From the NCBI RefSeq assembly GCF_006352475.1, contig NZ_VCMZ01000001.1:3905479-3969478 (forward strand): DNA of 64,000 nucleotides, given 5' to 3'. The first letter of the stretch is position 1; each line of letters begins with the position of its first letter. Shown in pieces: positions 1 through 64,000 of the stretch. This DNA is from Acinetobacter pullicarnis. GTDB lineage: Bacteria; Pseudomonadota; Gammaproteobacteria; Pseudomonadales; Moraxellaceae. Made by a program: the position numbers and the translations under genes. The notes beneath the pieces were generated by a model. It saw nothing but the letters and a program-made list of their open reading frames with translations. It searched no databases and was not told where the DNA came from.

Positions 1-429
1 GCCAATATGTTAAAACAACTTGGCGTCCCTTTTGAAGCAGAGGTGGTTTCAGCACACCGTACGCCAGATCGACTGTTTGAATATGCCGACACTGCGCGTG
101 ACCGTGGTATTCAAGTGATCATTGCCGGTGCTGGCGGTGCGGCACATTTGCCTGGTATGTGTGCTGCAAAAACGGACCTACCTGTGCTTGGTGTTCCTGT
201 AAAATCTTCCATTTTAAATGGGGTTGACTCGTTATTGTCTATTGTACAAATGCCTGCTGGCATTGCAGTCGGCACTTTGGCGATTGGTCCTGCGGGTGCA
301 ACCAATGCCGCAATTATGGCCGCGCAGATTCTTGGATTAACACGCCCTGAAATTGCAAAAAATGTCGCGCAGTTCCGTGCAGCACAAACGGATAAAGTGG
401 CAAGTAACAATATTCCAGGCCAAGTTTAA
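1..429 (+). CDS. purE: N5-carboxyaminoimidazole ribonucleotide mutase, class I PurE (5' truncated by window edge)
   Basis: PurE converts N5-CAIR to CAIR in de novo purine synthesis, acting on the product of PurK, whose gene follows 15 bp downstream. The reading frame is open from base 1, so the true start lies left of the window and the ATG at 7 is internal. The visible 142 residues include the SAHRTP motif with the catalytic histidine, the [10 protein letters not shown] substrate loop and the [13 protein letters not shown] core of the small octameric enzyme. About 20 N-terminal residues are missing compared with the usual 160-170. It forms a two-gene operon with purK. Confidence 0.95.
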
Positions 430-444
430 AACAGGATCTACATC

Positions 445-1572
445 ATGGATAAAACCATCGGTATTTTTGGCGGTGGACAATTGGGTCGTATGATGGCTCA
501 AGCTGCATTACCGCTCAATATTCAATGTACTTTTTTAGAAGCCAGCACAGACTGCCCTTCGGCACAATTGGGCCAAGTCATTGTCAACCAAGATGCCAAC
601 GCCATTACGCAATTTATTGCCAGTGCGGATGTATTCAGCCTAGAGTTTGAAAACACACCTTTGGCTGAAGTAGATGCGCTGCTCCAACAAAAAAATCTGT
701 TCCCTCCACGTCAAGCGCTGGCCATTGCACAGAATCGCCTCCTAGAAAAGGCATTGTTCGACCAATTGGATATTCCAGTTGCGCCCTATCGAGCAGTAGA
801 CAGTCTTGAAAGCTTAGAACAAGCGGCACAAGCCTTAGGATTGCCATTGGTTCTAAAAACCACAACGGGTGGCTATGATGGCAAAGGTCAGTTTGTATTA
901 CGTACAGCTACAGAAATCCCTGAAGCTTGGGCTGAACTTGGTCCTGCTGGTAGCCTAATTGCTGAAAGCTTTGTTAATTTTTCACGCGAAGTATCGATTA
1001 TTGCAGTGCGTGGTCAAAATGGTGATGTGAAAACTTGGCCATTGGCTGAAAACCATCATCATCATGGTATTTTGTCGCATTCGATTGTACCTGCGCCAAA
1101 TAGTGCAGCTTTACAACCAGTTGCCCAAGAATATATCACGCGCTTGTTGCAGCACTTAGACTATGTTGGTGTGCTGACTTTAGAACTTTTTGTGACAGAA
1201 CAAGGGCTATTTGCCAATGAAATGGCACCGCGTGTACACAACTCAGGACATTGGTCGATTGAGGGGGCAGAATGCTCTCAATTTGAAAACCATATCCGTG
1301 CAGTTGCGGGTTTACCGCTCGGCTCAACCGCGGTAATTCGCCCAACGGTGATGGTCAACATCATTGGTCAATATCCGAAGACTGAAGCTATATTGGCTTT
1401 AGACGGTGCACATCTACATCTGTATAACAAGACTGAACGTGTCGGCCGTAAAATTGGTCACATCACGCTCATGCCGCAAGATGCAGCGCAGCTCACTACG
1501 CTGTGCCAAGCCTTGGCAACGATCTTACCAGAGCCTTTGGCGCTCAGCAGCGATATGCAGATCGAACTTTAA
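445..1572 (+). CDS. purK: N5-carboxyaminoimidazole ribonucleotide synthase (ATP-grasp)
   Basis: PurK carboxylates AIR with bicarbonate and ATP to give N5-CAIR, the substrate of PurE. The 375-residue protein begins with the dinucleotide-like fold FGGGQLGRMM (about residues 8-17). It continues with an ATP-grasp core: TTTGGYDGKGQF near residues 139-150, the ENHHHHGILSHSI strand and the metal/ATP-binding NEMAPRVHNSGHW block near residues 255-270. Length is normal for the family. It follows purE by 15 bp and is probably cotranscribed and translated from its own site. Confidence 0.97.
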   Translation: MDKTIGIFGGGQLGRMMAQAALPLNIQCTFLEASTDCPSAQLGQVIVNQDANAITQFIASADVFSLEFENTPLAEVDALLQQKNLFPPRQALAIAQNRLLEKALFDQLDIPVAPYRAVDSLESLEQAAQALGLPLVLKTTTGGYDGKGQFVLRTATEIPEAWAELGPAGSLIAESFVNFSREVSIIAVRGQNGDVKTWPLAENHHHHGILSHSIVPAPNSAALQPVAQEYITRLLQHLDYVGVLTLELFVTEQGLFANEMAPRVHNSGHWSIEGAECSQFENHIRAVAGLPLGSTAVIRPTVMVNIIGQYPKTEAILALDGAHLHLYNKTERVGRKIGHITLMPQDAAQLTTLCQALATILPEPLALSSDMQIEL

Positions 1573-1662
1573 AACAATACTGTCACTGTCAATTGAATTC
1601 CAAGCATGAATAACAGGTTCGTGCTTGGTTCTACAACATGCTGACCCACCGGATCAATTGTC

Positions 1663-2142
1663 ATGAAATATCTAATTAGTGCATGTTTGGTGGGTGAGAA
1701 TGTCCGATATGATGGCAAAAATTGTTATACCCCTGCCCTAAAACAACTGGTTGCAACTCAACAGGCCATGATCATTTGTCCTGAAGTTACAGGCGGTCTC
1801 AGTACACCACGGCTTCCCGCTGAAATTATTGGGGGTGATGGCATCGATGTACTCAATGGTCGCGCTCAAGTACGAGACCGTGCAGGCAATGACCAAAGTA
1901 AAGCCTTTATTGATGGGGCGTATCAAGCACTGAAACTTGCCCAAGCACACCAAGTCACACATGTAGTGCTTAAAGCCAACAGCCCTTCTTGTGGTACACA
2001 CAAAATTTATGATGGCAGCTTCAGTGGTATCCGAACAGTTGGGCAAGGCGTCACTGCTGCATTGCTTACCCAACATGGCTTTCAAGTCATCGATGAAAAT
2101 CAGTTCCTGCAACTTTTAGCTCAAGAAGACTCAAGGTTCTGA
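1663..2142 (+). CDS. DUF523 family protein (YbbK type)
   Basis: This 159-residue protein starts with the conserved [14 protein letters not shown] motif and later has the [17 protein letters not shown] motif, both typical of the DUF523 family. The conserved cysteines (one in SACLVG, one in CPEVTGG and one in SPSCG) suggest a metal- or thiol-related function, but no reaction is established for the family. The gene lies 90 bp after purK on the same strand. Its last 12 bases overlap the end of the convergent transporter gene on the other strand. The family call is firm; the function is unknown. Confidence 0.85.
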
Positions 2143-3135
2143 GATATTTACCTGATCAGATTCTACTTTTTTATTTTGAATCAATTGCTCAGCACGCGCT
2201 AATTTATCGGCTTTACCCGCCCAATAACTGGCTAGTGCTGGCCCAGAAATATTGTGCCATAAGCTAAAGATTGCACTGGGTACAGCTGTCACGGGTGAGG
2301 CTGTAAAATGTACCGCCGCCAAAGCAACGCCCAAACCTGAGTTCTGCATCCCAACTTCAATTGCCACGGCCTTACAATCGGGATAATCCAGCTTAAATAT
2401 TCGACTCGCCCAAAAGCCCAACAGATACCCCAAACCATTGTGCAACACAACCACAGCCAAAATCAGCAGCCCAGATTCCAAAATAGCCGCCTTACTTGCC
2501 CCAATAATCGCAGCCACAATGGCAACAATCGCTACCACCGACAACAGTGGCATCACCTGTACATAACGTTCTATTTTGTGTTTAAACAACGTGCGAATAA
2601 ATAAACCCAAAACAATTGGAATCAATACCACTTGTAAAATAGATACAAACATTGAGCCAGCATCGATTTCAATCCAATGGCTAGCCAAGATATAAAAAAT
2701 AAAAGGTGTGAGCAGAGGTGCAAGTAAGGTGGAAACAGAAGTACAGGCCACGGAAAGTGCAGTATTGCCCTTTGCCATATAGGTAATCACATTGGAGGCC
2801 GTGCCACCTGGGCAACAGCCGACCAAAATCACTCCAATCGCGATTTCAGCGGGTAACTGAAAGAGTTTACACAATGCATAGGCCAGTCCTGGCATCACCA
2901 CAAATTGTGCGACGACTCCAATAAACACTGCTTTAGGCCGATTCAATACACTCTTGAAATCGGCAAAAGTCATGGTCATCCCCATACCGAACATAATAAT
3001 GCCCAACATGATGGCGATATAGGCTTTGAGCCAGATGAATGCCTCAGGCATCCACATTGCAATCGCAGCAAACAGCATGACCCACACTGCAAAGGTTTTT
3101 TGAATCCATTGACTAAAACGTAAAAATGCAGACAT
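2131..3135 (-). CDS. Bile acid:sodium symporter (BASS) family transporter
   Basis: A 334-residue integral membrane protein with about nine to ten hydrophobic segments. The family signatures [18 protein letters not shown] (about residues 107-124) and [15 protein letters not shown] (about 260-274) form the sodium-binding crossover in this fold. It is expected in the inner membrane, importing an organic anion with sodium; the substrate cannot be read from sequence. I chose the ATG at 3135, preceded by AGGGA nine bases upstream, over a TTG nine bases further upstream that would lie almost on top of that site. It converges on and overlaps the DUF523 gene by 12 bp. Confidence 0.85.
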
Positions 3136-3292
3136 AAGCCCCAATCCCTCGATTTTGCTATTTTTATAGATGATCTAAAACAATAGACTACTTTCAGTGG
3201 TCCTTTTCATTTCTCCTTTTAGGAGAAAAACAAAGAGGTTAAAATAATGAAAAGTCTAATGTTGCATTGCAGCAATCGCGTTGAACCCACGG

Positions 3293-3925
3293 CTACTGGG
3301 CTGTAATATCTTTAAGTGAAATCCGTTTAACCCCATGTGCCAACATATCTTGCCATGCTTGTTGTAAAGAACCATTCAAATCAATGGCTTTGGTCGCATC
3401 TTCAATCACATAACACTGAAAGCCTTGTTTACATGCATCAATCGCAGTCCATGCCACACAAAAGTCGGTCGCAATCCCCACAATAAATACCGTATCTATC
3501 TCACGTGCCTGTAAGTAGCCAGCAAGCCCTGTCGAAGTCTGTTGATCCGCTTCCATGAATGCCGAATAGCTGTCTATATTTGCATGATAGCCTTTGCGGA
3601 TAATCAACTGCGCTGTCGGCAAATGCAAGGCGGGGTGAAAGGCTGCATCTTCAGTGCCTTGCACACAATGAGCCGGCCAAAGGACTTGTGGCCCATAGTC
3701 CAAAGTGATGCAATCAAATGGCTGTGCTCCCGGATGATTTTCTGCAAACGAGATATGGTTTTCGGGATGCCAGTCTTGGGTCAAAATAATGTTCTCAAAA
3801 TGCGCTGCAATTTGATTGATCTTAGGAATAATCTGATCTGCGTCAGCAACTGCAAGCTGCCCACCTGGGGTAAATCCATTTTGTACATCAACAACAATTA
3901 ATGCACTTTGTGAGGTTGCCAGCAT
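3293..3925 (-). CDS. pncA: Nicotinamidase (pyrazinamidase)
   Basis: PncA deamidates nicotinamide to nicotinate for NAD salvage. The 210-residue isochorismatase-fold protein carries the catalytic Asp in VVDVQNGFTPGG (about D13), the metal-binding DWHPENHISF stretch, the catalytic Lys in IIRKGYHANIDSYSAF, and the nucleophilic Cys in GIATDFCVAWTAIDA (about C155). The length matches E. coli PncA. An AAGGA ribosome site lies nine bases before the ATG. The gene stands alone, divergent from dapA across a 341-bp intergenic region. Confidence 0.95.
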   Translation of the reverse strand: MLATSQSALIVVDVQNGFTPGGQLAVADADQIIPKINQIAAHFENIILTQDWHPENHISFAENHPGAQPFDCITLDYGPQVLWPAHCVQGTEDAAFHPALHLPTAQLIIRKGYHANIDSYSAFMEADQQTSTGLAGYLQAREIDTVFIVGIATDFCVAWTAIDACKQGFQCYVIEDATKAIDLNGSLQQAWQDMLAHGVKRISLKDITAQ

Positions 3926-4266
3926 ATTTTTAATTCCTTAATCACAGAATGAGGCATTCAGTTAAAGCCATTGCACCCTATCTTAAACAGGATTTTAAAG
4001 TAGAACAAAGGCTAAAATTTAGAAACTTTTAACCTATCAGCACAATGCAGTGCTAGATTAGGGACAATGCATCTGATCTTTGGCATGTGGAACAAAGTTT
4101 TTTCGAGCATTGAAGAATTAATATTGTTCTACACGGCTGAATCAGTCATAATTTGCGTAAGCATTACTCAATCATATTGATTTTGCTTAAAATCAAAAAA
4201 CTGCCCACCATCCATCTATGCATTATTTCTATTTCCAATGGATGGACAAATAGGATTTTTTTCAAA
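3926..4266. other. Intergenic region between divergent pncA and dapA
   Basis: This gene-free stretch of 341 bp separates the two divergent genes and must hold both promoters. The frame of dapA is open leftward to 4153, but the extra 38 residues are not typical of DapA, so I treat that part as untranslated leader. No hairpin with a T-run or riboswitch signature was recognised. Confidence 0.5.
4124..4152 (+). promoter_or_regulatory. Candidate sigma-70 promoter for dapA
   Basis: TTGTTC (4124-4129) and CATAAT (4147-4152) are separated by 17 bases, a reasonable -35/-10 pair about 115 bp before the dapA start. This is from inspection only. Confidence 0.4.
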
Positions 4267-5163
4267 ATGACTCAGCAAGCAAATAATATTCAAGGTTCAA
4301 TTGTCGCAATCGTTACCCCCATGAATGAAGATGGCGGTGTGGATTGGAAGAACCTCGAAAAGCTGGTTGAGTGGCACATAGAACAAGGCACAAGCAGTAT
4401 TGTTGCCGTTGGAACCACCGGCGAAGCATCAACACTGAGTATGGCTGAACATACCCAAGTGATTAAAGAAATCATTCGTGTAGCCAATAAACGTATCCCG
4501 ATTATTGCTGGTACTGGTGCAAACTCAACCCATGAAGCAATTCAACTCACAGAAGAAGCAAAAACACTCGGTGCAGATGCTGCATTATTAGTGACCCCGT
4601 ATTATAACAAACCAACGCAAGAAGGCTTATATCAACACTATAAAGCTGTTGCTGAAGCCGTTGATTTACCAATTATTTTATATAATGTTCCAAGCCGTAC
4701 AGGTGTGGATATGCAGAACGAAACCGTTATTCGTCTTGCAGACTTGACTAATGTGATTGGTATAAAAGATGCCACGGGTGACGTACCTCGTGGTAAAGCA
4801 CTGATCGAAGGCCTACTAGGCAAACAAATGACCGTGTATTCAGGTGATGATGACACTGCACGTCATTTAATGGCACATGGCGCAAAAGGTAATATTTCGG
4901 TAACTGCCAATATTGCACCCAAGCTTGTAAGCCAAGTCTGTGCAGCCATGCTTGACAGAAATATTCAATTGGCTGAAGAGATTAATGACAAGATTTCAAA
5001 ATTAAACAATATTCTATTTTGCGAATCGAACCCAATTCCTGTGAAATGGGCCCTGTATGAAATGGGAATGATTGGTACAGGCGTTCGTCTGCCACTTACT
5101 CCACTTGCTGAACAATACCGTACTCCACTGCGTGAAGAACTAAAAGCAGCGGGTATCATTTAA
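4267..5163 (+). CDS. dapA: 4-hydroxy-tetrahydrodipicolinate synthase
   Basis: DapA condenses pyruvate with aspartate semialdehyde, the first step committed to lysine and diaminopimelate. From the ATG at 4267 the protein is 298 residues, the family norm. It shows GTTGEAST (about residues 49-56), LYNVPSRTG with Tyr139 and Arg144, and the Schiff-base Lys167 in IGIKDATGD. The upstream in-frame ATG at 4153 would add 38 residues unlike DapA, and an AGGA lies 11 bases before 4267. It is followed by a BamC-like lipoprotein gene and purC, the same order as dapA-bamC-purC in E. coli. Confidence 0.97.
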   Translation: MTQQANNIQGSIVAIVTPMNEDGGVDWKNLEKLVEWHIEQGTSSIVAVGTTGEASTLSMAEHTQVIKEIIRVANKRIPIIAGTGANSTHEAIQLTEEAKTLGADAALLVTPYYNKPTQEGLYQHYKAVAEAVDLPIILYNVPSRTGVDMQNETVIRLADLTNVIGIKDATGDVPRGKALIEGLLGKQMTVYSGDDDTARHLMAHGAKGNISVTANIAPKLVSQVCAAMLDRNIQLAEEINDKISKLNNILFCESNPIPVKWALYEMGMIGTGVRLPLTPLAEQYRTPLREELKAAGII

Positions 5164-5178
5164 TAAGAGCTTAGTATT

Positions 5179-5787
5179 ATGCAATTACGTTTCGGTTTAG
5201 CGTTAACCCTTTCAACTTTAAGTTTGGTGGGCTGTAATTCCATTGGGATCAATAATGGCTCCCTTGATTATAAAAACACAACCACCTTAGAGCCACTTAA
5301 ATATCCTGAAGGTACAATCGTTAGACCAGCAACGCCATTGTACCCTGCACCTGTTGTCGATGCTTTAGCACTTGAAAATGCACCAGATTATGCCAACAAA
5401 GCAGGTAATCGTTTTGACCTACCAAGACCTGAGGTCGCAAAATTTGCGTCTCAGGCTGAACAAATGACCGATGCTACTGCGAGCTTAAGTCCACCACAAC
5501 TTTTAACGGATGGAAATGGCAATCCACTTATTAAAATTAACGGAAATTCTGCTATAATTTGGCAGTATGCACTCGCGACCCTGAGTAGTCTGAATCATCA
5601 AGTTATTGGACAAAGCAAAAATGCCTATGAGGCAACTGTGAAATCCGATAATCAAAGTTATGTTATTCGCCTAACTTCTGTTGGATCGAGTAACAATATT
5701 GCCGTATTCAATGTCGATAATAGCTTTGCTGATAAAGCCAAAGCTAGCGAACTGTTAACCCAGATTTACCAAAACTGGCCAGCCTAG
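5179..5787 (+). CDS. bamC: BamC-like outer-membrane lipoprotein
   Basis: A 202-residue secreted lipoprotein. The signal peptide ends in the lipobox LVGC with the lipidated Cys at residue 19, followed by Asn, which does not favour inner-membrane retention. The next part is low-complexity and proline-rich (YKNTTTLEPLKYPEG), like the unstructured N-terminus of BamC. After that there is one small alpha/beta domain (about residues 115-200). E. coli BamC is longer with two such domains, so this is a short version. Placement between dapA and purC supports the assignment. BamC is an accessory part of the outer-membrane protein assembly complex. Confidence 0.7.
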   Translation: MQLRFGLALTLSTLSLVGCNSIGINNGSLDYKNTTTLEPLKYPEGTIVRPATPLYPAPVVDALALENAPDYANKAGNRFDLPRPEVAKFASQAEQMTDATASLSPPQLLTDGNGNPLIKINGNSAIIWQYALATLSSLNHQVIGQSKNAYEATVKSDNQSYVIRLTSVGSSNNIAVFNVDNSFADKAKASELLTQIYQNWPA

Positions 5788-5824
5788 TCCTCACTAGGCA
5801 ATTTTTCTTGTAAAAGGTTCCCTC

Positions 5825-6544
5825 ATGTTAAAACAAACCTTGCTCTATACTGGTAAAGCAAAATCCGTTTATGAAACAGATAGCGCAGACCACCTGATTT
5901 TAGTCTTTCGTGATGATGCATCGGCATTTAATGGCGAAAAAATAGAACAGCTAGATCGTAAAGGAAAGGTAAACAACCGTTTTAATGCCTTTATTATGGA
6001 AAAATTGGCTGCAGCAGGGATTGAAACTCATTTTGAGAAGTTACTTTCACCGACTGAAGTCCTCGTTAAAAAACTCGACATGATTCCTGTGGAATGTGTG
6101 ATTCGTAACTATGCTGCTGGTTCACTTTGTCGTCGTCTTGGCGTTGAAGAAGGCAAGCAACTTACGCCACCAACCTTTGAATTGTTCTTTAAAGATGATG
6201 CTTTAGGCGATCCAATGGTGAATGAATCACAAGCGATCGCTTTGGGCTGGGCAACAGCTGCTCAACTTGAAGACATGAAACAACTTACTTACCAAGTAAA
6301 CAACGTACTCAACGATTTGTTTGATCAAGGTAATATGATTTTGGTTGACTTCAAACTTGAGTTTGGTGTGTTCCATGGTCGCATTGTCTTGGGTGATGAG
6401 TTCTCTCCAGATGGCTGCCGTCTTTGGGACAAAGAAACCAAGAAAAAACTAGATAAAGATCGTTTCCGCCAAGGTTTAGGCGGTGTGGTTGAAGCCTATG
6501 AAGAAGTTGCTGCACGTATTGGCATCGACTTAAGCAACATCTAA
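5825..6544 (+). CDS. purC: Phosphoribosylaminoimidazole-succinocarboxamide (SAICAR) synthase
   Basis: PurC joins aspartate to CAIR with ATP in de novo purine synthesis. The 239-residue protein has the [11 protein letters not shown] phosphate-binding start, the [10 protein letters not shown] motif, [17 protein letters not shown] near residues 97-113, and [10 protein letters not shown] plus [14 protein letters not shown] in the ATP site. Length and motifs are normal. It lies 37 bp after the lipoprotein gene and ends just before a strong terminator. An ISAba1-type element has inserted immediately beyond that terminator. Confidence 0.97.
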
Positions 6545-6590
6545 AGCATTATTTTCACTTTAGCCAATTGCAGGCCAGAGTGAAAAGTAA

Positions 6591-6630
6591 AATGGCTGAT
6601 CAGTGTTATTCTCGATCAGCCATTTTTTAT
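6591..6630 (+). terminator. Rho-independent terminator after purC
   Basis: An 11-bp perfect stem (6591-6601 with 6614-6624, core TGGCTGATC/GATCAGCCA) with a 12-base loop runs into a T-rich tract. It ends the dapA-bamC-purC unit 13 bp before the left end of the IS element. Confidence 0.85.
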
Positions 6631-6661
6631 TTTTAAAAAATTTCTCTGTACACGACAAATT

Positions 6662-7207
6662 TCACAGAACCCTTATCCTATCAGGGTTCTGCCTTCTTAA
6701 AATTGCCAAAATTTCCTTAAACTCTTCTTTTTTCCCAAAACCAATTAAACGCTGAATCGCCATTTGAACATAGTCTAAACCATAGCGAAATAAACTCATT
6801 GAGAGTCGTCCATGCTTCTTTATTTTTATCACTTTTTTTTGATCATGTTGCCATTCACCCGTTAAGTAACACCAACAGAAGCTTATAGCTAACACCGCAA
6901 TCAATTTTTTCACTCGTCTAGGGTCTGTCAAGCGCGTATTTTCAAGATTAAACCCGCGTCCTTTGAGACAACTGAATAAGGTTTCAATTTCCCAGCGTAA
7001 TGCATAATCCTGAATAGCATTGGCATTAAACTGAGGAGAAACGACGAGTAAAAGCTCTCCATTTTCTAACTGTAGTGCACTTATATATAGTTTCACCCGA
7101 CCAACCAAAATCCGTCGTTTACGACATTCAATTTGACCAACTTTAAGATGGCGAAATAAATCACTAATTTTATGATTCTTTCCTAAATGATTGGTGACAA
7201 TGAAGTT
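6662..7207 (-). CDS. ISAba1-type transposase, C-terminal part (OrfB, reached by -1 frameshift)
   Basis: This frame carries the end of the IS4-family DDE domain: YALRWEIETLFSCLK shows the Y-(2)-R-(3)-E-(6)-K signature of the family, including the catalytic Glu. The frame is continuous with the upstream transposase frame only after a -1 shift at a run of seven A's on the coding strand (complement at 7206-7212). The first in-frame start-like codon, a TTG at 7108, would leave a fragment without the first two catalytic Asp residues. Expression as a fusion by frameshifting is therefore inferred. It lies within an intact element. Confidence 0.85.
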   Translation of the reverse strand, partial: NFIVTNHLGKNHKISDLFRHLKVGQIECRKRRILVGRVKLYISALQLENGELLLVVSPQFNANAIQDYALRWEIETLFSCLKGRGFNLENTRLTDPRRVKKLIAVLAISFCWCYLTGEWQHDQKKVIKIKKHGRLSMSLFRYGLDYVQMAIQRLIGFGKKEEFKEILAILRRQNPDRIRVL

Positions 7208-7752
7208 TTTTTAACACGAATGCAGAAGTTGATGTCTTGTTCAATTAACCATGTAAACCACTGCTCACCGATAAACTCTCTGTCTGCGAACACATTCACA
7301 ATACGGTCTTTACCAAAAATGGCTATAAAGCGTTGAATCAAAGCAATACGCTCTTTCGTATCTGAATTTCCACGTTTATTAAGCAATGTCCAAAGGATAG
7401 GTATCGCTATTCCACGATAAACGATTGCGAGCATCAGGATATTAATATTTCGTTTTCCCCATTTCCAATTGGTTCTATCTAAAGTCAGTTGCACTTGGTC
7501 GAATGAAAACATATTGAAAATCAACTGAGAAATTTGACGATAATCAAAATACTGACCTGCAAAGAAGCGCTGCATACGTCGATAAAATGATTGTGGTAAG
7601 CACTTGATGGGCAAGGCTTTAGATGCAGAAGAAAGATTACATGTTTGCTTTAAAATAATCACAAGCATGATGAGCGCAAAGCACTTTAAATGTGACTTGT
7701 TCCATTTTAGATATTTGTTTAAGATAAGATATAACTCATTGAGATGTGTCAT
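7183..7752 (-). CDS. ISAba1-type transposase, N-terminal part (OrfA)
   Basis: The 189-residue frame begins MTHLNELYLILNK and holds the first two acidic residues of the DDE catalytic triad, in LTLDRTNWKWG and NVFADREFIG. It ends at a TAG shortly after the seven-A run at 7206-7212. Ribosomes that slip by -1 on this run would continue through the remaining transposase frame. The 189-residue length is what I recall for ISAba1 OrfA. No inactivating mutation is seen. Confidence 0.88.
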   Translation of the reverse strand: MTHLNELYLILNKYLKWNKSHLKCFALIMLVIILKQTCNLSSASKALPIKCLPQSFYRRMQRFFAGQYFDYRQISQLIFNMFSFDQVQLTLDRTNWKWGKRNINILMLAIVYRGIAIPILWTLLNKRGNSDTKERIALIQRFIAIFGKDRIVNVFADREFIGEQWFTWLIEQDINFCIRVKKTSLSPII

Positions 7753-7763
7753 AGTATTCGTCG

Positions 7764-7791
7764 TTAGAAAACAATTATTATGACATTATTT
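7764..7791 (+). promoter_or_regulatory. Outward-facing ISAba1 promoter
   Basis: TTAGAA (7764-7769) and TTATTT (7786-7791), 16 bases apart, match the outward promoter known from ISAba1 copies that raise expression of neighbouring genes. It points right, out of the element and toward the hypothetical gene at 8165. Confidence 0.75.
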
Positions 7792-7823
7792 CAATGAGTT
7801 ATCTATTTTTGTCGTGTACAGAG

Positions 7824-8164
7824 AAAAAATTTACAAAACCAATATTCAAAACCACTTCATTTGCGATATTTTATTGAGGGTCATTGCAGCATCTCAGATA
7901 CAACTTTATTGCAAACGGATCGAGTCACGCTCCCCCATTTCACCCCCAATGATTTAAACATATAATTGATTTTTATCATCTACTGACCAAAAATACAGAA
8001 CAACCTCCAGCACACATTAAGCGTCGCTCAATAACATTGAAGCCCAAGCAAGTTCTATATTGCCTTATGCTTAATTACCTATTTTTTATAGGTATTTGTA
8101 GCGGATCAACCGATTTTAAGATACATTAAACGATGCACAAGTCTGGCACTCAAAGGAGATCGCA
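7824..8164. other. Intergenic region right of the IS element
   Basis: This 341-bp stretch begins with the right copy of the 9-bp target duplication (7824-7832). No gene, hairpin or known regulatory motif was recognised apart from the AAGGAG ribosome site at 8153-8158 for the next gene. Transcripts from the ISAba1 outward promoter would cross it. Confidence 0.5.
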
Positions 8165-8542
8165 GTGAGTTATTATCATATTATTCTTGAAGTGAATGAT
8201 CATATCAGCACGATTGAACAAAGCCGTGATGTTCACATTCTCAACATTACTGAGATCCAACCCTATTTGCATGCCGTGCTACTGCCCTACTTTAACGAGC
8301 AAATCCTTGAGCTTGAAGACGACAATGTCGAGTTTAAAGATGTACGCCATCTTGAGATTAAACAAACGCTTCTACCTATCGAACACTTAATCGAAGAAGC
8401 GCAAAAACAATTGCCTAGCGATACCGATGTCACCATTAGCGCTTATGAAATTTTCAATGATCGCGACTTATCTCGCGATGTCACTGCCGTTTTTTGGGAT
8501 ATCTTAGAGGCGGTTAAAATCGACCAGAGCGACATCGAATAG
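8165..8542 (+). CDS. Hypothetical acidic protein
   Basis: I do not recognise this 125-residue protein. It starts at a GTG with a strong AAGGAG site six bases upstream. It is strongly acidic, especially ELEDDNVEFKDV and the C-terminal VKIDQSDIE, is predicted soluble and has no signal peptide, membrane segment or cysteine. The gene stands alone with its own terminator, between the IS element and the convergent lytic transglycosylase gene. It is the first gene in the path of the ISAba1 outward promoter, about 375 bp away, so its expression may have been changed by the insertion. Confidence 0.75.
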   Translation: MSYYHIILEVNDHISTIEQSRDVHILNITEIQPYLHAVLLPYFNEQILELEDDNVEFKDVRHLEIKQTLLPIEHLIEEAQKQLPSDTDVTISAYEIFNDRDLSRDVTAVFWDILEAVKIDQSDIE

Positions 8543-8599
8543 TTAGGCTTAGCGCAGTTACTGCGCCCATCGCACAACACATTATCAAGACAGTTATAA

Positions 8600-8624
8600 A
8601 AAACCCGACCTAAAGTCGGGTTTT
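8600..8624 (+). terminator. Bidirectional terminator
   Basis: A perfect 10-bp stem (8600-8609 AAAACCCGAC with 8615-8624 GTCGGGTTTT) and a 5-base loop, with A's on the left and T's on the right, lies between two convergent genes. It can serve both strands. Confidence 0.85.
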
Positions 8625-8675
8625 ACCGTATATCCTGCGAAAAGTATCTAGCGAAAAGCCAAAGATAAAATCTGC

Positions 8676-9965
8676 TTATTGCATCATTTGCTTAGCGCTA
8701 TCCTCACGGAAGGCTTTCAAAATTTGCTGACCGGCACGCCCCGTGGCAGACAAACCTAAGCGAGTTTGTTCTTGGCGAATCGCCTGACGGGTTTTATCTC
8801 CAACCAAACCATCTGCCGCACCAATGTCATAACCTTTATTTAACAAATACTGTTGGATTTCACGACGTTCTGCACGCGAGGTTCCAGCATCGTCTGTTGG
8901 CCAAGCCGTTAGAAATGGACCAGCGCCTTGTAAACGATCAGATAAGTGTGCAATCGCTAAAGCATAGCTTTCCGCAGCATTGTAGCCATAGATTGCATCA
9001 AAGTTTTTAAAGACCAAGAACACAGGCCCATTTGGACCACTCGGCGCCATTAAACCTGCTGGTGTACTTTCAGATAAATTACCTTGCAGCAATGCAGTCC
9101 CATTCGCACGAGTCAAACCTTTATTAATCCAAGTGCTTAACGCTTTTTTATTGCGACGGCTCTCGCCTGCAATCGACAATCCTGCTGGAACTTTAACTTC
9201 AAAGCCCCACGGCATACCCGTCTGCCAACCACCACGCTTCAAGAAGTTGGCCGTTGAAGCCAAAGCATCTGTAGTGCTTGATACTAAATCACGGCGGCCA
9301 TCACCATCAAAGTCGACCGCTAAAGCTTCATAAGTCGATGGCATAAATTGGGTATGACCAAATGCGCCCGCCCATGAACCCACCAACTGCTCTTCTCTAA
9401 GATCACCGCGTTGTAAAATACGCAGCGTGGCAAAGAATTCACCCTGAAAATAGCTCTGACGACGCCCTTCACAACTCAGCGTACCCAAAGCCTGCAATAA
9501 CGGATATTTACCTGAGATATCACCAAAATTACTTTCTACACCCCATACCGCAACCACGGTCTCTGCTGGCACCCCATAAGTTGCAGCAACACGTTGTAGA
9601 ACATCACGATGTTGCACAAGCATTTGCTGCCCTTTAACAACCCGCTCATCATCGACCAAGCCAGATAAATAATCCCAAATCGGTGTTGAAAATTCAGGTT
9701 GATAATTCAATTTCTCAATCACAGAATAATCTGGACTTAAATTTTGGGTATAACGGCTAAAAGTTGCAGCAGTCACGCCAGAAGACAAAGCTTTGCCACG
9801 CAAGTTAGCAATACAGCTTTGAAAACTACTGACCGGTGTATAGTTTGTTGTTGTCGCTGGCGTTACAGGACTCGTAGAACTCTTGACCCCATTAATGACC
9901 AAATCAGCATTGGCTTGGTTCATCGCCAAAGTACAAGCCGCAAGTACAAAAGTTAAACGTCGCAT
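8676..9965 (-). CDS. Lytic murein transglycosylase, MltB family, with C-terminal peptidoglycan-binding domain
   Basis: The enzyme cleaves the MurNAc-GlcNAc bond of peptidoglycan, releasing anhydro-muropeptides in the periplasm. The 429-residue protein starts with a signal peptide (MRRLTFVLAACTLAMNQANA); there is no convincing lipobox, so it is probably soluble. The catalytic domain has Glu144 in VWGVESNFGDISG, followed by GAFGHTQFMPSTYEALAVDFDGDGRRD, typical of MltB (SLT_2). A peptidoglycan-binding domain (about residues 365-420, QYLLNKGYDIGAADGLVGD) follows, as in the MltB proteins of Pseudomonas and Acinetobacter. Confidence 0.92.
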   Translation of the reverse strand: MRRLTFVLAACTLAMNQANADLVINGVKSSTSPVTPATTTNYTPVSSFQSCIANLRGKALSSGVTAATFSRYTQNLSPDYSVIEKLNYQPEFSTPIWDYLSGLVDDERVVKGQQMLVQHRDVLQRVAATYGVPAETVVAVWGVESNFGDISGKYPLLQALGTLSCEGRRQSYFQGEFFATLRILQRGDLREEQLVGSWAGAFGHTQFMPSTYEALAVDFDGDGRRDLVSSTTDALASTANFLKRGGWQTGMPWGFEVKVPAGLSIAGESRRNKKALSTWINKGLTRANGTALLQGNLSESTPAGLMAPSGPNGPVFLVFKNFDAIYGYNAAESYALAIAHLSDRLQGAGPFLTAWPTDDAGTSRAERREIQQYLLNKGYDIGAADGLVGDKTRQAIRQEQTRLGLSATGRAGQQILKAFREDSAKQMMQ

Positions 9966-10846
9966 AATTTCCTAAACTTATTATTAAAAACTCAAACGAT
10001 CAAACTACCATAATGCTGCAAATAAAGAATGAAGATTATTACTGTTTCGGCATGATTTTTTCAGGTTTTGAATTTAAAACAAATGCTGCAGTTTTTCTGC
10101 AATAACCAGCCAAGCTAGAGCAACACCTTTTGAATTCATTGTTCGGATTTTAAATTCATTTCCAAACTTTAAATTCATATTCGACTTTTAAATTCAAATA
10201 AAGTTTTCCACAGACAACCAGCAACAGATTTTTGAATTTAAACACACCACTTTGAATTCAAAATACCCCAAAACCCGCTTTTGAATTTAAAAGTTCTATC
10301 CACACCCCAAAAAAATAGGTGCACAAAAAAACCAATTACTTACAGTTGGTTAGGAGAATTTTTTGATAATATTCAGCATCTCTTATAGCTGACCAACAGT
10401 CAGCTTGGCATTTTATTTTTTAAATTCAAAAGACTGCTTACTTTAAATTCATTGTTTTGAATTCAAACAATATAAAAACCAGTCAAGTGACGTAAAGTTA
10501 AATTCATTACTTTGAATTCAAATACACTGTCGGGTTTTGAGACTTGGTCATTGCGTGTGATGCAAAACTTATCCACAGTGGCAGATACGCACATGTTTTG
10601 AATTCAAAGCCAATCGTTCAGCCATCAATCACATAACGCCAAGTCGGCAGACTTTGAATTCAAACTAAATTCATTTGTCGATCATGCTTTTTCAAGGAGA
10701 ACATCGCTTGAGAAAAGGGGCACAATCATACCCATCTCAATTTAAATGCAAAAGCCATAATCGCCACGACAAGCCAAATTTCAACCATTCAGTCCAATAC
10801 TGCATAGTGCTTAAACAAAATGTCGAAGCAAAAGCAGAACTTCAGC
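9966..10846. repeat. Gene-free region with clustered TTTRAATTYAAA palindromes and DnaA-box-like sites
   Basis: This 881-bp stretch holds ten complete copies of the 12-bp palindrome TTTRAATTYAAA: 10067-10078, 10187-10198, 10231-10242, 10251-10262, 10280-10291, 10419-10430, 10456-10467, 10511-10522, 10597-10608 and 10653-10664. Six partial copies lie at 10129, 10149, 10168, 10442, 10498 and 10665. Interspersed are a perfect DnaA box TTATCCACA (10569-10577) and two one-mismatch boxes (10204-10212 and 10296-10304). The unit is short and irregularly spaced, so it is not a CRISPR array. The same palindrome occurs in the probable oriC at the right end of the window. Confidence 0.85.
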
Positions 10847-11782
10847 TTATTCTTGAGCCATTTCCCAAATCGGTTGACCTTGCCAACGCTGTTCAATAAA
10901 TTGCAGCAAACTTTTTACTTTTAAGGAGAGGTGACGTTTAGACGGGTAGACCGCATAAATCGGCTGAATTAAAGGTGCTATATCCTGCAAAATAGGGATT
11001 AAACGACCTGCTGCCAATTCTTCACTAATCAGAAAAGCACCGATTTGTGCAATGCCAAAATGGGCGAGTGCCGTATCACGCAAAGCTTCAACATCGTATA
11101 AACGAATCCGACCATAGGCCGGATACTCCACATCTCGCCCTTGCACGTAATAGCGCCAAGGGGTTGCTCGACCTTGGTGTAAATAAATCAGCTGTTGGTG
11201 TTCGGCCAAATCTTCGAGAGATTTTGGCAGACCATGTTCAGCTAAATATTGCGGTGAGGCACAGCTAATCAATTGATGTGTCGCTAAACGTTGCTGAATC
11301 AAACTGCTGTCTTGTAGGCTGCCAAAACGAATCGCCAAATCAATTCCATCATGAATCAGATCCAAATAGTCATCGGAAAAAATCACTTCAAGATCAATTG
11401 CAGGATAGCTGGCTAAAAAATCGCGTAAAACGGGCATCACATGCAAACGACCAAATGCAACCGGTACAGTAATTCTTAAACGGCCCGTTGGCGTCTGATG
11501 TCGTTTTAAAATCAAATTTTCAGCATCAGCCACTTCCTGCAGAATGCGTTGGGCTGACTCATAGAATAAAGTGCCTTCATCACTCAAACTCAAGGTGCGG
11601 GTCGTACGATGAATCAGGCGACTACTCAGATGGGTTTCCAAACGTTGAATACTTTTTCCGACAGCAGAACGCGATAAATTCAATAATTCTGCGGCTTTGG
11701 TAAAGCTGCCACTGTCTGCAACCCGAATAAAAATTAAAATATCAGAGAGATTATTTAAATTTTCACCAGCATGATTCGCCAC
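10847..11782 (-). CDS. LysR-family transcriptional regulator
   Basis: An approximately 311-residue LysR regulator of the short CrgA/AaeR type. The N-terminal helix-turn-helix spans FTKAAELLNLSRSAVGKSIQRLE, and the rest is a periplasmic-binding-protein-like effector domain. I place the start at the GTG at 11782, which has GGGGA six to seven bases upstream; a GTG at 11806 would add eight residues without a clear ribosome site. The gene is divergent from an MFS exporter gene 90 bp away, the usual arrangement of a LysR protein and the transporter it controls. The effector is unknown. Confidence 0.88.
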   Translation of the reverse strand: MANHAGENLNNLSDILIFIRVADSGSFTKAAELLNLSRSAVGKSIQRLETHLSSRLIHRTTRTLSLSDEGTLFYESAQRILQEVADAENLILKRHQTPTGRLRITVPVAFGRLHVMPVLRDFLASYPAIDLEVIFSDDYLDLIHDGIDLAIRFGSLQDSSLIQQRLATHQLISCASPQYLAEHGLPKSLEDLAEHQQLIYLHQGRATPWRYYVQGRDVEYPAYGRIRLYDVEALRDTALAHFGIAQIGAFLISEELAAGRLIPILQDIAPLIQPIYAVYPSKRHLSLKVKSLLQFIEQRWQGQPIWEMAQE

Positions 11783-11872
11783 TTTTATTCCCCAATGATG
11801 CAACACAATTCCAGTTTATCAAGCAGCAAGGTTTAAGTATATTGCTGCTGGCATCCTCAATTGAAGAGAAAA

Positions 11873-13063
11873 ATGAGTATAGAAGCACAGGTTGAATCAA
11901 GCCCACCTCTTGGTAAAAAAGCTTGGTTATCCGTTATTGCTGTTGCACTGGCAATCTTTGCCGTGGTCAGCGCAGAAATGCTCCCAATTGGCTTACTCAC
12001 ACCAATTGCCCACAGCTTAGATCAATCTGTTGGACATGCCAGCTTAATCATCTCACTGCCATCCTTGGTGGCAGCGATTACCGCACCTTGCGTGGTGTTG
12101 ATATTTAATCAAATCAACCGACGTAAATTATTCCTATTATTTATGCTGCTGTTACTCGGTTCAAACCTCATGGCAGCCACCGTTACCGAGCTATACTGGC
12201 TGCTGTTTGCCCGGGTCTTGTTTGGTATTTCGATGGGCGGAATCTGGGCATTGGCTGGGAGCCTCGCAGTCCGTTTAGCCCCACCAGGCCATGCAGGTCT
12301 GGCGACCTCGATTGTTTTTAGCGGGATTGCTGCAGCTTCAGTGTTGGGCGTACCGCTTGGTGTTTATTTAGGAGATCTATTCGGTTGGCGGTTGGCCTTT
12401 ATTTGTGTGGCAGCGTTGGTCGGGGTGGTGTTGGTCTTATTGTATTGGTCTTTACCCTCACTGGCTGTCAATGAAACCAATACTCTGTCGTCAAGCCTGC
12501 AATTGCTCAAGCAACGCAATGTCCTCATCGGTTTAGCGCTCACTTTGCTGATTGTCACAGGGCACTTTGCCGCCTATACCTTTATCCGCCCGTTGCTGCA
12601 ATCATTGGCACAGTTTTCGGATCAGTATATTGGTGGGCTCCTTTTGGTTTACGGGCTATTTGGGATTTTGGGTAACTTTATTGCGGGATACACGATTCAA
12701 AAATACTTGCCGCAAAGCTTATTTTGTATTGCCATTTTACTGGCGATTTCGATGGCACTCTTTGTACTTTTCGGTCATTCACAAGGGATGAGTATTTTCT
12801 TGTTATTGCTCTGGGGTGTTTCCTATGGTGGGGTATCCGTTGCAGTGATGACCTGGATGTTCCGTGCCGCACCGACCCAAATTGAAACCGCAACCGCATT
12901 TAATATTTCAATCTTTAACCTCTCGATTGGGCTGGGTGCTTATATTGGTGGGGTGCTATACGACAGCAACGGTATTTTGAGTAATCTGATTCTTGCTTGT
13001 GTACTCACAGCTGCAGCAGCCATGTTGATTGTATTTGGCTTACAAGCCAAGTCACAGCATTAA
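11873..13063 (+). CDS. MFS transporter, DHA1 (drug/sugar/purine efflux) type
   Basis: A 396-residue, twelve-segment major facilitator. The sequence AEMLPIGLLTPIAHSL in the first segment and GVPLGVYLGDLFGWRLAF in the fifth are typical of AraJ/NepI/PbuE-like DHA1 exporters. The ATG at 11873 has GAAGAG just upstream; the frame is open to a TTG at 11861 that lies on this site and is unlikely to be the start. It is divergent from a LysR gene that probably regulates it. The substrate cannot be told from sequence. Confidence 0.85.
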   Translation: MSIEAQVESSPPLGKKAWLSVIAVALAIFAVVSAEMLPIGLLTPIAHSLDQSVGHASLIISLPSLVAAITAPCVVLIFNQINRRKLFLLFMLLLLGSNLMAATVTELYWLLFARVLFGISMGGIWALAGSLAVRLAPPGHAGLATSIVFSGIAAASVLGVPLGVYLGDLFGWRLAFICVAALVGVVLVLLYWSLPSLAVNETNTLSSSLQLLKQRNVLIGLALTLLIVTGHFAAYTFIRPLLQSLAQFSDQYIGGLLLVYGLFGILGNFIAGYTIQKYLPQSLFCIAILLAISMALFVLFGHSQGMSIFLLLLWGVSYGGVSVAVMTWMFRAAPTQIETATAFNISIFNLSIGLGAYIGGVLYDSNGILSNLILACVLTAAAAMLIVFGLQAKSQH

Positions 13064-13101
13064 GTGAACAGCTTGAGCTGCTGGTCATAACCAATGCAAA
13101 A

Positions 13102-13135
13102 AAATAGATCCATGTCTTCTGATATGAATCTATTT
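13102..13135 (+). terminator. Possible terminator hairpin after the MFS gene
   Basis: AAATAGAT (13102-13109) pairs with ATCTATTT (13128-13135), and the stem extends by CAT/ATG after one mismatch. There is no proper T-run on either strand, so this is a weak call. Confidence 0.35.
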
Positions 13136-13245
13136 ACCTAAAAATACAGGTTAAGGTGTAAATTGCCATCAACTGCAACTTGGTACGCTAGCGTTGATGG
13201 TCTTGGTCTGATCTAGATCTAGTGCTGCTGATTGAGCCTTGTGGC

Positions 13246-13821
13246 TTAATCGGCTTTTGCAGATGCCGAATTGTTATCTAACTCAGCTGCATGCAAGAAA
13301 TGCGTATGCGTAGGCGCACGTTTGGTTTTAGACCATTCCTCAAGCATTTCTTGTTTAATTTCTTCGGTAATCAACGCAATTTTTTCAGGCGAGGTCGCAT
13401 CATCATAGGTCAATTCAATACGGTGACCATTTGGATCGAAGAAATAAATTGAATGGAAAATACCGTGGTTGGTTACACCAAGTACATTTACGCCATTGGC
13501 TTCCAAATGTGCTTTCGCAGCAAGTAATGCAGCACGATCTTTGACACGCAAAGCCAAATGTTGCACCCAAAGTGGAGTATTTTCATCACGGCCCATTTCA
13601 GGTTGATTTGGCAACTCAAAAAAAGCCAAAACGTTACCATTGCCCGAATCTAAGAAAATATGCATATAGGGATCAAAGGCTTTGGTTGAAGGCACATGGT
13701 CTTCTGCAAAGGCTAAAATGAAATCCATATTCAAATTTTGCTTATACCATTCAACCGTTTCTTTCGCATCTTTACAGCGATATGCAACATGGTGAATTTG
13801 TTCTATTTTAAAAGTCATCAT
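13246..13821 (-). CDS. VOC (glyoxalase/dioxygenase fold) family protein
   Basis: A 191-residue protein with one vicinal-oxygen-chelate domain: IEQIHHVAYRCKDAKETVEWY at the start, the strand VQHLALRVKD in the middle and FFDPNGHRIELTY near residue 140. These carry the usual metal ligands (His in HHVAY, His in VQHLAL, Glu in RIELTY). It is half the length of 4-hydroxyphenylpyruvate dioxygenase, so it is not HPD itself. It lies 12 bp after maiA in the fahA-maiA operon, suggesting a role in tyrosine/homogentisate breakdown, but the reaction is unknown. ATGs at 13821 and 13818 are both possible starts after AAGGA. Confidence 0.82.
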   Translation of the reverse strand: MMTFKIEQIHHVAYRCKDAKETVEWYKQNLNMDFILAFAEDHVPSTKAFDPYMHIFLDSGNGNVLAFFELPNQPEMGRDENTPLWVQHLALRVKDRAALLAAKAHLEANGVNVLGVTNHGIFHSIYFFDPNGHRIELTYDDATSPEKIALITEEIKQEMLEEWSKTKRAPTHTHFLHAAELDNNSASAKAD

Positions 13822-13833
13822 CAATATCCTTAT

Positions 13834-14472
13834 TTAACTTGCATCAATTTGTGCTTCTGGCGCTGCCTGCTGAAAAGCATCGAGTGTCATACAATGTTGA
13901 TAAATCGATTCAATTTTAGGAAAGGCCGATACATCAATATTGAAGCGTTTTGCGTTATACACTTGTGGGATCAAACAACAATCTGCAAATGTCGCTTGTT
14001 CACCAAAACAAAATTGCCCATTCGATTCAGTCAATTGTGCTTCTAGACTGCGCATCCCCAATTCAATCCAGTGCTTATACCAAGTCGACTTTTCCCCCTC
14101 AGAAAGCGCGAATACATTTTGTAAATACTGCAAAACGCGCAAATTGTTCAGCGGGTGAATATCACAGGCAATATTCTGGGAAAATGCCCGAATCAAAGCC
14201 CGCTGCTGAATCTGCTTTGGCAACAATGCCGGCTCTGGATATTTTTCATCTAAATATTCCAAGATGCTGAGCGACTGGCTGAGCGCAAAAGTATCATCGA
14301 TTAAGGTCGGCACCAGTTCACTGGCATTGAGTTGACGGTATTCAGCACTGTGCTGTTCACCGCCATTTTTAACCAAATGTACGGGTACAATCTCAGCCGG
14401 AAGTCCCTTTAAATTCAGTGCAATACGTACTCGGTAAGCGGCTGAACTGCGAAAATAACTATAAAGTTTCAT
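13834..14472 (-). CDS. maiA: Maleylacetoacetate isomerase (zeta-class glutathione transferase)
   Basis: MaiA isomerises maleylacetoacetate to fumarylacetoacetate with glutathione as cofactor, the step before fumarylacetoacetase in homogentisate catabolism. From the ATG at 14472 the protein has 212 residues and begins MKLYSYFRSSAAYRVRIAL, the zeta-class signature with the catalytic Ser-Ser. LSQSLSILEYLDEKYPEPALLP and the C-terminal helix domain with FGEQATFADCCLIPQVYNA follow. Upstream in-frame codons run into fahA and would add 13 atypical residues, while GAGGT stands just before 14472. It lies between fahA (16-bp gap) and the VOC gene. Confidence 0.93.
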   Translation of the reverse strand: MKLYSYFRSSAAYRVRIALNLKGLPAEIVPVHLVKNGGEQHSAEYRQLNASELVPTLIDDTFALSQSLSILEYLDEKYPEPALLPKQIQQRALIRAFSQNIACDIHPLNNLRVLQYLQNVFALSEGEKSTWYKHWIELGMRSLEAQLTESNGQFCFGEQATFADCCLIPQVYNAKRFNIDVSAFPKIESIYQHCMTLDAFQQAAPEAQIDAS

Positions 14473-14488
14473 CTCGACCTCACGGTTC

Positions 14489-15772
14489 TTATTCACTAAA
14501 GTTGAATTCAACCGCAGGAAGGACTTTGCCGGTTACTTCACCAAAACCAATGCGTAAGCCATCTTTCTGACAATAACCTTTCATGATTAAAGTATCGCCA
14601 TCTTGGATAAAGCTCCGTTGCTCACCATTCGATAGCGTCAATGGCTTGGTATTATTCCAAGTGATTTCAAGCATCGAACCATACGAATCTGGCGTTGGTC
14701 CTGAAATCGTGCCTGACCCCATCAAATCACCGACTTGTAAGTTACAACCTGCAATGGTGTGATGCGTCAATTGCTGTGCCATTGACCAGTACATATATTT
14801 AAAGTTGGTGTTGCTGATTACATCGGCTCGATCTTGATTGGCTGCTTGCAATTCTGCTGATAAATGAATGTCATAGCTGTTGCTCGACAAGTCTTCACGC
14901 AAATATGCCAGCGGCAAGGGTTCTTGGGTCGGTGAGTTGGTTTTAAATGGCTCAAGTGCTTCTAAAGTCACAATCCACGGTGAAACAGAAGAGGCAAAAG
15001 TTTTGGCATTAAATGGCCCAAGTGGTACATATTCCCACTGCTGTAAATCACGCGCAGACCAGTCATTGAACAGCACCATACCGAAAATATGATCCCATGC
15101 ATTTTCAATCGCGACAGGTACGCCTAAGGCATTCGGTTGACCAATAATAAACCCAGTTTCTAATTCAAAATCGAGCTTTCGGCAGGCAGAAAATACTGGA
15201 CGTTCTTGGTCTGGAAATTTGATTTGCCCTGATGGGCGAACCACATCGGTGCCACTTACGACCACTGAACTGGCGCGGCCGTTATAACCGACAGGCAGTT
15301 CTGACCAGTTGGGTAAAAGTGCATTTTTAGGATCACGGAACATACAACCAACGTTGGTGGCGTGTTCTTTAGATGAATAAAAATCGGTATAACCAGGAAT
15401 ATGCACAGGCAAATGCATGACAACATCAGCTTGTTTTAAAAAGACTTGTCCGCGGAGTGCTTGATTGTCTCTCAGGATTGGATTGTCGCTTGAGAGTAAA
15501 TCTTGGAGTTCAGCACGAATCTTTGACCAGTTTGCTTTGCCCGTTTCAATAAATTTATTCAAGGTTGGCTGATTAAAATAATATTCACCCGCTTTAATTT
15601 CGAGAAAACCATTGGCTTCTAGCACAGCGAGATCAACCACCCATTCTCCTAATGCAACACCAACGCGAGGCGCTGCATCTGCTCCGTGGCTAAAAATACC
15701 GTAGGGCAGGTTCTGAATCGGGAAGTCAGATTCTGGGGTGACCTGTATAAATGATTGTAATAGGTTATTCAT
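14489..15772 (-). CDS. fahA: Fumarylacetoacetase
   Basis: This enzyme hydrolyses fumarylacetoacetate to fumarate and acetoacetate, ending tyrosine and phenylalanine catabolism. The 427-residue protein has the metal ligands in YTDFYSSKEHA (Asp130, catalytic His137), LDFELETG (Glu203, Glu205) and LFNDWSARD (Asp237). Each lies four positions after its counterpart in the mammalian enzyme, as I recall it. It heads a fahA-maiA-VOC operon. Its promoter region holds two TTAC-N7-GTAA-like operator sites and it is divergent from an IclR-type regulator. Genes for the earlier steps (hpd, hmgA) are not in this window. Confidence 0.95.
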   Translation of the reverse strand: MNNLLQSFIQVTPESDFPIQNLPYGIFSHGADAAPRVGVALGEWVVDLAVLEANGFLEIKAGEYYFNQPTLNKFIETGKANWSKIRAELQDLLSSDNPILRDNQALRGQVFLKQADVVMHLPVHIPGYTDFYSSKEHATNVGCMFRDPKNALLPNWSELPVGYNGRASSVVVSGTDVVRPSGQIKFPDQERPVFSACRKLDFELETGFIIGQPNALGVPVAIENAWDHIFGMVLFNDWSARDLQQWEYVPLGPFNAKTFASSVSPWIVTLEALEPFKTNSPTQEPLPLAYLREDLSSNSYDIHLSAELQAANQDRADVISNTNFKYMYWSMAQQLTHHTIAGCNLQVGDLMGSGTISGPTPDSYGSMLEITWNNTKPLTLSNGEQRSFIQDGDTLIMKGYCQKDGLRIGFGEVTGKVLPAVEFNFSE

Positions 15773-15833
15773 CTCAGCAGTCCTTACTTTGGAAATTTAT
15801 TCGCTTTGAAATTATCATACTGATTTTTTCATA

Positions 15834-15868
15834 TTACGCAATACATAACCAACTTACAAAATACGTAA
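15834..15868. promoter_or_regulatory. Candidate IclR-family operators in the fahA/iclR intergenic region
   Basis: Two 15-bp imperfect palindromes, TTACGCAATACATAA (15834-15848) and TTACAAAATACGTAA (15854-15868), share the pattern TTAC-N7-GTAA and start exactly 20 bp apart, about two helical turns. They sit 60-100 bp before fahA. A closely matching pair is found before the transporter gene at 17201. Confidence 0.65.
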
Positions 15869-15998
15869 TTTAAAATAAACGGTTTTGTTGGCTTCGCTTT
15901 AAAAATAACTTTGGACTTTGAAATCTTTTGATTGTTCAGTAGTACAATGCGAACTATTTTTATATTTTTAATCTTAAAAGTTAGCATAGGGCAGTTCG

Positions 15999-16775
15999 AT
16001 GGCGATAGACGCAGAAAAAGTTCAGGGTGGGGTGCAATCACTCGAAATTGGGCTCACCGTTTTAGATGCCCTGATGATTAAAAATACCCCATTGATGCTC
16101 AAGGAGCTGGCTGAAATCTTGTCGATGCATCCGGCTAAAGTGCATCGCTATGTGGTGAGTTTGATTCGAAAAGGCTATGCCAAACAGCTCGATGATGGTC
16201 GCTATAGTTTGGGTGACCGCGCCCACTATTTGGCCCTCAATACCCTGAAACGCAACGATCTGCTGCAATCAATTCAAGATTTAATTATTGAAATTCAACT
16301 GCACTTAAATTGCAGCGTGCATATCAGTAAATGGCTCGGAGACAATGCGGTGGTGGTACAGTCTTTGGAGTCTAGCCATCCAATCAATATCATTACCCGG
16401 GTCGGTTCACGTATGCCGTTATTGGATTCAGCAACAGGACGTTTACAGGCCTGTTATCAATCTGAAAAAATCATTCGTCCCTTACTTGAAAAAGAATGGC
16501 GTGAACAACCAAGTTCACGCAGAGCACTACAAAGCTGGGATGATTTTCTAAAATTAAAAGCGAAAATTTTAAAACAAGGCTATGCGGTGGTGCTTGGAGA
16601 AATGCTGATGGGCATCAATGCGATCAGTATCACCATCTTAGACCACAACCAAGAATTGGCTTATGTGGTGACATGTATTGGTACGCATGATCACTTACCT
16701 GAACAACGCTTAGATGAAATCATTCAGTATCTGCTGTCCATGCAAGCAAAAATCCAAAATTATATTCAACACTGA
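15999..16775 (+). CDS. IclR-family transcriptional regulator, probable regulator of homogentisate catabolism
   Basis: A 258-residue IclR protein with an N-terminal winged helix-turn-helix (about residues 13-75; MLKELAEILSMHPAKVHRYVVSLIRKGY) and a C-terminal effector domain (about 85-250) with GSRMPLLDSATGR. It is divergent from the fahA-maiA-VOC operon and points at the aromatic-acid transporter gene. In Pseudomonas putida the IclR-type HmgR represses the homogentisate genes and responds to homogentisate, which makes the same role plausible here. It probably binds the TTAC-N7-GTAA sites at 15834-15868 and 17117-17151. Confidence 0.88.
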   Translation: MAIDAEKVQGGVQSLEIGLTVLDALMIKNTPLMLKELAEILSMHPAKVHRYVVSLIRKGYAKQLDDGRYSLGDRAHYLALNTLKRNDLLQSIQDLIIEIQLHLNCSVHISKWLGDNAVVVQSLESSHPINIITRVGSRMPLLDSATGRLQACYQSEKIIRPLLEKEWREQPSSRRALQSWDDFLKLKAKILKQGYAVVLGEMLMGINAISITILDHNQELAYVVTCIGTHDHLPEQRLDEIIQYLLSMQAKIQNYIQH

Positions 16776-17200
16776 TCGAACCAAACTCACCGATACAGCG
16801 CTCATCTAAAATGGATGAGCGTCTTCAATTGCGCCATGCCGTTCAACAGCTCAAAACCCAAATCACCTAAAGCTACAAGCGCTGGATTTCAGCGTCATCA
16901 CCCTACCGTTTTTGATAAAAAATCATATGCTTTTAAATATGAAATCGATATTTCTCGGCAATTCCTCATGCCTAAAAATGCAAAAAATAGTGTTTTAGAC
17001 AGCCTTTAGCAATCGAATACCATCGTAACCAATTGTTTTATATTAATAATAAAGACTAAAAACGTTCTTTCTTTAAGCAGTTGTATTTTTTCAACTTTAT
17101 GAATAACATATCAAATTACGGATAAGGGAACTCAAATTACGCAATATGTAATTATGGGGATTAAAATAATTGGTCTTGTAACCGCGTACAAGGAATGACC
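16776..17200. other. Intergenic region between the IclR gene and the first AAHS transporter
   Basis: The 425-bp stretch has a stem-loop at 16799-16821 (CGCTCATC/GATGAGCG) just after the IclR gene, without a T-run. Near its right end are the operator-like sites at 17117-17151, and an AAGGA ribosome site lies at 17190-17194. Frames inside it look non-coding in composition. Confidence 0.5.
17117..17151. promoter_or_regulatory. Candidate IclR-family operator pair before the AAHS transporter
   Basis: TTACGCAATATGTAA (17137-17151) is a perfect TTAC-N7-GTAA palindrome and matches the fahA-side site at 15834 in 13 of 15 positions. A degenerate copy, TTACGGATAAGGGAA, begins exactly 20 bp earlier at 17117, repeating the 20-bp spacing seen before fahA. 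Confidence 0.65.
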
Positions 17201-18502
17201 ATGAAAGAAGTTGTATTAAACGATCTGATTGATCAGCAAAAGCTCGGAGCGTATCAAAAATTCATTTTGATCGTCTGTCTGTTGCTTATGATTATGGATG
17301 GTTACGATATCCAAGCCATGGCGTATGCCGCGCCAATGGTAATCGATGCTTGGAATGTTGAAAAAGCCATGCTCGGTGTTGTGTTCAGTGCCAGCTTATT
17401 CGGCCTATTCCTCGGCTCTCTGCTATTAAGTTCTTTATCGGATCGCATAGGCAGACGACCAATTCTGCTGTTTTCGACCTTTGCATTTTCCATCCTCATG
17501 CTCGCCACACCGCACGTTCAGAATATTGAACAATTGGCTGTCATTCGCTTTATTACAGGGATATTCCTTGGCGGCATCATGCCCAATGCCATGGCTTATA
17601 GTGCCGAAATTGTTCCGCAAAAATACCGTATTCTGACCATGATGATCGTTTCCTGTGGTTATACCGTCGGGGCAATGCTCGGTGGTGGTATTTCAGCGCT
17701 GTTGATCCCAATTGGTGGATGGCCTGCAATTTTTTATTTTGGCGGCATTATCCCACTGATTTTATTTGTGATTATGTGGCTAAAAATGCCTGAGTCGCTG
17801 CAATTCATGGGCGCGAATGGCAAAAGTGATCATAAGGTCGTGCACTGGTTACAACGCTTCTATCCAGCATTGAATTTAGCCAACAATACGAAAGTGATCA
17901 TTAATGCTGACGTTGAAAGCAAAAAATCACCGTTGGATCTGTTTAGAAATAAACGTGCATTTTTCACGTCATCTATTTGGATTATCAGTATTTTAAACAT
18001 GATCAGTTTGTACTTTTTGGCAAACTGGTTACCAACGCTTGCCAAAGAATCTGGTTTGACCTTAAACCAAGCCTTACTGATCGGCTCAACCCTACAATTG
18101 GGCGGTACGCTCGGTAGTATCTGGATGGGTCTAAAAATCAGCAAACTTGGTTTTTATAAAGTATTGGTGCCTGTGTTTATTGTGGCCGTTGCCAGTGTTG
18201 CACTGATCGGTTATGCCGTCGATCATCTGGCGCTGTTATTTGTGGTGGTATTCATTGCAGGCTTTGCCATTGTCGGTGGACAACCCGCAATTAACGCACT
18301 CTCTGCCAATTTCTATCCATCCTCATTACGCACCACAGGGGTGGGCTGGAGTATCGGTATTGCACGTTTAGGTTCGGTTGTTGGACCACTATTCGGCGGT
18401 TACCTCTCTCAATCCATTCATATCAGTAACCTCTTTGTGATCGCAGCAATTCCATCGCTCTTGGTGATTGGCATGCTGATGGTACAAAAAAAATATAAAT
18501 AA
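17201..18502 (+). CDS. Aromatic acid:H+ symporter (AAHS) family MFS transporter, first paralogue
   Basis: A 433-residue twelve-segment transporter of the PcaK/BenK type, importing an aromatic acid with protons. It shows MDGYDIQAMAYAAP in the first segment with the membrane Asp of the family, LSSLSDRIGRRP after segment two, and GYTVGAMLGGGISALLIP in segment five. AAGGA at 17190-17194 abuts an ATG at 17195, so the ATG at 17201, six bases on, is the likely start. It follows the IclR gene and has matching operators upstream, so homogentisate or a related phenolic acid is a plausible substrate. A close paralogue lies at 20255. Confidence 0.9.
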   Translation: MKEVVLNDLIDQQKLGAYQKFILIVCLLLMIMDGYDIQAMAYAAPMVIDAWNVEKAMLGVVFSASLFGLFLGSLLLSSLSDRIGRRPILLFSTFAFSILMLATPHVQNIEQLAVIRFITGIFLGGIMPNAMAYSAEIVPQKYRILTMMIVSCGYTVGAMLGGGISALLIPIGGWPAIFYFGGIIPLILFVIMWLKMPESLQFMGANGKSDHKVVHWLQRFYPALNLANNTKVIINADVESKKSPLDLFRNKRAFFTSSIWIISILNMISLYFLANWLPTLAKESGLTLNQALLIGSTLQLGGTLGSIWMGLKISKLGFYKVLVPVFIVAVASVALIGYAVDHLALLFVVVFIAGFAIVGGQPAINALSANFYPSSLRTTGVGWSIGIARLGSVVGPLFGGYLSQSIHISNLFVIAAIPSLLVIGMLMVQKKYK

Positions 18503-18517
18503 TTAAGCATATTTGAT

Positions 18518-18555
18518 AGGCCAAAGTGTAGGAAAAATCACTTTGGCCTTTGAAT
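18518..18555 (+). terminator. Rho-independent terminator after the first AAHS transporter gene
   Basis: A perfect 11-bp stem (18518-18528 AGGCCAAAGTG with 18539-18549 CACTTTGGCCT) is followed by T-rich sequence. It partly separates the transporter gene from the porin gene 53 bp further on. Confidence 0.8.
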
Positions 18556-18607
18556 TTTATTTTTCATTTTTTCTGCTTCATTTCATCTTAACGGATAGCA
18601 TACGCAT

Positions 18608-19825
18608 ATGAAAAAAGGACTTTTTTACACGCTTTCCACGCTCAGCTTCATGTTGTCTGCCGAGCTGCATGCCCAGGAAAGTAAAGATCACTGGCTGCTC
18701 ACATTTCGCAATGCTTATATCGATCGCAATTATGAAGCGCTACCAGATGCTGGCAGTTGGTCACAAGCAGCTTCATTATTTTATACATCGGATCTCTATG
18801 ACACTCCATTGCAGCTTGCAAACCAGCCGATTCAAATCGGTGTTGATGCGTCTGCCCAATATGCGGTGCGCTTAAGTGGCGATAAGCATGTAGATGATGT
18901 TTCGCTCCCATTTAAAAATGGATCACAAGCTTCGGATCAACTGAAGTATGGCGGCACCTTAAAAGTTGCCTATGACAAGACCATGTTACGCGTGGGAGAG
19001 CTCTGGCTTGATACCCCAATCACTGCCGTCGATAAAAGCCGTCAGTTATGGACCTCGTACTGGGGCGCAAACTTAAGCTCACACGTGACAGATAAACTTA
19101 AAGTAGAGTTGGGCCGTGTCACCAAAGTCTCCGCTCGAAATGGCGAAGATTTTGAGAAGTTTTCGATGAATCGAGGGGCAAATCAATCGAGTGGGCTGAA
19201 TTATTTGGATTTACGCTATCAGCTCACCCCGAGCATCAAGGGTGAATATTATTTTGGTCAGATGGAAGACCTCTATCAAACCCACTATGTCGGACTAGAA
19301 CACCTTTGGAAACCAGAGACCTTCACGCTTCAATCTAAATTGAAATATTTCACCAGCAAAGAAGATGGTTCGCAAATTAAAGTCGACAGCCAAAATTTTG
19401 GGATCATTGAGACCTTAAGTGTTCAGAAACATCGGTTCAGTTTGGGCTATCAACAGTTCTTCGGTGACACCGCCTATCCTTTAATGGATGGTTTCTTGCC
19501 TGAAACCTATATGGTGAATTGGAATGTGACACCTTTTGTAAAAAAAGATGAAAAGTCTTATCACGCGATTTATCAATATGACTTTAATGACTATGTTGCT
19601 GGTTTATCTACGATTTTAAAATATTCTTATGGTCATGGTTTTAAGGATGCCAAAGGGCGCAACAACAAAGAAACCGAAGCCATTGTGATCCTCAATTATG
19701 CATTTCAACAGCCTTATCTCAAAGGGGTCAGTGTGCAAGCGGTGAATATCAATTATGACAATAAACATGGCAACAATGATTTTACCGAGAACCGCATCTT
19801 TGTGAATTATCAAAAAGCTTTCTAA
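18608..19825 (+). CDS. OprD-family outer-membrane porin
   Basis: A 405-residue outer-membrane protein with a clear signal peptide (MKKGLFYTLSTLSFMLSAELHAQ). The body alternates short beta strands and loops and ends in an aromatic residue (NYQKAF), as beta barrels do. ITAVDKSRQLWTSYWGANL and SGLNYLDLRYQLTPSIKGEYYFG are typical of OprD porins, which take up organic acids and amino acids. Its place between two AAHS inner-membrane transporters suggests a matched outer-membrane entry route for the same aromatic acid. It has its own downstream hairpin. Confidence 0.88.
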   Translation: MKKGLFYTLSTLSFMLSAELHAQESKDHWLLTFRNAYIDRNYEALPDAGSWSQAASLFYTSDLYDTPLQLANQPIQIGVDASAQYAVRLSGDKHVDDVSLPFKNGSQASDQLKYGGTLKVAYDKTMLRVGELWLDTPITAVDKSRQLWTSYWGANLSSHVTDKLKVELGRVTKVSARNGEDFEKFSMNRGANQSSGLNYLDLRYQLTPSIKGEYYFGQMEDLYQTHYVGLEHLWKPETFTLQSKLKYFTSKEDGSQIKVDSQNFGIIETLSVQKHRFSLGYQQFFGDTAYPLMDGFLPETYMVNWNVTPFVKKDEKSYHAIYQYDFNDYVAGLSTILKYSYGHGFKDAKGRNNKETEAIVILNYAFQQPYLKGVSVQAVNINYDNKHGNNDFTENRIFVNYQKAF

Positions 19826-20254
19826 AACTGCAATCGATCCATACTGACTTTTCCTTCGGGCAAAGTCAGTATGCCGCTAAACACAACAGCCTTTACTAAC
19901 CCCGATCACTTCAAGCATCGAATAATTCAAACCTAAGAACAAAAGTAGGGTTAATTTTATACAGTCAGTAATTCAAATTCATTGGAAAATGCTTTAGTTT
20001 TAAGACACTTTCAAGCTTTTAATTCAACAATACTTTATTTTCATTGCAAAAATACATCATTTTTTTTGAACTCAATATTTGATTTCACTCAACCTAAATG
20101 ACGGGTTCTTTATATCAATAGATTTAAATAGCATTTTTCTGATGCATTTCTTTATTCGTCATCATCTCATCTTATGCCGATCATAACCCACTTGATCACC
20201 CAGCAGCGCAGAGATAGCCAGCATGACTTTTATAAGCAGGTAATAATAATTCGT
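19826..20254. other. Intergenic region between the porin gene and the second AAHS gene
   Basis: This 429-bp AT-rich stretch begins with the hairpin at 19840-19873. Upstream of the second transporter I looked for the TTAC-N7-GTAA operator found before the first one and did not see it, so the two paralogues may be regulated differently. The in-frame extension of the second transporter to 20174 is unlikely to be translated. Confidence 0.5.
19840..19873 (+). terminator. Hairpin after the OprD-type porin gene
   Basis: A perfect 12-bp stem (19840-19851 CATACTGACTTT with 19862-19873 AAAGTCAGTATG) with a ten-base loop containing TTCG starts 15 bp after the stop codon. No long T-run follows, so it may also act as an mRNA 3' end stabiliser. 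Confidence 0.6.
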
Positions 20255-21571
20255 ATGAAAGACATCATATTAACTGATCTGATTAATCAACAAAAAGTGG
20301 GAAGATCTCAAAAATTTATTCTGAGCATCTGCCTGTTATTGATGATCATGGATGGCTATGACATCCAAGCCATGGCTTATGCAGCGCCCATCATCATCGA
20401 TATTTGGGAAGTCGAAAAAGCCATGTTAGGGGTGGTGTTTAGCGCCAGCTTATTGGGTCTTTTTATCGGATCGCTTGTGCTCAGCTCACTGTCTGACCGC
20501 TTTGGCAGACGTCCAATTCTGCTTTTTTCCACCTTGGCTTTTTCTGTACTGATGCTGGTCACACCGCATGTGCATACGATTGAGCAGTTGGCAGCAATGC
20601 GCTTAGTGACGGGTATATTCTTAGGTGGCATCATGCCGAATGCCATGGCCTATAGTGCAGAGCTCGTCCCATATAAATACCGTATTCGCACCATGATGAT
20701 CATCTCATGTGGTTATACCGTGGGTGCTATGCTTGGCGGTGCGATTTCGGCCGTATTGATTCCAATTGGCGGATGGCAAGCAATTTTCTATTTTGGTGGC
20801 ATTATTCCATTGATTCTATTTGCGATCATGTTTTTTAAGCTGCCTGAATCACTGCAATTTTTAAGTACACATCCTAAAAATGATCGCAGCATCATACGCA
20901 ACCTAAAGCGCTTCTATCCAAGCTTAAACCTCGATGAAAATCGTAAAATTTTCAGAAACACAGCGCCCGAAGCCAAGCAGTCACCTTTGGATCTATTTCG
21001 AAATAAGCGTGCATTTTTCACGTCCTCCATTTGGATTATTAGTGTTCTAAATATGATCAGTTTGTATTTCTTGGCGAACTGGTTACCGACACTGGCCAAC
21101 CAATCTGGCCTCAGTCTGAATCAATCCTTACTGATTGGTTCAACGCTGCTCTTTGGTGGGACCTTCGGTACGCTTTTAATGGGCTTTAAAATCGACAAAT
21201 TCGGCTTTTATAAAGTATTGCTGCCTATATTTGTGCTGGCCGTTGCCAGTATTGCCATGATCGGCTATAGCGTTAATCATCTCAATTTGCTGTTTGTGGT
21301 GGTATTCCTCGCAGGCTTTACCATTGTGGGCGGACAACCTGCGATTAATGCACTCTCCGCAAGCTTCTATCCTGCATCCTTGCGTACAACAGGAGTGGGC
21401 TGGAGTATTGGCATCGCACGTTTGGGTTCGGTGATTGGCCCGTTATTAGGTGGATATCTGTCTCAAAGCATGAGTATAAATCACTTGTTTTTGGTTGCCG
21501 CAGTTCCGTCGCTATTGGTGGTTGGCATGCTGTCCATTCAAGCCAAATATAAACAACCTGCAAGCACTTAA
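20255..21571 (+). CDS. Aromatic acid:H+ symporter (AAHS) family MFS transporter, second paralogue
   Basis: A 438-residue transporter closely similar along its whole length to the protein at 17201. Both have MDGYDIQAMAYAAP, SLSDRFGRRPILLFST or nearly so, and FRNKRAFFTSSIWIIS. The pair therefore arose by duplication, with the porin gene now between them. The start at 20255 is chosen because homology with the paralogue begins there (MKDIILTDLINQQK beside MKEVVLNDLIDQQK); the 27 in-frame codons upstream have no counterpart. The ribosome site is weak. The substrate is probably an aromatic acid related to that of the first copy. Confidence 0.88.
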   Translation: MKDIILTDLINQQKVGRSQKFILSICLLLMIMDGYDIQAMAYAAPIIIDIWEVEKAMLGVVFSASLLGLFIGSLVLSSLSDRFGRRPILLFSTLAFSVLMLVTPHVHTIEQLAAMRLVTGIFLGGIMPNAMAYSAELVPYKYRIRTMMIISCGYTVGAMLGGAISAVLIPIGGWQAIFYFGGIIPLILFAIMFFKLPESLQFLSTHPKNDRSIIRNLKRFYPSLNLDENRKIFRNTAPEAKQSPLDLFRNKRAFFTSSIWIISVLNMISLYFLANWLPTLANQSGLSLNQSLLIGSTLLFGGTFGTLLMGFKIDKFGFYKVLLPIFVLAVASIAMIGYSVNHLNLLFVVVFLAGFTIVGGQPAINALSASFYPASLRTTGVGWSIGIARLGSVIGPLLGGYLSQSMSINHLFLVAAVPSLLVVGMLSIQAKYKQPAST

Positions 21572-21582
21572 ACCTTAAAGCC

Positions 21583-21604
21583 CAAGTGACAGCATCATCA
21601 CTTG
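21583..21604 (+). terminator. Weak hairpin between convergent genes
   Basis: CAAGTGA (21583-21589) pairs with TCACTTG (21598-21604), with further AAGC/GCTT pairing outside. No T-run is present. It lies between the second AAHS gene and the siderophore-interacting protein gene. Confidence 0.35.
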
Positions 21605-21637
21605 AGCTTGCATCAATGCTTCGATCAGTAATTGGGT

Positions 21638-22369
21638 TTAATCACGATAATCATGCTCCCCCAGTTTCCAATAGCCTTTGCTGCTGATTTTAGCCGGATT
21701 TAAGTTTTTGCTTTCCAACCAAAATGCCCTCCAACTTTTCACCCAACGTGCTTCACCGGCAATCCACACTTGGCCATTGCCTCGCAAGGCATTTATATCC
21801 TTGATGATATAGTTTCGATTGGCATTCATTTCTGGTCGAACAGCCAAGGTTCTCCAACGGATTTTCATGCTAGCTTTGTTGTGAATGTCTTGCTTATCAC
21901 TCAAGGCGTCTACTACAAAGAACGCGCTGACTTTCAAGTGCGCGGGTAGGGATTCTATAATCCGAATCGCAGCAGGTAATGCCGTTAAATCTGCGGCGAT
22001 CCAGAGCCATTCCGAATCGGGTTCCAACACAAAACCTGCACTGCGAGGTCCTGCAATATTGACACAATCCCCCGGTTGGCAATGGCGTGCCCACGCTGAT
22101 ACCGTTCCCGTTTCACGGTCATTGCCATGCATCACAAAATCAATGGAAATGGTAGATTTAACATGGTCAATATCACGCAAAGTATAGGCACGACCTTTAA
22201 TGCCTGGTGGGAAAATTTTAATCCAAGCTCCCGCGACTTGAATACCAGGGCTGGATAACCAAGCACTGAGTTCTGGTCCACCGAGAACCACGCGGCGCAT
22301 ATGGGTTGTCACTTGCGTCGCGGATAACACAATGCAGTTCATTTGTGGTTTCTGTTTCTCAAGCATCAT
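21638..22369 (-). CDS. Siderophore-interacting protein (FAD-dependent ferric-siderophore reductase, SIP/ViuB family)
   Basis: Members of this family reduce ferric siderophores in the cytoplasm to release iron, using FAD and NAD(P)H. The roughly 243-residue protein has the FAD-binding GRAYTLRDID motif, DFVMHGNDRETGTVSAWARHC for the flavin phosphate, the strand EWLWIAADLTALPAAIRI near residue 130, and VWIAGEARWVKSWRAF near the C-terminus. The frame is open to a TTG at 22390, but the ATG at 22369 fits better. It lies four bases after the stop of a 55-residue frame, suggesting translational coupling. A LysR gene is divergent upstream. Confidence 0.88.
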   Translation of the reverse strand: MMLEKQKPQMNCIVLSATQVTTHMRRVVLGGPELSAWLSSPGIQVAGAWIKIFPPGIKGRAYTLRDIDHVKSTISIDFVMHGNDRETGTVSAWARHCQPGDCVNIAGPRSAGFVLEPDSEWLWIAADLTALPAAIRIIESLPAHLKVSAFFVVDALSDKQDIHNKASMKIRWRTLAVRPEMNANRNYIIKDINALRGNGQVWIAGEARWVKSWRAFWLESKNLNPAKISSKGYWKLGEHDYRD

Positions 22370-22373
22370 TGTT

Positions 22374-22541
22374 CTACTTACCTGTTTCAATCTGATGCAG
22401 CCCAGCGCTTGGAAGCTTAGCGGCTCTGCGATGGACTGCTTTTAAAATACGATTAAAGCTGCCGAAATGGCGGCTAAAATAAAGTGGATATTGCATTTTA
22501 AAGCCATATTGACGCATGTAATTCATGAAAATGGTTCCCAT
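22374..22541 (-). CDS. Small basic hypothetical protein (55 residues) coupled to the siderophore-interacting protein gene
   Basis: A 55-codon frame starts at the ATG at 22541 and stops four bases before the likely start of the downstream gene. The product is basic and aromatic-rich (it begins MGTIFMNYMRQYGFKMQYPL and includes HRRAAKLPSAG). I do not recognise it, and it has no signal peptide or membrane segment. Alternative ATGs at codons 6 and 9 exist and no strong ribosome site is seen. The tight junction with the siderophore-interacting gene argues for a real leader or partner gene. Confidence 0.5.
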   Translation of the reverse strand: MGTIFMNYMRQYGFKMQYPLYFSRHFGSFNRILKAVHRRAAKLPSAGLHQIETGK

Positions 22542-22542
22542 A

Positions 22543-22561
22543 AGAACTTGTTTTCATTATC
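22543..22561 (-). promoter_or_regulatory. Possible Fur-box-like sequence
   Basis: Read on the minus strand, GATAATGAAAACAAGTTCT matches the 19-bp Fur box consensus at about 12 positions, with the left half GATAATGA intact. It lies directly before the small gene that leads the siderophore-interacting protein unit, where iron control would be expected. The match is only moderate. Confidence 0.3.
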
Positions 22562-22606
22562 TGTAATCTTTAGGATTGCATATATAGACTAAGTGGTAAG
22601 GAATAC

Positions 22607-23536
22607 TTGCAAAAAATGCAATCCATGGACTTAAACTTATTAATGGCGCTTGATGCCTTACTCACAGAAGGCAGTGTGACCGGTGCTGCGGAGCGCTTAC
22701 AACTGAGTGTTCCAGCCATGAGTCGTACCCTTGATCGGATTCGAAAAATGCTTGGCGATCCGTTATTTGTCAGAGCTGGTCGTGGTTTAGTTCCTACACC
22801 TCGTGCTGAACAGCTCAGAGAACCGGTCCATTTATTAATCGCACAAGCACAGCAACTGCTGGCCAAAGAACACGATTTTGATGTACATGCGATGCGCCGA
22901 GTATTTACCATTCGCGCAGATGACGGTGCAGTGGCGTTGCTCGCGCCCTTAATCATTGAAAAAATGGCACAACTCGCCCCGCGATCGACCATCCGTTTTA
23001 TTGGCCAAGGCAAACAAGATGTGATCGCACTTCGAGAAGGTAAGGTCGATTTAGATATTGGCGTGATTGAAGATTTGGGCCCAGAAATTATGCGCCAAAC
23101 ACTCTTTCAAGATCGTTTTATTGCTGTTTTCCGTCAGCAAAATCCGCTCTCAACACATGCAAATTTAACGGCTGAAGCCTTGGCACAAGCCCAACACGTG
23201 ACGGTTTCACGTCGTGGTTTACTCAGTGGTCCGGTCGATATTGCTTTGGCCAAAGTTGGATTATCTCGACATATCAATGCGGTCACTCAATCCTTTGCAG
23301 AGGCGATTCTTATTACACGTGCCACCAATTTGGTGGCAACTGTCCCTGATTTACTCACCCTCGCCATGCGAGATGAAATGCAACAACGTGCGCTGCCATT
23401 TGAAACCCCATGGGTTACCATTTCGCATGCATGGCATCCACGTTTCAATAATGATTATGAACACAAGGTTTTAAGACAAATCGTTTATGAAATTTGTCAT
23501 GAGCCACAGTTTAACCATCAAAGCCTCGACGCTTAG
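22607..23536 (+). CDS. LysR-family transcriptional regulator
   Basis: A regulator of about 309 residues in the NodD/LinR-like LysR subgroup. The N-terminal helix-turn-helix is MDLNLLMALDALLTEGSVT followed by GAAERLQLSVPAMSRTL, then the linker helix and an effector domain with EGKVDLDIGVIEDLGP. The frame can start at a TTG at 22607, five bases after AAGGA, or at ATGs at 22616 and 22625; the TTG is best placed for the ribosome site. It is divergent from the siderophore-interacting protein unit and may regulate it. A strong terminator follows. Confidence 0.87.
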   Translation: MQKMQSMDLNLLMALDALLTEGSVTGAAERLQLSVPAMSRTLDRIRKMLGDPLFVRAGRGLVPTPRAEQLREPVHLLIAQAQQLLAKEHDFDVHAMRRVFTIRADDGAVALLAPLIIEKMAQLAPRSTIRFIGQGKQDVIALREGKVDLDIGVIEDLGPEIMRQTLFQDRFIAVFRQQNPLSTHANLTAEALAQAQHVTVSRRGLLSGPVDIALAKVGLSRHINAVTQSFAEAILITRATNLVATVPDLLTLAMRDEMQQRALPFETPWVTISHAWHPRFNNDYEHKVLRQIVYEICHEPQFNHQSLDA

Positions 23537-23580
23537 AACGCAACATCACCATTTTATCCCCCCATATCTCGCCCATAAAA

Positions 23581-23615
23581 AAAGGCTGAACCCTATTTAA
23601 AAGGTTCAGCCTTTT
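23581..23615 (+). terminator. Rho-independent terminator
   Basis: A perfect 12-bp stem (23581-23592 AAAGGCTGAACC with 23603-23614 GGTTCAGCCTTT) ends in T's and is preceded by A's, so it can work in both directions between the LysR gene and the small genes on the other strand. Confidence 0.85.
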
Positions 23616-23688
23616 TGCCCATTCATATGCTTATTTGCATGCTTTAATACGCATTATTGAATGGGGCTTTTCGTCAAAGTAATCGCAA

Positions 23689-23802
23689 TTACTTCTGAGC
23701 TTTCAACTCTTTTTTGAGTTGTTTTACTTTGCTTTCATGTTTTGAAATTTTTGCAAGACGTGCTTTGATCTTCTGTTTCAACGATTTTACTTGCTTAGAC
23801 AT
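23689..23802 (-). CDS. Very small lysine-rich protein (37 residues)
   Basis: The frame runs from the ATG at 23802 to a TAA at 23689 and encodes 37 residues, starting MSKQVKSLKQKIKARL. About one third of the residues are lysine, and the rest suggests one long amphipathic, possibly coiled-coil helix. GGAGT lies before the start, where the upstream 64-residue gene ends four bases away. The two probably form an operon. The function is unknown; such a basic helix could bind nucleic acid or a partner protein. Confidence 0.6.
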   Translation of the reverse strand: MSKQVKSLKQKIKARLAKISKHESKVKQLKKELKAQK

Positions 23803-23806
23803 AATG

Positions 23807-24001
23807 TCACTCCTTGGTTTGAGTATCAGTACTTTGATGATATTTCACAAAGTTACGGATAAATTTTCTTAATTCACGTGCCGCACTGGTATCAAGTTCA
23901 TCACACAAACTAACGAACTCATCACGTTCAGCGCTATTGATGCGAATTAAGAGCTGTCCATCTTTTTTGCTCGCCTTGGTTTTTTTGGGTAAATCAGTCA
24001 T
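23807..24001 (-). CDS. Small protein with ribbon-helix-helix-like pattern (64 residues)
   Basis: The protein starts with a lysine-rich tail (MTDLPKKTKASKKDG). A strand then two helices follow (QLLIRINSAERDEFVSLCDE, then SAARELRKFIRNFV), a pattern like CopG/Arc ribbon-helix-helix DNA-binding proteins. It precedes a 37-residue lysine-rich gene by four bases. Such an arrangement resembles a small regulatory or toxin-antitoxin unit, but I recognise neither partner as a known toxin. The family call is tentative. Confidence 0.6.
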   Translation of the reverse strand: MTDLPKKTKASKKDGQLLIRINSAERDEFVSLCDELDTSAARELRKFIRNFVKYHQSTDTQTKE

Positions 24002-24207
24002 CGCTTCTTTCTCCCAACCAAGGTAACAACCTAAAATGTATATACATCATATATACCTTTTTCATTAAAAGCAACCATTAGATTCTTATCGATATTTTAC
24101 ATCGAATATCTAAAAATCTGAAAATTGTTGCAACTTATCGATCAAAGGCACCTACAAATCGGCAATTTGATGATTTTTGGAATATGTGGCTTGAACTTTA
24201 TTTGGCG

Positions 24208-24927
24208 CTATTGAATAACCGTAGAAAATATTTCTGAGCTGCCATTGTCGTTAATCACCTCATAACTGATCTGTTGATTTTGTTGTAGATCGAGTTCGGA
24301 CTGACGTAGTTTTTCAGATGAAAATGGAGCAATCATAAGTGAGGTGTTGTAATTTTTCTGCTTACCCACAGCAAGATAAATCAATTTATTTAAACTTATG
24401 TAATACGGTGATGGATTTGATATTTCTACGGCTTGCAGCGTTGACTGATATTTAAAGGTTAAAGATTTGAATGCCGTTTCCAATGACGGCTTTAAACCTG
24501 TCGGTCGATAAAAAAGCTTAATCCGACTACGAATGGAAATTCTGAGTTTATTCTCACCCACTTCTGCTTGAGCTATTGGTGGAATATCTAAAATATTAAA
24601 CCAAAATAATGATTCCTTATCCTGTGGAAGCAGAGAAACTGCTTTAGGAATGACTCGAAGCTGCTGACCTTTTTTCGGCTCAAGCCGTGTTAATGAGGGG
24701 ATGACCATTAAAGGGAGCTGCGGATTCTCCAGAATGATCTTTGGATCCCCATCATCAAGCCAAGCCTGAATTAATGCAGGTTGATCACCAATATTATTCA
24801 ATTGCACACTGACACTTTTGGCCGTAGAGGGAAAGATGATACGCGTTCCAGCAATGGTTACATCAGCAATCGTAGTCGTCGCAACTAAAAATAAAGTGAT
24901 GCCATATAAAATAGGTAAAAGGCTCAC
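24208..24927 (-). CDS. Pilus assembly chaperone, PapD-like
   Basis: A 239-residue periplasmic chaperone with a signal peptide (MSLLPILYGITLFLVATTTIADV). Two immunoglobulin-like domains follow, with the family hallmarks TRIIFPSTAKSVSVQLNN, LFWFNILDIPP and RIKLFYRPTGLKP, which carry the conserved Arg and Lys that hold pilin C-termini. Such chaperones act by donor-strand complementation and hand subunits to an outer-membrane usher. The pilin gene lies just upstream, 18 bp away, but no usher gene follows. The unit thus looks incomplete, or depends on an usher encoded elsewhere. Confidence 0.88.
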   Translation of the reverse strand: MSLLPILYGITLFLVATTTIADVTIAGTRIIFPSTAKSVSVQLNNIGDQPALIQAWLDDGDPKIILENPQLPLMVIPSLTRLEPKKGQQLRVIPKAVSLLPQDKESLFWFNILDIPPIAQAEVGENKLRISIRSRIKLFYRPTGLKPSLETAFKSLTFKYQSTLQAVEISNPSPYYISLNKLIYLAVGKQKNYNTSLMIAPFSSEKLRQSELDLQQNQQISYEVINDNGSSEIFSTVIQ

Positions 24928-24945
24928 ATCTACTCTCCGGCAGAA

Positions 24946-25479
24946 TTATTTATAGATGATCGTATAATTAACATCACTGACCACATCACCCGCAGTCGCT
25001 GCTCCAGCTGAATAATACTGCGCATAATATTTATAGGCGCTATCCATCACTTTAGTTGATTGCTGAGTGCCCCAGTTTTCTGTCAAATTTATCGGTCTTT
25101 TTTCATTGGACAATAATCGAACTTCAACATTCTGAGCATCACCGCTATTTTTTAAACGACCATCAGCATGAAGTGATGGGTTATTCGGCTCAAAATAAAT
25201 ACCTGCAACTTTTGTGGTCACGTCACATTTTTCATTTTCAGCAGATGTAATGGTGATATTAAAAGCAGTATCTCCAACCGTACTGCCGATGGTAGATAAG
25301 GTCGGTGGATTAACGCTCGGTAAAATAACGCTGCGGGTTGCACTTGAAGACGTATTAACACCTGCCACACAAGTTTCATCAATGACTTGGCCCGAAAATC
25401 GAACCATACCTGTCGTTGCAAATGCTTGTGAAGCAGCAATAAATGCTGTTGAAGCGATTAGAATTTTAATTATTTTCAT
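24946..25479 (-). CDS. Fimbrial (chaperone-usher) major pilin-like subunit
   Basis: A 177-residue exported protein with a signal peptide ending near FAT (residues 20-22). The FimA-type pattern GMVRFSGQVIDETCVAG contains the first half of the pilin disulfide, ENEKCDVTT holds the second Cys, and the protein ends in VNYTIIYK with the alternating hydrophobic tail and penultimate Tyr recognised by PapD-like chaperones. It is the first gene of a two-gene unit with the chaperone at 24208. No usher or tip adhesin is present. Confidence 0.87.
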   Translation of the reverse strand: MKIIKILIASTAFIAASQAFATTGMVRFSGQVIDETCVAGVNTSSSATRSVILPSVNPPTLSTIGSTVGDTAFNITITSAENEKCDVTTKVAGIYFEPNNPSLHADGRLKNSGDAQNVEVRLLSNEKRPINLTENWGTQQSTKVMDSAYKYYAQYYSAGAATAGDVVSDVNYTIIYK

Positions 25480-26315
25480 GATTTATTCCTATATATTCTC
25501 AAAGTTAAATTAATTTTTAAAGCAATAGATCCAATTCAAGAAAATTTATTATAGTGTGTTATTGATTAAAAAAGATACAGATTCAACCAAACAAAACCAA
25601 CTAAACATAAGTTACTTAAATGGTATGATTACCTATTATTAATAGTTTGATTTTAATTAAGTTAAATAAAAAAAATAATAATATTAAAATAATTTATGTT
25701 TATTGTTTTTTATTAAAAAAACATTAAGCAAACACTGTATACGCAATAAAACATTCTTAAGAAAAGCATGCCGTTACTCTATAATTCTCACACGCCAAAA
25801 GACCATTAATTAATCAACTTAAAATAAAAAACCTAAAATGATGAATCAATATTTTTTTCTAAAATAAGTAGATAAAATCTTTGATTGGCATCTTTAATAC
25901 TATTTTATTCAAATCAGGTTTCTAAAATAAAATATGAAAAATGACTCTTAAAATACAGTTTATCAATTTCGTTTAGGCAACTAATATAGTTAATCGCCGT
26001 CATGCGCAATCTTTCAATCACTCAAAAATTGTATCATTCGGCACAAAATAAACAAATTACTTGCCTATCTCTACATCCAAGTTAAGTTTTTATTGAGAAT
26101 AAAAAGCATACTTTAAACACGCTAAAAGAGAAAAATGAATTATTTTATATTTATTGAATTGTGATTCACTTTTTTAAAATTTCCTGTATGTTAATTATTC
26201 AATGTCATTTAGTTTAAATCTAATTTTATCAATCCAACGCAATACACAATTAGATAAATATATGACATTTATAATTATTTATACATTGCCTTCATAGCTC
26301 AAGGAGAGTGCTTAC
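25480..26315. other. Long AT-rich intergenic region before the alcohol dehydrogenase gene
   Basis: This 836-bp stretch is very AT-rich and lies between the divergent pilin and alcohol dehydrogenase genes. No frame in it looks coding, and no terminator, RNA gene or repeat was recognised. The length is unusual for this genome and it may be the remains of decayed genes or an H-NS-bound control region. Confidence 0.5.
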
Positions 26316-27431
26316 ATGAAAGTCAAAGCTGCAGTCATTTCGGAAATCAATCAAGCTTATCGCTTTGAAACATTAAATCTTGCCGAATTAAAGGACGATG
26401 AGGTTCGGGTTAAAATTGTCGCCACAGGCATCTGCCACTCAGATGATGCATTACGTTTAGGTCATGCGGGCTTTCCTTTTCCTGCTGTTTTAGGCCATGA
26501 AGGGTCTGGTATTGTCGAAAAAGTGGGGTCTGCCGTAAAACATGTGCAAGCAGGCGATCATGTGGTTTTGGCTTATGCCTATTGTCATCATTGTGAACAT
26601 TGCTCAGAAGGAATTCCTGCCGCTTGTCAAGACTGGCTCGAATTAAACTGGGGTTCTGTACATAGCGATGGTTCGCCATTTTTTACCCGTGATGACGGTA
26701 GCGTCGTCAATAACTTTTTTCATCAATCCTCATTTGCCAGCCACACCAACGTTAAGGAAAGTAACGTCATTAAAGTCTCAAAAGACTTGGACTTACGTTT
26801 GCTCGGGCCATTAAGTTGCGGTCTCATGACGGGTGTTGGCACTGTGATAAATGGTCTCAAGGCCAGACCAGGCTCAAGTATTGCAATCTTTGGTACAGGC
26901 GCCGTTGGGCTTGCGGCAATGATGGCAGCCAAGATTAGTGGTTGTTCAACCATTATTGCGGTCGATATTCATGATGCGCGCTTAGAACTCGCCAAAGAAT
27001 TGGGTGCAACCCATATTATTAACAGTAAAAATAGTGATGCTGCTGAGCTGATTCGTGAGATTACCCAACAAAAAGGCGTGAATTATTCAGTGGATACCAC
27101 TGGTGTAACAGTGGTGATGAAAACTGCTTTAGATGTGCTGGCAATTCGTGGTGTGACCGCACCGATTGCTGTGACCAACCAAGAACTCACCATCAACACC
27201 TTAACCGATTTAGCCCTTTCCAGTAAAAATATGATTGGCGTACTGATGGGTTCAAGCGTGCCCCAATTGAGTATTCCTAAAATGCTCGAGTTCTTTAAAG
27301 CAGGCCAATTCCCATTCGATAAGCTGATTAAAATGTACGACTTTGATGATATCAATCAAGCCTCAGCCGACTCACTCAGTGGTAAAACCATTAAGCCTGT
27401 TTTGATTGTCGACAAAGACTATCGCGTTTAA
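26316..27431 (+). CDS. Zinc-dependent alcohol dehydrogenase (aryl/benzyl alcohol dehydrogenase type)
   Basis: A 371-residue medium-chain dehydrogenase oxidising an alcohol to the aldehyde with NAD. Catalytic zinc ligands are Cys40 (ATGICHSDD) and His61 (LGHEGSG); the structural zinc Cys are at 90, 93, 96 and 104 (YCHHCEHCSEG). The nucleotide fold has FGTGAVGLAAMMAAK and the Asp of IAVDIHDARL that favours NAD. It resembles XylB/AreB-type aromatic alcohol dehydrogenases. It lies 72 bp before an aldehyde dehydrogenase gene, so the two likely convert one alcohol to the acid. Confidence 0.9.
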   Translation: MKVKAAVISEINQAYRFETLNLAELKDDEVRVKIVATGICHSDDALRLGHAGFPFPAVLGHEGSGIVEKVGSAVKHVQAGDHVVLAYAYCHHCEHCSEGIPAACQDWLELNWGSVHSDGSPFFTRDDGSVVNNFFHQSSFASHTNVKESNVIKVSKDLDLRLLGPLSCGLMTGVGTVINGLKARPGSSIAIFGTGAVGLAAMMAAKISGCSTIIAVDIHDARLELAKELGATHIINSKNSDAAELIREITQQKGVNYSVDTTGVTVVMKTALDVLAIRGVTAPIAVTNQELTINTLTDLALSSKNMIGVLMGSSVPQLSIPKMLEFFKAGQFPFDKLIKMYDFDDINQASADSLSGKTIKPVLIVDKDYRV

Positions 27432-27491
27432 TCCAGCCAACCTCCAAACAAGATTTAAGACTAAACAAGATTTAAAATTAAATAATAGTAG

Positions 27492-28814
<1,323 letters not shown>

Positions 28815-29183
28815 AGTCATGGTCGAGTAAAGTTATTAAATAGCGTGATTGATAAAAGCCCCCATAGGTTGTAATGCTAGTCAGTTAAGGGCTTTTGTGG
28901 TTTAAAAGCACCCTCTTCCCACTTGCGGAATATATTCCTCATCCCAAAGGGAGAAGGGGCTTTCAGACATCATTGATCAATCAAAAATAGCTGTATTTGT
29001 CTTAACTGACTGGCATTACCCATAGGTTGGACACAACTTATGGGATTTATGACTTCTGATCTAGAATAGGTGACATGACTCCAGTAATTTCTTCACCTCC
29101 CCATAGAAAATCCAGCGCTGTTAAATATATTCAGCTTATGCCCTGTGATAATCTATCTCGATGCTAAAACCTTGGCTAAGCAG
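28815..29183. other. Intergenic region holding a MITE-like element
   Basis: Of these 369 bases, 28871-29019 are the MITE-like element described separately. The rest shows no gene. The Crp/Fnr gene that follows has no obvious ribosome site, so the exact end of this region is uncertain. Confidence 0.5.
28871..29019. mobile_element. MITE-like element with 19-bp inverted ends and 9-bp flanking duplication
   Basis: The element is 149 bp. Its left end GTAATGCTAGTCAGTTAAG (28871-28889) and right end CTTAACTGACTGGCATTAC (29001-29019) are inverted repeats with one mismatch in 19. It is flanked by the direct repeat CCATAGGTT (28862-28870 and 29020-29028). It has no coding capacity. Terminal inverted repeats plus a target duplication are the marks of a small non-autonomous transposable element moved in trans by a full-length IS with the same ends. 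I do not recognise the parent IS. Confidence 0.75.
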
Positions 29184-29735
29184 ATGAACCCCATTCTTTT
29201 AGAATATCCAAAACTTTTACAAACTGGGCGTATCGCTTTTTTCAAAAAGAAAACCACGCTACTCAATGAAGGCGAGATCTGTCATCGGGTGTTTATGATT
29301 GAAAAAGGTTGTGTGCGATCTTGGTTTAATCATGATGGTAACGATGTCACCTTCCAGTTTTTTTTTGAAGGGGATATTGTCACTTCTTTTGAAAGCTTAA
29401 AGAATGATCTTCCTGCTCTATATAATATTGAAACACTGACTGAAGTACGGCTCAGGGTCATCTCTAAAAAGGAATTATTTGATTTAATTCATCGTGATTT
29501 AGAAATAAAAAATAGCGTAGATCATTACATCACGGAGCGTTTGTATCATTATCAAAAGCTATTTATCTCACGTATCAAAAATAATCCGCAGCAAAGATAT
29601 GTGGAACTCTTAAATGAAAATCCAGATATTTTCGAAAAAGTCCCGCATCATTATATTGCGACCTACCTTGGCATAACCCCGGTGTCATTAAGTCGAATTA
29701 GAACAAAAAACAAGTCATCCATTAACATAGGTTAA
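29184..29735 (+). CDS. Crp/Fnr-family transcriptional regulator
   Basis: A regulator of about 183 residues with a cyclic-nucleotide-binding-like beta roll (about residues 20-110: LLNEGEICHRVFMIEKGCVR, FQFFFEGDIVTSFES), a long dimer helix, and a short C-terminal helix-turn-helix VPHHYIATYLGITPVSLSRI. The beta roll lacks the Cys cluster of Fnr and the exact cAMP-binding residues of Crp. The start is uncertain: an ATG at 29184 or a GTG at 29145, neither with a strong ribosome site. It lies 65 bp before a hydroxyacid dehydrogenase gene that it may control. Confidence 0.82.
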   Translation: MNPILLEYPKLLQTGRIAFFKKKTTLLNEGEICHRVFMIEKGCVRSWFNHDGNDVTFQFFFEGDIVTSFESLKNDLPALYNIETLTEVRLRVISKKELFDLIHRDLEIKNSVDHYITERLYHYQKLFISRIKNNPQQRYVELLNENPDIFEKVPHHYIATYLGITPVSLSRIRTKNKSSINIG

Positions 29736-29800
29736 GGCGTTAAATCACCGATTCTATAAAGTGCGTACATCACATTCATTTAATCAAAAGTGAGTACAGC

Positions 29801-30706
29801 ATGAATAAACAATCAATGAGAATCGGATTTATTGGCCTTGGAAAAATGGGATCTGCCATATGTGCGAATATCCAAAATGCGGGTTATGACGTCACGGTTT
29901 ATAATAGAACGGTGTCAAAAACCAAGCCATTTGAACAAGCTGGGGCTCAAGTCGCTTTGACGATTCAAGCACTTGTTGAAAGCTCCGATATTATTTTTAG
30001 CAGCCTGTTCGATGATCGTTCAGTGCTGGATTTATGTCATGCTGATGATGGCTTACTTGACTCAATCACCCCAGAAAAAATCCATATCGGATTAACGACT
30101 ATCCTGCCTGCAACCGCTGATATATTACAGTTGGCGCACGCAGAAAAGGGGTGCCACTATATTTCAGCACCCGTGGTTGGACGCCCTGATTCGGCTGCTG
30201 CTGGAAAACTAATTACTTTTCTAGCGGGTGAGGCATTCATCATCAATCGGATGCAGCCCATTATCGCCTCATACAGCATCAAGCAAATTCTGGTCAGTGA
30301 TACTGCTGGTGCCGCCAATAGCATGAAAATATGTGTCAACTATATGGCGATGACCCAACTCGCGATGCTTGGCGAGGTTTTCACCTATGCAGAAAAAAGC
30401 CAACTCGATCAAGCACAAGTGCTCACCATTTCAAAAATGTTTTTTGCAGGCAATCAGGCCATGATTGAATATGCGGAAAAGATAGCACATCGAGATTTTG
30501 ATACAGTCGGTTTTGATCTTTCAGCAGGTTTAAAAGATGCATTAATTTTTGATGCAGCATTTACCGCTTGCGGGGTAAAACCTTCTGCTATTTTAGGCGC
30601 AAAAGATAACTTGGTCGCAGCCAATGCCAATGGTTTGGGGTACAAAGACTGGAGTGCCTTAACTGAAATATCACGCAAACTTGCGGGTTTAAACGATGCG
30701 TCATGA
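29801..30706 (+). CDS. NAD(P)-dependent beta-hydroxyacid dehydrogenase (3-hydroxyisobutyrate dehydrogenase family)
   Basis: A 301-residue enzyme with the N-terminal Rossmann motif IGFIGLGKMGSAICANIQNAG followed by YNRT, where Arg suggests NADP use. The substrate-binding SAPVVGRPDSAAAGKLI near residue 122 is a variant of the family DAPVSGG motif, and the catalytic Lys lies in AANSMKICVNYM near residue 178. The divergence of the substrate loop places it with the imine-reductase or glyoxylate-reductase-like branch. The substrate is unknown. It follows the Crp/Fnr gene and ends before a strong bidirectional terminator. Confidence 0.85.
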   Translation: MNKQSMRIGFIGLGKMGSAICANIQNAGYDVTVYNRTVSKTKPFEQAGAQVALTIQALVESSDIIFSSLFDDRSVLDLCHADDGLLDSITPEKIHIGLTTILPATADILQLAHAEKGCHYISAPVVGRPDSAAAGKLITFLAGEAFIINRMQPIIASYSIKQILVSDTAGAANSMKICVNYMAMTQLAMLGEVFTYAEKSQLDQAQVLTISKMFFAGNQAMIEYAEKIAHRDFDTVGFDLSAGLKDALIFDAAFTACGVKPSAILGAKDNLVAANANGLGYKDWSALTEISRKLAGLNDAS

Positions 30707-30748
30707 GTATTTAACGCGTTAGTACGGGGTAAAGGTGTCTGTGCAATA

Positions 30749-30787
30749 AAAAACACCGCTCAAGCATCCAGCCTGAGCGGTGTTTTT
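30749..30787 (+). terminator. Bidirectional terminator between convergent genes
   Basis: A 14-bp stem (30749-30762 with 30774-30787; core ACACCGCTCA/TGAGCGGTGT) with A's on the left and T's on the right serves both the dehydrogenase gene and glmS, which converge on it. Confidence 0.88.
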
Positions 30788-30834
30788 GTTTTCGCATTTA
30801 GACAGCACACTGACCCTGTCTAAACCAACTCAAC

Positions 30835-32673
30835 TTATTCTACAGTGACCGATTTCGCCAAGTTACGTGGTTGATCCACGTCTGTACCACGCAATACCGC
30901 CACGTGATACGACAATAGCTGTACAGGGATGCTATACACGATTGGGGCTAACCAGTTGCTTACGCTTGGAATTTTCACCACATGTTGACGGTCTTGGCTT
31001 TGAATACCGCTATTTTCATCGGCGAAAACAAATAATTCACCACCACGTGCTTGGACTTCTTCCATGTTAGATTTTAATTTATCCAACATATCGTCCTTCG
31101 GTGCCAAGATCACCACAGGCATATCGTTGTCGACCAATGCCAATGGACCATGCTTCAGTTCACCTGCAGCATAGCCTTCAGCGTGAATATAAGAGATTTC
31201 TTTGAGCTTTAAAGCACCTTCCAATGCGATTGGAAATTCAGTGCCACGACCTAAGAATAAGCAGTGATTTTTTTCAACAAACAATTCAGATAAACCCAAG
31301 ATGCTCGCATCTTTTTGCAGCGCGGCCAAGATTACTTTAGGTAAATGCCATAGATCAGCCGCGATTTCAGCTAACACCGAATCTGCAAGTGTTTGCTTCA
31401 CTTGACCAATTTTCAGTACCAACAACATCAAAGCAGTTAACTGTGTGGTAAAGGCTTTGGTTGAAGCCACGCCAATTTCAGGGCCAGCCAATGTCAACAA
31501 ATGATGATTGGTTTCACGCACCATTGATGAGGTCGCGACGTTACAAATGGTCAAGGTCGAAATCATCAGATGCTTCGCAGCAGCGCGTTTCTGGGTATCA
31601 CGCAGGGCGGCCAATGTATCAGCGGTTTCACCTGATTGAGAAATACAGATATAGAGTGTGCGGTCGACAATCACTGGTGAACGGTAACGGAATTCACTGG
31701 CGATTTCGACTTGGCAAGGCAAATCAATCAGTTGTTCAAACCAATATTTCGCAATCATCCCAGCGTGATAACTGGTCCCACAGGCAATAATTTGAATTTG
31801 CTGAATTTGATTAAAATCAATAACCGCGTCTTTTAAGAAGTCTTCACGTAAGGCATTGCCATTTAATGCTTGTGACAAAGTTTGTTGAATCGCTTCAGGC
31901 TGCTCATGAATTTCTTTGAGCATATAATGTTTATAGTTGCCCTTAGAGGTGTTGGTCACCGTCGCATCAAGCTCTTTCACTGGACGTTCAACCAGTTGGC
32001 CTTGGACAAACACTTCAATTTTTTCACGAGTCAACAGTGCGATATCGCCTTCTTCAAGGTACATAAAGCGGTTGGTCACTGGAAGCAAAGCCAATTGATC
32101 CGAACTAATAAAGTTTTCACCAATTCCGACACCAATCACCAAAGGCGAACCTTCACGGACTGCAATCAATTCATCAGGATAATCACTGTGTACGATACCC
32201 AGTGCAAAAGCACCTTTAAGCTTCGGCACAATTTGTTCAACCGCTTGCAACAGTGGTGCACCAGATTTCAGTGCTTCGGTAATGAGATGTGCAACCACTT
32301 CGCTATCTGTTTCAGAACTAAAATGATAGCCAAGTGCAATTAAATCTTGTTTTAATTCTTGGTAGTTTTCAATGATGCCGTTATGTACCACAGCCACCTG
32401 ATCAGAGACGTGTGGATGGGCATTATTTTCAGTCGGTTTACCATGAGTCGCCCAACGGGTATGCGCAATACCCAGTGAACCCAAGATTTGTGCTTCAGTC
32501 ACTGCGCTTTCTAAGTTCACAACTTTACCGACACGGCGTTCACGTAAAATCTGACCTTGGCCAACCAGTGCAACGCCTGCAGAGTCATAACCACGGTACT
32601 CTAGACGCTTCAATCCTTCGATTAAAATATTTGTAATACTACGTTCTGCAACGCCACCAACGATTCCACACAT
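30835..32673 (-). CDS. glmS: Glutamine-fructose-6-phosphate aminotransferase (isomerising)
   Basis: GlmS makes glucosamine-6-phosphate from fructose-6-phosphate and glutamine, the entry step to UDP-GlcNAc for peptidoglycan and LPS. The 612-residue protein starts MCGIVGGVAERS, with Cys2 as the glutaminase nucleophile after removal of Met. It continues with HTRWATHGKPTENNAHPH, two SIS sugar-isomerase domains (IACGTSYHAG; CLFLGRGTEFPIALEGALKLKE) and ends with the conserved LAKSVTVE. It lies 12 bp after glmU in a glmU-glmS operon. No glmS ribozyme is expected or seen. Confidence 0.98.
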   Translation of the reverse strand: MCGIVGGVAERSITNILIEGLKRLEYRGYDSAGVALVGQGQILRERRVGKVVNLESAVTEAQILGSLGIAHTRWATHGKPTENNAHPHVSDQVAVVHNGIIENYQELKQDLIALGYHFSSETDSEVVAHLITEALKSGAPLLQAVEQIVPKLKGAFALGIVHSDYPDELIAVREGSPLVIGVGIGENFISSDQLALLPVTNRFMYLEEGDIALLTREKIEVFVQGQLVERPVKELDATVTNTSKGNYKHYMLKEIHEQPEAIQQTLSQALNGNALREDFLKDAVIDFNQIQQIQIIACGTSYHAGMIAKYWFEQLIDLPCQVEIASEFRYRSPVIVDRTLYICISQSGETADTLAALRDTQKRAAAKHLMISTLTICNVATSSMVRETNHHLLTLAGPEIGVASTKAFTTQLTALMLLVLKIGQVKQTLADSVLAEIAADLWHLPKVILAALQKDASILGLSELFVEKNHCLFLGRGTEFPIALEGALKLKEISYIHAEGYAAGELKHGPLALVDNDMPVVILAPKDDMLDKLKSNMEEVQARGGELFVFADENSGIQSQDRQHVVKIPSVSNWLAPIVYSIPVQLLSYHVAVLRGTDVDQPRNLAKSVTVE

Positions 32674-32685
32674 AAATCTATCCTG

Positions 32686-34050
32686 TTATTTTTTGACCTT
32701 TTGGGGACGTTGATAATTTTCTTTTGTCATTTGTTTCGCACGTTCAAATGCTAAACTTTGATCAGCAACATCATGAGTAATCACCGAACCAGCACCAACC
32801 GTTGCACCATTACCAATTTTAACTGGCGCAACCAAGGAGCTATTCGAACCGATAAAGGCATCATTGCCAATTACCGTTAGATATTTGTTGGCACCATCAT
32901 AATTACAAGTAATGGTCCCAGCACCGATATTTGAGTTTTCACCAATCTCAGCATCACCTAAATAGGTAAAGTGATTGGCTTTAGAACCCAAACCGACACG
33001 GCTATTTTTAACTTCAACAAAGTTGCCAATATGCACTTGATTGCTAAGCACTGCACCTGGGCGCAATCGTGCAAAAGGCCCAATCACCGCATCTTCACCA
33101 ACAATCGCATCTTCAAAAATGCTATAGGCTTTAACTTTGGTGCCTACAGCAATCTTGGTGTTTTTGATGATGCATCCAGCACCAATTTCAACCCCATCGC
33201 CAAATTCACATTGGCCTTCAATAATGACGTTGATATCAATGCAGACATCAAAGCCCGCTTTCAACTCACCACGTAAATCAAAACGAGCAGGGTCAATCAA
33301 ATGTACCCCTTGCTGCATCAATTGTTTGGCTTGAAAAAGTTGAAATTGACGTTCCAGTGCCGCCAATTGACTACGATCATTAATGCCTTCAACTTCAAAT
33401 GCCTGTTGCGGTTGAATCGATGCGATCTCAAGACCATCGGCCAATGCCATCGCTACAATATCAGTCAGGTAATATTCACCTTGCGCATTATCATTGCTCA
33501 GCTTAGGCAACCATTGATGCAATTTGGCATTACTGACACAGTAAATACCAGTATTAATTTCTTGAATTTGGCGTTGCTGCTGATTGGCATCTTTATGCTC
33601 AACAATGGCTTGGATTTTCCCATCATCACGCACGATACGACCATAACCACTGGCATCATCTAGGGTTAAGGTCACAATCCCAATCCCCGTTTTAGATGAG
33701 GCATCGAGCAAACGTTGCAGCGTATCGACGCTAACGCAAGGGACATCACCCGATAAAATCAACGACATCCCGTCTTGTGCTAAAACAGGTAAAACCATTT
33801 GTACGGCATGTCCCGTACCTAATTGTTCAACTTGTTCAACCCACTGAATTTGTTCTTGTGAAAAAGCCTGTTGAACTTGTTTACCACCGTGACCAAAAAT
33901 GGTCAGAATTTTATCTGCTTGAATTTTTTTTGCGGTCTCAATGACATGCGCAAGGAGTGGACGACCTGCTAAAGGCTGAAGTACCTTGGGCAAAAGCGAA
34001 CGCATTCGTGTTCCCTTACCTGCAGCAAGTATAATGACGCTCGTCGACAT
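32686..34050 (-). CDS. glmU: Bifunctional UDP-N-acetylglucosamine pyrophosphorylase / glucosamine-1-phosphate N-acetyltransferase
   Basis: GlmU acetylates glucosamine-1-phosphate and then transfers UMP to make UDP-GlcNAc. The 454-residue protein has the pyrophosphorylase loop [20 protein letters not shown] at residues 7-26, GTGHAVQ and SGDVP for uridine and magnesium, and a C-terminal left-handed beta helix of hexapeptide repeats (about residues 250-440) with the acetyltransferase residues in [10 protein letters not shown] and TCNYDGANK. The length matches E. coli. It is the first gene of the glmU-glmS unit. Confidence 0.98.
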
Positions 34051-34071
34051 ATTACACCTTTGTTATGTGGC

Positions 34072-34578
34072 CTAAGCCTTAGAAATATATAAATAAAGAA
34101 CGATACAGAGCGCAGCCCAGATCCCCGCAATAATATCATCAAGCATGATCCCAAAACCACCGTCCACTTGACGATCAATCACATTAATCGGCCACGGTTT
34201 CCAAATATCAAACAGACGGAACAGCGCAAAGCCGACCAACGCCCATAACCAGCTGATTTGACCAATATAAATCAGCGGTAAAAAGGTAATCGATTGGCCT
34301 GCAAATTCATCCCAAACGATACGACCATCGTCGTGTACATGGATAATTTCAGCCGTTTTACCGCAGATATAAATTCCGACAATCGACATCAATACGATAA
34401 CTGCGAGCGAGATCTTAAAACCCACCGCGAACCAGAAGGGTACAAACAACAATGCAAAAGCAGAACCAAAGGTGCCAGGTGCTTTCGGTGCTAAACCAGA
34501 ACCCAACCCAACACCACAAAACACAATCAAGCGTTCTGACCAATTCATCTGTTGGAAATTAATTTCGGGCTTAGGCAA
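34072..34578 (-). CDS. pgpA: Phosphatidylglycerophosphatase A
   Basis: PgpA dephosphorylates phosphatidylglycerophosphate to phosphatidylglycerol at the inner membrane. The 168-residue protein has GVGLGSGLAPKAPGTFGS at the N-terminal helix, the metal-binding VWDEFAGQ and FRLFDIWKPWPIN motifs, and DRQVDGGFGIMLDDIIAG near the C-terminus, with three to four membrane segments. It overlaps the end of thiL by eight bases, so the two are translationally coupled. The thiL-pgpA pairing next to nusB is common in gammaproteobacteria. Confidence 0.95.
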   Translation of the reverse strand: MPKPEINFQQMNWSERLIVFCGVGLGSGLAPKAPGTFGSAFALLFVPFWFAVGFKISLAVIVLMSIVGIYICGKTAEIIHVHDDGRIVWDEFAGQSITFLPLIYIGQISWLWALVGFALFRLFDIWKPWPINVIDRQVDGGFGIMLDDIIAGIWAALCIVLYLYISKA

Positions 34579-35488
34579 AATGTTGATATCCCTTTAAATC
34601 GAGTGGCTGTGCTTGCCCATTCTTATTGAAAATTATCGTTGGTGTTTGAATAATTTGACCAATCACAGTGGTTTGTACGTTGGGCTGACGCTGTAAAAGC
34701 TGCTGATAATGCTCAGGCGAAATAGTAAAACACAATTCATAATCATCGCCACCCGCCAAGGCATAGCGCCATTGTTGTTGTTCGGGAAGTCGCTGTAAGG
34801 CAGGGTCTAATGGGAGTTGTGTCAGTTCAAGGCAGGCACCTTTGGCTGATGCTTTTAAAATATGCCCCAAATCTTGGGCTAAACCATCTGAGATATCAAT
34901 CATGCTCGAGGCAAGGCCTTGTAGCAATAAACCTAATTCACAACGTGGCGTCGGGTAATCAAGGCGCTGTTGCAGCGGATGTCCCAAATGTTGTAAGGCA
35001 AAGGCGGCATCACCGACAGTACCACTGACCACGATCAGGTCATCAACTTGTGCGCCTGAACGGGCAATCGCTCGACCGTGTTCGATCCAGCCTAATGCAG
35101 TCACGCTTAAACTTAAATGTGGGCTTTGGGTGGTATCACCACCAATCAGGTTGACGCCATAGCGATCACAACAGGCATAGAGCCCATCGCTAAAACCTTG
35201 TAACCATGCTTGATCTGCATCTGGCAAGCTCAGCGCCAGTAAAATACTGTGCGGCTTGGCACCCATCGCAGCGATATCAGACAGGTTAACAGCGACACTT
35301 TTCCAACCGACTGCATGCGCTGCAGTATCGAGTGGAAAATGCCGTCCCGCCACCAGTGTATCTGTGCAGATTACCAGTTGATGATTCGGCGGTGCAGCAA
35401 GCAGGGCTGAGTCATCACCAATGCCAAGGTCAACCGAGGCATTTTGTCGACGATTAAAATATCGTTCAATAATTGAAAACTCGGCCAT
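34571..35488 (-). CDS. thiL: Thiamine-monophosphate kinase
   Basis: ThiL phosphorylates thiamine monophosphate to the active diphosphate with ATP. The 305-residue PurM-like protein has DLGIGDDSALLA near residue 20, CTDTLVAGRHFP near 41, NLSDIAAMGAKP near 70, GGDTTQSPHLSLSVTALGW near 115 and SSMIDISDGLAQDLGHI near 195, all metal- and nucleotide-binding motifs of the family. It sits between nusB (nine-base gap) and pgpA (overlap) in the ribBA-ribH-nusB-thiL-pgpA cluster. Confidence 0.96.
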   Translation of the reverse strand: MAEFSIIERYFNRRQNASVDLGIGDDSALLAAPPNHQLVICTDTLVAGRHFPLDTAAHAVGWKSVAVNLSDIAAMGAKPHSILLALSLPDADQAWLQGFSDGLYACCDRYGVNLIGGDTTQSPHLSLSVTALGWIEHGRAIARSGAQVDDLIVVSGTVGDAAFALQHLGHPLQQRLDYPTPRCELGLLLQGLASSMIDISDGLAQDLGHILKASAKGACLELTQLPLDPALQRLPEQQQWRYALAGGDDYELCFTISPEHYQQLLQRQPNVQTTVIGQIIQTPTIIFNKNGQAQPLDLKGYQHFA

Positions 35489-35497
35489 CTCTGCCTA

Positions 35498-35947
35498 CTA
35501 TTTTACTTGTTGCTTTTCTGCTTCACGAAGGCTTTCAGCCAAACGATCCAATACACCATTGATGTATTTATGGCTGTCCGCACCACCGAAGTGTTTCGCC
35601 AGCTCAATCGACTCATCAAGAACCACGCGATATGGAATCTCTAAATGTTCTTTGAGTTCATATGCGCCAAGACGTAAGGTTGCCAATTCAACCCCATCGA
35701 GTGCATCGAGTTCACGATCAAGTACCGGAACCAATAATGCGTCTAATACATCACGATTGCTCACAACTTCAGAAAGCAACTCATGATAATAGCCAAGATC
35801 CACTTTGTGCATGGCATTTTCCGCACGGGTACGTGCTTCAATTTCATGCACAGGGTTGCGGGTCATTTGCCATTCAAATAGACCTTGTACAGCAAAACGA
35901 CGTGCTTTGCGTTTCGCTGCATATGTAGCTTGTAGGGTTTGCGACAT
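35498..35947 (-). CDS. nusB: Transcription antitermination factor NusB
   Basis: NusB binds boxA RNA together with ribosomal protein S10 and assists antitermination on rRNA operons. The 149-residue all-helical protein has [19 protein letters not shown] at the start (the Arg-rich RNA-binding helix), then [32 protein letters not shown] and [20 protein letters not shown], the family signature. It is three bases after ribH and nine before thiL, inside a tight operon. Confidence 0.96.
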
Positions 35948-35950
35948 GCT

Positions 35951-36421
35951 TTAAATCGCCTTCAACAAATTAACCATTTCGATGGCCGTAAGTGCAGCTT
36001 CGCCACCCTTATTGCCTGCTTTTGTACCAGAGCGTTCAATCGCTTGTTCAATACTATCCGTAGTAAGTACACCATTGATTACAGGAAGACCTGTATCTAG
36101 ACCAACAACGCCTAGACCTTTTGCACATTCACCCGCAACGAAGTCAAAATGTGGCGTACTCCCACGAATGACTGCGCCCAATGCGATGACTGCATCGTAT
36201 TTACCTGAATTGGCAAGTTTTTTTGCCACAACCGGTAATTCCCATGCACCTGGTGCATGTGCAACGGTAATATTATCGTCGGAGACACCATGACGACGCA
36301 ATGTATCAATTGCGCCTTCGAGCAAATGTTCAACAACAAAGCTATTAAAACGACCCACTAGAATCGCGTAACGATCTTCGCTCGCGAGATGTAATAAACC
36401 TTCTATACGGCGAATCGCCAT
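35951..36421 (-). CDS. ribH: 6,7-dimethyl-8-ribityllumazine synthase
   Basis: RibH joins the pyrimidine and butanone-phosphate precursors of riboflavin. The 156-residue protein has [19 protein letters not shown] for substrate binding, [18 protein letters not shown], and [20 protein letters not shown] with the catalytic His, followed by [23 protein letters not shown]. Length and motifs are standard. It lies downstream of ribBA, across a 104-bp gap, and directly upstream of nusB, an order found in many bacteria. Confidence 0.96.
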
Positions 36422-36525
36422 AGCAACCTCTATTATTTCGACAAAATATTGAACAACATACGTTAACCCTATTTATTCACAAAAACCAGTCAACCGACCG
36501 GGTTTAAACAGGGCGAACCAGAAAA

Positions 36526-37632
36526 CTATTCAGCGGTAATATATTCAACCACTTCTAAATTAAAACCAGAAATCGCATTAAAACGTAATGGTGAACTCAG
36601 CAATTTCATTTTTTCCACGCCAAGATCACGTAAAATTTGCGCACCGACACCAATGGTTTGGTACTGCTGCGACAATGCCGCACTCGACTTGGTCGGTTTA
36701 GGCTGAGTCAACGCATCTAGCGCAGGCCCAAGATCAGACAAGTGTGCCTGACCAATCCAGACCAACACACCGCGTTCGCTTTGCGCAATGGTTTTTAGGG
36801 CTTTGTCTAAATTCCAATTGGCTTCTTGATCTGCACCACTGAGTTTTAACAAGTCACGGGCAGGATTAAAGCCATGCACACGAACTGTGGTCACACCTTG
36901 GCTCGGTTGGCCTTTCACTAATGCCAAATGAATATACGGACTGCCTATTTCTTGATAGCGGTATAACTCAAACTCGCCATATTCGGTAGAAATACGTTGT
37001 TGACCGAGACGCTCTACCGTTTGCTCATTGGTCATACGATAGTGAATCAGGTCAGCAATGGTGCCGATTTTAATGCCATGCTTTTCAGCAAAAACTTCTA
37101 AGTCTGGGCGGCGTGCCATGGTGCCATCATCGTTAATGATTTCACAAATCACAGAAGCAGGTTCTAAACCGGCTAAACGAGCTAAATCACAGCCAGCTTC
37201 CGTATGGCCCGCACGGTGTAATACACCACCCGGTTGTGCCATCAGTGGGAAAATATGTCCCGGCTGTACAATATCACTTGGTTTTGCATGGGCAGCCACG
37301 GCGGCATGAATGGTATGCGCGCGTTCAGCTGCAGAAATTCCGGTGGTAATGCCTTTTGCGGCTTCAATAGACAAGGTAAAGTTGGTCGCATGTTGCGCGC
37401 CATTGGCATCAACCATTAAAGGTAAATTGAGTTGCTGGCAACGTTCTTTACTTAAGGTTAAACACACCAAACCACGTGCATGAGTGATCATAAAGTTAAT
37501 GTCTTCTGGACGCACATGGGTCGCAGCAATAACAAGATCACCTTCATTTTCACGGTCTTCATCGTCCATGAGAATGACCATTTTTCCTGCACGGATATCT
37601 GCTACAAGTTCTTCAACAGTATTGAGCGGCAT
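36526..37632 (-). CDS. ribB: 3,4-dihydroxy-2-butanone 4-phosphate synthase with degenerate GTP cyclohydrolase II-like domain
   Basis: The N-terminal half (about residues 1-205) is a complete DHBP synthase: MVILMDDEDRENEGDLV with acidic magnesium ligands, FMITHARGLVCL, HAAVAAHAKPSDIVQPGHIF and GHTEAGCDLARLAGL. The C-terminal half (about 206-368) resembles GTP cyclohydrolase II but lacks its zinc Cys cluster. Where functional RibA has a C-x2-G-x7-C-x-C motif this protein reads VRVHGFNPARDLLKLSG, without cysteines. It is thus expected to make only the butanone phosphate. No FMN riboswitch is apparent upstream. Confidence 0.9.
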   Translation of the reverse strand: MPLNTVEELVADIRAGKMVILMDDEDRENEGDLVIAATHVRPEDINFMITHARGLVCLTLSKERCQQLNLPLMVDANGAQHATNFTLSIEAAKGITTGISAAERAHTIHAAVAAHAKPSDIVQPGHIFPLMAQPGGVLHRAGHTEAGCDLARLAGLEPASVICEIINDDGTMARRPDLEVFAEKHGIKIGTIADLIHYRMTNEQTVERLGQQRISTEYGEFELYRYQEIGSPYIHLALVKGQPSQGVTTVRVHGFNPARDLLKLSGADQEANWNLDKALKTIAQSERGVLVWIGQAHLSDLGPALDALTQPKPTKSSAALSQQYQTIGVGAQILRDLGVEKMKLLSSPLRFNAISGFNLEVVEYITAE

Positions 37633-37985
37633 CCAATTTCACCTTTTCACTTTGTCTATCGTAGACGGTTTGGCCTATTTATCGCTGCATAGTTTACCGT
37701 GTTTTAATGACGTTTGCCTATGCTTATCGTAGCGGGTTAATTTTAAAGCTTTGATATTATCTTGTGGTGCACCGTGTATTTTTCAATCCCATCATCAAGA
37801 TAAAGACGATCCTTGATTTTTAAACCGCTAACCCAGCGGCGAAAAACTCAACGTATATGAAAGCTGCCCTAAATCATCACCAGAAATTAAAATATAAGAT
37901 TTGATTGAGTTCGATCCACTAAAATAATCGCCATGCAGCGCTTAAAAGCTAAGCTGAACACGCCTTTACCGCACGCTAATTTACG
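37633..37985. other. Intergenic region upstream of ribB
   Basis: This 353-bp stretch should contain the ribB promoter. I looked for the conserved blocks of the FMN (RFN) riboswitch on the minus strand and did not find them. No gene, terminator with a T-run or repeat was recognised. Confidence 0.5.
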
Positions 37986-38330
37986 TTACTGACTGCGGAA
38001 TACAAAATAAATACAGCCGACTAAACACAGACCTGCCCAAAGATAATCCAACTTAAATGGCTGCTTAAATAACAAAATCATAAAGGGCACAAACACCAGC
38101 AGCGTAATCACTTCTTGGGTGATTTTCATTTCTCCCAGTGACCAGCCGGACTGCGCCAGTAAACGCGTGGCGGGAACCATAAAACAATATTCGAGTAGGG
38201 CAATCAACCAGCCAAATAAGATCGCTTGCCATAAAGGTGCATCATGTAAAAACTTAAGATGACCATACCATGCCAAAGTCATAAAACAGTTGGCAATGAT
38301 CAATAGAAGAAGGGGAAGGGAAAGCGCCAT
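37986..38330 (-). CDS. DMT-superfamily small membrane protein (DUF486)
   Basis: A 114-residue protein with four hydrophobic segments (about residues 3-20, 33-52, 70-90, 95-112), as in the DUF486 family of drug/metabolite transporter-like proteins. The conserved WGHLKF-type region reads WYGHLKFLHDAP, followed by WLIALLEYCFMVPA and LGEMKITQEVITLLVF. Function is not established. The gene is monocistronic and divergent from the lipoprotein gene at 38538. Confidence 0.85.
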   Translation of the reverse strand: MALSLPLLLLIIANCFMTLAWYGHLKFLHDAPLWQAILFGWLIALLEYCFMVPATRLLAQSGWSLGEMKITQEVITLLVFVPFMILLFKQPFKLDYLWAGLCLVGCIYFVFRSQ

Positions 38331-38537
38331 GGCATCGATGTAGACACAACTGAAGATTTGCTAGATTACACCGAATCATTGGAAAGAAAATAGAACAACG
38401 CATTTTCAGTAAGAATACCGCTTTCATATCACTAAAAATTAGTATTTACTCTGAATTACTACACTTAATTTTTTAATAATTTTATTTTAATTCTTGAAAA
38501 CCGAACACTTAAAGCAAAACTTGGACGTTTAAATAAT

Positions 38538-39245
38538 ATGGATAGAAAATGGTTAATCCTCGGAAGCAGTATTTTGACCACCAGCCTACTCAGTGGCTGT
38601 GCCACCATGCTGACGATGCATGAAATCAAGGATAGAGAACACAACATTAAAACCCTGTATACCGATCAATTGATTGCCTATGGCATTCCTAAAACACCGA
38701 TTCCGTCTTATGAAAATGCCTTGGCCGTTGTTGGCACAAAAAACAATTACCTGATTAAACCAGTAGCACAATCACTGCCCAATCCCAATCTACTGGTCGA
38801 TGTGGTCACCCAACTTGATTTGAACTATTTATCGATTATGCCAAGATCGGTCACCAAAGATAAAATCTTTGAAATTACCCTGACAGATCCCAAAGTACCA
38901 CTCACTGAAACACTGGTGTTGTATTACACCAAACCCAATCAGAAAATAACAGCCATTGAAAAGCAGCAGTTGCAGACCCTCAAATTTTCGTGTGGTGTCA
39001 CGCAATCAAACGACAGTTATTCATGCATCCAATATGTGACTTATAATATTTACCCGATTCAAAAAGCAGAAAATACAACACCACCGCAACATCAGTTTAG
39101 ACAGCCGATTCAACTTGAAGTAAAGCACAAAACCAAAAAATCAGTGCTGAATAAAGCTTTTTACTTCCCACTGTTACCGCTCGCAGCAGTAGTCGATATT
39201 GTGACGCTGCCGGTTCAGTACATGCTGTTTTCTGAATGGTTATAG
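38538..39245 (+). CDS. Hypothetical lipoprotein
   Basis: A 235-residue lipoprotein I do not recognise. The signal peptide has the lipobox LSGC with Cys21 followed by Ala, consistent with outer-membrane sorting. The mature part is mixed alpha/beta with two Cys (SCGVTQSNDSYSCIQY, about residues 152-163) that could form a disulfide in the periplasm. A hydrophobic stretch lies near the end (FYFPLLPLAAVVDIVTLPV), a tail pattern seen in YceK-like lipoproteins. It stands alone between DUF486 and mpl. Confidence 0.75.
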   Translation: MDRKWLILGSSILTTSLLSGCATMLTMHEIKDREHNIKTLYTDQLIAYGIPKTPIPSYENALAVVGTKNNYLIKPVAQSLPNPNLLVDVVTQLDLNYLSIMPRSVTKDKIFEITLTDPKVPLTETLVLYYTKPNQKITAIEKQQLQTLKFSCGVTQSNDSYSCIQYVTYNIYPIQKAENTTPPQHQFRQPIQLEVKHKTKKSVLNKAFYFPLLPLAAVVDIVTLPVQYMLFSEWL

Positions 39246-39433
39246 TTCATCAATTCAGGCTTTTTTAATTGATTCTTTTCGCCTAAACATCAATGCAATC
39301 AAGCCTGAAAACAACACAAGAAAAACTATCTTTTCAGAAATAGCCTTGCTATCGTTGCTGACAAATTGAATTAATCACGACAACAGCACCGAAAACAAAG
39401 TGATGTGTCTAAAAAGTAGTGGAGTGAGAAGCT

Positions 39434-40801
39434 ATGCATCTGCATATTTTGGGTATTTGTGGCACCTTTATGGGTTCGTTGGCACTCCTCGCGCGTGATC
39501 TCGGTCACACCGTCACCGGATCAGACCAAAGTGTTTATCCACCAATGTCGACCCAACTCGAAAATGCAGGCATCACCTTAATGCAAGGCTATGACCGCAG
39601 TCATTTACAACCACATCCAGATCTTGTAATCGTCGGCAATGCCATGAAGCGTGGTATTGATGCTGTCGAGTACATGCTTGATGTGGGACTGCCGTATATT
39701 TCAGGACCGCAATTCTTGGCCGATCATGTGTTGCAAGGCAAGCATGTTTTGGGCGTGGCAGGTACACACGGCAAAACCACCACCACCACCATGTTGGCAT
39801 GGGTACTCGATCAAGCTGGATTAAACCCGGGCTTTTTAATTGGTGGCGTCCCGCTCGGTTTTAGTGAAAGTGCGCGTCTCGGCAGTGGTGAATATTTTGT
39901 GGTGGAAGCGGATGAATACGACTCTGCATTTTTTGATAAGCGCTCGAAGTTCGTGCATTACCATCCGAAAACCGCGATTTTAAATAATCTCGAATTTGAC
40001 CATGCCGATATTTTTGATGACCTCGCAGCCATTCAAAAACAATTCCATCATTTGGTTCGGACCATTCCAAGTACTGGTCGCATTATCGCGCCCATCACCG
40101 AACAACATATTGATGAAGTGTTAGCAATGGGCTGCTGGACCCCTGTGGTTCGTACCAGTGTTACAGCCAACTCAGAAGTTGCTTTGGCGGCCGAGTTGAT
40201 CAATGCCGATGGTTCGCATTTTAAAGTGTTGCAACACGGCGTCGTCAAAGGCGAAGTGAATTGGAGCATGACTGGACAACATAGCGTTGCTAACGCCTTG
40301 GCCAGTATTGCCGCGGCTGAACATGTCGGTGTTGCGGTTGAACAAGCCTGTGCCGCTTTGTCTTGCTTTGGTGGGGTAAAACGCCGTATGGAATTACTCG
40401 ACGTGATCCACGGTATTGAAGTTTATGATGATTTTGCCCATCACCCCACTGCGATTGCCACCACACTGGATGGTGCACGTAAACGCCTAGGCGAACGTAA
40501 GTTGTGGGCAATCATTGAACCGCGCTCGAATACCATGCGGATGGGCAGCCATAAAGCCGAATTGGCCGATTCTGCACAACTGGCCGATCACGTGATTTGG
40601 TATCAACCCGAAGGTCTGGACTGGGATTTACAACCCGTGATTGATGCGGCATCCAATCAAGCTACCTTGGCACGTACTCTTGAAGACATTATTGAAGACG
40701 TTGTCAAAGGTACAGGTGAGGGTGATGCGGTGGTGGTGATGTCAAATGGTGGTTTTGGTGGCTTACACCAAAAACTCTTGGTCGCCTTAAAAGCCAAATA
40801 A
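39434..40801 (+). CDS. mpl: UDP-N-acetylmuramate:L-alanyl-gamma-D-glutamyl-meso-diaminopimelate ligase
   Basis: Mpl recycles murein by ligating the released tripeptide to UDP-MurNAc. The 455-residue Mur-ligase-fold protein starts MHLHILGICGTFMGSLALLA, the UDP-binding domain with the Mpl-specific GTFMG. The ATP loop GVAGTHGKTTTTTML is near residue 110 and EADEYDSAFFDKRSKFVHY follows, which differs from MurC and is diagnostic. DDFAHHPTAI and EPRSNTMRMG lie in the C-terminal domain. It is monocistronic with a strong terminator downstream. Confidence 0.97.
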   Translation: MHLHILGICGTFMGSLALLARDLGHTVTGSDQSVYPPMSTQLENAGITLMQGYDRSHLQPHPDLVIVGNAMKRGIDAVEYMLDVGLPYISGPQFLADHVLQGKHVLGVAGTHGKTTTTTMLAWVLDQAGLNPGFLIGGVPLGFSESARLGSGEYFVVEADEYDSAFFDKRSKFVHYHPKTAILNNLEFDHADIFDDLAAIQKQFHHLVRTIPSTGRIIAPITEQHIDEVLAMGCWTPVVRTSVTANSEVALAAELINADGSHFKVLQHGVVKGEVNWSMTGQHSVANALASIAAAEHVGVAVEQACAALSCFGGVKRRMELLDVIHGIEVYDDFAHHPTAIATTLDGARKRLGERKLWAIIEPRSNTMRMGSHKAELADSAQLADHVIWYQPEGLDWDLQPVIDAASNQATLARTLEDIIEDVVKGTGEGDAVVVMSNGGFGGLHQKLLVALKAK

Positions 40802-40866
40802 CGCCAATAATCCCAAGCGCCCAATCAATATCCATAAAGCTGCATCTAGACCGTGATGCGCTGTAA

Positions 40867-40902
40867 AAAAAAGAGGCTGTCTCAAAAGGCAGCCTCTTTT
40901 TT
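40867..40902 (+). terminator. Rho-independent terminator after mpl
   Basis: A 13-bp stem (40867-40879 with 40890-40902; core AGAGGCTG/CAGCCTCT) with A's before and seven T's after. It lies between convergent genes and can act on both. Confidence 0.88.
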
Positions 40903-40925
40903 TATCAGTATGTGCTTTGCTCGAC

Positions 40926-41210
40926 TTAAGCCACGACATCTGCAAAACTTTGATCACGCTTAAACATCACCTCGACATAAGAACAGGTCGCCACAATTTT
41001 AAGCTGCTTGTCACGGGCAAACTGCACCAACACATCCAATAGCTTTTTCGCCACACCTTGGCCTCTCAGCGAATCATCCACCCAAGTATGATTGGCAATG
41101 ATGGTATTCTCATCCGACCAAACATAGCTGATTTCTGCGATGCGTTGTCCCTGTTCGTTTTCAAGAAAGAAAAGCCCTTGTTTTTGATCATCGTTATGCT
41201 GAAACATCAT
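40926..41210 (-). CDS. Small GNAT-fold acetyltransferase (YjdJ-like, N-acetyltransferase family 14)
   Basis: A 94-residue protein, the size of the short GNAT proteins of this family. It has the acetyl-CoA-binding loop VDDSLRGQGVAKKLLDVLVQ (about residues 44-63) followed by the strand LKIVATCSYVEVMFKR, both family features. Such proteins are thought to acetylate small molecules or protein amino groups; no substrate is known. It stands alone, converging on mpl. Confidence 0.88.
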   Translation of the reverse strand: MMFQHNDDQKQGLFFLENEQGQRIAEISYVWSDENTIIANHTWVDDSLRGQGVAKKLLDVLVQFARDKQLKIVATCSYVEVMFKRDQSFADVVA

Positions 41211-41398
41211 ATTGATCTCATTCGTTTTTTAAAATGTAGATCTCGACTTTAGCAAAGCTGATTTGTTTTGCAAAACATCAAATGCATTAAATAGCACATC
41301 AATGTCACTGTGCTGCTTTACAGCGAAATCCTTAACAACAGCACGCTTTTAGATTTAAACTGCGCCATCATCTATAACTCCCTTAAAAATATAACGGT

Positions 41399-42592
41399 AT
41401 GCACGCACATCCACCCTCGAAATCCCCAAGCACCACGCAACAATGGATTAGTGTTATTAGTCTGGCATTTGCAGCCTTTATATTTAATACCACTGAATTT
41501 ATTCCAATTGCCTTGCTCAGTGATATAGGCAATAGCTTTGGTATGCCAAGCACGGATGTGGGGATCATGATTACCGTTTATGCTTGGGTGGTGGCAACCC
41601 TGTCACTGCCGATGATGCTGCTGACCAGAAATATTGAACGACGATTTTTACTGATTATGTTGTTTATGGTTTTTATCGCCAGTCACATCTTGTCCTATTT
41701 TGCCTGGAGCTTTCAAAGCCTCTTGGTCAGTCGAATCGGGATTGCCTTGGCACATGCACTGTTTTGGTCAATTACCGCCTCACTGGCCGTGCGTGTTGCG
41801 CCAGAAGGTAAGGCCTTTCAAGCGCTTGGCTTACTTTCCACTGGAACCGCCATGGCGATGGTGCTCGGCATTCCCTTGGGCCGCATGGTCGGCGAATCTT
41901 ATGGCTGGCGTAATACCTTTGCCCTGATTGTGATTGGGGCCAGTCTGGTCTGCCTGATCTTGGCCAAAAGCTTGCCACGTTTACCCAGTGTCAATTCGGG
42001 TTCATTCAGCAGCGTAAAAACCCTCATGCAACGTCCAAGCCTGATGTTGGTGTTTGCCTTACTGGTGTTAATTGTCAGCGCACAATTTACCGCTTATAGC
42101 TATATCGAGCCCTTTGCCCTCAACATTGCCCAGTTCAGTTCCAGCCAAACCACCAGTTTATTATTGGTTTATGGTGGGGCGGGTTTTATAGGGTCTTATC
42201 TATTTGGAAAATTTGCACCTCATTATCCGAGAGCCATTATTCCCTTGAGTTGTGCCACTTTGGCTGCAGTGATGTTATTGCTCTTGCCCGCAGCGCAAGG
42301 CTTCGTCAGTTTCAGTATCCTCGGCATGTTCTGGGGCATCGGCATTTTGTGTATTAGCTTGGCACTACAAGCCAAAACCCTGAATCTCTCTGCGGATGCC
42401 ACCGATGTGGCGATGGCGATTTTTTCAGGCCTCTACAATCTCGGCATTGGCGCAGGGGCATTATTCGGAGCCTATGTCACAGCACAGTATGGCTTGAGCG
42501 CGATTGGTATGCTGGGTGGTATCCTAGCACTGCTTGCAACTGGCTTGGCACTCCTATTGGTGCAACGCCGTGACTTTAACGGTCGTGCTTAA
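41399..42592 (+). CDS. sotB: Sugar efflux transporter, SotB type (MFS)
   Basis: A 397-residue twelve-segment MFS exporter. The first segment carries FNTTEFIPIALLSDIGNSFG, a hallmark of SotB, which exports arabinose and similar sugars in E. coli. MTVYAWVV-like sequence (MITVYAWVVATLSLP) and GIPLGRMVGESYGWRNTF follow. In a strictly aerobic non-sugar-using organism such as Acinetobacter the natural substrate may differ. The gene is monocistronic, ending 332 bp before the TerC-family gene and its riboswitch. Confidence 0.87.
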   Translation: MHAHPPSKSPSTTQQWISVISLAFAAFIFNTTEFIPIALLSDIGNSFGMPSTDVGIMITVYAWVVATLSLPMMLLTRNIERRFLLIMLFMVFIASHILSYFAWSFQSLLVSRIGIALAHALFWSITASLAVRVAPEGKAFQALGLLSTGTAMAMVLGIPLGRMVGESYGWRNTFALIVIGASLVCLILAKSLPRLPSVNSGSFSSVKTLMQRPSLMLVFALLVLIVSAQFTAYSYIEPFALNIAQFSSSQTTSLLLVYGGAGFIGSYLFGKFAPHYPRAIIPLSCATLAAVMLLLLPAAQGFVSFSILGMFWGIGILCISLALQAKTLNLSADATDVAMAIFSGLYNLGIGAGALFGAYVTAQYGLSAIGMLGGILALLATGLALLLVQRRDFNGRA

Positions 42593-42690
42593 TGGCTATT
42601 TTTTGCATGAACAATTGCAGTTTTGTTTAAAATATGAGATTCTTCGCGCTATTCGGAAATACACACTTTTTCCCTACAGAATTCGTTTGA

Positions 42691-42895
42691 ACAAGGGGAG
42701 TAGCCTCCTCCAAACGTTCTCAGTCGCAAGCCATTCGTGTTGCACACAGAACGTGTCAGAATATCGTCATCACGCTCTTCGGAGTCGGTATCTGAGCATC
42801 ATCCCAGTGGATCTTTTCCCAGATGATGTAGGCAAGACCTTGATCATGTTGATACAGATGTTTAATTCATCTGGCAACAGGTCAAGGTTTTTTTA
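42691..42895 (+). promoter_or_regulatory. yybP-ykoY (manganese) riboswitch upstream of a TerC-family gene
   Basis: The leader contains the signature ACAAGGGGAGTAGCCTCC (from 42691), then GTCATCACGCTCTTCGGAG (42766-42784), the two loop regions that contact Mn2+ in this riboswitch class. It ends in a terminator-like stem (ACCTTGA at 42837-42843 with TCAAGGT at 42882-42888, inner CAGATG/CATCTG) and a T-run. The downstream gene is of the TerC/Alx family, a known target of this riboswitch, as with alx in E. coli. Ligand binding would probably prevent termination. Confidence 0.85.
42837..42894 (+). terminator. Riboswitch-associated terminator
   Basis: Outer stem ACCTTGA/TCAAGGT (42837-42843/42882-42888), with inner pairs GTTG/CAAC and CAGATG/CATCTG, is followed by seven T's at 42888-42894. 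Its left strand overlaps the end of the riboswitch core, as expected for a switch between alternative folds. Confidence 0.75.
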
Positions 42896-42924
42896 TGCCT
42901 GCTTGCCAGATTTGGAGATTTTTT

Positions 42925-43890
42925 ATGGAATCCATTGGCAATATTTGGCTCTATCTGGTGTTTTTCGGCCTCGTTACCGTCATGCTCTGCATCGACTTTT
43001 TAGGCTTTAAACAAAAACAAGATCAAGCACCGAGCGTAAAATCTGCGGCATTCTGGAGCCTTGCGTGGGTCAGTATTGCCATGCTATTTGCAGGAGGGCT
43101 GTGGCTCTACCTACAACAAACTGCTGGCGTTGCACTGGCGAATCAAAAAACCATGGAATATATCGCGGGTTATTTACTGGAAAAATCCCTCGCGATTGAT
43201 AACGTCTTTGTTTGGCTCATGATTTTCGCAGCATTCTCCATCTCACCAGCATTACAACGCCAACTGTTGCTCTACGGGGTGCTCGGTGCCATCGTGCTAC
43301 GAACCATCTTTATTTTTATTGGTGCGTGGTTCGTGCAAGAATTCTCATGGGTGCTGTATATTTTTGGCGCGTTCTTGGTCTATACCGGCTTTAAATTCCT
43401 TAAGGGCCAAGATGAAGATCAAGACATTGAGGACATGAAACTACTCAAGTGGTTACGCAAACATATGCGAATCACCCCAAAACTTGAAGGCAATCGCTTC
43501 TTTGTCCGTCAAAATGGCGTGCTGTGGGCAACCCCATTATTTTTAGTGCTGATCTTGGTTGAAGCATCCGATGTGATTTTCGCGGTCGATTCGATCCCGG
43601 CTATTTTTGCGGTAACCAGTGATCCCTTCATCGTATTGACTGCAAACTTAATGGCGATTTTGGGCCTACGTGCAATGTTCTTTTTATTGGCTGGCGCTGC
43701 GGAGAAAATGCATTATCTCCCATACGGTCTCGGCATTATCTTGTTATTCATTGGCTTTAAAATGTTGATGCTCGATGTATTCCACATGCCAATCTGGATT
43801 TCACTCAGCTTTATTGCCATCGTCTTAGCAGTGACGGCTTGGTTATCGCTACGTTATCACCGTAAACAGTCTGACTTAAACCAAGGTTAA
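42925..43890 (+). CDS. TerC/Alx-family integral membrane protein, probable manganese exporter
   Basis: A 321-residue protein with nine hydrophobic segments. It has the TerC-family motifs SLAIDNVFVWLMIF (about residues 94-107), with the conserved acidic metal site, and LVEASDVIFAVDSIPAIFAV (about 214-233). The ATG at 42925 is chosen since GGAG lies nine bases before it; an earlier ATG at 42895 sits directly on the riboswitch terminator. Alx of E. coli and other family members export Mn2+, and the riboswitch in the leader supports the same role here. It overlaps the convergent next gene by 15 bp. Confidence 0.9.
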   Translation: MESIGNIWLYLVFFGLVTVMLCIDFLGFKQKQDQAPSVKSAAFWSLAWVSIAMLFAGGLWLYLQQTAGVALANQKTMEYIAGYLLEKSLAIDNVFVWLMIFAAFSISPALQRQLLLYGVLGAIVLRTIFIFIGAWFVQEFSWVLYIFGAFLVYTGFKFLKGQDEDQDIEDMKLLKWLRKHMRITPKLEGNRFFVRQNGVLWATPLFLVLILVEASDVIFAVDSIPAIFAVTSDPFIVLTANLMAILGLRAMFFLLAGAAEKMHYLPYGLGIILLFIGFKMLMLDVFHMPIWISLSFIAIVLAVTAWLSLRYHRKQSDLNQG

Positions 43891-44442
43891 TTGCGGCCAA
43901 CGCTGTAAAAAACCTTTAGATTCAACTCTTGCCATAAATGTGCGGTGGCTAACCAATGTAGGATTCCACCGTACTTTTAGCGCAAGTAAATCGGTTAAAC
44001 CAAAGGGCGCAATGATCTCAAGTTGATCATCTCCCAACGTCTCACTTTTCAACAAACGCACTGCAATCGCCGTGGCTGTTTCAGGCCATAGTGACAGTGC
44101 GTGTTCAATACTGCTTAGCGGTGCAATCCGTTCGCCTTGATCGGTTCGATACCATTGATGCACCAAGGCTTGATTGACCACATCCCATGTATTTTCTGGA
44201 AAATGTTGGCTTAACTGCTGGCTTAAACGAACTTGCGCTGCATCCTGCACATCCTCTGCATCATAGAAGATCACATCGATTTCAGTCCCCGCCATCTGAT
44301 ATTGCTGCGCATGCAAACTGCTCCAAACCAAGTTCCGAATCACACCCGCAGCAAGATAGGCATTTGGGTTTAACTCGCTTAATACCGTGAGTCTTTGCAT
44401 TAGGGCAGGGGATTGCTGCAATAGGTCTGTGAGTAGGGTCAT
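43876..44442 (-). CDS. Nucleotidyltransferase-family protein (DUF925-like)
   Basis: A 188-residue protein with the polymerase-beta-like fold features AAGVIRNLVWSSLHAQQY (about residues 31-48) and TEIDVIFYDAED (53-64), which place the two metal-binding acidic residues. GLTDLLALKVRWNP is near residue 150 and FMARVESKGFLQRWPQL at the end. These match the DUF925 group, similar to CCA-adding and other nucleotidyltransferases; no substrate is known. It overlaps the TerC gene end by 15 bp and is the last chromosomal-type gene before the pdif island. Confidence 0.85.
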   Translation of the reverse strand: MTLLTDLLQQSPALMQRLTVLSELNPNAYLAAGVIRNLVWSSLHAQQYQMAGTEIDVIFYDAEDVQDAAQVRLSQQLSQHFPENTWDVVNQALVHQWYRTDQGERIAPLSSIEHALSLWPETATAIAVRLLKSETLGDDQLEIIAPFGLTDLLALKVRWNPTLVSHRTFMARVESKGFLQRWPQLTLV

Positions 44443-44552
44443 ATTCGCTTCGGTGTCGGTTTGTGTTTATTAGAACAGGGATTGTTAAACTGAGCTTACT
44501 TAACTTATGAAACAACGGTCAATAAATATACGTGAAACGATCTAAATCATGC

Positions 44553-44584
44553 AAAAAGCCCAATCGGTGATGATTGGGCTTTTT
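44553..44584 (+). terminator. Rho-independent terminator at the left edge of the accessory island
   Basis: A 13-bp stem (44553-44565 AAAAAGCCCAATC with 44572-44584 GATTGGGCTTTTT) with a six-base loop, usable in both directions. It lies 43 bp before the first pdif-like site. Confidence 0.85.
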
Positions 44585-44626
44585 GTAATACTATAAAACC
44601 ATGATTTGCAAAGAATAAATCAGAGA

Positions 44627-44654
44627 GTTTCGCATAACTCGTATTATGTTAATT
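44627..44654 (+). other. pdif-like XerC/XerD recombination site 1 (C|D orientation)
   Basis: The 28-bp site is XerC arm GTTTCGCATAA (44627-44637), six-base spacer CTCGTA and XerD arm TTATGTTAATT (44644-44654). The XerD arm differs by one base from the canonical TTATGTTAAAT, and the XerC arm is the same as in site 2. Such sites flank exchangeable modules on Acinetobacter plasmids. It lies 19 bp from the end of the HEPN gene. Confidence 0.82.
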
Positions 44655-44673
44655 TTAGAAAATTTTCAATATT

Positions 44674-45324
44674 TTAAGATTTTTCCTTAACCTGAGGGGG
44701 ATTCATAATCTCTGTTATCGGAGTCGTATAGTGATGAACATCTAATCCATTTTGATTACACTTCCGCATCCACATTCCCTCTAAATCTGAAGCAGCTTTA
44801 ATAAACTTTTCCATATTTTCGAGATTAGAGTAGCTCATTAGATTATTTTTAGTTTTTGGATAACCGTTTAATAATAAGGCATAACGATGAATACGTTTGA
44901 TATCTATAGTTTTTTTAACATATGTATATTCTGGCGTAGTTTTTTTGGGTTTTAAATGAACAAGTGCATTTCTAAAATTCTTCATTTTATTAATAGTCTG
45001 CCAAGGTTCTCTAGACCAATCTACTTCCAGACCAAGATGTTCACTTACCAAAGAAACTTTACCTAAAAAGCTAGCACTTTCTAGTAAGTCCCAATTCTTG
45101 ATTAATTGAGATCCATATAAATTACATACCGATTCCACATTGAATACAGCAAAAGACATAGCTGGGATAATCCATCTAAATTTGTGTCCAGTTTCTTCCT
45201 CTTTAGCTTTCCCTGCCTGATTCAACATAATTGAACCTAGATAATTATGATGTGTTTCAAACATTTCAATTTTTACTTTGTAATGAGTATCTTCATTTAC
45301 TACAGAATTCATATCAAAATTCAT
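44674..45324 (-). CDS. HEPN-domain protein of unknown function in a pdif module
   Basis: A 216-residue, AT-rich gene product I cannot name. It is mostly helical and carries NFRNALVHLKPKK, where Arg118 and His123 form the R-x4-H motif of HEPN ribonucleases. The predicted helices before it (ESVCNLYGSQLIKNWDLLES) fit a HEPN fold. Such proteins are common as toxins or defence effectors, but a catalytic role here is inference. No antitoxin gene of MNT type is beside it. The gene fills most of the 740-bp interval between two inversely oriented pdif-like sites. The start may be residue 1 or Met5. Confidence 0.7.
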   Translation of the reverse strand: MNFDMNSVVNEDTHYKVKIEMFETHHNYLGSIMLNQAGKAKEEETGHKFRWIIPAMSFAVFNVESVCNLYGSQLIKNWDLLESASFLGKVSLVSEHLGLEVDWSREPWQTINKMKNFRNALVHLKPKKTTPEYTYVKKTIDIKRIHRYALLLNGYPKTKNNLMSYSNLENMEKFIKAASDLEGMWMRKCNQNGLDVHHYTTPITEIMNPPQVKEKS

Positions 45325-45627
45325 CTAAAAAAATAATAAGACATTGATTGTATTTAATAAAAATAAAAATAAAACACCTATTTTTTATATAGCCATTTAA
45401 CATAATGGCGCTTATGCGAAACGTAACAATATAAAATATTGAAAATCAATAAGTTACTGTTTTACATAATGCCGAATTTTGACCGAAAAGCGGACTTGGA
45501 AACAAAACGGCTTTTTTATGAGCAAAACTGGAACATTCTGCCAATAAAATCCATCTCTAATCTCTGAATTGCTTATCCCTATTATTCATTACAACATATA
45601 GACTATAACCTATATATTGGTTGTGAT
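45325..45627. other. Intergenic region with pdif site 2 and the higBA promoter remnant
   Basis: The 303-bp AT-rich stretch holds pdif-like site 2 (45395-45422). Just before the higB remnant lies a palindromic region with outer ACAAC/GTTGT around 45592-45625, which may be the old higBA operator. Nothing else was recognised. Confidence 0.5.
45395..45422 (-). other. pdif-like XerC/XerD recombination site 2 (D|C orientation)
   Basis: XerD arm ATTTAACATAA (45395-45405), a perfect complement of the canonical TTATGTTAAAT; spacer TGGCGC; XerC arm TTATGCGAAAC (45412-45422), the exact complement of the arm in site 1. It lies inverted to site 1 and in the same orientation as site 3. Confidence 0.88.
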
Positions 45628-45919
45628 ATGTGGACAGTCATCACGACAGACATATTCAATGAATGGCTTGAACAACAAGATGAATCAACTCAAGAAAAGG
45701 TTTTAGCGGCGTTGATTGTGCTGCAACGACAAGGGCCTGGCTTAGGTTGACCTTTAGTCGATAACTTTAAATTCACCAACATGAAAGAACTTCGTGTTCA
45801 ACATCGTGGAAATGACCTTAAGATTTTTTACCATGAAAAAGTATATTGAAGCTATGGGAGGAAAACTCCGTATTGATGTGGAACTTCCAACAAGAAAACA
45901 CATAGGATTCAATTTTTAA
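45628..45919 (+). pseudogene. higB: Degenerate higBA toxin-antitoxin locus
   Basis: A HigB/RelE-like toxin frame starts at the ATG at 45628 (MWTVITTDIFNEWLEQQDES) but is stopped by an in-frame TGA at 45748-45750. The frame resumes as PLVDNFKFTNMKELRVQHRG and stops again at 45847-45849, short of the catalytic C-terminus. From 45833 a different frame encodes 28 residues ending at 45919 (MKKYIEAMGGKLRIDVELP), resembling the C-terminus of a HigA antitoxin. Thus a nonsense mutation and a deletion joining higB to the end of higA have destroyed the pair. Intact higBA loci of this type occur in Acinetobacter plasmids, often in pdif modules. Confidence 0.8.
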
Positions 45920-45926
45920 CTATAAA

Positions 45927-45948
45927 AAAGGTAACTTAAACTACCTTT
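45927..45948 (+). terminator. Hairpin between the higBA remnant and the RelA/SpoT-domain gene
   Basis: AAAGGTA (45927-45933) pairs with TACCTTT (45942-45948), with A's on the left and T's on the right, so it can serve either convergent transcript. The stem is short. Confidence 0.5.
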
Positions 45949-45964
45949 CTATTCAAAATATTTT

Positions 45965-47149
45965 CTATACATTCACTGACATTTTTTTTGACTTCTTCTC
46001 AATTATAGATAAGCTTACAACCATTTTTATATAACTAATATAATTTAAAAACAATTCAGAATCAGCAAAGTAGTTAGGATAGGCCTCTTTTAGTCCCCCA
46101 ACAGCATCTGTAGATAATAATGTAATTATCCATTTCTTGTCATTAGATAATAATTGCTCATACTGGCTATACCTGAGAGAAGCTAAGTCATGCTCTGAAC
46201 GATTAAAAAATTCGTCTTCAATCTTATAGTTTTGAACATTTAATCTGATTAAAACAAAACCATCTTTATAATTTTTAGACATAATCTTTTTGTTAATTTC
46301 TTCAGCTGCTTTACAGTAACTTTTTAACTGTTCTTCAAAGGACATAAAACCCATCTTCATCTCTAATATTTTAGTTATATCAATACATTGTCGTGTCAAC
46401 GTATAATCAGATAATACCCTTTTCAAATATTCTTTTAAAAATATTCCCCGATCATTATTCTGAAAACCTGGCAAGTTTTCCATCAGTTGAAATTGATCGC
46501 TAACGTCTTTAAAAAAATTTTTGTATGCAAGAAATCCTAAATTACTTTTTAAATTTTGTCCTGTGAATATATCAACTATTTCTAAAGCAGTAGCCCAGCT
46601 ATGTTGTAATGTAGTTCTTATCTGAAATTCAATCTTTCTCTCTTCATCTACTTCATTATTAAACTTACCAACTATATGAAGACATCTATATCCGTCATCT
46701 TTAGGGTTTTCAATGTAATTATCCATCTTAATTAACTTATCACCGTTATAAAAACAGTGTTCATTTATTAAAATTTTATAAATAGAATCTATTTTTGATA
46801 AATCAGAAACAACAACCCTAATACCGCCTATATCTTGCATATTTTTTAATTGCATTTGATCAAAACGTTGTAATTTTTTTTTGATCGAATCAAATCTTTT
46901 CAATCTTTTTGCTACAAACGCTTTTTTATCAACTCTATGTATAAAACGATTAAGTAAAGTATGTGCCAAATTTAAAGGCACAATATGGCTATTTCTCCAA
47001 TAAGTAAGCACGCTCATAGTATGATGAAAAGCTGCCTCGTCATTAGTTAAACTATCTTTTATTAAAGCTTCACCTGCTCGTACAACTTCTTTTTTAGAAA
47101 AATTCATAAGTAAGAAAATCTGATTTTTTCGCATCTTATTAGAATTCAT
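45965..47149 (-). CDS. RelA/SpoT synthetase-domain protein in the pdif island
   Basis: A 394-residue AT-rich protein with the (p)ppGpp synthetase fold: RLKRFDSIKKKL (about residues 82-93, nucleotide-binding basic helix), MQDIGGIRVVVSD (104-116), DGYRCLHIVGKF (152-163) and EFQIRTTLQHSWATALE (174-190). These are the main conserved blocks of the synthetase domain. There is no HD hydrolase and no TGS/ACT regulatory domain, so it is neither a normal RelA nor SpoT. The last 200 residues are helical and unassigned. Related single-domain alarmone synthetases act as toxins (toxSAS) or phage-defence effectors; that role here is inference. Confidence 0.82.
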   Translation of the reverse strand: MNSNKMRKNQIFLLMNFSKKEVVRAGEALIKDSLTNDEAAFHHTMSVLTYWRNSHIVPLNLAHTLLNRFIHRVDKKAFVAKRLKRFDSIKKKLQRFDQMQLKNMQDIGGIRVVVSDLSKIDSIYKILINEHCFYNGDKLIKMDNYIENPKDDGYRCLHIVGKFNNEVDEERKIEFQIRTTLQHSWATALEIVDIFTGQNLKSNLGFLAYKNFFKDVSDQFQLMENLPGFQNNDRGIFLKEYLKRVLSDYTLTRQCIDITKILEMKMGFMSFEEQLKSYCKAAEEINKKIMSKNYKDGFVLIRLNVQNYKIEDEFFNRSEHDLASLRYSQYEQLLSNDKKWIITLLSTDAVGGLKEAYPNYFADSELFLNYISYIKMVVSLSIIEKKSKKMSVNV

Positions 47150-47253
47150 ACACTTGTACCATAGGCTATTTCCTATTAGAACAAATTACGCTCAATTTAA
47201 ATCTTGATACTTTTTTAATCATAACAAGAAATGAATTACACTTTTAATTTATT

Positions 47254-47281
47254 ACTTAACATAAAATCTCTTATGCGAAAT
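47254..47281 (-). other. pdif-like XerC/XerD recombination site 3 (D|C orientation)
   Basis: XerD arm ACTTAACATAA (47254-47264), one mismatch from the canonical arm; spacer AATCTC; XerC arm TTATGCGAAAT (47271-47281). It bounds the right side of the higBA/RelA-SpoT segment and lies next to the ISNCY-type element. Confidence 0.82.
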
Positions 47282-47286
47282 CAACT

Positions 47287-48769
47287 TGTAAGCCCAAAAT
47301 AGAAATGTCCGGTTTCTCCAAAGTAAAAATGTCCGCTTTTAGAATATGCACTTTTGCGATTATTGAAGCGGACGGTTTGATATGTTGGTGTCTATGTCGG
47401 ATAAAGAACTTAAACGATTGTCGGTCTTGCAGGAAATCTGCGATCAACGCATAACTCAATCCCAGGCTGCTCAGCTACTTCATATTTCAGAACGTCAGAT
47501 CAGACGCTTACTGCAGAAATACAAAGCTCAAGGCCCAGCTGCATTAGCCCATGCTGGTCGTGGCCAAACCAGCAACTGCAAACTTCCTGAAGAACTCAGA
47601 CTCAAGTGCCTCAATATTGTTTCGGATCAACTCCATGGTTTCGGACCCACTTTAGCGCATGAAAAGCTCACTACCGTTCATGGATTCGATCTTTCAGTGG
47701 AAACCCTGCGTTGCTGGATGATTGCAGCCGATTTATGGATTCCTCGCTCCAAGCGCCTGAAACGCCCATATCAGCCTCGATATAACCGAGATTGTTATGG
47801 TGAACTGGTACAAATCGATGGCTCACACCATGACTGGTTTGAAGGAAGAGCCGCTAAATGCTGTCTGCTAGTCTTTATCGATGATGCCACAGGCAAATTG
47901 CAGCATTTACGCTTCTGTGAATCAGAATCAGCCTTTGACTATATGATTTCGACACGCTTGTATGTTGAACAGCATGGTAAGCCTTTAGCGTTTTACAGCG
48001 ACAAACATTCAGTCTTTAGGGTGAATCAAAGCAGCAAGAAAGACAGCAAGATTACCCAGTTTGGACGCGTACTCAGTACCCTCAATATCGATATCATCTT
48101 CGCTAACTCCCCTCAGGCCAAAGGACGGGTGGAACGGGCCAACAGAACCCTTCAGGACCGTCTGATTAAGGAGATGCGCCTGGAAGGTATCAGTTCGATT
48201 GCAGATGCGAATAAGTGGTTACCCTGCTTTATTGAGCAGTTCAATCTCAAGTTTGCAAAGATGGCCTTTAATCCTAAGAACTTACACCGCTCTGCCACCG
48301 AAACAGCTGAGCAATTAGATGATATTTTTACCTGGCGAGAGCCACGTAGAGTCACCAATAGCCTGACCATTACTTATGATAAATGTGTATATCTCCTGGA
48401 GAGTACAGAAGAAAACCAGAGGCTGATTGGTAAATATCTTGAGTTTCTAGAATACCCGGATGGTACTGTAGCCATCATGCATGAAGGCCGGAAGATCAAT
48501 TACAGCATCTTCGATAAATTAAGTCAGCTCAACCAGCGAGAGATTGTTGAGAATAAACGGTTGGGTGCTGTTCTGAATCATATCCAACAACAGCATGAAG
48601 AACTGGAACAACAAAACAAACGCAATCGTTCTCAAAAGATGCCAAGCAGACGTGCACAGAAAACAGCAATTCAACAACGAAATCTGAATCCTGTGCTTGA
48701 CTTGGAAATGTCCATATAGGACATTTCTATTTGGTTATTAGGTAGGACATTTCTACTTGGGAATAACAC
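47287..48769 (+). mobile_element. ISNCY-family (ISDol1-like) insertion sequence
   Basis: The element surrounds one large transposase gene. Its left end contains CCCAAAATAGAAATGTCC (47293-47310) and an inner AAATGTCC copy near 47327. The right end carries the inverted counterparts GGACATTTCTACTTGGG (48745-48761) and GGACATTTCTAT (48719-48730), so inverted subterminal repeats of AGAAATGTCC are clear. The exact outer boundaries and target duplication could not be fixed, so the coordinates are approximate. A diverged copy of the left end follows at 48770-48796. Confidence 0.78.
47382..48719 (+). CDS. ISNCY-family transposase
   Basis: A 445-residue DDE transposase. The N-terminal helix-turn-helix is ITQSQAAQLLHISERQIRRL (about residues 24-43). 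The catalytic rve domain has Asp in VQIDGSHHDWF (about residue 147), Asp in FYSDKHSVF (about 206) and Glu in SPQAKGRVERANRTLQDR (about 252). A C-terminal region with many Gln and Arg follows. No stop or frameshift is seen, so it may be active. The start could be Met1 or Met5. Confidence 0.88.
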   Translation: MLVSMSDKELKRLSVLQEICDQRITQSQAAQLLHISERQIRRLLQKYKAQGPAALAHAGRGQTSNCKLPEELRLKCLNIVSDQLHGFGPTLAHEKLTTVHGFDLSVETLRCWMIAADLWIPRSKRLKRPYQPRYNRDCYGELVQIDGSHHDWFEGRAAKCCLLVFIDDATGKLQHLRFCESESAFDYMISTRLYVEQHGKPLAFYSDKHSVFRVNQSSKKDSKITQFGRVLSTLNIDIIFANSPQAKGRVERANRTLQDRLIKEMRLEGISSIADANKWLPCFIEQFNLKFAKMAFNPKNLHRSATETAEQLDDIFTWREPRRVTNSLTITYDKCVYLLESTEENQRLIGKYLEFLEYPDGTVAIMHEGRKINYSIFDKLSQLNQREIVENKRLGAVLNHIQQQHEELEQQNKRNRSQKMPSRRAQKTAIQQRNLNPVLDLEMSI

Positions 48770-48796
48770 AACTTTGTAAGTCCAAAATAGAAATAT
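48770..48796 (+). repeat. Diverged copy of the ISNCY-type left end beyond its right end
   Basis: AACTTTGTAAGTCCAAAATAG and the next bases to 48796 repeat, with four small differences, the sequence at 47283-47310 that starts the IS. It is a direct repeat far longer than a target duplication. It may be the remnant of a second related element. Confidence 0.55.
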
Positions 48797-48853
48797 CTAA
48801 TTTCGATACCCAACACAAAACCGCATATCCACCTTGCTTTTACCCATCGACAA

Positions 48854-49039
48854 TCAGCCAAAGGCTTTTTTGATTTTCTGATCGGTTTTGTATTGCGATA
48901 AAGCATACACCGCCCAAATGGCAGCGGGGATCCAACCAATCAAGGTAACCTGTAAAATTAAACAAAAAATTCCTGCAATCGGACGACCAATGGTAAAAAA
49001 TACCAGCCATGGCAGAATTAAAGCAATGATCAGTCTCAT
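48854..49039 (-). CDS. YqaE/Pmp3-family small membrane protein
   Basis: A 61-residue protein with two hydrophobic segments (about residues 2-17 and 22-47). The Pmp3 pattern is LPWLVFFTIGRPIAGIFCLI followed by TLIGWIPAAIWAVYAL. Such proteins are linked to membrane potential and stress tolerance in yeast, plants and bacteria. The gene is monocistronic and is the first chromosomal-type gene right of the accessory island. Confidence 0.85.
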   Translation of the reverse strand: MRLIIALILPWLVFFTIGRPIAGIFCLILQVTLIGWIPAAIWAVYALSQYKTDQKIKKAFG

Positions 49040-49186
49040 ATTACATTCCTATATTTGAAGAAAGCGCTATTCAATAGCCTACTATACGTTTATTTAAGTT
49101 AAAACCGCATCTGCAAAATACTGTTTATGCGCAACCTCACCAAATTCGTTACAATTCACTGAAAAAATAATTCTATGTAGGTTCTT

Positions 49187-50515
49187 ATGTCATCCGTTAT
49201 TGCCCCAAGTGCCATTCGTGGTCGCTTTCTCGATATCCAATCCACTGTTGATCAAGCTGCCGCAATTCCTGAGCAAGTCCGTTTTATTGAAGATGGGCTG
49301 TTGATTACCCAAGACGGTAAAATTCAATGGTTTGGAACTTGGCAAGCAGGGCAGCATCTGGCTGCAGATCTACAGGTCGAGCATTATCCTGATCAACTGA
49401 TTTTGCCTGGCTTGATCGACACCCATATTCATTTCCCACAAACAGAAATGATTGGCGCCTACGGTGAACAACTGCTCGAATGGCTCAATACCTATACCTT
49501 TCCCACTGAAATGCAATTTGAAGACAAGGCGTATGCCGATCAAATCGCTGCATTTTTTGTGCAAGAGCTGCTGAAAAATGGCACCACCACGGCATTGGTG
49601 TTCTGTACGGTGCATCCGCAATCCGTCGATGCATTGTTTGAAGCTGCTGAGCGCCATCACATGCGTTTAATCGCGGGTAAGGTGTTGATGGACCGTCATG
49701 CACCTGAAGCGCTGTGTGACACGCCAGAGAGCGCTTATACAGACTCTAAAGCCTTGATTCAAAAGTGGCATGGCAAAGGTCGTAACTTGTATGCCATCAC
49801 TCCACGCTTTGCGCCAACCTCAACTGCAGCACAACTAGCGCAAGCAGGGCAGCTCAAAGCAGAACATCCTGATGTGTATGTACATACTCATCTCAGTGAA
49901 AATCAAAATGAAATTGCTTGGGTCAAATCGCTATTCCCCGAACAAAAAAACTATTTAGATGTCTATCATCATTATGGTTTAACTGGATCACGTTCAGTCT
50001 TTGCACATTGTGTGCATTTAGAGGAACAAGAATGGCAATGTTTGCACGACACCGACTCTGCAATTGCCTTCTGCCCAAGTTCAAATCTATTTTTAGGCAG
50101 TGGCTTATTTCCACTGAAAAAAACTTGGGAAAAACAAGTCAAAGTTGGCTTAGGCACCGATGTCGGGGCAGGCACGGCATTTAGTCAACTCGATACCCTC
50201 AATCAAGCCTATAAAGTCCAGCAGTTACAAGGCGATAAGCTCTCTGCCTTTGAAGCGCTTTATCATGCGACGCTTGGTGCGGCAAAAGCCTTAGACTTGC
50301 ATGAAAAATTAGGTAATTTTAATGTCGGTAAAGAAGCCGATTTCATCGTGTGTAATCTAAAGGCCACGGCGGTACAGGCATTGCGTCAAGATCGCGCCAA
50401 GAATATCGAGGATGCATTATTTGCATTGATGATGATGGGGGATGACCGCAATATTCAAGCCACTTACATCTACGGGCAAAAAGCCTATGCACAAGCAGAC
50501 CGCAACCAATACTAG
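49187..50515 (+). CDS. guaD: Guanine deaminase
   Basis: GuaD deaminates guanine to xanthine in purine salvage and breakdown. The 442-residue amidohydrolase has zinc ligands His80 and His82 in IDTHIHFPQTEM, the GKVLMDRHAPE segment near residue 165, VHTHLSENQNEI near 235, SVFAHCVHLEEQEW near 272 and the catalytic Asp in LGTDVGAGTAFS near 325, all in the order of the family. The start ATG at 49187 follows AGG. It lies 276 bp before hpt, another purine salvage gene. Confidence 0.95.
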   Translation: MSSVIAPSAIRGRFLDIQSTVDQAAAIPEQVRFIEDGLLITQDGKIQWFGTWQAGQHLAADLQVEHYPDQLILPGLIDTHIHFPQTEMIGAYGEQLLEWLNTYTFPTEMQFEDKAYADQIAAFFVQELLKNGTTTALVFCTVHPQSVDALFEAAERHHMRLIAGKVLMDRHAPEALCDTPESAYTDSKALIQKWHGKGRNLYAITPRFAPTSTAAQLAQAGQLKAEHPDVYVHTHLSENQNEIAWVKSLFPEQKNYLDVYHHYGLTGSRSVFAHCVHLEEQEWQCLHDTDSAIAFCPSSNLFLGSGLFPLKKTWEKQVKVGLGTDVGAGTAFSQLDTLNQAYKVQQLQGDKLSAFEALYHATLGAAKALDLHEKLGNFNVGKEADFIVCNLKATAVQALRQDRAKNIEDALFALMMMGDDRNIQATYIYGQKAYAQADRNQY

Positions 50516-50791
50516 CGGAGAGGCCAAGCCAAGCGCTTGCATGCCTAGCCTTGTCACAGTGAAACAGCCGACTCAACGCTTGACGCGAAAACACCTTTTG
50601 CTGGCGGTGACGCTCATTACATGTGCAGTGCTGCTAAAGCGTGATTCCACCTGAGTATCGGCATGATTACATTGTCATATCGCAAAAAGGGATGCATCAC
50701 AGCGTAATATGTTCTAAAATTACTTTAAATTCAGGTGTTGCAAGTCAACGCCTTTTTTATTTTATTGACTTGATATTTAGGTATTTCCCCA

Positions 50792-51319
50792 ATGGCTGTT
50801 GAAATGAGTGTGATGCTTTCGACTGAAGAGATTCAAGCGAAAGTCAAACAACTTGGCGAACTGATAACTGCCCACTATGCCCAAAGCGACAAAGAGTTGG
50901 TATTGATTGGTTTACTTCGCGGTTCGGTAATTTTTATGGCAGATCTCTGCCGTTGCATTAACAAACCGCATGAACTGGATTTTATGACCGTATCCAGTTA
51001 TGGAAAATCGACAACTTCTAGCCGTGATGTCAAAATTTTAAAAGATTTAGATGGCGAAATACGCGGTAAAGATGTGTTGGTGGTTGAAGATATTATCGAC
51101 TCAGGCAATACGCTCAGTAAGGTCTTAGAAATTTTAGAAACGCGTGGCCCAAACTCGATTCAATTGTGTACCTTAATCAGCAAACCCTCGCGCCGTGAAA
51201 TCGACTTAGAGGTTAAGTTTCTCGGTTTTGAAGTCGAAGATCGCTTCATTGTCGGTTATGGTTTGGACTATGACCAACAGTATCGTCACCTGCCTTTTAT
51301 TGGTGAAATTGGACTGTAA
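50792..51319 (+). CDS. hpt: Hypoxanthine phosphoribosyltransferase
   Basis: Hpt converts hypoxanthine, and often guanine, with PRPP to the nucleotide. The 175-residue protein has the PRPP-binding signature VLVVEDIIDSGNTL (about residues 99-112), LIGLLRGSVIFMADL near residue 38 and FMTVSSYGKST (flexible loop) near 64. KFLGFEVEDRFIVGYGLDYD follows near the C-terminus, which binds the base. Length and motifs are standard. Met1 or Met5 could be the start. It follows guaD on the same strand, probably with its own promoter. Confidence 0.95.
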   Translation: MAVEMSVMLSTEEIQAKVKQLGELITAHYAQSDKELVLIGLLRGSVIFMADLCRCINKPHELDFMTVSSYGKSTTSSRDVKILKDLDGEIRGKDVLVVEDIIDSGNTLSKVLEILETRGPNSIQLCTLISKPSRREIDLEVKFLGFEVEDRFIVGYGLDYDQQYRHLPFIGEIGL

Positions 51320-51502
51320 TACATATTTCAATCGTGATTTAAGCGGCTTCGGTCGCTTAATTAATTGAATTACAAGAACAAAACAACAACAACTTTTTTA
51401 ACTCTAGCCCTTTCACATCGCTGCAAAATATTCAATGATCTATATTCATCGTAATCTTCATACATTACACAGACTTTTTAAATTGAAATAAGGAGAAAAC
51501 GG

Positions 51503-51754
51503 ATGTGGGCTCTCATTGTTGCAATTGTAATTGGTTTTGTCGCAGGTCTGATTGCACGTGCCATCTATCCTGGCGATGACAAAGCTGGATTTATTGTCAC
51601 CACGTTACTGGGTATTGCAGGTTCACTGACCGCAACGTATGGTGGTCGATTCCTCGGATTTTATGCTGAAGGCTCCTCTGCGGGATTCATTGCCTCAGTG
51701 GTTGGCGCGATCGTCATTCTCTTTGTGTATAACCTGATTGCACAACGCAGTTAA
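51503..51754 (+). CDS. GlsB/YeaQ/YmgE-family stress-response membrane protein
   Basis: An 83-residue protein with three hydrophobic segments and the glycine-rich transglycosylase-associated family pattern: VIGFVAGLIARAIYPG at the start, then GIAGSLTATYGGRFLGFY and VVGAIVILFVYNLIAQRS. Its members are induced by stress, but their molecular role is unclear. AAGGAG lies seven to ten bases before the ATG. A small hairpin follows the gene. Confidence 0.87.
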   Translation: MWALIVAIVIGFVAGLIARAIYPGDDKAGFIVTTLLGIAGSLTATYGGRFLGFYAEGSSAGFIASVVGAIVILFVYNLIAQRS

Positions 51755-51795
51755 GTCACTGTACGCGCTATCGTTATAAACAAGCCTTACACCAC

Positions 51796-51819
51796 AAAGC
51801 ACCTCAAAGAAGGTGCTTT
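51796..51819 (+). terminator. Terminator after the YeaQ-like gene
   Basis: A 9-bp stem (51796-51804 AAAGCACCT with 51811-51819 AGGTGCTTT) followed by T's. Confidence 0.7.
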
Positions 51820-51899
51820 TGTTTCGCTATAGCAATCAGCCCATAACCATACGAATAGCTAGACTTATTAATATCGATCCATGTTATCGACCTCAAGCC

Positions 51900-52607
51900 T
51901 TATAAGCCCATCTGTTGCCAAATTTTATTAATTTCGACTGATGAATAAGCCCCCATGGCTTTTTGGCCATTCGAGAAAATAATCACAGGTGTTCCCGTTA
52001 ACCCCAGTTGCTTACCCAATAATAGATTGCGTTCGATTGGCGTTTCACAAGTCGCAGCCGCTGTCGGTTGTACGCCTTTCGCCATCAAATTTTGCCATGC
52101 ATAGGCTTTGTTGGGTGAACACCAGACTTGCTTGGATGGAATAATCGATTGGGTTTTAATCGGGTAAAGGAAGGTATAAATGGTGACATCATTCAGCTGT
52201 GCTAAATTCGCGTCTAAGGTTTTACAATACGGGCAGTTAGGGTCAGAAAAAACCACCAACTGGCGTTTTCCAGTGCCTTTGACTGTCTTAATTGCATCAT
52301 TTAAAGGCAATTTCTGAATGTCGATCAGTGGTTGTTGCTGCACAGCCAAGTCTTTGGTCAAATTACGTTGATCTTTTAAACGAATCATCGAACCAACAAA
52401 AATATGTTCTGCTTGCTCATTCACATAGACGATTTGATTGTCCAACGTTCCGCTATACAAACCCTGCATCTCTGTGGCTTTTAAATCGTCTATTTTTACA
52501 TTGGGATATTGCTGTCCCAACTTCACTTTAAGCGTTTCTACACTGGCGTGACTGACGCCATTGAACATTAGCGTGAGACTCAACAGCATTGCTACTTTTT
52601 TCAACAT
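51900..52607 (-). CDS. dsbC: DsbC-type thiol:disulfide interchange protein
   Basis: A periplasmic disulfide isomerase. From the ATG at 52607 the protein is 235 residues with a signal peptide (MLKKVAMLLSLTLMFNGVSHA). An N-terminal cystatin-like dimerisation domain is followed by a thioredoxin domain with the active site VFSDPNCPYCKTLD (Cys125 and Cys128). A second Cys pair in VWCSPNKAYAW and AATCETPIERN and the cis-Pro loop GLTGTPVIIFSNG match DsbC. An in-frame ATG six codons upstream lacks a signal-like start. It is monocistronic. Confidence 0.92.
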   Translation of the reverse strand: MLKKVAMLLSLTLMFNGVSHASVETLKVKLGQQYPNVKIDDLKATEMQGLYSGTLDNQIVYVNEQAEHIFVGSMIRLKDQRNLTKDLAVQQQPLIDIQKLPLNDAIKTVKGTGKRQLVVFSDPNCPYCKTLDANLAQLNDVTIYTFLYPIKTQSIIPSKQVWCSPNKAYAWQNLMAKGVQPTAAATCETPIERNLLLGKQLGLTGTPVIIFSNGQKAMGAYSSVEINKIWQQMGL

Positions 52608-52673
52608 TTGTTTCTCTACAGGCATCGATCTCTTAGGGCAATATTCTAAACAGATCAGCGCATTAGCGATGTG

Positions 52674-53753
<1,080 letters not shown>

Positions 53754-53768
53754 ATCTGTTGCCCCATA

Positions 53769-53820
53769 TACTCCACCCTAGTATATATATTTAAGCAAAA
53801 AAATATACTATAAGGGAGTA
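53769..53820. promoter_or_regulatory. Two RcnR-type operators between dmeF and dmeR
   Basis: TACTCCACCCTAGTA (53769-53783) and TACTATAAGGGAGTA (53806-53820) both have TACT-N7-AGTA with a C- or G-tract inside, the pattern of RcnR/CsoR-family operators. They are inverted with respect to each other (C-tract, G-tract), one near each divergent gene. Confidence 0.72.
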
Positions 53821-53840
53821 TATTTTTAGAGATTCAAAAG

Positions 53841-54107
53841 ATGGGCCATTTGCATCAAGATAAAAAAATTTTAAACCGTGTGAAACGTTTACAAGGCCAA
53901 ATGCGGGCAATCGAGGACAGCATTCAAGATGATCAACAAGATTGTATTGATGTTTTACAACAAGTTGCTGCAATAAAGGGCGCAGTCAATGGATTGATGA
54001 ATGAGTTAATCGAAATGCATTTACGTCACCATGTGATTCCTGAGCAAGCGCTGCTAGATGAAGCTGCCTTACAAGAGTTTTTAAAACTGATTAAGCGCTA
54101 TAACTAA
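53841..54107 (+). CDS. dmeR: RcnR/CsoR-family metal-sensing repressor (DmeR-like)
   Basis: An 88-residue all-helical repressor, MGHLHQDKKILNRVKRLQGQ at its start. Its metal ligand positions are His3, Cys35, His60 and His64, exactly the H-C-H-H fingerprint of the Ni/Co sensor RcnR and different from the Cu sensor CsoR. Metal binding should release DNA and derepress the divergent CDF exporter gene. The two TACT-N7-AGTA sites in the 87-bp intergenic region are its likely operators and may also give autoregulation. Confidence 0.9.
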   Translation: MGHLHQDKKILNRVKRLQGQMRAIEDSIQDDQQDCIDVLQQVAAIKGAVNGLMNELIEMHLRHHVIPEQALLDEAALQEFLKLIKRYN

Positions 54108-54286
54108 GCGCATTTTACAACTTAGTTAAACGATTGAATCCGCAATAAAAACTTAAAAATATTTATCTAAATGAGCAGTTGACCACTGCTGGTTTAATCT
54201 CTAATCTTGAGCGTGATCTGATCTCTTTTCGACCATGCTAAAACATTTTTTAGCTCGACTCACTTTATTTGCTAAAGCATCGAATC

Positions 54287-55483
54287 ATGAAGCAATCATC
54301 ATGGCGACCATTTTTTGTGGTCAGCCTAGCGCTCTGTATTGGCACAGTGGGTACGGCTTTATCTAGCCCGCTTTATCCAATTTACCAACATGTGTGGCAA
54401 CTGCTACCGAGTGATATTACCTATATTTTTGTCGCCTATATGTTTGGCTGCCTGACCACGTTATTATTTCTCGGTCGGATTAGTAATAACTTAGGTTTTA
54501 TACGCACACTACAAATTGGTTTGTTGTTTGCCATATTGGGCTTAACGGCTTCGGTCTTTGCTCAAAATGCATATATTCTCGGCTTTGGCCGTTTTATTAT
54601 TGGGATTGCCTCAGGCTTAATCAGTACCTCAGCCATGCTGGGGTTGATTTATACCATTCCAGATTCTCATAAAGCCAATGCACCGCAGCTCAGTTCAATC
54701 ATTACCGTATTTGGTTTTGGTTTAGGGCCAGTGTTGGGTGGCGTTATTGCACAATTCTCAAAATATCCATTAATTACCCCTTATCTACCAATTATTGCCG
54801 CAGCTTGTTTTAGTCTATTCAGTTTATTGAGTATCAAAGCACCCAGCTTTGAAAAACAAAAATTCACCATGGCACCGCATTTAGAATTGCCTAAAACCAG
54901 TAATAAAACTTTATTTTATGTTGCCAGCTTTGCCGCATTTTCTGCCTTCTCAACCTTTAGTTTATTTGCCTCACTTGCACCCTCATTTATTCAAGAGATT
55001 ATTCCATGGCATGGCCCATTGGTCAGTGGTGCCACCATCACTGGGATTTTATTGGCATCATTGTTGGTTCAAATCTCCGCCAAAACCCTGAATATGCATC
55101 GCTGCTTAAAGCTAGGTTTTATCAGCCTGATTACAAGCTCCGTGATTTTAATGCTGTGCTTGATTATGCACTGGAGTGCCATATTTTTTATTAGCGTCAT
55201 CTTTGCAGGCATGGGGCATGGCCTCTGTTTAATGGGTGCTTTTTCTTTAATACATAAAATGACGACCCTCGAAAATCGTGCAGCCGTCATCGCGACCTAT
55301 CTGTTTATTGCATATTGGGGTTCCATCATTCCAATTGTTGCTGTGGGTTATTTGTCTGATCTGTGGGGCTTAAATATCGGAGTAATCTCATTCTGTATTA
55401 CGCAAAGTCTACTCTGCTGTTTTTTGCTGCGGTTGCATCAGCAAGCGACCACAAAAGTTAAATTGCAGCATACAGCCAGCTAA
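54287..55483 (+). CDS. MFS transporter (exporter type)
   Basis: A 398-residue twelve-segment transporter with GTVGTALSSPLYPIYQHVW in the first segment, MFGCLTTLLFLGRISNNLGF around loop 2-3 and FGRFIIGIASGLISTSAMLGL in segment four, a pattern of DHA-type exporters and YfcJ-like proteins. The ATG at 54287 is preferred to a TTG at 54269 that has no ribosome site. The AraC-type gene 47 bp downstream may control it. The substrate is unknown. Confidence 0.82.
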   Translation: MKQSSWRPFFVVSLALCIGTVGTALSSPLYPIYQHVWQLLPSDITYIFVAYMFGCLTTLLFLGRISNNLGFIRTLQIGLLFAILGLTASVFAQNAYILGFGRFIIGIASGLISTSAMLGLIYTIPDSHKANAPQLSSIITVFGFGLGPVLGGVIAQFSKYPLITPYLPIIAAACFSLFSLLSIKAPSFEKQKFTMAPHLELPKTSNKTLFYVASFAAFSAFSTFSLFASLAPSFIQEIIPWHGPLVSGATITGILLASLLVQISAKTLNMHRCLKLGFISLITSSVILMLCLIMHWSAIFFISVIFAGMGHGLCLMGAFSLIHKMTTLENRAAVIATYLFIAYWGSIIPIVAVGYLSDLWGLNIGVISFCITQSLLCCFLLRLHQQATTKVKLQHTAS

Positions 55484-55530
55484 AACAGCAATTTTGTTCT
55501 AGCCTATTGCAACAAAATCCCTAAGCTTGG

Positions 55531-56388
55531 ATGAACATCCGATCACACTGTGGAGTAAAGCCAATAAAAACTGAATTTGCAGATTTTAAACATCTCCAAG
55601 AGCTGGGCGGTTTGGCATTGCTCAAAGCCAGTTATCGGCATACGCAATTTTCTAAGCATGTGCATGAGGGCTATTGCATTGGCATTATCGAAGATGGCGC
55701 ACAGGCCTTTTATCGTAATGGTCATCTGCATACTGCGCCCAAAGGCGATATTATTTTGGTCAATGCAGATGAAATTCACACCGGTTCTTCAGCTGTTGAA
55801 ACCGGCTGGCGCTATCGTGCGATTTACCCAACTCCTGAAATGTTGACTGATCTCTCACAAGGCTTTGCCACTGAACACGGTGCTGCACCGTGGTTTCCAC
55901 AAGCGGTGGTGCATGATCCTGGTTTGGCGCAACAGTTTGCTGTACTCCTCAATTTACTTGATCAAGAACATAATCTTTTATTTAAAGAAACCCTCTATCT
56001 CTCCACCATGGCCTGCCTGATTCTCCGTCATGCACGACATCCCAAAGCAGCAGCGCCTTTGGCCAATGCAGAAAAACAAATTTTACAGATTAAAGCCTTT
56101 ATGGAAGCGCATTACACCCAAGACTTCTCACTTCACGATTTGGCTAAAATGACAGGCTTAAGTGCATGGCATTTTTTAAGACAATTCAAGCGCTACGTCG
56201 GCCTAACCCCACACAATTGGCTGGTTCAAGCTCGTTTACAACATGCACGGGTACAACTGAAATCTGGCCAACAGATTATTGATGTGGCACAAAACTGTGG
56301 CTTCTCTGACCAAAGCCATTTTAATCGACACTTTAAACGTGCCATGGGTATCACCCCGACCCAGTATCTCTGTGGATTAAAAAGCTAA
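55531..56388 (+). CDS. AraC-family transcriptional regulator with cupin sensor domain
   Basis: A 285-residue regulator. The N-terminal cupin (about residues 30-110) has FSKHVHEGYCIGIIEDGAQ and DIILVNADEIHTG. The C-terminal pair of helix-turn-helices (about 190-285) includes DFSLHDLAKMTGLSAWHFLR and IIDVAQNCGFSDQSHFNRHF. Proteins of this type are often encoded beside azlCD-like exporters, and azlC follows on the same strand 150 bp downstream. It is a likely activator of azlCD or of the preceding MFS gene. Confidence 0.88.
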   Translation: MNIRSHCGVKPIKTEFADFKHLQELGGLALLKASYRHTQFSKHVHEGYCIGIIEDGAQAFYRNGHLHTAPKGDIILVNADEIHTGSSAVETGWRYRAIYPTPEMLTDLSQGFATEHGAAPWFPQAVVHDPGLAQQFAVLLNLLDQEHNLLFKETLYLSTMACLILRHARHPKAAAPLANAEKQILQIKAFMEAHYTQDFSLHDLAKMTGLSAWHFLRQFKRYVGLTPHNWLVQARLQHARVQLKSGQQIIDVAQNCGFSDQSHFNRHFKRAMGITPTQYLCGLKS

Positions 56389-56537
56389 ATCCTCAAAACA
56401 TGAAAGAAAAATCCAAGATTCAACATCCCGTCTATTCCCACCAAATTCATAGCACCAATAGCGCAATTTCATTCAAGTCTCTGCTTTGATCCATCGAACA
56501 TACTGCAGTGTGTTTCAAAACTGAATATGCCATTGTG

Positions 56538-57221
56538 ATGTCAAATCAAAAACAACTATTTTTCAAAGGTGCAACTGATATGTTGCCGCTGTCTATAGCC
56601 GTGATTCCTTGGAGTATTCTGGCAGGCTCTATGGCCATCAATGCAGGGCTGTCCTTAGCCAAAGCCATTGCCATGACGGCTATGGTGTTTGCAGGGGCAG
56701 CACAATTGGTCAGTCTTGGGTTATTCATGGCAGGGGCATCAACATTCAGCATCTTAGTCACGATCTTCTTTCTGACCAGCCAGCATTTTATTTATGCACT
56801 GACCCTAAGGCCCAATATCGCATCACAACCCAGTTATATTCGTTTGGGCCAAGGTTTTTTACTGACCGATGAACAGTTTGCACTCACCGTGAGCACAGGG
56901 CAGCGCTCAATGGCTTATTTATTTGGTGCAGGGCTGTGTTTTTATCTGTTTTGGGTGGTCTTTGGTTTAGTCGGTATTTTCTTTACCCGTCTACTGCCCG
57001 ATGTTAAAGACTATCCTTTAGATTTCTCCATTGTGGCAATTTTTATTCCCATGATTCTGTCCTTAATCAAAGATAAAATCACCTTAATCGCCATCATCAG
57101 CACCCTTATTGCGACCTTTGTATTGCGATTTTTCGCAGTTGAAAATGCACTTATTCTTGCTGGGCTGATCGGTATGGCAATCGCAGTCTGCTGCGAATAT
57201 CTCAAAGGGGATGGATCATGA
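56538..57221 (+). CDS. azlC: Branched-chain amino acid exporter large subunit, AzlC family
   Basis: A 227-residue membrane protein with about six to seven segments, carrying the AzlC motifs GATDMLPLSIAVIPWSILAG (about residues 10-29), MVFAGAAQLVSLGLFMAGAS and LTSQHFIYALTLRP. With AzlD it exports branched-chain amino acids or analogues, like YgaZH in E. coli. The ATG at 56538 is chosen since homology starts there; the frame is open to a GTG at 56508 without a ribosome site. Its stop overlaps the azlD start (ATGA), showing coupling. Confidence 0.9.
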   Translation: MSNQKQLFFKGATDMLPLSIAVIPWSILAGSMAINAGLSLAKAIAMTAMVFAGAAQLVSLGLFMAGASTFSILVTIFFLTSQHFIYALTLRPNIASQPSYIRLGQGFLLTDEQFALTVSTGQRSMAYLFGAGLCFYLFWVVFGLVGIFFTRLLPDVKDYPLDFSIVAIFIPMILSLIKDKITLIAIISTLIATFVLRFFAVENALILAGLIGMAIAVCCEYLKGDGS

Positions 57222-57535
57222 GTTGGGGGCTAATTTGTGCCATGGCCGCACTGGTTTTCTTTAATCGTTATCTCTTTTTGGAACCACGGATTCAAGTCCG
57301 CATGCCACATTTTATCCAGCGGATGTTGCATTACGCTGCACCATGTTTACTCAGTGCGATTTGCTTCCCTGTGATTTTCTTTGATGACAGTCAACAGTTT
57401 AAAGGGCTTTGGCTCAATCCTTATTTTTATGCAGCACTTGCAGCCGTCATCCTGTATTTATATTCAAAACGCATCTTAATCAGTTCAATCGGCAGTTTTA
57501 TGGTGTTTTATCTGCTGCAGTATTTATTGAACTAG
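57218..57535 (+). CDS. azlD: Branched-chain amino acid exporter small subunit, AzlD family
   Basis: A 105-residue protein with three to four hydrophobic segments: LICAMAALVFFNRYLFLEP, LHYAAPCLLSAICFPVIFF and PYFYAALAAVILYLYSKR. It has the size and pattern of AzlD/YgaH, the small partner of AzlC. The start overlaps the azlC stop by four bases. It converges on an AraC-family gene 39 bp away. Confidence 0.88.
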   Translation: MSWGLICAMAALVFFNRYLFLEPRIQVRMPHFIQRMLHYAAPCLLSAICFPVIFFDDSQQFKGLWLNPYFYAALAAVILYLYSKRILISSIGSFMVFYLLQYLLN

Positions 57536-57574
57536 CATGATTCATCCTCAGATTTTCTAAATATTCGCGCGACC

Positions 57575-58414
57575 TTAAATCCCTTGTCGACGGTATTGCG
57601 ATAATGAGATTCCCGTTTGCCGTTTAAAATAACGACACATATAAGCAGGATCAGCAAAATGCAGCTGATCCGCAATTTGTTGGATCGAAAGCGTAGTAGA
57701 CACTAATAATGTTTTCATTTCCAAGATCACTTGGCGATGAATTAAATCTTTCGGGCTGTCAATAAAAATGGCTTTGCTGATTTGTGCTAAATAATAAGGC
57801 GTAATACTGAGCTGCGTTGCATAAAAGGCCACCTCACGATGCTGCTGACAATGTTGCCCAATCATTTCCCAGAAACGCCAACAGAGCTGCTCCTTGCGAC
57901 TCAACTTAGGATGAGTGCTCACTCCAGAGCTGGGCATCTGTGCTGCGATTTCAAGAAAGAAATTTTGCAGGTGATTACGCAACATAATTGCTTGATAGCG
58001 ACCTTGCGCGCTATAGATTGCACGGGTTTGCGCCAACCACATCGAAAGCAACAAGCGCTGCTCAGCAGATACAATACAGCGCGGAGAGTCCTGTAAAAAT
58101 GAAAATAATTGATTCGGCAGTTGATAGGCAATTTCAGCAGCCAAGGCTTTATCAATCATGCAATAGAACACTTTAAAGTGCTTTGACCTCTGTATAGGCA
58201 GGGCAAAAGAATCGTCATACAGCACCACAATATCATGTGGCCGAATCGGGTATTTTTTCAAATTAATATTGATGCTGGCACAACCAGCCAAGCCAATTAA
58301 AATCACCACATAACTGAGTTTTAATGGATGTCCCAGTTGTTCAACTAAATCCGTTTCGCCCATTAGGGTCTGTTGTTGGTTTTTCTGCATCAAAGCAACA
58401 AGGTCATGCATCAC
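57575..58414 (-). CDS. AraC-family transcriptional regulator
   Basis: A 279-residue regulator with an N-terminal cupin-like sensor domain (about residues 30-110, PIRPHDIVVLYDDSFALP). Two C-terminal helix-turn-helices follow (about 180-279, EVAFYATQLSITPYYLAQIS and STTLSIQQIADQLHFADPAY, ending RQTGISLSQYRRQG). It is of a different subtype from the AraC protein at 55531. It converges on azlD and is divergent from the GNAT gene at 58622, which is a possible target. Met1 or Met2 is the start. Confidence 0.88.
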   Translation of the reverse strand: MMHDLVALMQKNQQQTLMGETDLVEQLGHPLKLSYVVILIGLAGCASININLKKYPIRPHDIVVLYDDSFALPIQRSKHFKVFYCMIDKALAAEIAYQLPNQLFSFLQDSPRCIVSAEQRLLLSMWLAQTRAIYSAQGRYQAIMLRNHLQNFFLEIAAQMPSSGVSTHPKLSRKEQLCWRFWEMIGQHCQQHREVAFYATQLSITPYYLAQISKAIFIDSPKDLIHRQVILEMKTLLVSTTLSIQQIADQLHFADPAYMCRYFKRQTGISLSQYRRQGI

Positions 58415-58621
58415 ACTTTCTTTTTTCGCATATCAGATAGAAATACTAACAAACTAAACATCATAAAGTTGTCAAAAGTACCGATAATGCTCAATTTAAG
58501 CGATAACTGCATTTCTTCATTTTGCCTAAACTGACCGCATCACACTGCATTAAAGCAAACTGATCAGCCACGATTATGCTCAAAAACATAACCTGTAAGA
58601 TAATACAAAGGAATAGTCAAA

Positions 58622-59170
58622 ATGATGTTATCCACCGAACGCTTAATCTTACGCCCTTGGCAACTCAGTGATGCCAAAGATTTATATTACTTTGCCAAAG
58701 ACCCACGTATTGGCCCGATTGCGGGATGGCCAGCACACCAAAGTGTGGAAGAAAGCACAGATATTATCCGATCTGTCTTTATGCAAGACCACATTTTTGC
58801 GGTGGTACTCAAAGATACCCAGCAAGTCATTGGCTGTATTGGCTTACAGCTTGGCGCAAACAGTTATTTAGCGATGACAGAACAGGAAGGGGAACTGTCC
58901 TACTGGATTGGGGTGCCTTACTGGGGCAAAGGGCTAATTCCCGAAGCCGCTCGTGAAATAATACGCCATGCATTTCAAGACCTAAAACTTGATCAGTTAT
59001 GGTCGGGTTATATTGATGGCAATGTAAACTCTAGAATCGTGCAAGAAAAATGTGGCTTTCGTCATCATCATACGCTTGCAGCACAAGATTTTGAGCTGAT
59101 CAATCAACAACATGATCAGCAGGTCAGTCACCTGAGCCATACGCATTGGTTAGCCATGCAAACCGCTTAA
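58622..59170 (+). CDS. GNAT-family N-acetyltransferase (RimJ/RimL-like)
   Basis: A 182-residue acetyltransferase of the RimJ/RimL group: TERLILRPWQLSDAKDLYYF at the start, VIGCIGLQLGAN in the middle, the acetyl-CoA loop GVPYWGKGLIPEAAREIIRH (about residues 97-116) and GNVNSRIVQEKCGFRHHHT near residue 137. AAGGA lies nine bases before the ATG at 58622, though a second ATG follows directly. Substrates range from ribosomal proteins to amino acids and cannot be told here. Confidence 0.88.
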   Translation: MMLSTERLILRPWQLSDAKDLYYFAKDPRIGPIAGWPAHQSVEESTDIIRSVFMQDHIFAVVLKDTQQVIGCIGLQLGANSYLAMTEQEGELSYWIGVPYWGKGLIPEAAREIIRHAFQDLKLDQLWSGYIDGNVNSRIVQEKCGFRHHHTLAAQDFELINQQHDQQVSHLSHTHWLAMQTA

Positions 59171-59246
59171 GCTGTAAGTCGTTACACAGAAATAGGCACC
59201 TAAAATCGATCAATGATTTGAGGTGCTGTTTAACTAAAAAATAAGC

Positions 59247-60611
59247 TTACTTTCCAATACAGAATGAACCGAAGATTTCTCCGAGCAAATCATCCGCACT
59301 AAAATCACCGGTAATCTCACCCAAAGCATTTTGTGCCAAGCGTAATGACTCAGCCACAAGTTCTCCAGCTTGATAAACAGTAAGCTGCTCATGTGCCTCT
59401 GCCAAATAAGCCTGAGTGCGCTTCATTGCATCTAGATGACGTGTACGGGCAATAAAGGTGTCTTCCTCTGGCTGAAAGCCAGCATGCGCTGTAATCGCAT
59501 CAATGAGTACTTGTACACCCGTTTCTTGTTTGGCTGAAACGCTGATATTACGGAAGCCTTGAAAATCGGTTAACGCCGAGACTTGATCGGTGAGGTCGCA
59601 TTTATTTCCAATCAGCATCAAGCGTTTAGGCTCAAGATGTTCCGCAAAATACTGCTCAGCTAAGATCAGTGGATTTTCGCCCTGACTCAAGTCATAGACC
59701 AACAGCAATAAATCGGCTTGTTCAATTTCAATAATTGCGCGGCGAATCCCTTCTTTTTCAACAATGTCACCGGTTTCACGTAGACCCGCGGTATCGGTCA
59801 AGGTCATGGGTAAACCATTTAAGCTAATTTTTTCATGCAGTACATCGCGTGTGGTTCCTGCAATGTCCGTCACAATGGCCCGATCAACACCAGCCAAGGC
59901 ATTAAGTAAACTCGACTTGCCTGCATTGGGTTTGCCTGCAATCACCACTTGTAAGCCTTCGCGTAACAATTGACCTTGTCGTGCAGAAAGCTGTACTTGC
60001 GTTACGGAGGACTGTACATCGATCAGCAATGCCAAAATTTTGCCATCCGCCAAGAAATCGATTTCCTCTTCAGGAAAATCAATTGCAGCCTCAACATGCA
60101 AGCGTAAATGAATCAGTTTTTCTAAAACCAGATTAATCTTTTGTGAAAATGCACCTTGCAATGAACGTACTGCTGAACGCGCTGCTGCTTGCGAACTGGC
60201 ATCAATTAAATCGGCAATGGCCTCGGCTTGAACCAAATCCATTTTGTCATTTTCAAAAGCGCGCATGGAAAACTCGCCAGCTTTGGCTGCTGTCGCGCCT
60301 AATTCAAGCACCCGTGCCAATAACACATTTTGAATGACAGGACCGCCATGACCTTGGATTTCAACCACATCTTCACCGGTGAAAGAGTGCGGGTTAGGAA
60401 AACAAAGAATCAAGCCTTCATCCATGACTTCTTGTTTTTCATCATAAAACTTACGAAATCCAGCCATACGCGCTGCGGGTAAGGCTTTTTGAGATAAGGC
60501 TTCTGCAATCGCATAGGCTTTGGGGCCAGAGAGACGAATGACACCAACACCGCCTCGGCCAGGTGGGGTTGCGATCGCAGCAATCGTGGTTTGGGCTACA
60601 AAAGTTGTCAT
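59247..60611 (-). CDS. mnmE: tRNA uridine-5-carboxymethylaminomethyl modification GTPase
   Basis: MnmE, with MnmG, modifies U34 of several tRNAs using GTP and a folate. The 454-residue protein has an N-terminal folate-binding domain (TPPGRGGVGVIRLSGP), a G domain with GKPNAGKSSLLNAL (residues 226-239), DIAGTTRD, DTAGLRETGD and NKCD, and the C-terminal helical domain ending in FCIGK with the invariant Cys451. The gene is in its usual place downstream of yidC near the origin. Confidence 0.97.
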   Translation of the reverse strand: MTTFVAQTTIAAIATPPGRGGVGVIRLSGPKAYAIAEALSQKALPAARMAGFRKFYDEKQEVMDEGLILCFPNPHSFTGEDVVEIQGHGGPVIQNVLLARVLELGATAAKAGEFSMRAFENDKMDLVQAEAIADLIDASSQAAARSAVRSLQGAFSQKINLVLEKLIHLRLHVEAAIDFPEEEIDFLADGKILALLIDVQSSVTQVQLSARQGQLLREGLQVVIAGKPNAGKSSLLNALAGVDRAIVTDIAGTTRDVLHEKISLNGLPMTLTDTAGLRETGDIVEKEGIRRAIIEIEQADLLLLVYDLSQGENPLILAEQYFAEHLEPKRLMLIGNKCDLTDQVSALTDFQGFRNISVSAKQETGVQVLIDAITAHAGFQPEEDTFIARTRHLDAMKRTQAYLAEAHEQLTVYQAGELVAESLRLAQNALGEITGDFSADDLLGEIFGSFCIGK

Positions 60612-60633
60612 TGTCTTCTCTACAGCAAATAAA

Positions 60634-60667
60634 AAATCCGCCTAAGATTACCATCTTAAGCGGATTT
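60634..60667 (-). terminator. Terminator between yidC and mnmE
   Basis: A 15-bp stem with one mismatch (60634-60648 with 60653-60667, core AATCCGC/GCGGATT) around a four-base TACC loop. Read on the minus strand it ends in six T's, so it should stop the rpmH-rnpA-yidD-yidC transcript. Confidence 0.82.
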
Positions 60668-60687
60668 ATTCAGCTGTTCAGTCTGGA

Positions 60688-62448
60688 CTAATTGGCTGGT
60701 GTTACATCTTTCGCTAAACGCGCTTTCTCAACACTTTTGTTGATAAAGCTTTGTTGCAAGATCGTGATCGAGTTGTTCACAATCCAGTATAAAACCAAGC
60801 CTGCTGGGAAGAACAGCATGAATACGGTAAACATAATCGGCATAATTTTAAATACTTTGGCTTGCATCGGATCTGCTGGCTGTGGATTCAACGACTGTTG
60901 AATAAACATCGTCGCACCCATAATCAACGGCAGAATAAACAATGGATCCATTGCAGATAAATCTTGAATCCAAAGTATCCAAGGCGCATGGCGAAGTTCC
61001 ACACTTTCCATCAGTACCCAGTACAGTGCCAAGAAAATCGGCATTTGTAACAACAATGGTAAGCAACCAGAAAGTGGATTCACTTGCTCACGCTTATAAA
61101 GCGCCATCATTTCTTGAGAGAAACGCATACGGTCTTCGCCAAACTCTTCTTTCATGCGTTGCATTTCAGGTGCAATCACACGCATTTTCGCCATAGAGCG
61201 ATAACTTTTTGAAGACAGCGGCCACAAGATTAATTTCACCAAGATCGTCAATAAAATGATTGACCAACCCCAGTTACCAACCAGACCATGGAAGAATTGC
61301 AAGCCCATAAACAATAGCTTCGCAATTGGCCACAACCAACCGTAATCAACGGTTTGGTTTAAGCCTTCAGCCAAATCTTTCAATTCAGATTGAACCTTAG
61401 GACCGGAGTAGAATGTGGCATCCACAGTCATACTTTTGCCCGCTGGAACATTAATCATTGGTGAAGTAAAGCCAATAATGTTCATGCCATCAGCAGATTT
61501 ACGTGACTCAAATGTCGATTTATAAGGCTGATTACCAAATTGACCAGGAATCCAAGCACTCACAAAATAATGTTGAACCACTGCAACCCAACCTTTTTCA
61601 GCGGATGTGTTGAGCTTTTCTTCATTAAAGTTGTCAAATTTCAACTTATTATAGTGTGAATCTGGTGTTCCCCAAGCGCCACCCAAGAATGTACCAAGGG
61701 TAAAGATACCCTGATCAGTTTTACCTGGATCTTCTGAGTTATCACGTTTGATTTGACCAAACATTTGGCCTTGCCAGTTTTGTGTACTACGGTTGAGTAC
61801 TTGATAACTGACATTAATCGGATAAGCATCTGGCTTAAAGGTAAAGGTCTTAATAATTTCAACACCGTCAGCCGTTTTATAAACCATTGGTACGGTTAAA
61901 ACTTTTGATAGTTGACCATCTTTATCTTTAACTTCTTTGGCATCACTTAAACTAAATTCTGTTTTTTCAACTTCATAGTTTGGACGACCCGTACTGCTTG
62001 CATCTGGACCATTTAATCCAATCAAACCAGATTGAGCAACGTAAGTCCGTTCTGTATCGCTTTCAAGCATTACAAAAGGTTGATTACCTTCCTTACTTTT
62101 ATCATGGTTCAGTAATTCAATACGCACAATATCGCCACCTTTTGGATTAATCCAAAGGTGATAAAGGTCAGTCTGTACTGAAATCAGTTTTTGATTTGCG
62201 CTGGCTGGTGCTGGTGTATTCTGTTGTACAGCAGCAGTATTCGCTTGCGGGAGATCACTAGTTACAGCAGTATTTTGCGCATTTGGCAAATCGGCAGATA
62301 TATCATGACGAATAACAGCGGGTTGATTTTCAACTTTTTGGTTATTACTGCCATGACCATAATCTTTTTGCCACGCCAAAATGAGCAAATATGCGGCGAC
62401 TAGCATGGCCACAAGGATAGCAAACCTGGCCCATTGTTGCATATTCAT
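60688..62448 (-). CDS. yidC: Membrane protein insertase YidC
   Basis: YidC inserts and folds inner-membrane proteins, alone or with SecYEG. The 586-residue protein has an N-terminal anchor (MQQWARFAILVAMLVAAYLL), a variable Ala/Pro/Gln-rich linker, a large periplasmic beta domain (about residues 90-360) and the conserved five-segment core (about 370-565) with WGWSIILLTILVKLILWPLS, GCLPLLLQMPIFLALYWVLM and LVLYWIVNNSITILQQ. It overlaps the end of yidD by one base. Confidence 0.97.
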   Translation of the reverse strand: MNMQQWARFAILVAMLVAAYLLILAWQKDYGHGSNNQKVENQPAVIRHDISADLPNAQNTAVTSDLPQANTAAVQQNTPAPASANQKLISVQTDLYHLWINPKGGDIVRIELLNHDKSKEGNQPFVMLESDTERTYVAQSGLIGLNGPDASSTGRPNYEVEKTEFSLSDAKEVKDKDGQLSKVLTVPMVYKTADGVEIIKTFTFKPDAYPINVSYQVLNRSTQNWQGQMFGQIKRDNSEDPGKTDQGIFTLGTFLGGAWGTPDSHYNKLKFDNFNEEKLNTSAEKGWVAVVQHYFVSAWIPGQFGNQPYKSTFESRKSADGMNIIGFTSPMINVPAGKSMTVDATFYSGPKVQSELKDLAEGLNQTVDYGWLWPIAKLLFMGLQFFHGLVGNWGWSIILLTILVKLILWPLSSKSYRSMAKMRVIAPEMQRMKEEFGEDRMRFSQEMMALYKREQVNPLSGCLPLLLQMPIFLALYWVLMESVELRHAPWILWIQDLSAMDPLFILPLIMGATMFIQQSLNPQPADPMQAKVFKIMPIMFTVFMLFFPAGLVLYWIVNNSITILQQSFINKSVEKARLAKDVTPAN

Positions 62449-62768
62449 TACCCCAAATGGTTAGAGTGTTTTTGGTTCGAAAAACGTTCACGAAAGGGTA
62501 CCGTAACATGAAGCGTTTGAGAATCTATTTGCTGAAATGAAATAAAAAGAATCGCTTTTGGGGGCACAGGATCATAGCCATATCCACCCCAAGGATGGCA
62601 ACGGCAAACACGATTAAACGCAAGCCAACTACCTTTGCATGCACCATAAGTATGGATTGCTTCTAACGAATATTGAGAACAGGTCGGAATATAACGACAA
62701 CGAGGTCCAAGAAGCGGACTAATCGCTATTTGATAGAAACGAATGAACCAATGCAGTAAACGAACCAT
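62448..62768 (-). CDS. yidD: Membrane protein insertion efficiency factor YidD
   Basis: A 106-residue small protein with the YidD signature: [20 protein letters not shown] followed by [19 protein letters not shown], then [17 protein letters not shown]. It has an amphipathic N-terminal helix that associates with the inner membrane. YidD aids membrane insertion and is encoded between rnpA and yidC in most bacteria, as here. The C-terminal 30 residues are a variable extension. It overlaps yidC by one base. Confidence 0.95.
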
Positions 62769-62777
62769 TGGTCTGCT

Positions 62778-63170
62778 CTAATTATTAGGCGAAGAAATCG
62801 CTATTTTATGATGCTTTTCTACAAGACGATGTAGCTTTGACCACGCGAATTGTAACTGCTGAAATAATTCGGCATTAGAAACCGATTCAATTCCCTGTTT
62901 TGGCATGACCACAATATCAATATCATCCATATTGTGCTGATTTAAGCGAAAACTTTCACGCGTTAAACGTTTTATTCGATTTCTTTCATGTGCGCGACGC
63001 ACTTTTTTCTTAGCAACAACTAAACCCAAACGGCTATTCGGCTGTTCGGAAAATTTTGCAAGAAATAAAAAGTGGGGTTGATGCACTTTAAAAAGCGCAC
63101 CATCAAATACACCTTTGTAGTCACCAGCACATCGCAAACGAAGGTCAGTACTGAAACTATAAAGTGACAT
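62778..63170 (-). CDS. rnpA: Ribonuclease P protein component
   Basis: RnpA is the protein subunit of RNase P, which trims the 5' leader of tRNA precursors. From the ATG at 63170 the protein has 130 residues, beginning [14 protein letters not shown]; an in-frame start eight codons upstream would add atypical residues. The conserved RNR motif lies in [18 protein letters not shown], and [10 protein letters not shown] precedes it. It follows rpmH by 30 bp, ahead of yidD, the universal order. Confidence 0.96.
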
Positions 63171-63200
63171 AACACCCAAACCGGTTATAGCCAACTATAA

Positions 63201-63335
63201 TTAAACAGTTAAGCTATGACGGCCTTTTGCACGACGGCGAGCCAAAACTTGACGACCTGCTTTAGTTGCCATACGAGCACGAAAACCATGAACACGCTTA
63301 CGCTTTAATTCAGATGGTTGAAAGGTACGTTTCAT
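63201..63335 (-). CDS. rpmH: 50S ribosomal protein L34
   Basis: The 44-residue very basic protein reads [20 protein letters not shown] at the start and ends KGRHSLTV, the standard L34 sequence. GGAG lies eight to eleven bases before the ATG. It is the first gene of the leftward rpmH-rnpA-yidD-yidC unit beside the origin. A near-consensus promoter lies just upstream at 63376-63404. Confidence 0.98.
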
Positions 63336-64000
63336 AGTGAAACTCCAAAATGATCATTAATCTTCAAGGTTCGCGATTGTATTGTGCATTGTTTGAACTG
63401 TCAATGAATAAGCACTTTTCTCTGCCATATATGTATTTTTTTTATCCAATCATAAGTAAAAGAGCTTAATTGCATCTTTTCTACCTATATTTGATGAAAA
63501 ATAAGTATTCACAATATAAGTTGTTATTTTATAATATAAATGCTACTTATGCGCATAGATATACACAAGGTTATCCAGTTAAACATAACTTGAACCTTGT
63601 TTTCTGCATCACTTTAAATTTAAATTCATTTCCTAGAGTTATCCACAGTAACCTCTGCTCTTATAATTAAATTCAAATTTTAAATTTAAGATTATTACTA
63701 TTAGGTGGCATTTTTTCTGTGGAAACTACATTTTAATATTTTTAAAACAATGGTTTATCATGTGGATATCTATGTTTTTATTAATCTGATGGATTGTGGA
63801 TAAGTTTATGCTATATTTTATCCACAGCTTGTGGGTATCGATATCCATAACACGTTTAAATTCATTGTTTGGTGCGGAAGGTTGCTTTTTTGTTCAAACT
63901 GGACTGATTAAGTCATGACAGATGTGGATAACTTGGTTAGAATGGCGACCCCTCGATATGGGGGGCTTTTAAATTTAAATTAAAGACAGTGGGGTTTCAC
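63336..64000. other. Probable replication origin region (oriC) upstream of dnaA
   Basis: This AT-rich gene-free region lies between rpmH and the expected dnaA. It has four perfect DnaA boxes: TTATCCACA at 63639-63647 and 63818-63826, and TGTGGATAA at 63795-63803 and 63923-63931, plus a near match TGTGGATAT at 63761-63769. Runs of TTTAAATTTAAA at 63613-63624 and 63968-63979, and similar sequence at 63667-63689 and 63855-63864, could be unwinding elements. The rpmH promoter occupies its left edge. The dnaA start is not in the window. Confidence 0.8.
63376..63404 (-). promoter_or_regulatory. rpmH promoter
   Basis: Read on the minus strand, TTGACA (63399-63404) and TACAAT (63376-63381) are separated by 17 bases, a near-perfect sigma-70 promoter about 40 bp upstream of the rpmH start codon. 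Confidence 0.85.

Follow-up and report, generated by a model that had tools for sequence, protein, structure and literature searches.

A short chromosomal island close to the replication origin, at about positions 44480-49052 between an NTP-transferase gene on one side and a guanine deaminase gene (guaD) on the other, is probably (with a probability of about 0.76) the relic of one arc of a small Acinetobacter plasmid (Rep_3/OrfX, MobQ-type). The arc would follow the order found in plasmids, namely the post-orfX element and a C|D site, then a D module carrying a HEPN gene and a D|C site, then the fused module, a D|C site with spacer GAGATT, and Pmp3; rep, orfX and mob would have been lost, with the accessory stretch and two backbone ends retained. 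At the level of sequence, the anatomy is demonstrably shared with plasmids. Since neither junction with the chromosome lies at an Xer site, we can only infer that the DNA arrived as one arc, and that plasmid DNA integrated by an illegitimate or a homology-assisted event and may have been trimmed afterwards.

Three Xer sites near the origin

The window, by which we mean the whole 64-kb stretch that was analysed, is the final 64 kb of contig C1 (3,969,478 bp). The features of the island are as follows.

44480..44626, plus strand: post-orfX plasmid backbone end of the Rep_3/OrfX type (from plasmid record matches)
44627..44654, plus strand: site 1, C|D, spacer CTCGTA, class A: GTTTCGCATAA CTCGTA TTATGTTAATT
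44674..45324, minus strand: HEPN-type protein of 216 aa, carried by the D module that sites 1 and 2 enclose
45395..45422, minus strand: site 2, D|C, spacer GCGCCA, class B: GTTTCGCATAA GCGCCA TTATGTTAAAT
45424..45948, plus strand: remains of a higBA dif module (from plasmid matches and reading frames)
45965..47149, minus strand: CapRel-like RelA/SpoT-domain protein, 394 aa (Pfam RelA_SpoT)
47254..47281, minus strand: site 3, D|C, spacer GAGATT, class B: ATTTCGCATAA GAGATT TTATGTTAAGT
47287..48768, plus strand: IS1202-family insertion sequence (ISAjo2/ISAba32 group), 1482 bp (from transposase, ends and target site duplication)
48775..48800, plus strand: left-end remnant of an older insertion sequence belonging to the same family (21 of 26 bases agree)
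48854..49039, minus strand: Pmp3/YqaE gene, 61 aa, the other plasmid backbone end (Pfam Pmp3)

The first-pass annotation had described three 28-bp sites of XerC arm, spacer and XerD arm, and these are indeed present at 44627, 45395 and 47254. All three have the layout of an 11-bp XerC arm, a 6-bp spacer and an 11-bp XerD arm, and on both strands of the window the consensus is matched with no mismatch at three places, with one to three mismatches nowhere and with four at two places. Three sites at up to three mismatches compare with an expected 0.06, and none of 100 shuffled sequences reached that number. The spacers differ among the sites, as had been noticed (CTCGTA, GCGCCA and GAGATT when read from C to D). 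Site 1, a class A site (that is, a C|D site with the arm TTATGTTAATT), is oriented C|D, and sites 2 and 3 are both D|C, which corrects the earlier reading; inverse sites therefore bound only 44627-45422. Because the three spacers are unlike, published rules lead us to expect no recombination among the three sites, and any action would have to be in trans, with partner sites of like spacer.

Sites of this kind are widespread among the genomes searched. At one mismatch or fewer they were found in 173 of 175 genomes, as against three matches in total for the reversed pattern. In the host genome 36 matches were found at up to three mismatches outside the spacer, as against six with a control pattern, so that sites with two or three mismatches are partly due to chance; no second site with a CTCGTA spacer is among the 36.

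Two further elements of the original description hold up, the position near oriC and the AT-rich accessory DNA. A search of contig C1 placed the DnaA match at C1:373, and the three sites lie 17-19 kb from the chromosome contig end and dnaA; the main dif site (spacer TGTATA) is at C1:2027050, some 1.9 Mb away. In 500-bp steps, the GC content of the site interval is 27-34%, compared to mostly 40-51% nearby.

The two backbone ends

The DNA to the left of site 1 carries a terminator-like hairpin (44553-44585) ahead of the C|D site. The interval 44443-44672 is partly matched by 718 plasmid records at E 0.001, 712 of them from Acinetobacter, and at least 80% of it is covered in 52 plasmid records. 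In all 25 among the matches listed the match starts at 44478-44481, and the plasmid matches reach to about the orfX stop on the left. The element directly follows an orfX-type gene in plasmid stretch L165, and one small reading frame lies between the two in L164; the annotation of L168 holds no orfX-type gene. The segment left of the hairpin (44470-44552) by itself beats 500 of 500 shuffles for three of four plasmids, and does not beat shuffles for the fourth (L167) or for the NTP-guaD spacers of three relatives. Two further partial copies of the element occur on the same chromosome, one of them beside a C-terminal fragment of orfX. The hairpin with a class A site is also present at other chromosomal loci where no other plasmid genes were found, and the element alone is therefore no proof of a plasmid arc.

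The right end supplies the second half of the argument. The GAGATT spacer of site 3 is that of the last D|C site in plasmid stretches L152, L153, L164 and L166 (such a D|C site is absent, at up to three mismatches, from L167, which is one of the two Pmp3 plasmids inspected), and in plasmid p10FS3-1-9 a D|C GAGATT site stands ahead of Pmp3, just as site 3 does in the island. Plasmid homology around Pmp3 spans at most 48852-49060. The gene is matched in 57 plasmid records, 25 of them from Acinetobacter and others from plasmids of other genera; among the matches listed, Pmp3 and a little upstream DNA are 74-80% identical to the plasmid DNA, and the island Pmp3 is 81% identical to that of L167. 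Its neighbours in two plasmids are a mobilization protein and mobQ, and in both MobQ plasmids inspected it lies on the same strand.

Plasmids thus carry the post-orfX element with a C|D site, as on the left of the island, and a D|C GAGATT site with Pmp3, as on the right, with different plasmids matching each end; in a near-identity search no single record covers 80% of the whole arc. Three Rep, four OrfX and three Mob queries gave no match in 43801-49600 at E 1e-4, and so the island is a relic and not an intact plasmid. Since plasmid-like DNA extends beyond both outer sites, the chromosome junctions are, to judge from these matches, at about 44480 and between 49052 and about 49137, and not at any Xer site.

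The insertion sequence lies between site 3 and Pmp3, exactly 5 bp from the XerC arm of site 3. It is flanked by the duplication CAACT (47282-47286 and 48769-48773) and encodes a 445-aa transposase (NF033594, 485 bits). Its 1482-bp length, TGT...ACA ends, 5-bp duplication and distance from the XerC arm all agree with the ISAjo2 group, for which the available part of PMC10132070 also gives a transposase of 441-457 aa. Two more copies on the same chromosome are 100% identical over 1482 bp; all three lie 5 bp from an XerC arm, one of them at the main dif. Because a site-targeting element has recently landed 5 bp away, site 3 looks recognisable on its XerC side.

Contents of the accessory stretch

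The interval 44627-45422 is bounded by two inversely oriented sites, as expected for a module. Its HEPN-type protein has no Pfam or NCBIfam match at E 0.001 and one weak match to a GW domain (E 0.056); an invariant RNxxxH and a HEPN-like fold, giving the RxxxxH motif within a helical bundle, bear out the earlier assignment. A homologue on plasmid pBspH7 sits between inverse pdif sites on the orfX side of the plasmid, so that the proposed search of the intervals did yield a pdif-flanked counterpart. Homologues occur in several Acinetobacter entries; among the 175 genomes, the gene is present in the host genome only.

The interval 45395-47281 is less simple. Its higBA remains, matched by 526 plasmid records, consist of part of the toxin gene, with stops, followed by the tail of the antitoxin gene, and lack about 340 bp internally relative to plasmid copies; the pair is broken, as had been suspected. 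Homology begins at the edge of site 2, and in L152 it stops 5 bp short of that plasmid's C|D site (two mismatches). Between the higBA remains and the CapRel-like gene (45423-45964) no C|D site, even a decayed one, was found at up to six mismatches. Because the higBA module has lost its far C|D site, the interval reads as a putative CD fusion module in which the rest of higBA is joined to the CapRel-like gene.

The Pfam RelA_SpoT match confirms the predicted domain of the second gene. CapRel is a phage-sensing fused toxin-antitoxin. The island protein resembles PDB entries 7ztb and 9erv with E of about 2e-24 over residues 39-372, and we take 7ztb to be CapRel (the record itself says only 'RelA/SpoT family protein'). 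The likeness covers most of the length, a YPNYF stretch is kept near the C-terminus, and PADLOC assigns PDC-S33 (E 3e-93). By sequence, then, the protein has both a synthetase domain and a CapRel-type C-terminal part, but identity to CapRel is low and a CapRel-like role is putative.

Is the CapRel-like gene recurrent cargo of dif modules? It did not recur inside modules at the loci searched: its relatives had no site (two mismatches or fewer) at ten of ten wider loci, one of them shortened by a contig end, and the closest site in plasmid stretch L120 lies 4.7 kb from the gene. A literature search found nothing tying CapRel to Acinetobacter dif. With co-oriented sites, fused contents and relatives that stand apart from sites, 45395-47281 is not, strictly speaking, the module that the first-pass annotation took it to be.

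Origin of the island

Comparison with relatives had been suggested as a check, with junctions predicted exactly at the sites. The 13 relatives examined at NTP-guaD belong to other species (guaD 77-84% identical at the protein level). The gap is 102-262 bp in seven of them and 1.8-3.9 kb in six; none of the 13 has a site in it at up to three mismatches or Pmp3 around the locus at E 1e-8, and at 29 loci, these 13 among them, the roughly 1.5 kb on either side of the NTP gene holds no site (three mismatches or fewer). A scan of genome contigs with the NTP protein gave 44 stretches that matched a pattern, none of which was confirmed. A conserved dif station at NTP-guaD was rejected, given the 13 site-free gaps. 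The expected absence of sites from the locus in relatives was thus found, but junctions at the sites were not, and as the empty locus is seen in other species only, the exact junction bases are not fixed.

Perhaps the arc came first and the HEPN module, bounded by sites 1 and 2, was later swapped in or out with another plasmid, the island serving as a docking place. This possibility, which adds to the plasmid-arc reading, seems to us unlikely on balance. Two other chromosomal loci (see below) point to an exchange of contents between inverse class A and class B sites, which in the available part of PMC13141974 has also been published for plasmids, and the HEPN protein has homologues in several entries; against this, no partner CTCGTA spacer is among the 36 matches of the host genome, and of the 175 genomes that one alone was found to have the gene.

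Alternatively, XerCD may have inserted one or more plasmid dif modules into a pre-existing dif-like site beside oriC. The perfect fit of the sites, the pdif-flanked HEPN gene on a plasmid and the finding that other loci of sister genomes hold different modules, the homology breaking off at the sites or slightly within them, would all suit such an event. It is difficult to reconcile, however, with plasmid-type DNA outside sites 1 and 3, with the lack of a dif-like site in the spacers of 13 relatives or at the 29 NTP loci, and with sites 2 and 3 being co-oriented with unlike spacers, and we consider it improbable. The earlier proposal of chromosomal capture therefore survives in that pdif-type sites of plasmid origin are on the chromosome, but not in its attribution to XerCD. 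It is scarcely credible that the sites are functionless, whether chance matches or decayed sequence: the higBA module is broken and has lost a site, yet the window counts, the near-universal sites with so few reversed matches and the insertion 5 bp from site 3 all speak against it.

Sites and modules on other Acinetobacter chromosomes

Distance from the terminus had been read as a sign of capture. It is not unusual: among 28 chromosomes (27 genomes of one or two contigs plus the host genome), 20 carry one or more site clusters in addition to dif, which makes 40 clusters altogether. Eleven of the 40 lie in the origin-most tenth of the chromosome (KS p 0.001, with chromosome lengths rounded or guessed, as for G152 with 3.8 Mb used and 3.56 Mb true, with sites of more than one mismatch left out, and with the eight chromosomes that lack a further site adding nothing). 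We do not claim an enrichment at the origin, because many of the loci are orthologous.

At fixed loci in sister genomes, beside hemL and between pyrE and gshB, unrelated DNA lies inside the same two inverted sites, and homology ends at the sites or at most 16 bp inside them. Across eight sister genomes, three unrelated modules occupy one and the same chromosomal interval. Between pyrE and gshB, the DNA found in several species is unrelated; the pyrE-gshB interval of the host genome has no site within four mismatches. Judged from these alignments, the swapped contents support Xer exchange on chromosomes, not an Xer origin of the NTP-guaD island, and homologous recombination may be a route by which swapped modules spread between lineages. 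Additional chromosomal dif sites and modules have already been published (in the available parts of PMC6449649 and PMC12907356). Unrelated contents between the same two sites in sister genomes are apparently new. A literature search gave no match for pyrE with an Acinetobacter dif module, and 'cassette exchange' appears in no paper among the matches listed.

We tentatively suggest that such stations (pyrE-gshB near the origin, hemL nearer the terminus, perhaps guaA) could be fixed and vertically inherited, with whole modules swapped by Xer between a class A site and a class B site, the latter oriented D|C with a spacer of ...CCA or GAGATT, much like a chromosomal integron run by XerCD. The arc in the window, with its HEPN and CapRel-like defence genes, would then be a freshly seeded station beside oriC.

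Relation to known systems

The closest counterparts are the dif modules of Rep_3/OrfX plasmids. In the available part of PMC13141974 these have the same order and orientation as the island (from one backbone end through C|D, the D module, D|C, the CD fusion module and D|C to the other backbone end), and share with it higBA cargo, CD fusion modules and ISAjo2-group insertion sequences on the C side; unlike them, the island sits on a chromosome as a relic, and searches of it gave no rep, orfX or mob. Published chromosomal cases, as far as the excerpted accounts go, are the island of Acinetobacter sp. M10 (PMC12907356) and the extra dif sites of PMC6449649, where several pdif-type sites with modules lie far from dif, as here. 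The M10 island is 36 kb long with ten sites and resistance modules, whereas the island in the window has three sites, no resistance gene that was noticed, retained backbone ends and a position beside oriC. Chromosomal plasmid fragments of A. indicus brought by ISAba50 (PMC10132070, in the part available) likewise have an ISAjo2-type insertion sequence beside the XerC arm of a pdif site, but with one site rather than three.

These comparisons carry a caution, in that a set of pdif sites on a chromosome may stem from capture of a plasmid arc and not from Xer insertion; the DNA beyond the two outermost sites helps to distinguish these origins. The excerpted accounts of chromosomal dif modules leave their movement on chromosomes open, and comparison of sister genomes makes that movement testable. 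The island itself adds a further example to a gene-shuffling system that is already known.

Three exact sites and their place in the genome

The island at about 44480-49052, between an NTP-transferase gene (NTP) and the guanine deaminase gene guaD, is best read as a decaying arc of plasmid DNA that carries real pdif sites. The three XerC/XerD sites proposed in the first-pass annotation held up as real and exact: three places in the 64-kb window match a 27-letter consensus with up to 3 mismatches allowed, all of them with 0, against 0.06 in shuffles. Their spacers are also unlike one another, as had been claimed.

Features of the island (C|D and D|C give the order of the XerC and XerD arms)
44627-44654 (+): site 1, C|D, spacer CTCGTA
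between sites 1 and 2: D module, with a HEPN-type gene as cargo
45395-45422 (-): site 2, D|C, spacer GCGCCA
47254-47281 (-): site 3, D|C, spacer GAGATT
5 bp from the XerC arm of site 3: IS1202-family insertion sequence (IS), 1482 bp, target site duplication CAACT
48854-49039 (-): Pmp3 gene

The genome comprises 4,125,062 bases in three contigs, among them C1 (3,969,478 bp) and C3 (134,947 bp). The window is the terminal part of C1, whose other end carries a DnaA match at C1:373; 16.7-19.4 kb separate the island from the contig end, and about 1.9 Mb separate it from the main dif (C1:2027050, spacer TGTATA). At up to 1 mismatch there are eleven sites on C1, dif included, and nine on C3. Most sites fall into two classes, sorted by eye.

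Site classes
Class A (C|D): arm TTATGTTAATT; spacer usually ending GTA
Class B (D|C): arm TTATGTTAAAT or one ending AAGT; spacer ending CCA, or GAGATT

PMC11705084 and PMC13141974 give identical or nearly identical spacers as a requirement for recombination. Since CTCGTA, GCGCCA and GAGATT differ, excision among the three sites is not expected. Elsewhere in the genome GAGATT occurs at C1:81385 and, with 2-3 arm mismatches, at C1:669743, C1:670873 and C3:74589. Site 3 and C1:81385, one on each side of oriC, carry this spacer inversely oriented, and an exchange would invert a segment of about 98 kb that includes oriC.

Plasmid-like DNA beyond the outer sites

Judged by its plasmid matches, the foreign DNA exceeds the interval between the sites. 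On the left, a search with 44443-44672 matched 718 plasmid records (712 from Acinetobacter), 52 of which cover at least 80% of the query, and all 25 matches listed start at 44478-44481. In pBspH6 this stretch, the post-orfX element (44480-44626), directly follows an orfX-type gene and leads into a C|D site; in pYH12138-7 an orfX-type gene (NF038291) and one small ORF precede the same arrangement, and the fetched stretch of pBDT2091-4 has no orfX-type gene annotated. Taken alone, 44470-44552 outscored every one of 500 shuffles against three of the four plasmids compared; it did not do so against the plasmid stretch L167, nor against the NTP-guaD spacer in any of three relatives.

On the right, the plasmid match containing the Pmp3 gene spans at most 48852-49060. 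It was found in 57 plasmid records, 25 of them from Acinetobacter, with identities of 74-80% among the 15 matches listed. In both Pmp3-bearing plasmids opened, the gene adjoins a mobilization protein and mobQ, on the strand seen in the island. A D|C GAGATT site precedes Pmp3 in p10FS3-1-9, matching the arrangement at site 3; no such site was found in L167. The final site of the fetched stretch is D|C GAGATT in the plasmid stretches L152, L153 and L164 (pYH12138-7) too. Three Rep, four OrfX and three Mob queries gave no match in the window piece, and no single plasmid was found with both ends plus the modules, so the arc described here is a reconstruction from parts matched on several plasmids.

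Two other places in this genome deserve mention. Across oriC, C1:81384-86790 holds a cluster of sites (GAGATT, TGCCCA, AGTGTA) with an identical IS copy, a partial post-orfX element and a C-terminal piece of orfX (65.5% across 29 residues); this cluster is a second plasmid remnant. At C1:1980095-1980250, 47 kb from dif, a class A site stands alone beside the post-orfX element, and a RelE/ParE-type toxin-antitoxin stretch near it is 85-88% alike to plasmids.

Cargo between the sites

A plasmid counterpart exists for the first interval: pBspH7 carries a HEPN homologue (75%) in a module bounded by a class B site (1 mismatch) and an inverse site with arm TTATGTTAATT, together with one further gene. 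The 3' end of the homologue adjoins the TTATGTTAATT site, on the orfX side of the plasmid, and the island has the same layout. Among 175 genus genomes the HEPN gene occurs in this one only; among all proteins it has 16 relatives, including entries from A. nosocomialis, A. baumannii and Neisseria.

What follows site 2 is left over from a higBA module and matches 526 plasmid records, with homology beginning at the edge of site 2 in the matches listed. The pair is broken, as had been noted, and lacks about 340 bp relative to the plasmid stretch L155; homology stops 5 bp short of the position of the C|D site in L152. Next to these remains, a 394-aa protein is similar over residues 39-372 to PDB 7ztb, which we take to be CapRel. 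For ten genus relatives of this protein, no site (up to 2 mismatches) was found within about 5.5 kb on each side, one of these stretches being cut by a contig end. Because the higBA remnant lacks the L152-type C|D site, sites 2 and 3 bound a CD fusion module in the terms of PMC13141974.

An insertion sequence beside site 3

Two further copies of the IS on the chromosome are identical to it over the full length, which suggests recent moves. One lies 5 bp from the XerC arm of the main dif (C1:2025563-2027077, target site duplication GATTG), the other 5 bp from the site at C1:83410. PMC10132070 describes ISAjo2-group elements inserted at a distance of 5 bp from XerC arms, whether in pdif sites, in dif or in plasmid pieces on chromosomes; such targeting suggests that site 3 is still recognisable on its XerC side. 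A 26-base remnant of an IS left end (21/26 alike) adjoins the element and suggests an earlier hit at the same place.

The locus in relatives

Out of 85 other genomes in which the NTP gene has a match, 13 were fetched. The NTP-guaD gap measures 102-262 bp in seven of them and 1.8-3.9 kb in six, with no site at up to 3 mismatches and no Pmp3 match in any; nor was a site found at 29 loci with flanks of about 1.5 kb, these 13 included. As the relatives are other species, the exact junction bases are not fixed. The genome with the best NTP match, G153, has a lone GAGATT site beyond terC, about 4.3 kb from the NTP gene (L099:14372-14399).

Possible exchange of modules at fixed chromosomal stations

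Do such modules move on chromosomes? For this question, the hairpin and class A element were traced on large contigs. At ten loci picked by hand from the match list the site was present in all, with an inverse partner 0.5-1.3 kb away in nine. One locus, by hemL and thiE, is common to eight sister genomes, where three unrelated interiors lie between the same two inverse sites.

Interiors at the hemL-side locus
1045-1064 bp: G146, G117, G060, G025; 97.8-99.9% alike
878 bp: G058
342 bp: G009, G112, G043; 100% identical, three species' genomes

Blast at E 0.001 gave no match for any of 19 pairs of unlike interiors, and the flanks are 87-96% alike to G146 right up to the sites, with weak spots in G112 (left flank of only 32 bp) and G043 (right flank broken by an IS after 31 bp). 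Measured in bins, identity has dropped to the chance level by about 20 bp inward of the sites. The A. pittii plasmid pA2584 carries a copy of the 1045-bp interior (88%, over 87% of its length). On its orfX side this copy ends in a class A site, like its chromosomal counterpart, and its other end does not coincide with a site. Copies of the 878-bp interior (85-86%) lie within longer modules on other plasmids. At a second locus 15.5 kb off, the module is unchanged in the genomes whose stretch covers it.

A similar station lies between pyrE and gshB in seven genomes (G158, G062, G136, G021, G068, G011, G170), with differing contents. Among G021, G011 and G170, homology on the right starts with the first base of the class B site, and on the left it runs on for 4-16 bp inward of the class A site before it stops; their interiors (2.6, 3.3 and 4.4 kb) show no blast match to one another, and that of G170 holds two Dcm-model genes, one above and one below the cut-off. 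The left side is less clean: other insertions interrupt it farther out, and in most pairs that include G158 or G068 the ungapped identity beyond the class A site is no better than chance. With up to 2 mismatches allowed, G158, G062 and G136 show the class A site only; at 3 mismatches a GAGATT site is present in G158 too, and its homology to G062 resumes 9 bp past that site. In the present genome the pyrE-gshB interval exists and has no site. Two more site-bearing loci, one by guaA, have the same neighbouring genes in different species. A limited literature search found no paper on such fixed stations.

The sister-genome comparison supports the reading that Xer exchange occurs on chromosomes. 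It does not support the XerCD capture put forward in the first-pass annotation as the route by which the island arrived. Given that the matches for the two plasmid ends come from different plasmids and that the pyrE-gshB station is less clean on its left, we hold the plasmid-arc and station readings with slightly lower confidence and rate the capture reading slightly higher.

Relation to known dif systems

The sites are part of a known system. At least one site at up to 1 mismatch is present in 173 of 175 genus genomes, against 3 matches in total for the backwards pattern. The dif spacer TGTATA and the bases around it (up to 1 mismatch) are present in 158 genomes, once in 154 and twice in 4, and absent from 17, so this spacer is seldom shared by extra sites. 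PMC6449649 describes additional dif sites in 19 of 20 chromosomes, and PMC12907356 a dif module island on a chromosome.
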